Shown one piece after another: positions 1 through 15,615 of a DNA stretch of 15,615 nt (its first letter is position 1; each line of letters opens with the position of its first letter). The notes below the pieces were generated by a model. The model saw nothing but the letters and a program-made list of their open reading frames with translations, had not been told where the DNA came from and did not search any database. The stretch spans positions 1-15,615 of the forward strand of contig JAISBG010000732.1 of assembly GCA_031266315.1 (NCBI GenBank), written 5' to 3'. The position numbers were made by a program, and so were the translations under genes. Source of the DNA: Planctomycetaceae bacterium (GTDB lineage Bacteria; Planctomycetota; Planctomycetia; Pirellulales; Thermoguttaceae).

Positions 1-3000
1 TTCTTCAAACCGGAGAACCGGATTCAATTCGATAGAAGTATTTGTATCCTCATCGTTATTCACAAGCCGGACAACAAGAGTTGCGGCGGTTCCCGGGGCG
101 AGTTGTGAAATGTCAATCAAAATTGTACCGGCTGCCGTATCAAGTTGGACACCGGAAGCGGTGAGCGGTGTCATTCCTTCTGTTGCATTAAAGACGGCAT
201 CGCGTCCGGCGGAAATCGTCGGCAACAAGGAATTCCCTTGCGCATCAAGGAGTGCGAGTTCAAAGGCATCCCGAATCATTCCGTTACTGGAAGCGTCAAA
301 CAACAGATTACGATAATTAAAAACAAGTGCCGTGCGGTCTGCCGGAACGGTTAAATCGATACGATATTCCGGCGTGAATTCATCCTGTTCCCGTAGTATA
401 ATTCCTTTGACATCAACCGTTAAGGTATTACTGCGAAAAGTACCGTCTTCATCAGTTGCGGTTGCAGTAATTCTCCGAATTCCGATTTTATCGTAATGAT
501 GTGTCCAGTTTGATGGATTCCCCTCCACTGTTTCAATATTACCATCTCCCCAATCAATTGTCCAATGAGTAATCGTATCCAGACCGGGATCAGTACGGGT
601 CAATTCAAGCGAGTACAAATCACCGGACACAATTTCATTCTCTCCGGCAATGGTCAGCGTCGGCGGAACATTATGAACATGAAGTTCAAGCGGCAGAACA
701 TAATCATCATGTTTCCATTGATCCGGCACCGCGTCGCTGTCAAACCAACCGTTCCGTGTTCCGTTATTATTGTCGTACAACAATTGAGTTATAGGACGAT
801 AATTGCCGGAATAGTAGGCTTCGCGCGTCATTTCAATTATTTCCGCAACAGTAAACCGATAGGGCAACTTCCCCCAGACGGCACTAAGCAACGCCGAAGC
901 GGATTCGCGCCAGAGGAACGTGAGACTCCCCATGCCGCCGCCGGACTTAATCGCTTTCATCATGATGTGAGGGGCTTCCTCAATTCCGATTATTGCTGCA
1001 AAATCGTCCGCCGGCTGAATCACGATCCAACCGATCCGTTCCAATGCCCAAAACGGAGCATTGGCACCGGAATAAACCCGTGCGGGAATTCCCGGAATTA
1101 ACGTATCAACCGATGTTTTCACCGTAATAGAATAGGACGCTTCCCCATCAGGGTATAAATGAAACGCTTCTGTTGCGCTGCCGTCAACGGTTTCAATGCA
1201 GCCATCGCCCCAATCAATTTCCCACTGCTCTATATTGTTACCGTTGCTGTGAAGTGAGAGTTTGTAATGGTTTCCTTCATATCCTTCAGGATCGCCGGAG
1301 ATACTCGGAGACGTTTCTGTAACTGCATCTTCCAGTAAAACCGTATCACTTGATTGCGCAACATTATAAGCGGGAATACCGTCAATGGTGTCAGGAGCGG
1401 GTAAAATAGTGAGCGTAACAGTTTCCTGATCTTCGTCCAGATTATCCGCGACGGGAATCACTTTTAATGTTACATAACTTTGTCCTGCCGGAATATCAAC
1501 ATATCCGCGCCATGTTCCGGTTACAGAATCGTAAACCGTGTCGGCGAAACTCTGATAGTCCGTTCCATACGTTGCCGAACCGCTTAAAGAAAAATAAACC
1601 CGTAACGATGCCGAATTATTCTGATGTCCTGTACGTAAAATAGTAAACTCACCCGGATTCAATCCCCGCTCGGAAGCGAAAGCATCACTGGCAATGACGG
1701 AAACACGCCATGAATCATCATCAATAATTGAAACCGTTGCATCGGTTTCACCGGGTAAAGTATAATAATTGTTGCCGGAATCGCTCAACAAACTGATTTG
1801 AACCGTTTTGACCGATTCCCGTAATACGTTATCATACACACTGACCGGCAGGTCGGCATATTCTTGTCCGGCATCAAACCAAAGAGTTCCAACTTTTGTT
1901 GCGGTATCAAATTCTGTTGCTAAAATAAAATCCGTACCAAAAACAGCGGTACTGTTCGGCGTATCCAGTTTGAACTTCACGCCGAGTTTTCCGTCCGTCG
2001 AACTCCGGCGCAACCGAACAAGACCGTCGGCATATCCTTCCTCACCGTTTGTAACAGAATCAATCCATACCTGATTGGGCAAATCATCGTTTTCAATCAG
2101 GACGGTTGCGGTTCGTGTTCCGGCAAGAATATAGCCTTGCGAATGATTTTCGTCCGCCGCGAGAAGGCGGAGAACAACATTTTTATCAGGGTCGGCAGTA
2201 CGATTATTCACCGCCGCAATCGGAATATCAACGTAACGTTCTCCATTTTGAAATGTAACAAAACCATCGGCACCCCAAGGCATCGTACCGGGAAGCGAAT
2301 CATAATCTGTTTCATGAATCGCCGTACTATTTCCGGCATCAATCGTATAGGACACGGTCAAAGTTCCCGACGTATTATCACGTTGGAGACGGATATAACC
2401 GTTATGCCCGCCTTCAACCGCGTGTTGTATCGAATCAATTTTAACAACAGAAACAATATCATTATCTGTAACAGAAACTGATTGTGAAATATTGGAGCCG
2501 AGTTCGTAATTACCGTTACCTGAGGTAAGTGTAATCGACACTGTTTCCGTTTCTTCAACAAGTTCATCGTCATGAATCAGCACCGGAATATCAACATAAG
2601 TTTCGCCTGCCTTAAACGTAACAGTTCCCTGATGACGCACGGCGTCCGTACCGGGCAGATAGGCAAAATCCGTACCGTTTATTGCCGTATTGCTCTGCAC
2701 ATCAATAATGTAACTTACCGTTAAATCCGTATCCGTCAGATCACGCCGCAACCGGAAATAAGCATTACTGCCGCCTTCCGAACCATGTTGTACAGAATCA
2801 ATTTCAACAACCGCTTTTTTGTCATTATCAATTATTGAAATAGAGTGAGAAGACCGTGTTTCATCAATTGTGTAAATGGTGTTGATGCCGACCACATCCG
2901 GGTCGCCGGAAATGATTGTTATTGAAAGCGTTTCTTTCTCCTCAATGAGAGAATCATCTGTAACACGAATCGGCAAATCAATATACTGCTGACCTGCGGC

Positions 3001-6000
3001 AAACGTAATAAATCCTATTTCGATATTCGTCGGGTTTGTTCCTAGAGGATAATCAATATCATCGCCAAGTGTAACATTTGAGGACGCATCAATTCGGTAA
3101 TAAATACGCAGAGCATTCGTCGCATCGTCTCGTCCGAATCGAAACAAACCGTTTTGCCCGCCTTCATAACCGTCCTGACCGGTTTCAATCCAAACGGTGG
3201 GAGGAATATCGTTATCAATAATAAAAATAGTTGATTCCGCCTTGTCGGAATCAACGACCACATACGAAGGTTCGCCTGTTTCAGAAAATATATCTCGCGA
3301 TGCTTTCAGTTGCAAGACAACGGATTTCGGATAATTAATTGCCTGATTATCGATACTGATAAGCGGAATCCGTACCGTATCTTCTCCGGCGGCAAAGGTA
3401 ACTTGTCCTGAAGTCGAATTCGGACTCATACCGGGAAATGTTTCAAAATCACTGTTCTTGACGGAGATACTGCCGCGTTTATCAAATTTGTAATAAACCG
3501 TAACGGAATTGACAACATTATCACGTTTCAGTACAAAAAATCCTTCCGAAGTTCCTTCAACCGCATCTTGTCCCGGTTCAAACCAAACGGTTACATGATC
3601 ATTATCAACAATAAACACTTCGGCTTGAAAACGTTCCGTATCGATAAAATACGTAACACCGGGATTGTAATACGAATTATAAACGGGCGAGTTACCATTG
3701 GAATCAGTCAACCGAATTTGAATTTTTTCCATCGGTTCTACAATGATGTCTTCAATAAGTGTAATGGGAATATCGACATAATATTGTTGCGCTTCAAAAG
3801 TAATTTCACCCCAATTGTTGCCGTTACTTGTTCCCGGCAGGAAGGTGTAATCCGTTCCGTTACGTCCCCAACCAATATTATTGTAATAACTGTTGTTGTA
3901 GTCATTCAGATAATATCGTACAGTAAGCGGCTTTTCCGCATTGTCCCGGCGCACCCGAATAAAACCATCCAGAACCCCTTCTTCCGCGTCTTGCGTTTGA
4001 TCAATCCAAACAAGAATAGACTCGTCATTATCTGCAATTTCGAGCGTTCCAACTTTTCGGTCATCAAGTGTGTACAATGTTCCGCCCGTTGAACTCACTT
4101 GATCTGCCGTCAGTGTTATCTGGACTTTTTCCGTTCCTTCAATAAAATCGTCTTCAAGTACGATAACCGGAATATCAACATAATCTTTACCGTCTTCAAA
4201 CGTTACAGAACCGTTCGATTGACCGCCGTTCGTTCCCGGAAGAAAATCAAAATCAAGACCATTCTTGCTCCAGCCGGTCGGTAACGTTTGACCGGAATTG
4301 CCGCTATTATTCGCGGCTAAAGAATAATACACCGTTAAATTTCCGTTCGTATTATCCCGACGCAAACGGAAATAACCATTTGTACTATCGGTATCATTTT
4401 CCTCTCCATTTTGAGTTGTTTCCAGCCAAACTTGGGTCGGAACATCATCATCTGTAATAGTAATTTGTTTTTCCGATTGAGACGAATCGATAAAATAAGT
4501 CTCGCCGTAATTGTAACTCTGTGCGTCATTTTGACCCTGAGAGGAGGAGATTAACCGTAACAAAACGGATTCATCCGGCTCTACGTAAATATCATCAATC
4601 AGATGAATTGGAATCTGCACTTCGTCCACTCCAACGGCAAAAGTAATAGTGAAACGGTTATTCCATTGGTCGGTACCGGGCAGAAAATCAAAGTCAATTC
4701 CGTTTCGTCCCCATCCATCATAACGATAATAACCCCGGTTATAATCACCCAGATCAAGATAGACCGTTAATTCTTTATCGGAATGGTCTCGCCGGAGAAC
4801 GAATAAACCGTCTGAACCTTCCTGACCATTCTGTGTTTCCGCAATCCAAACCGTAACGGATTCGTCATTGTCCTCAATGTATATTGTTGCAGATTTTTTC
4901 TCCGCGTCAAGCATGTAACGCGGTTCCGACTCATTGGTATGAACGAGAGTGAAACCGATTTGTTCCGTTTCCTCAATATAGTCGTCGTCCTTAACGGTAA
5001 TCCAAATTGTTACCGAATCTTCCCCGTCCGCAAATGTAATGGAACCGCGGTTGTTCCACTCGTCTGTTCCCGAAAGAACATCAAAATCAACACCGTTTTT
5101 TGCCCAACCGGGATAATTATTGTAATAATAACCGGAATTTTGATACGGAAGGTCAAACCAGACTTGAAGTGAACCTTCGGTATGGCTTCGTTTAAGGATA
5201 ATAAGTCCGTTTGCGCCGCCTTCTACACCATTACTGTACGAATCAATCCAGACACGAGTGGGGAGTTCGTTGTCAATGATCTGCACCGTTGCTGTACGAT
5301 TTTCCGGGTCAAGAAGATACTTGATACTTTCGTCCGAACTGTAACAATCACTCCCTTGCATCAAAGTCAATTGAATCTGTTCATCGCCTTCTACCCAAGA
5401 ATCGTCAACAGGAACAATTTGAATATCAACATATTCCTGATTACTTGCAAATTCAATAGAACCGCGTCCGTAATAATAAGATGTTCCGGGTAATTGTGTA
5501 AAATCTGTTCCATTACGCGCCCAACCGGCAGGAACGGTTGTATAGTATCCGACATTTTTTGTATCAATTTCATAATAAACAAGCAACGATTGCGTTAAAT
5601 CACCTCCGCTACGACCAAGCCGGACATAACCGTTGTCGCCGCCTTCTTCGGCATTTTTCACTTCTTCAATCCAAACACGAACAACTTCCTCATCATCCGC
5701 TATTTCCAATGATGCGGTTTGACGTTCCTCATCAATGAGATAAGTTGTTCCGGCAGTATTCGGTTCTAATGTTATCGTTACAATTTCCGTTCCTTCCATC
5801 CGTTGGTCATCAAGAATAGTCACATCAATATCAATAAAATCGACACCGGCAAGGAAAGAAAGTGTACCGCGATTATTTCCGTAACCGGTGCCGGACAGAT
5901 AATTGAAATCGCGCCCATTCGTCGCCCAGCCTAAAATATTCGGGGTTTGGGCACTGTTTTGTGTTGCCAGACTGAACCAGATAGTTAATGCTTTTGAATC

Positions 6001-7887
6001 ATCGTCGCGATGGACACGAAAAATTCCGTTTTGACCGTTTTCCGCTCCGTCCTGTATTTTCTCCAGCCAAACCGTAACGGAAATTTCGTCATCAATCAGA
6101 GAAACGACTGCGGAATTTTTTGTTTCATCAATCTGGAATGTTGCACCGCCGCCGTCGCCTTTAAGGTTACTCAAGGTCAAACGAATATCTTCCGTTCCTT
6201 CAATCCAATCGTCGTTAATCGGAGTGATTGGAATATCAACGTATTCTGAATTTTCGGAAAATGTTACAGAACCGTGTGTATTGGAACCATTCGTGCCGGG
6301 CAACCAACTAATATCCGTACCGTTTTTCGCCCAACCCGATGTTGCTGTACCATTATTAAGCGGATCAAGGTCAAAATAAACCGTCAATCTCCCTTGTGTG
6401 TTACTGCGCTTCAAACGAACAAAACCGGGAGAACCGCCTTCGGTTGCATTCGTTACGGAATCAATCTCAACGAGAATCGGCGGTTCGTTATCGTGAATAG
6501 CAAGTGTTGCCGTGGAAGTCTCGGTACTCGTAAAATACGTTATATTATTAGCCGTCCCATCAGAGGAAGGCAATAAGGTCAGACGTACATGTTCGGTTCC
6601 TTCCGCTAAAGAATCGTCAATTGCCGTAATAGGAATATCGGCAACATAAGAACCAGCAATAAATGTAACATTCCCCCAACTATTCCATGTGTCAGTACCG
6701 GGCAGTAAATTAAAATCAACCCCGTTATAAGCCCAACCTGAGGGACAGTAATAATTGTAACAATCATAATAATAGTAACACCCGCTATTATGGTCATCCA
6801 ACCGGTAAAAAACCGTTAAATCACGGTCGGCATTATCACGTTCCAATTGAAAACCGCCCGCAGTACCGTCTTCATAAGCATCGGTTGTTGATGTAATCCA
6901 AACATTCACCGCCGGATCATTATCAAGAATCGTTACGGTACCGGAGGTGTGGTCAGGGTCAAGATAATAAGTGATTTCCTGAGAATAATAATCGTCATAA
7001 TTATAGGAACGCAACGTGAGACCGATTTGTTCGGAATTTTCGATCCAAAGATCATCTATTATTGAAATACGAATCTCTGCAAAAGGATTTTCCGCTTCAA
7101 AAGTAACACTCCCATAATTACTGTACTGATTCATGCCGGAAAGAGTTTCAAAATCCGTACCGCTTTTCGCCCAACCGGCATAATTGGAGTAATAACTATT
7201 ACGATAATCAATTTCGTAATAAACAACCAATTCCGTTTCAAAATTATCGCGTTGGAGTTTAAAAATACCGGAATCACCGTCTTCCTGACCATCTTGTGTT
7301 TCCGCAATCCAAACCGTGGTCGGAATCGTCGTATCAAAAATGGTCAACGAAGCCGCACGGGAATTGGTATCAATTGTATAAGACGTATTCGATGAAATTC
7401 CGGTACGGTCACTCCAATAGGAATTTTCTGTAATAAGAACAAGTTCGAGACGCTCATCGCCTTCAAGATAAGCGTCCGGCAAAGCGTTAATAACAAGGTC
7501 TGTGTAATATTCACCGTCATTAAACCGGACATGCCCTTGATAATTTCCTGAGGAACTGCCGGGCAAATAAGGAAAATCTTTACCGTTAGAAGCCCAACCG
7601 GAATAACCGTAATAACATCCATAATAACAGCCGTAACTATCGTTACGATAATCAAGTTGATAAAAGGCGGTTAAATCCCCTTGATTATCGTCACGTTCAA
7701 ACCGGACGTAACCTGCTTGCTCACCTTCGATGGCATCTTGGCTTGAATGAATGCCAACCACAGAGAGCATCTCCCGAACCTCCAATGATTCCAAATGGAG
7801 TGAGCGGGAACGGAAACGGAGCGGCTGCATTTTCTCGATTCCGAAAAATTGTATTAGCCAATTCAAAAAAGATTTTTTCCCGGACAT
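1..7887 (-). CDS. Giant LEPR-XLL-type Calx-beta/PKD repeat surface protein (3' end beyond window)
   Basis: The reading frame is open from the ATG at 7887 to base 1 (2629 codons) with no stop, so the C-terminus is missing. The start is fixed by AAGGAG 7 nt upstream. Residues 32-42 read LESLEVREMLS, matching the LEPR-XLL N-terminal signature of exported planctomycete giants. About 16 Calx-beta repeats follow (residues ~43-2165), spaced about 120-145 residues, each with a V-W-I-like first strand, an F-x-L-x-R-D strand, an NG-x-D-F turn, an LPGT turn and an acidic strand such as DDSWVEGDEQIQLTL. Calx-beta domains bind Ca2+ and serve in adhesion. PKD-like domains with I-D-W-G-D-G lie at ~2190-2260 and ~2405-2490, separated by an unrecognised segment. 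The last ~130 residues (FDASSNGMIRDAFELALLD, then RLVNNDEDTNTS) resemble a beta domain common in such giants. It is probably a secreted or cell-surface adhesin, co-transcribed with the upstream glycosyltransferase. Ligand and anchoring are unknown. Confidence 0.93.
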   Translation of the reverse strand, partial: MSGKKSFLNWLIQFFGIEKMQPLRFRSRSLHLESLEVREMLSVVGIHSSQDAIEGEQAGYVRFERDDNQGDLTAFYQLDYRNDSYGCYYGCYYGYSGWASNGKDFPYLPGSSSGNYQGHVRFNDGEYYTDLVINALPDAYLEGDERLELVLITENSYWSDRTGISSNTSYTIDTNSRAASLTIFDTTIPTTVWIAETQDGQEDGDSGIFKLQRDNFETELVVYYEIDYRNSYYSNYAGWAKSGTDFETLSGMNQYSNYGSVTFEAENPFAEIRISIIDDLWIENSEQIGLTLRSYNYDDYYSQEITYYLDPDHTSGTVTILDNDPAVNVWITSTTDAYEDGTAGGFQLERDNADRDLTVFYRLDDHNSGCYYYYDCYNYYCPSGWAYNGVDFNLLPGTDTWNSWGNVTFIAGSYVADIPITAIDDSLAEGTEHVRLTLLPSSDGTANNITYFTSTETSTATLAIHDNEPPILVEIDSVTNATEGGSPGFVRLKRSNTQGRLTVYFDLDPLNNGTATSGWAKNGTDISWLPGTNGSNTHGSVTFSENSEYVDIPITPINDDWIEGTEDIRLTLSNLKGDGGGATFQIDETKNSAVVSLIDDEISVTVWLEKIQDGAENGQNGIFRVHRDDDSKALTIWFSLATQNSAQTPNILGWATNGRDFNYLSGTGYGNNRGTLSFLAGVDFIDIDVTILDDQRMEGTEIVTITLEPNTAGTTYLIDEERQTASLEIADDEEVVRVWIEEVKNAEEGGDNGYVRLGRSGGDLTQSLLVYYEIDTKNVGYYTTVPAGWARNGTDFTQLPGTSYYYGRGSIEFASNQEYVDIQIVPVDDSWVEGDEQIQLTLMQGSDCYSSDESIKYLLDPENRTATVQIIDNELPTRVWIDSYSNGVEGGANGLIILKRSHTEGSLQVWFDLPYQNSGYYYNNYPGWAKNGVDFDVLSGTDEWNNRGSITFADGEDSVTIWITVKDDDYIEETEQIGFTLVHTNESEPRYMLDAEKKSATIYIEDNDESVTVWIAETQNGQEGSDGLFVLRRDHSDKELTVYLDLGDYNRGYYRYDGWGRNGIDFDFLPGTDQWNNRFTITFAVGVDEVQIPIHLIDDIYVEPDESVLLRLISSSQGQNDAQSYNYGETYFIDSSQSEKQITITDDDVPTQVWLETTQNGEENDTDSTNGYFRLRRDNTNGNLTVYYSLAANNSGNSGQTLPTGWSKNGLDFDFLPGTNGGQSNGSVTFEDGKDYVDIPVIVLEDDFIEGTEKVQITLTADQVSSTGGTLYTLDDRKVGTLEIADNDESILVWIDQTQDAEEGVLDGFIRVRRDNAEKPLTVRYYLNDYNNSYYNNIGWGRNGTDYTFLPGTSNGNNWGEITFEAQQYYVDIPITLIEDIIVEPMEKIQIRLTDSNGNSPVYNSYYNPGVTYFIDTERFQAEVFIVDNDHVTVWFEPGQDAVEGTSEGFFVLKRDNVVNSVTVYYKFDKRGSISVKNSDFETFPGMSPNSTSGQVTFAAGEDTVRIPLISIDNQAINYPKSVVLQLKASRDIFSETGEPSYVVVDSDKAESTIFIIDNDIPPTVWIETGQDGYEGGQNGLFRFGRDDATNALRIYYRIDASSNVTLGDDIDYPLGTNPTNIEIGFITFAAGQQYIDLPIRVTDDSLIEEKETLSITIISGDPDVVGINTIYTIDETRSSHSISIIDNDKKAVVEIDSVQHGSEGGSNAYFRLRRDLTDTDLTVSYIIDVQSNTAINGTDFAYLPGTDAVRHQGTVTFKAGETYVDIPVLIHDDELVEETETVSITLTSGNGNYELGSNISQSVSVTDNDIVSVVKIDSIQHAVEGGHNGYIRLQRDNTSGTLTVSYTIDAGNSTAIHETDYDSLPGTMPWGADGFVTFQNGERYVDIPIAAVNNRTADPDKNVVLRLLAADENHSQGYILAGTRTATVLIENDDLPNQVWIDSVTNGEEGYADGLVRLRRSSTDGKLGVKFKLDTPNSTAVFGTDFILATEFDTATKVGTLWFDAGQEYADLPVSVYDNVLRESVKTVQISLLSDSGNNYYTLPGETDATVSIIDDDSWRVSVIASDAFASERGLNPGEFTILRTGHQNNSASLRVYFSLSGSATYGTDYQSFADTVYDSVTGTWRGYVDIPAGQSYVTLKVIPVADNLDEDQETVTLTILPAPDTIDGIPAYNVAQSSDTVLLEDAVTETSPSISGDPEGYEGNHYKLSLHSNGNNIEQWEIDWGDGCIETVDGSATEAFHLYPDGEASYSITVKTSVDTLIPGIPARVYSGANAPFWALERIGWIVIQPADDFAAIIGIEEAPHIMMKAIKSGGGMGSLTFLWRESASALLSAVWGKLPYRFTVAEIIEMTREAYYSGNYRPITQLLYDNNNGTRNGWFDSDAVPDQWKHDDYVLPLELHVHNVPPTLTIAGENEIVSGDLYSLELTRTDPGLDTITHWTIDWGDGNIETVEGNPSNWTHHYDKIGIRRITATATDEDGTFRSNTLTVDVKGIILREQDEFTPEYRIDLTVPADRTALVFNYRNLLFDASSNGMIRDAFELALLDAQGNSLLPTISAGRDAVFNATEGMTPLTASGVQLDTAAGTILIDISQLAPGTAATLVVRLVNNDEDTNTSIELNPVLRFEE
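1385..4019 (-). repeat. Calx-beta repeats 11-16, canonical form
   Basis: Six further repeats of ~360-420 bp lack the tyrosine-rich loop and the G-W motif. They read through directly to the usual T-A-x-x-G-T-D-F/Y turn, for example NTAINGTDFAYLPGT in repeat 13 and SATYGTDYQSF in repeat 16. Repeats 13 and 14 are shorter and close to each other in sequence (VEIDSVQHGSEGG against VKIDSIQHAVEGG), suggesting a relatively recent duplication. The final repeat is the most diverged. Confidence 0.8.
4020..7765 (-). repeat. Calx-beta repeats 1-10, with an expanded loop
   Basis: Within the giant protein, the first ten repeats (each ~390-430 bp, diverged in sequence) differ from the canonical Calx-beta fold by an insertion before a conserved G-W-x-x-N/S-G-x-D-F turn. 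Examples are NSYYSNYAGW in repeat 2, NSGYYYNNYPGW in repeat 7 and NNSYYNNIGW in repeat 10. Repeats 1 and 3 carry cysteines in the loop (GCYYGCYYGYSGW; SGCYYYYDCYNYYCPSGW). Repeats 4, 5 and 9 have the insert but without the tyrosine run. Repeat boundaries are approximate, read from successive V-W-I and GTVTI-D-N-D type strands. Confidence 0.85.
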
Positions 7888-7894
7888 AACATTG

Positions 7895-7900
7895 CTCCTT
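7895..7900 (-). promoter_or_regulatory. Shine-Dalgarno site of the giant protein
   Basis: AAGGAG on the minus strand is followed by 7 nt (CAATGTT) and then the ATG at 7887. It decides the start: the overlapping ATG inside the spacer is in another frame. It lies within the 52-bp gap after the glycosyltransferase stop. Confidence 0.8.
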
Positions 7901-7939
7901 AAAAGATGTTTAATAGACCAATATTCGTACTAAAAAATA

Positions 7940-9460
7940 TTATTCACGTAATTCACCGCAAACGGATTCAAAAAAACGTTCATGCTCCCGAATCACTTCA
8001 GGTGTTCCAAAAATCTTGTTACATTGGGCTTCAATTTCAAGGCTCACGGAACGGCGATATTCCGGTTCCGTACCAAGCCGAACAGCAAAATTAAGGTAGT
8101 CATTTATTGTTGCACATGGAAATTGTTCCAGACCCATTCGGCGGTATATTCCCGTTGCAAAATTTTGTATGTGTAAGGAACCGGAAAGAGTCACTTCCGG
8201 GATACCATACGAAAAAGCATCAAAAGACGTTAAACCGCCGGCATAAACAGGCGAATCCAGTAAAACGGTCGCAAGCGAAAGCAAGCGGCAGTATTTTTCG
8301 TGCGGTAATACGGATAACAGTGTCATCCGGTTACGGACAAAGGTGTCGCCAAGATGAGACCGGAAACGGTCAAGAAGAATATCACGACCGCGCTCATCGC
8401 GCCCGAATAAAAGTACAAAATGTCCCTCAGGATCACGTTGACCGATTTTCTGAAAAATTGTATCAAAATCAGGATGATATTTTGATGTCCGGTGCGGACA
8501 GAAATAAATGGCTCCATGATTGGGAAGATTAAATTCCGAACGGTAAACCGGTGTAACCGGTCTGGGAAGACGCGGCTGGTAGGTCGGCATTGAGTTTAGT
8601 AAAAATAATTTTTCGCTATAATTATTCTGTCCGTTTTCCGATTCCACATAAGAGGAGGACAAAAAGTAATCAATTGCATCGACACCGCTGGTTCCATGAG
8701 TACCATAAGAAGTAACTTGAATCGGCGCACATCGTGCAAACGGAAAAAAGTAACTCCACGCATCACTTCCAACTTTACGATAATAAATGAGATGGCACGA
8801 AGTACGTCGAACTTGTTCAACAACTTCTTCAAAGGAACCGCCTAAAGGAACAAAAGTGACTCCTTCCGGTTTTATTGTACGTTTACAATGTTCAATACTA
8901 ACAGACGGAACGAAGACAAAAATATCGAACCGTTGCTTGTCAAGACCATTAATTAAACCTGCGGTGCCGCGCAAAAAACCGCCTTCATGTCCGTGAAGCG
9001 CATGAAAACCGATACGCCATCGACCTTTATTATTGTATGGTTTCGGCTGTAACGGTAATGCAGAGGGAAATGCGGAAGCGAAAATACGGCAAAATTTCTC
9101 GCGCACTGTTTTACAACTGCGGTTATGATGCGGCAAATGAAAAGAAGGGAAAAAACCATCCGTCGGTAAGGTTCGCCAATCAAGCGGAATGGAGGAACTT
9201 ATTGCCAAATCAAGACTGGAATGGAGACGTTGCCAATAACGATCTAATGTTGTTACATCAGGAAAAACGGTTGGGCAAAATCCAAGCGGTTTCCATTGCC
9301 AAACAGACTTACCGGAAGGTAAACAGGACGCTTCACGATAGAGACGTGCTGAGGACGAAAAATCTTCTTCGCGTGCCATCATCGCCGCACGACGAAAAAA
9401 ACGCAACGACGTAACAATAGATTGATTAAACGAGGGGGAAGGCAACATGTTACTGTACAA
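7940..9460 (-). CDS. GT41-family (SPINDLY/OGT-like) glycosyltransferase
   Basis: A 506-residue protein resembling the catalytic half of O-GlcNAc transferase/SPINDLY and of bacterial GT41 enzymes, which move a sugar from a UDP-sugar onto Ser/Thr or Asn of proteins. Visible motifs: RIGFHALHGHEGG at ~149-161 (N-lobe, His-containing loop); GTSGVDAIDYFLSS at ~256-269 (family TTGxxxIDYxLSD); FCPHRTSKYHPDFD at ~320-333, whose Lys aligns by motif with the UDP-binding Lys of OGT; LPHEKYCRLLSLATVLLDS at ~385-403; and GGLTSFDAFSYGIPEVTLSG at ~408-427 (family GG-T-x-D-x-x-x-x-G-x-P-V-V-T). Residues ~20-46 look like one degenerate TPR instead of the long TPR array of OGT. The longest reading starts at TTG 9460. 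ATG at 9448 (MLPSPSF) is equally likely, since AGGAGG at 9484-9489 is too far from both. It is followed after 52 bp by the giant Calx-beta gene, its probable substrate by inference. Confidence 0.85.
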   Translation of the reverse strand: MYSNMLPSPSFNQSIVTSLRFFRRAAMMAREEDFSSSARLYREASCLPSGKSVWQWKPLGFCPTVFPDVTTLDRYWQRLHSSLDLAISSSIPLDWRTLPTDGFFPSFHLPHHNRSCKTVREKFCRIFASAFPSALPLQPKPYNNKGRWRIGFHALHGHEGGFLRGTAGLINGLDKQRFDIFVFVPSVSIEHCKRTIKPEGVTFVPLGGSFEEVVEQVRRTSCHLIYYRKVGSDAWSYFFPFARCAPIQVTSYGTHGTSGVDAIDYFLSSSYVESENGQNNYSEKLFLLNSMPTYQPRLPRPVTPVYRSEFNLPNHGAIYFCPHRTSKYHPDFDTIFQKIGQRDPEGHFVLLFGRDERGRDILLDRFRSHLGDTFVRNRMTLLSVLPHEKYCRLLSLATVLLDSPVYAGGLTSFDAFSYGIPEVTLSGSLHIQNFATGIYRRMGLEQFPCATINDYLNFAVRLGTEPEYRRSVSLEIEAQCNKIFGTPEVIREHERFFESVCGELRE

Positions 9461-9483
9461 TAGTTAAGGAACTTATAAAAGTA

Positions 9484-9489
9484 CCTCCT
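9484..9489 (-). promoter_or_regulatory. AGGAGG motif misplaced upstream of the glycosyltransferase
   Basis: A perfect AGGAGG lies 23 nt from the TTG start and 35 nt from the first ATG, with an in-frame TAA in between. It cannot serve the annotated starts at normal spacing. It may be used by RNA folding, may serve no gene, or may mark a start lost by mutation. Confidence 0.4.
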
Positions 9490-9634
9490 GTACAAATTTA
9501 CACGGCTTCCATGCCAATCCGTATCAAACGATACAGATCATACTTAAAAATACAATTTTCAAAAAGGTAACTGCTTTCAAATTTGACGAATAAATCAAAT
9601 CTAAAAACAATGAGGTCACTCATTTTTAGTATTC

Positions 9635-9768
9635 GTAATATTTTCAGTGGAATTTTCCTAAATAACTGACTTACTTCCTGTTTAAGAGATAGATGATCTT
9701 TTACAAAAAGATTGTTCATCTCTACCTTGTGTTTGTTCACTTTTAACAAAATCCTCCAAAATATTACT
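9635..9768 (-). repeat. ~140-bp inverted-end repeat, copy 1
   Basis: On the plus strand it begins GTAATATTTTCAGTGGAATT and ends CCAAAATATTAC, so the outer 10 bases are perfectly complementary. Conserved blocks shared with the copies at 14196 and 14866 are the AGTGGAATTTTCCTA end, ACTTAC/TTCCTG, ACCTTG and the CACTTTTAAC end. The interior holds its own hairpin at 9691-9721 (ATCTTTT-aca-AAAAGAT with an outer AGATG/CATCT). It lies in the predicted leader of the glycosyltransferase. Either a MITE or a structured leader. Confidence 0.7.
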
Positions 9769-9772
9769 AACA

Positions 9773-9809
9773 TTCTTTGTATTCGCAACAATCGCAACGG
9801 ATACTATGA
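9773..9809. repeat. 37-bp direct repeat, copy A
   Basis: This is identical over 37 bp to 9934-9970 (begins TTCTTTGTATTCGCAACAAT, ends CGGATACTATGA on the plus strand). It overlaps the -10 box and predicted start of the operon promoter, and abuts the end of the ~140-bp repeat. Confidence 0.9.
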
Positions 9810-9834
9810 TAATCCCACTCCATTCATTTGTCAA
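9806..9834 (-). promoter_or_regulatory. Sigma70-type promoter for the glycosyltransferase/giant-protein operon
   Basis: Minus strand: TTGACA (9829-9834), a 17-bp spacer, then TATCAT (9806-9811), which matches 11 of 12 consensus positions. The bases just upstream are A/T-rich (AAAATTATATTTTTTAA), like an UP element. Transcription would begin near 9799, inside the first 37-bp repeat copy, and cross the ~140-bp repeat before reaching the glycosyltransferase. Confidence 0.72.
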
Positions 9835-9933
9835 TTAAAAAATATAATTTTCCGCCTTTTTATTCATAACCTGTTAAGAATACACGGATTATAAATTTTT
9901 TAATTTTCTCGTCTCTGTAAACTTGGGTAAGTG

Positions 9934-9970
9934 TTCTTTGTATTCGCAACAATCGCAACGGATACTATGA
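9934..9970. repeat. 37-bp direct repeat, copy B
   Basis: Identical to 9773-9809 in the same orientation, 161 bp away. No TTGACA-like box accompanies this copy. It abuts the palindromic element at 9975-10111, so it may mark a duplication made when one of the neighbouring elements moved. Confidence 0.9.
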
Positions 9971-9974
9971 GACC

Positions 9975-10111
9975 TTCTAAAAACCCCGCTAGCCCCAATG
10001 TAGGACTTGTAACCACAAAGGCGACGAACAAAGGTTGTTTATTGTGTTCTTTGTGCGACTTCTTCGCCTTTGTGGTAAAAAATGTTTGGTTCGAAATAGT
10101 GGTTTTTAGAA
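9975..10111. repeat. ~137-bp palindromic intergenic element
   Basis: The ends are TTCTAAAAACCCC (9975-9987) and GTGGTTTTTAGAA (10099-10111), an inverted repeat matching at 12 of 13. Inside is a perfect 13-bp inverted repeat, ACCACAAAGGCGA (10012-10024) and TCGCCTTTGTGGT (10064-10076), with a nested ACAAAG/CTTTGT pair (10028-10033/10049-10054). Repeats built on ACCACAAAGGC are familiar as dispersed noncoding palindromes in several bacterial phyla. It begins ~35 bp after the autotransporter stop and could halt or stabilise that transcript, but has no U tract. Confidence 0.7.
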
Positions 10112-10146
10112 CCTGCCTGTAAAAAGAATACAAACATTTTCAATCT

Positions 10147-13100
10147 TCACCAATAAAGTAAAACCGACAGAATCAACTCTTCCCGATTGGTGCGTTGATA
10201 AAATTCGTAATCATAATTGAGTTGTACATCACATTGTTTTGTAACTGTTCCACGAAGTCCCATTCCGAGCCGGACACTGTGATGTCCCCAGTATCCGCTG
10301 TCAGCATAAAACGCGCGGCTGTCGGGTACTGCATGATAGGTTGTCCAAACGCGGGAATGTTCATCAAGGAGTTCCGCAATATAAAACGCATGTAATTCCG
10401 GCGTCCAGCAGGTTCGTTGTGTAACGAAATCTCTCTGAAATTTTATTCCAAGCGGAAACCTGAGCGAATGATAATTACTTTTCGCTACAGAAAGATTGGC
10501 TTCATACCCGCCTGTCTCCAGTATGGCAGGTGTTGCAACATAAATATAATGTAATCCCAAAGATGATGTTACTCGTGCCAGTCCTGCCGGTAATGTTCTT
10601 CCCAACTCAATACCAGCCGAAATCAGATCATCATTATATTTCGCCCGTGTTGTCGCAACAAAATTCGCCGGTTCCGAACCGATATTTATTTCTCGTTTCG
10701 TTTTATGCCAATTTTTCGCATATCCGATATATTCGTTCAAATACCAATCATTTTTCTGTAACTTTGTATAAAATAAGGTACGAAATGTATTAATTGTACC
10801 GCTGGAACGTATTGAATCATAGTGTTGAAAACCGTTTTCGTATCCCAAAACAATACCGGCACTTGTATAATATAACATTCTGGAATTTTCCAATCCCATT
10901 GCAATTCCGGTTGTACGAAAATCATAACCGCTGTAAGGACCGATATGACGGCGGTGATTAAAGTCGCCGGTAAACATTCCCCATCGCCTAATCGGGTCAG
11001 AACTAATTCGACAGCACTGCGAACAAGGAATACATTCAAAATCTTGTTGCGGTATTATTTGTAGAAATTTTCGTTGCGACATCGCAACAACATCCTGACC
11101 TGTAGCAAAAATTTCACCATGCAATTGTGCAAACGCTTCTGGAAGTAAATCGGAGTTTGCGGGAAGATTTGCAAGCGCATCGTAGAGTCTTCCCAATTCA
11201 CTTGCCCGTCCTGATTGAATAATATGATTCATTCCGTAACCCGCACGGCGCGCGTTCGGTGTCCCGCGAATATCAAATCCCGGTATTGTTTTCAAAACCA
11301 AATATAAATCGTTACCATCAATTTCCTGAGAAAATCCGAACCCTGCTTTTTCCACGTAATTTGAAAACAAACCTTCCACCCCATCCTCTGTATCAATTAT
11401 TAAGTACCGCCGGTCACCTGTCATTTGCGCACTATTTAAAACAGAAATATCTAAGGTCGCATCGGTAACAATCGCCGCATTTTCATGAACGACCAGCCGG
11501 TCACTACTTGGTGAAGTTTCGTCAATCTGATAACTTCGTGCCGCATCTAAATCAACAATAAATGTAGAACCTTTTTCAAATGTAACACTTTTTTCTACTT
11601 CAATTGTTCCGATTTTGTTATTATCCGAATCAATACCAGGAGTAAGTGAACCGCCGTCTTGAATGATTAACGATTCAATAAATCCGTTGCCGGATAATGT
11701 TGCCCCGTTCCAAACGTTATAATCGGCTTGAGACCGGAAGGACAAAATATTTTCGTTTCCGAATTGGAGTTGACCCATGCGAATATCTGCTGTGCCGGTG
11801 TGACGATTATGATTGCCCAATAAAATAATATCGCCTTCCGATATTAACCGACCATCACCGGAGAGGTCATTATTAAATGTTCCATTAAATAAAAGTTCCA
11901 AAGTTGCTTCGTTTTGAATCTGTCCTGTTCCCATCGCGCTAGAATGTGTTGCAGAAATAGTTCCTTCGTCAATGTTCACATCACCATGATAAGAATTGTT
12001 CTCTGCTCCTAAAATTAGTGTACCATTTCCTGATTTTGTAATAACACCGGTTTGACCGTCAATGTCGCTAATCTGATCGTAAATACTTAATTGATGCTCA
12101 GATTCAATATGTAGTACCGCCCCCTCTTCTCCAATCCGAATTCCGCCGTTACCAATATTTATCGTTGCACTATCTGTTTCCGATGCAGGCGGAGTACCGG
12201 AAACTTCCAAAGTTCCGCCGTTGAAAATCAATTGTTGTGCATTTAATTGAGTTCCCTGTTTTAGTACAATCGTTCCATGATCAATCATTTCAATATTTCC
12301 CGACGTTGTTGTTCCATAAACTCCAGCAGTATCCGTTCCGTCGGATTCTTCAAGGACAAAATATCCTTGCTGAATTGTTGTATTTCCCGCCATCTCCGAA
12401 GTATTCCAGAACAAAACACGTCCCGCTCCGTCCAGTATTACTTGGGAATTTTCTGTTCCGCGAATTGAGTCATGAAATTCAATTATTCCTGTTGCGCCAG
12501 GTTTAAGTTGTAACATGGCTTCCGACGCAATATTAATATCATTTTTTCCAATACTGTCCGTATTTCCTTTATATTGAATCGTCCCGTTTCCTTCAAGAAC
12601 GAAAATCCCTCGCTCTTGTATTGTTACGGAACCGCCCGAACCGTTTGAAACTGTATTCGTAATAGAAAGAGTCTTTTCCGTATCAACAGTAAATCCACCC
12701 GCCTTACCTGCTTCAATAATAAGATGATGATTATCGTTGCCAAAACTGTCAAAAACGATATCATCGGTTATTTGAATTCGCGCTGTATGAGCCGCATCTG
12801 ATTCTGTACCGGAAAAACGAACAATTCCTAATCGTGCGCCAATTTGATCTGCTTTTGAAATAGAAACATTACCTCCTTCAATTTCAAATGTACCAATATA
12901 TCCGCTATTATCCGCATTGAGAACAAGTGTTCCGGCATTGATTTTGCGTAACAATACATCTTCCGTTGCACTGGCAATAGAATCAAGTGTCCGGTCTGTT
13001 GCGGTGCTGTTTCCGATAGTAAGAATATTTCCGTTTGCAATATCGAAAACGGTATTTGCTGTTTGAAATTCATTATCCATGTACAAAAATCCGCCGCCGC

Positions 13101-14175
13101 TCACTACCCGATTTTCGTTATAAAGAGTATCTTTTGTAACTGTTATAATCACTTCGCCATTATTGTTGTAGATTCCGCCGCCGTATTGTGATGCCGCATT
13201 ATTATTGAATTCGGGATTAATGAGTGTTGTGGTACCGAAATCATTATAAAAGGCTCCGCCTGATTCTGCCGAATTGCCGTAAAAAATGCCGTTGGCAAGA
13301 GATAATGTATCATAATTCACTAACGCTCCGCCATACCGGGACGCAATATTTTCTGTAAATGTCGCGCTATTGGTAATGGACATTATTCCGTAATTGAAAA
13401 GTCCGCCGCCGTCCATCGCAATATTGTTGCTGAAAACAGCATTGGCAATATGAACGTCTTCTCCTTCATTATAAAAGGCTCCGCCGAAAGCGAGTGCAGT
13501 GGCTCCTGATTGTGATGAGGCGGAAACCTGATTCTTAGTAAAAGTCAATGTTCCTGTAACTGTCATCGTTCCTGAATTGAACAAGGCACCGCCAACTGCT
13601 TCGCCCAAGGTTTCACTTCCGACGACATTGGCATGATTTTGATTTTCGGTAAAAAGCGCATCGGTAATATTGAGAGTTCCCCATTCGTTGGAAATAGCAC
13701 CGCCTTTAACGTAACCGGAAAATCCGCTGATGGTGCCGCTGACACGATTCTTTTCAAAAACGGCATACCCGGAACTTCCGGCAACAACCGGTTCAATATT
13801 TAATGTTGCAGACATTATATTGATTGCCCCGCCGTAATCGACACCAACTGCGTTACTAATATTGATGTAATCCAGAATAACCGTTCCATCAAAATATTCG
13901 AGGAAACGAGAATTATTTTTCATATCAATTATTCGAATCTGGGGTGTGTCGGAACGAATAGTGAGCGGAAGTGTCAACTGACTACTGAGTGTTCCGTCGT
14001 CCTGATGCAAAATAATTGTATCATTTGAGCTTAGCAGACCGGATGCAACCAATGTTGCTAAATCGGCTGAATCTTGCGGCAAATCATACGTTGCCGACTG
14101 TACATAAATTGGGAACAGCCATAAACCTGTTACGAACAATGAAGCAAATATTATTGGTTTCATTTTTTTATTCAT
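10147..14175 (-). CDS. Autotransporter adhesin with Pmp-like repeats and C-terminal beta-barrel
   Basis: A complete 1342-residue type V secretion protein. Residues 1-28 form a signal peptide (MNKKMKP, hydrophobic core, cleavage near VQSA). Residues ~135-370 carry repeats with the two Chlamydia Pmp tetrapeptides: FxxN (FEKN, FTEN, FTKN, FSNN, FTEN, FYGN, FNNN) alternating with GGA/GGG-[ILF] (GGAISN, GGALFN, GGAFYN, GGGLFN, GGALVN, GGAFYN, GGGIYN). Residues ~400-960 show autotransporter-associated beta-strand repeats such as GNGTLILGAENNSYHGDVNI. Residues ~980-1060 are the linker with the family-like L-P-E-A-F-A-Q-L-H-G-E segment, and ~1065-1342 form the barrel with an aromatic C-terminus (SVLLYW). 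C1048, C1051, C1054 and C1055 cluster at the linker/barrel border. It would be displayed across an outer membrane. The start at 14175 has no Shine-Dalgarno. Met5 is an alternative. It stands as its own unit, 685 bp before the next gene. Confidence 0.93.
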   Translation of the reverse strand: MNKKMKPIIFASLFVTGLWLFPIYVQSATYDLPQDSADLATLVASGLLSSNDTIILHQDDGTLSSQLTLPLTIRSDTPQIRIIDMKNNSRFLEYFDGTVILDYINISNAVGVDYGGAINIMSATLNIEPVVAGSSGYAVFEKNRVSGTISGFSGYVKGGAISNEWGTLNITDALFTENQNHANVVGSETLGEAVGGALFNSGTMTVTGTLTFTKNQVSASSQSGATALAFGGAFYNEGEDVHIANAVFSNNIAMDGGGLFNYGIMSITNSATFTENIASRYGGALVNYDTLSLANGIFYGNSAESGGAFYNDFGTTTLINPEFNNNAASQYGGGIYNNNGEVIITVTKDTLYNENRVVSGGGFLYMDNEFQTANTVFDIANGNILTIGNSTATDRTLDSIASATEDVLLRKINAGTLVLNADNSGYIGTFEIEGGNVSISKADQIGARLGIVRFSGTESDAAHTARIQITDDIVFDSFGNDNHHLIIEAGKAGGFTVDTEKTLSITNTVSNGSGGSVTIQERGIFVLEGNGTIQYKGNTDSIGKNDINIASEAMLQLKPGATGIIEFHDSIRGTENSQVILDGAGRVLFWNTSEMAGNTTIQQGYFVLEESDGTDTAGVYGTTTSGNIEMIDHGTIVLKQGTQLNAQQLIFNGGTLEVSGTPPASETDSATINIGNGGIRIGEEGAVLHIESEHQLSIYDQISDIDGQTGVITKSGNGTLILGAENNSYHGDVNIDEGTISATHSSAMGTGQIQNEATLELLFNGTFNNDLSGDGRLISEGDIILLGNHNRHTGTADIRMGQLQFGNENILSFRSQADYNVWNGATLSGNGFIESLIIQDGGSLTPGIDSDNNKIGTIEVEKSVTFEKGSTFIVDLDAARSYQIDETSPSSDRLVVHENAAIVTDATLDISVLNSAQMTGDRRYLIIDTEDGVEGLFSNYVEKAGFGFSQEIDGNDLYLVLKTIPGFDIRGTPNARRAGYGMNHIIQSGRASELGRLYDALANLPANSDLLPEAFAQLHGEIFATGQDVVAMSQRKFLQIIPQQDFECIPCSQCCRISSDPIRRWGMFTGDFNHRRHIGPYSGYDFRTTGIAMGLENSRMLYYTSAGIVLGYENGFQHYDSIRSSGTINTFRTLFYTKLQKNDWYLNEYIGYAKNWHKTKREINIGSEPANFVATTRAKYNDDLISAGIELGRTLPAGLARVTSSLGLHYIYVATPAILETGGYEANLSVAKSNYHSLRFPLGIKFQRDFVTQRTCWTPELHAFYIAELLDEHSRVWTTYHAVPDSRAFYADSGYWGHHSVRLGMGLRGTVTKQCDVQLNYDYEFYQRTNREELILSVLLYW

Positions 14176-14195
14176 TGGTGTAAAATTGAATAATA

Positions 14196-14225
14196 GTAAT
14201 ATTCCAGTGGAATTTTCCTAGACAA
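14196..14225 (-). promoter_or_regulatory. Possible promoter for the autotransporter in the repeat end
   Basis: Minus strand: TTGTCT (14220-14225), 18-bp spacer, TATTAC (14196-14201), 4/6 matches in each box. The start would be ~15 bp before the ATG, giving a very short leader. The boxes are the terminal part of the ~140-bp repeat copy 2, so the element itself might supply the promoter. Weak evidence. Confidence 0.3.
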
Positions 14226-14340
14226 CCGGACTTATCCCATAATTTATGGGTAAAATTCAAGGGAGGACAACTTTCGCAGAAAGGTTACTCACCTTGACCT
14301 TGTGTTTGCTTACTTACCTTTAACGAAAATTTTGAAATAC
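14196..14340 (-). repeat. ~140-bp inverted-end repeat, copy 2
   Basis: It shares AGTGGAATTTTCCTAGA-AACCG at the low-coordinate end and TTTAACGAAAATTT at the other end with the copies at 9635 and 14866. Interior hairpins are CCCATAA-T-TTATGGG (14236-14250) and CTTTC-GCA-GAAAG (14271-14283). It ends 20 bp before the autotransporter start and its other end lies inside the prepilin remnant, just past the point where homology is lost. Confidence 0.7.
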
Positions 14341-14565
14341 TCCGATACTTTATGTTTCTATGAGTACTTGAACGGTAGGTCTCGTGGTGATGATGAAGTG
14401 CGATACCCGGTAATTTGAGTATATTTGTATCTTCTATCCGTCTTGCTGTTTCGCAGACGGTTGTCGGCAACAGAAGTGTAATTAAAACACCGATAATCGT
14501 AATAACAACTAGAAGTTCGGCTAATATAAAGCCGAATAGTGAAAACCGAATAAGTTGTAAGAATC

Positions 14566-14626
14566 TTGCAGAGAAATATTGGGAAAGTCCATGCTTTACG
14601 TAGCCATTCTTGACTTTCCTCTGCAA
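14566..14626. repeat. Long bulged hairpin next to the poly-G tract
   Basis: TTGCAGAG (14566-14573) pairs with CTCTGCAA (14619-14626), and GAAAGTC (14583-14589) with GACTTTC (14612-14618), giving 15 perfect pairs with one 9-nt bulge and a 22-nt loop. It lies inside the basic N-terminal extension of the prepilin remnant, 4 bp from the homopolymer, and constrains that coding sequence. Confidence 0.65.
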
Positions 14627-14629
14627 ACG

Positions 14630-14641
14630 CCCCCCCCCCCC
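14630..14641. repeat. 12-bp homopolymer (C on plus, G on minus)
   Basis: An uninterrupted run of 12 C on the plus strand, the only such run in the window and out of character with its AT-rich surroundings. It falls four codons after the ATG of the prepilin remnant, and the present length keeps that frame open. Such tracts slip in replication and act as phase-variation switches in many surface genes. Sequencing error in the length is also possible. Confidence 0.9.
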
Positions 14642-14865
14642 TGACTTGCCCATTTTAACATGGCGATTTTTACCAAGTTATTATGGTTTTGGAGGAGGAG
14701 TAAATTTTTCGGAATGTTTTCAATAAAGTTTTTCATCGTCGTGTTTATAATTTTGCAAAATTTCATTGAACTTTTACGAAACGTTTGTAACAAAACAACA
14801 CTACACGGCAAAAATGTATCGCAATTGAATAATATTCAAGGGGATTTTTTCTTTTGTGAAGTTTT

Positions 14866-15006
14866 GTGATATTTTAGTGGAGTTTTCTTAGATAACCGAT
14901 TTATTTCCTGTTTTTGAGTAAAACTCAAGATATAAAGAACCTTCAGTGCAAGGTTTTCTACCTTGCTGTTGGCTCACTTTTAACGAAAATTCCTCTGAAA
15001 TATTAC
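14866..15006 (-). repeat. ~140-bp inverted-end repeat, copy 3
   Basis: On the minus strand the two ends pair at 18 of the first 22 positions by my count. Interior hairpins are TTGAGT-AAA-ACTCAA (14914-14928) and AACCTT-CAGTGC-AAGGTT (14938-14955). The AAGGTT arm can alternatively pair with a downstream ACCTTGC. It sits ~33 bp downstream of the promoter at 15039-15067. Confidence 0.7.
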
Positions 15007-15038
15007 GAATAAATAGGAAACGAACTTCACTGCGGTGG

Positions 15039-15067
15039 ACTTTATGAAAAACGTTTCGGTTTGTCAA
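15039..15067 (-). promoter_or_regulatory. Sigma70-type promoter upstream of repeat copy 3
   Basis: Minus strand: TTGACA (15062-15067), 17-bp spacer, TAAAGT (15039-15044). The start would be near 15032 and the transcript would enter the ~140-bp repeat (15006-14866) and then the prepilin remnant. The layout matches that upstream of the glycosyltransferase. Confidence 0.55.
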
Positions 15068-15351
15068 GGGCAATTTTATGCAGATTTTTAATAGAAATTT
15101 GACAAATTTTTCTGTTAAATTTAAATATAACAAAAAATTATCCAGATTGTTTCGTATTTTGGGAGAAAAGTAGAAAAAGGAGGCTCAGAGAATTTTTCCG
15201 TTTCACACATTGGTAGTGGAAAAATCGGGAGATTGTTGTTGTCATACTGAAAAACACCATGAAACAATGAGTAAAATGAATTTTCCCGCTCGCGAAGTAA
15301 CAGGTTTTCCCTCTTTGCGGCTAGGAACGATTTGAACGGAATGGATTTAAA

Positions 15352-15378
15352 TAAAAAATTTTTTGAGTTACAAACTCT
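15352..15378 (-). terminator. Weak terminator-like hairpin
   Basis: On the minus strand GAGTT-TGT-AACTC (15365-15377) is followed by AAAAAATTTTTTATTT. It lies 100 bp after the possible gene end at 15478. The stem is short and an A-run separates it from the U-run, so support is thin. Confidence 0.25.
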
Positions 15379-15615
15379 GATTTATCAAGAAGTTATGTAA
15401 AATTCCATTCAAAAAATGAAAAAATCAGTAAAATTTTTGGAAAATTACTTTGCATCTGCCCATTTAAATGCTATTATTTATCTGTTGAGAACGAGCAATC
15501 GTTCCGGCAAAACTCGAAACGGTTTATTTTGCTGTTTCGGTTTAATTTTATTTTCGTCTATCCGCCAGATTGAGCAACTGACTGGTTGGATTTCGGCATG
15601 GTAGATCATAGAAAG

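Follow-up and report, generated by a model that had tools for sequence, protein, structure and literature searches.

Organization of the locus

The window, which is the whole stretch of 15,615 nucleotides analyzed here, represents contig 412 of an 883-contig, 4.24-Mb genome of a Planctomycetaceae bacterium which is 65.8% complete. Three short repeats are present in it along with long ORFs (Table 1). Copy 1 is situated 174 bp upstream of the first listed start of the Glyco_transf_41 ORF and copy 2 is situated 20 bp upstream of the ATG of the autotransporter ORF; both copies thus precede ORFs, as described in the initial annotation of this DNA. The same annotation placed the repeats on the sense strand of the genes. 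This did not hold: the local genes are encoded on the minus strand, and at other places the elements have no constant orientation relative to genes. The copies are overlapped by three ORFs (99, 122 and 81 aa) which extend past them, and none of these ORFs is transposase-sized. In their small size (133-148 bp) and in the lack of a transposase gene, the window copies conform to a non-autonomous transposon (MITE).

Some other features were observed around the repeats. The 122-aa ORF overlapping copy 2 gave no Pfam match. Its start resembles that of planctomycete prepilin-like (DUF1559) proteins, and this resemblance is lost shortly before copy 2; the ORF is probably a gene remnant truncated near this copy. 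It contains a run of 12 C, possibly a slippage tract or an assembly artefact. A 37-bp direct repeat, identical by reading, directly adjoins copy 1. An ORF which stays open for at least 2629 aa and possibly encodes a large surface protein runs off the contig and spans repeats at about 400-bp spacing.

Table 1. Coordinates of the features in the window and, in the last row, in locus L155
Feature	Position	Strand	Description
Open ORF	1-7887	-	at least 2629 aa
ORF, 506 aa	7940-9460	-	Glyco_transf_41 domain
Left flank octamer of copy 1	9627-9634		TAGTATTC
MITE copy 1	9635-9767	+	133 bp; ends GTAATATTTT / AAAATATTAC, 10/10 complementary; imperfect hairpin in the middle
Right flank octamer of copy 1	9768-9775		TAACATTC
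Direct repeat, 37 bp	9773-9809 and 9934-9970		TTCTTTGTATTCGCAACAATCGCAACGGATACTATGA
ORF, 1342 aa	10147-14175	-	Autotransporter beta-domain and PATR
MITE copy 2	14196-14343	+	148 bp; right end decayed (GAAATACTCC); no excess folding
ORF, 122 aa	14285-14653	-	probable gene remnant
Run of 12 C	14630-14641		inside the 122-aa ORF
MITE copy 3	14866-15006	+	141 bp; ends 18/22 complementary; strongest folding of the three
RF01687 pair inside MITE	L155 636-825		

The three copies could be aligned over their full length with a mean column identity of 79%, and their limits were drawn from GTAA-like to TTAC-like ends. The terminal inverted repeats of copies 1 and 3 are as claimed in the initial annotation. 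Internal hairpins which still pair were also claimed. Folding compared with dinucleotide shuffles was in excess on the two strands of copy 1 (z -3.8 and -2.2) and copy 3 (z -6.5 and -2.9) and showed no excess in copy 2 (z -0.2 and -0.6), so this description is true for two of the three copies.

The repeats belong to a high-copy family

With copy 1 as query, blastn matched at least 51 places of the genome at E <= 10 (40 of 202 candidates scored), among them copy 1 itself, copy 3 and segments of copy 2. A search with a covariance model built from the window copies, as proposed in the initial annotation, recovered at least 40 places with E <= 1 from this genome (150 of 1114 candidates scored). 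Of these, 15 had an E of no more than 0.011, and the three copies used for building the model are among the 15. The 22-bp end GTAATATTTCAGTGGAATTTTC occurs 257 times with up to three mismatches in this incomplete genome (138 forward, 119 reverse), and the reversed pattern gave no occurrence in the same genome at the same tolerance.

With up to two mismatches, the end was found in 10 of 30 genomes, representing this one and nine of 18 congeners, with 2 to 404 ends in each positive genome. The 11 genomes representing other families of this order all lack it at this tolerance. The exact end is present in 40 stretches of named public contigs, all labelled 'Planctomycetaceae bacterium' and derived from six MAGs (the records of this genome were possibly excluded from that set). 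Judging by their isolate codes, these six are presumably part of a MAG set from termite guts. Viral contigs do not contain the exact end, and the element L152 had no match among plasmids or phages. The three window repeats are decayed members of a high-copy MITE family found among uncultured planctomycetes and represent ordinary, old copies of it. Among the open-licence papers searched on IS66 with MITEs, on MITEs or REP/RAYT of planctomycetes, on insertion sequences of termite-gut planctomycetes, on MITEs with REP/BIME and on compensatory stems of MITEs, no title describes this family.

Target duplications and empty sites

Elements were defined as facing ends 60-700 bp apart, paired in fetched loci of several genomes (n=56; doubtful pairs such as L163, L119 at 3391, L173 and L002 at 834 were kept in the duplication counts). 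Exact 8-bp flanking duplications were observed in eight of the 56 elements against 0.31 expected from random re-pairing of the flanks, while the other 48 elements have none. Exact 7-bp duplications were found in two elements (0.24 expected), and lengths of 2-6 and 9-12 bp were near the null. Flank octamers with at least 6/8 identities were found in 17 elements against about 4.7 expected. Target duplication of 8 bp is thus supported at the level of the family. The window copies possess no intact 8-bp duplication. Their flank octamers are identical at six of eight positions in copy 1, three in copy 2 (GAATAATA / GATACTTT) and four in copy 3 (GAAGTTTT / GAATAAAT). The octamers of copy 1 are possibly a decayed target duplication; these identities are consistent with old age and are not evidence by themselves.

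Empty sites were searched with 54 joined-flank queries including the window copies, which gave 27 junction-spanning hits, most of them self-matches to the own end of the element or short AT-rich matches. Paralogous empty sites were accepted for two elements. The element at L114 lies within a tandem duplication, and the uninterrupted sister, read by eye, has the target once. For L119, the repeat paralogues in L120 and L290 continue across the junction, with an 8-base length difference nearby. L158 against L247 was set aside as repetitive. None of the window copies themselves showed an empty site with these queries.

The initial annotation had left the choice between a MITE and a structured RNA leader. 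The duplications, the paralogous empty sites and the IS66-like ends described below favor the MITE, and the RNA leader was not borne out.

The ends resemble those of IS66 elements

The terminal inverted repeats begin with GTAA, as in the IS66 family. In the sections of PMC11946415 on IS66, 8-bp repeats and inverted repeats starting with GTAAGCG are given as traits of the family; a table of PMC3281130 gives the value 8 for the duplication of two Paracoccus IS66 elements, and for ISDge4 of the ISBst12 group, PMC12898284 gives GTGACTACTCAGCA and GTAACTGCTCAGCA as the two ends, along with a repeat of 8 bp. The GTAA ends along with the 8-bp duplications of the present family therefore fit IS66.

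IS66 transposase (PF03050) genes carrying the MITE end were found in two congeners, G014 and G018. In G014, the end is situated upstream of the gene in L217 and downstream in L222 and L226, and all three loci have exact 16-base matches to GTAATATATCAGTGGA. In G018, L215 has a 14/16 match to the MITE end, and L221 is a 1549-bp element which is bordered by related ends on its two sides, contains a frameshifted 400-aa ORF and shows no clear duplication. The distance from the end of the PF03050 match to the right end is almost uniform, with 149, 150, 152 and 152 bp in L222, L226, L221 and L215, respectively. The own IS66 remains of this genome (G000) are three contig-end fragments with a more distant variant of the end (GTAACTATTCAGTAG / GTAACTATTCAGTAGC), and the IS66 end of L084 in G005 is GTAACTGTTCAGTGG; here the domain-to-end distance is 121 bp and 120 bp, respectively.

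IS66 matches over the cut-off were present in six of nine genomes with at least 19 ends and in two of eight without ends, excluding G015 and G017 (2 ends). G008, which has 159 MITE ends, gave no IS66 match over the cut-off. IS66 hits track the presence of the MITE only loosely. The fetched loci were also searched for a transposase enclosed by ends lying far apart, which gave three pairs. The pair of L221 is the IS66 element itself, that of L106 encloses ORFs and that of L113 contains no ORF of 150 aa.

No intact IS66 element bearing the MITE ends on both sides was recovered from the fetched loci of the genus. This is what would be seen if the MITE belonged to another DDE family which duplicates 8 bp, with the likeness to IS66 ends arising by convergence. 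Against such convergence stand the same end at a nearly constant distance behind four IS66 genes and the exact 16-base matches at the three G014 loci, and we regard it as very unlikely.

Interiors are mostly palindromic and exchangeable

The interiors of 48 of the 56 elements were analyzed after trimming 28 bp from each end (L163 and L002 at 834 were dropped, others by length). Their median folding z was -7.45 and 77% were below -4, while flanking stretches of equal length (n=85) had a median of -0.25 with 5.9% below -4. Comparison by blastn at E <= 1e-4 distinguished 12 groups of 19, 13, 5, 2 and 2 members and seven singletons; one of the two-member groups includes a doubtful element. The three largest groups span several species. 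One end type thus encloses interiors which have no detectable similarity to each other and are mostly foldable, about a quarter of them not being so.

In a rough motif scan of 120 distinct ends of this genome, the commonest hairpin, which is tagged and hereafter called hairpin A, was present at 56. A motif like Acido-Lenti-1 was present at four and a CAGGTC hairpin at five, and 52 had none of the four motifs. The REP-like interior represented by hairpin A is therefore frequent and not general. Of 107 anchored hairpins, 62 have a GTAA end no more than 130 bp away (up to six mismatches, no indels) and 45 have none, four of these 45 being too close to the locus start to judge. In L020 (1335 onward), L030 (1079-1400) and L146 (489 onward), interior hairpins are positioned between other outer sequences, CATGTTCCGCNCCGTAGTTAAAAA and CTGATTCTACCGGATTAGGTGT, which suggests a second kind of element sharing interior modules.

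Covariation in hairpin A and the RNA leader alternative

Residue pairing in hairpin A was analyzed for the eight loop-proximal pairs. Of 81 anchored copies, 66 were used, selected by a right-context rule. Watson-Crick pairs occupied 512 of 528 cells, compared with 391 (SD 7.3) after column shuffling, and none of 500 shuffles equaled the observed value. This shuffle ignores the relatedness of the copies, and the 14 stem types among them represent few independent events. Sliding the partner reduced pairing to 15-49%. Eight of the stem types are perfect and comprise 59 of the 66 copies. The stems vary at pairs 0, 2, 3, 4 and 7 while the GCT loop is constant. Mismatches in the 66 stems were two GT, nine AC and five others, and 80 unfiltered rows gave 548 of 640 Watson-Crick cells with 10 GT, 21 AC and 61 others. 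Oriented by gene strand, the G-T and A-C mismatches of 39 hairpins were 0 versus 1, a comparison of very few mismatches. The arms of the hairpin thus covary with no excess of G-T, which gives no pointer to an RNA on one strand. As G-T intermediates are not favored, the pattern argues against selection on one-strand RNA and fits maintenance at the DNA level, though near-symmetric elements weaken this test.

Gene context was analyzed for 53 of 54 listed elements (a duplicate of window copy 3 was skipped) with crude ORF calling. Thirty of the 53 are flanked by ORFs on both sides, with 25 co-directional, three convergent and two divergent pairs, compared with 28, six and four, respectively, in other gaps. 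Four overlap an ORF by more than half. The gene contexts of the elements resemble background gaps. For the orientation of window-type copies, 13 of the 40 covariance-model matches were examined besides the three window copies, several of these matches being weak. Among the seven copies with agreeing neighbor ORFs, four run along the genes and three against them, and window copies 1 and 2 are among the latter three. Lack of orientation bias had been named in the initial annotation as a result that speaks against RNA, and it is the result obtained here.

The position of copies 1 and 2 upstream of ORFs, the folding of two of the three window copies beyond shuffles and the strong covariation of hairpin A would agree with a recurring structured RNA leader, a cis-acting RNA regulating the downstream genes. 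Such a leader is poorly compatible with copies in both orientations relative to genes, with 8-bp duplications, with the same ends around dissimilar interiors and with the scarcity of GT relative to AC in filtered and unfiltered stems alike. The Rfam scan of the window also gave only a single chance-level match (E 0.91). With no orientation bias and hardly any G-T pairs, the RNA leader is unsupported; it was rejected on orientation, target duplications and scarce G-T pairs, and its probability appears to be very small.

REP-like features and Y1 transposase genes

Stems of at least 8 bp around GCT, chosen blind to any tag, were scanned for the residues before them. GTGG or GTAG (GTRG) was found ten positions before the loop in 68 of 73, directly before the 10-bp stem. 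A GTAG-type tag is thus present beside a short palindrome, as in REP sequences. Inverted pairs of hairpin A are also present, L004, L054 and L152 being examples. These two features, and the 45 of 107 anchored hairpins with no GTAA end within 130 bp, hint that the elements are purely REP/BIME, that a Y1 (RAYT) transposase spreads them and that their GTAA ends are coincidental. The distribution of Y1 genes does not agree with this. A single Y1_Tnp gene was recovered from this genome, at L247, and no tagged hairpin is adjacent to it; at this locus, a RAYT gene flanked by hairpin A was thus not found. No Y1_Tnp match at E <= 0.001 was found in G005 (254 ends) and G008 (159 ends). In addition, the family shows 8-bp duplications, which are not expected of Y1 transposases. 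On the Y1_Tnp survey and the L247 locus, RAYT was rejected as the mover of the window family, and spread by Y1 transposase alone is judged improbable.

An array of GACCCC..GGGTC hairpins follows the Y1 gene of L247 (about 1900-2383), and hairpins similar to it by eye are present inside the MITE at L043 145-610.

Acido-Lenti-1 (RF01687) matches in interiors and genomes

RF01687 matched the interior of L155 twice in inverted arrangement (30.5 and 30.1 bits) and that of L052 once (30.1 bits), all below the Rfam gathering cut-off of 37 bits. L056, L021 and L005 gave no match at E <= 0.1. Among the 30 genomes, 18 have a match at E <= 0.01 and 11 have one over the cut-off, reaching at least 136 places in one genome; as 141 candidates were scored per genome, these counts may be low. 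Of the 14 control genomes, one has a match and none is over the cut-off. In G022, the matches form at least eight inverted pairs with a spacing of about 100 bp. RF01687 is not bound to the MITE, as G001, G006 and G007 have at least 32, 66 and 136 places, respectively, and no MITE end.

The neighborhood of Y1 genes was scanned in 29 loci covering 31 of 41 Y1_Tnp matches. RF01687 was found within 500 bp of the gene in five loci (E <= 0.05), three of them with matches over the cut-off (L245, L250, L307), and the other 24 had no match within this distance. In L245 (1250-2172) and L250 (1390-1888), inverted copies flank the Y1 gene on both sides, an arrangement like that of a REP with its transposase. 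L310 (779-1484) has the gene between two like-oriented copies which score under the cut-off, L307 (1628-1672) has one on a single side and L246 has a weak match (28 bits).

Acido-Lenti-1 is listed as a candidate RNA in a table of PMC2864571, is mentioned in PMC13298647 as an ncRNA of little-known function and appears in a copy list of PMC10059132; in these parts of the three papers the label REP is absent. Described as a candidate structured RNA, it looks here like a mobile palindrome which is abundant also in congeners with no MITE, and 'Acido-Lenti-1 RNA' looks more like a REP repeat than an sRNA gene. The link to the MITE interiors is the likeness of L155 and L052 at about 30 bits. If confirmed, the Acido-Lenti-1 link would move an annotated 'sRNA' family to mobile DNA, and annotation hits to it would be read differently.

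Proposed origin of the family

On the basis of the ends, the duplications and the interiors, the repeats of the window are most probably old insertions of a palindromic non-autonomous MITE with ISBst12-like IS66 ends (probability roughly 0.86). An IS66-type DDE transposase supplied by full-length elements would recognize the GTAAT(A/T)(T/A)TTCAGTGGAATTTTC ends, and the short element would be inserted between genes with duplication of 8 bp of the target, as suggested by the duplications and shared ends observed. Mobilization would thus take place in trans. Only the ends are common to the family, the interior being a mosaic of small palindromes. These are often REP-like stem-loops with a GTRG tag, a 10-bp stem and a GCT loop, arranged in several elements as inverted pairs. 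The stems are near-perfect and yet vary, and they are most probably maintained as DNA and not as an mRNA leader. Arm-to-arm copying during replication, or a hairpin of single-stranded DNA aiding spread, could be possible routes.

A wider reading, which we put forward tentatively and hold to be rather doubtful, is that the family represents composite mobile repeats of two unrelated transposition systems. IS66-type DDE ends would have repeatedly captured REP/BIME-like palindromes, giving many unrelated interiors with self-complementarity as common property. The stems would remain perfect through recurrent arm-to-arm copying or through selection of single-stranded DNA hairpins, and Acido-Lenti-1 would be a REP of RAYT-like transposases and not an RNA gene family.

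Bacterial MITEs are usually viewed as having arisen by deletion from a single IS, with a single interior. What makes the present family unusual is the IS66 type of its ends, the number of its copies and the exchange of interiors which are mostly palindromic. The ends and, for the most part, the palindromy are kept while the inner sequence is exchanged, which raises the direct question whether hairpin structure helps spread or survival. The stem data provide a concrete test between selection at the RNA level, where G-U pairs are expected, and maintenance at the DNA level, where few are expected.

Comparison with known systems

The ISBst12 group, as represented by ISDge4 in part of PMC12898284, shares with the MITE family the end pattern GTAAC..(C/T)TCAG and the 8-bp duplication. 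Unlike that group, the elements of the present family lack a transposase gene, mostly measure 60-470 bp, occur in up to hundreds of copies and possess several dissimilar interiors.

MITEPsy1 and MITEPsy2, in the account given in parts of PMC3189936, are similarly short and gene-less with IS- or transposon-like terminal repeats and are presumed to be moved in trans. MITEPsy1 has a 4-bp duplication and IS5-like ends while MITEPsy2 has Tn3-like ends, and no exchange of interiors is reported for them in those parts of the paper. In comparison, the IS66-type ends of the present family enclose five multi-member interior groups along with seven singletons.

The closest likeness of the tagged stems is with GTAG-tagged REPs and BIMEs, which are known from the PVC superphylum according to sections of PMC3733652. 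These also have a GTAG (in some cases GTGG) tag directly before a short stem, alternative complementary residues in the stem and neighbors in opposite orientation. The same sections describe G-T pairs as often seen and an association with RAYT genes, whereas in the present family G-T pairs are rare, no RAYT was found with hairpin A and the hairpin pairs are situated between IS66-type ends.
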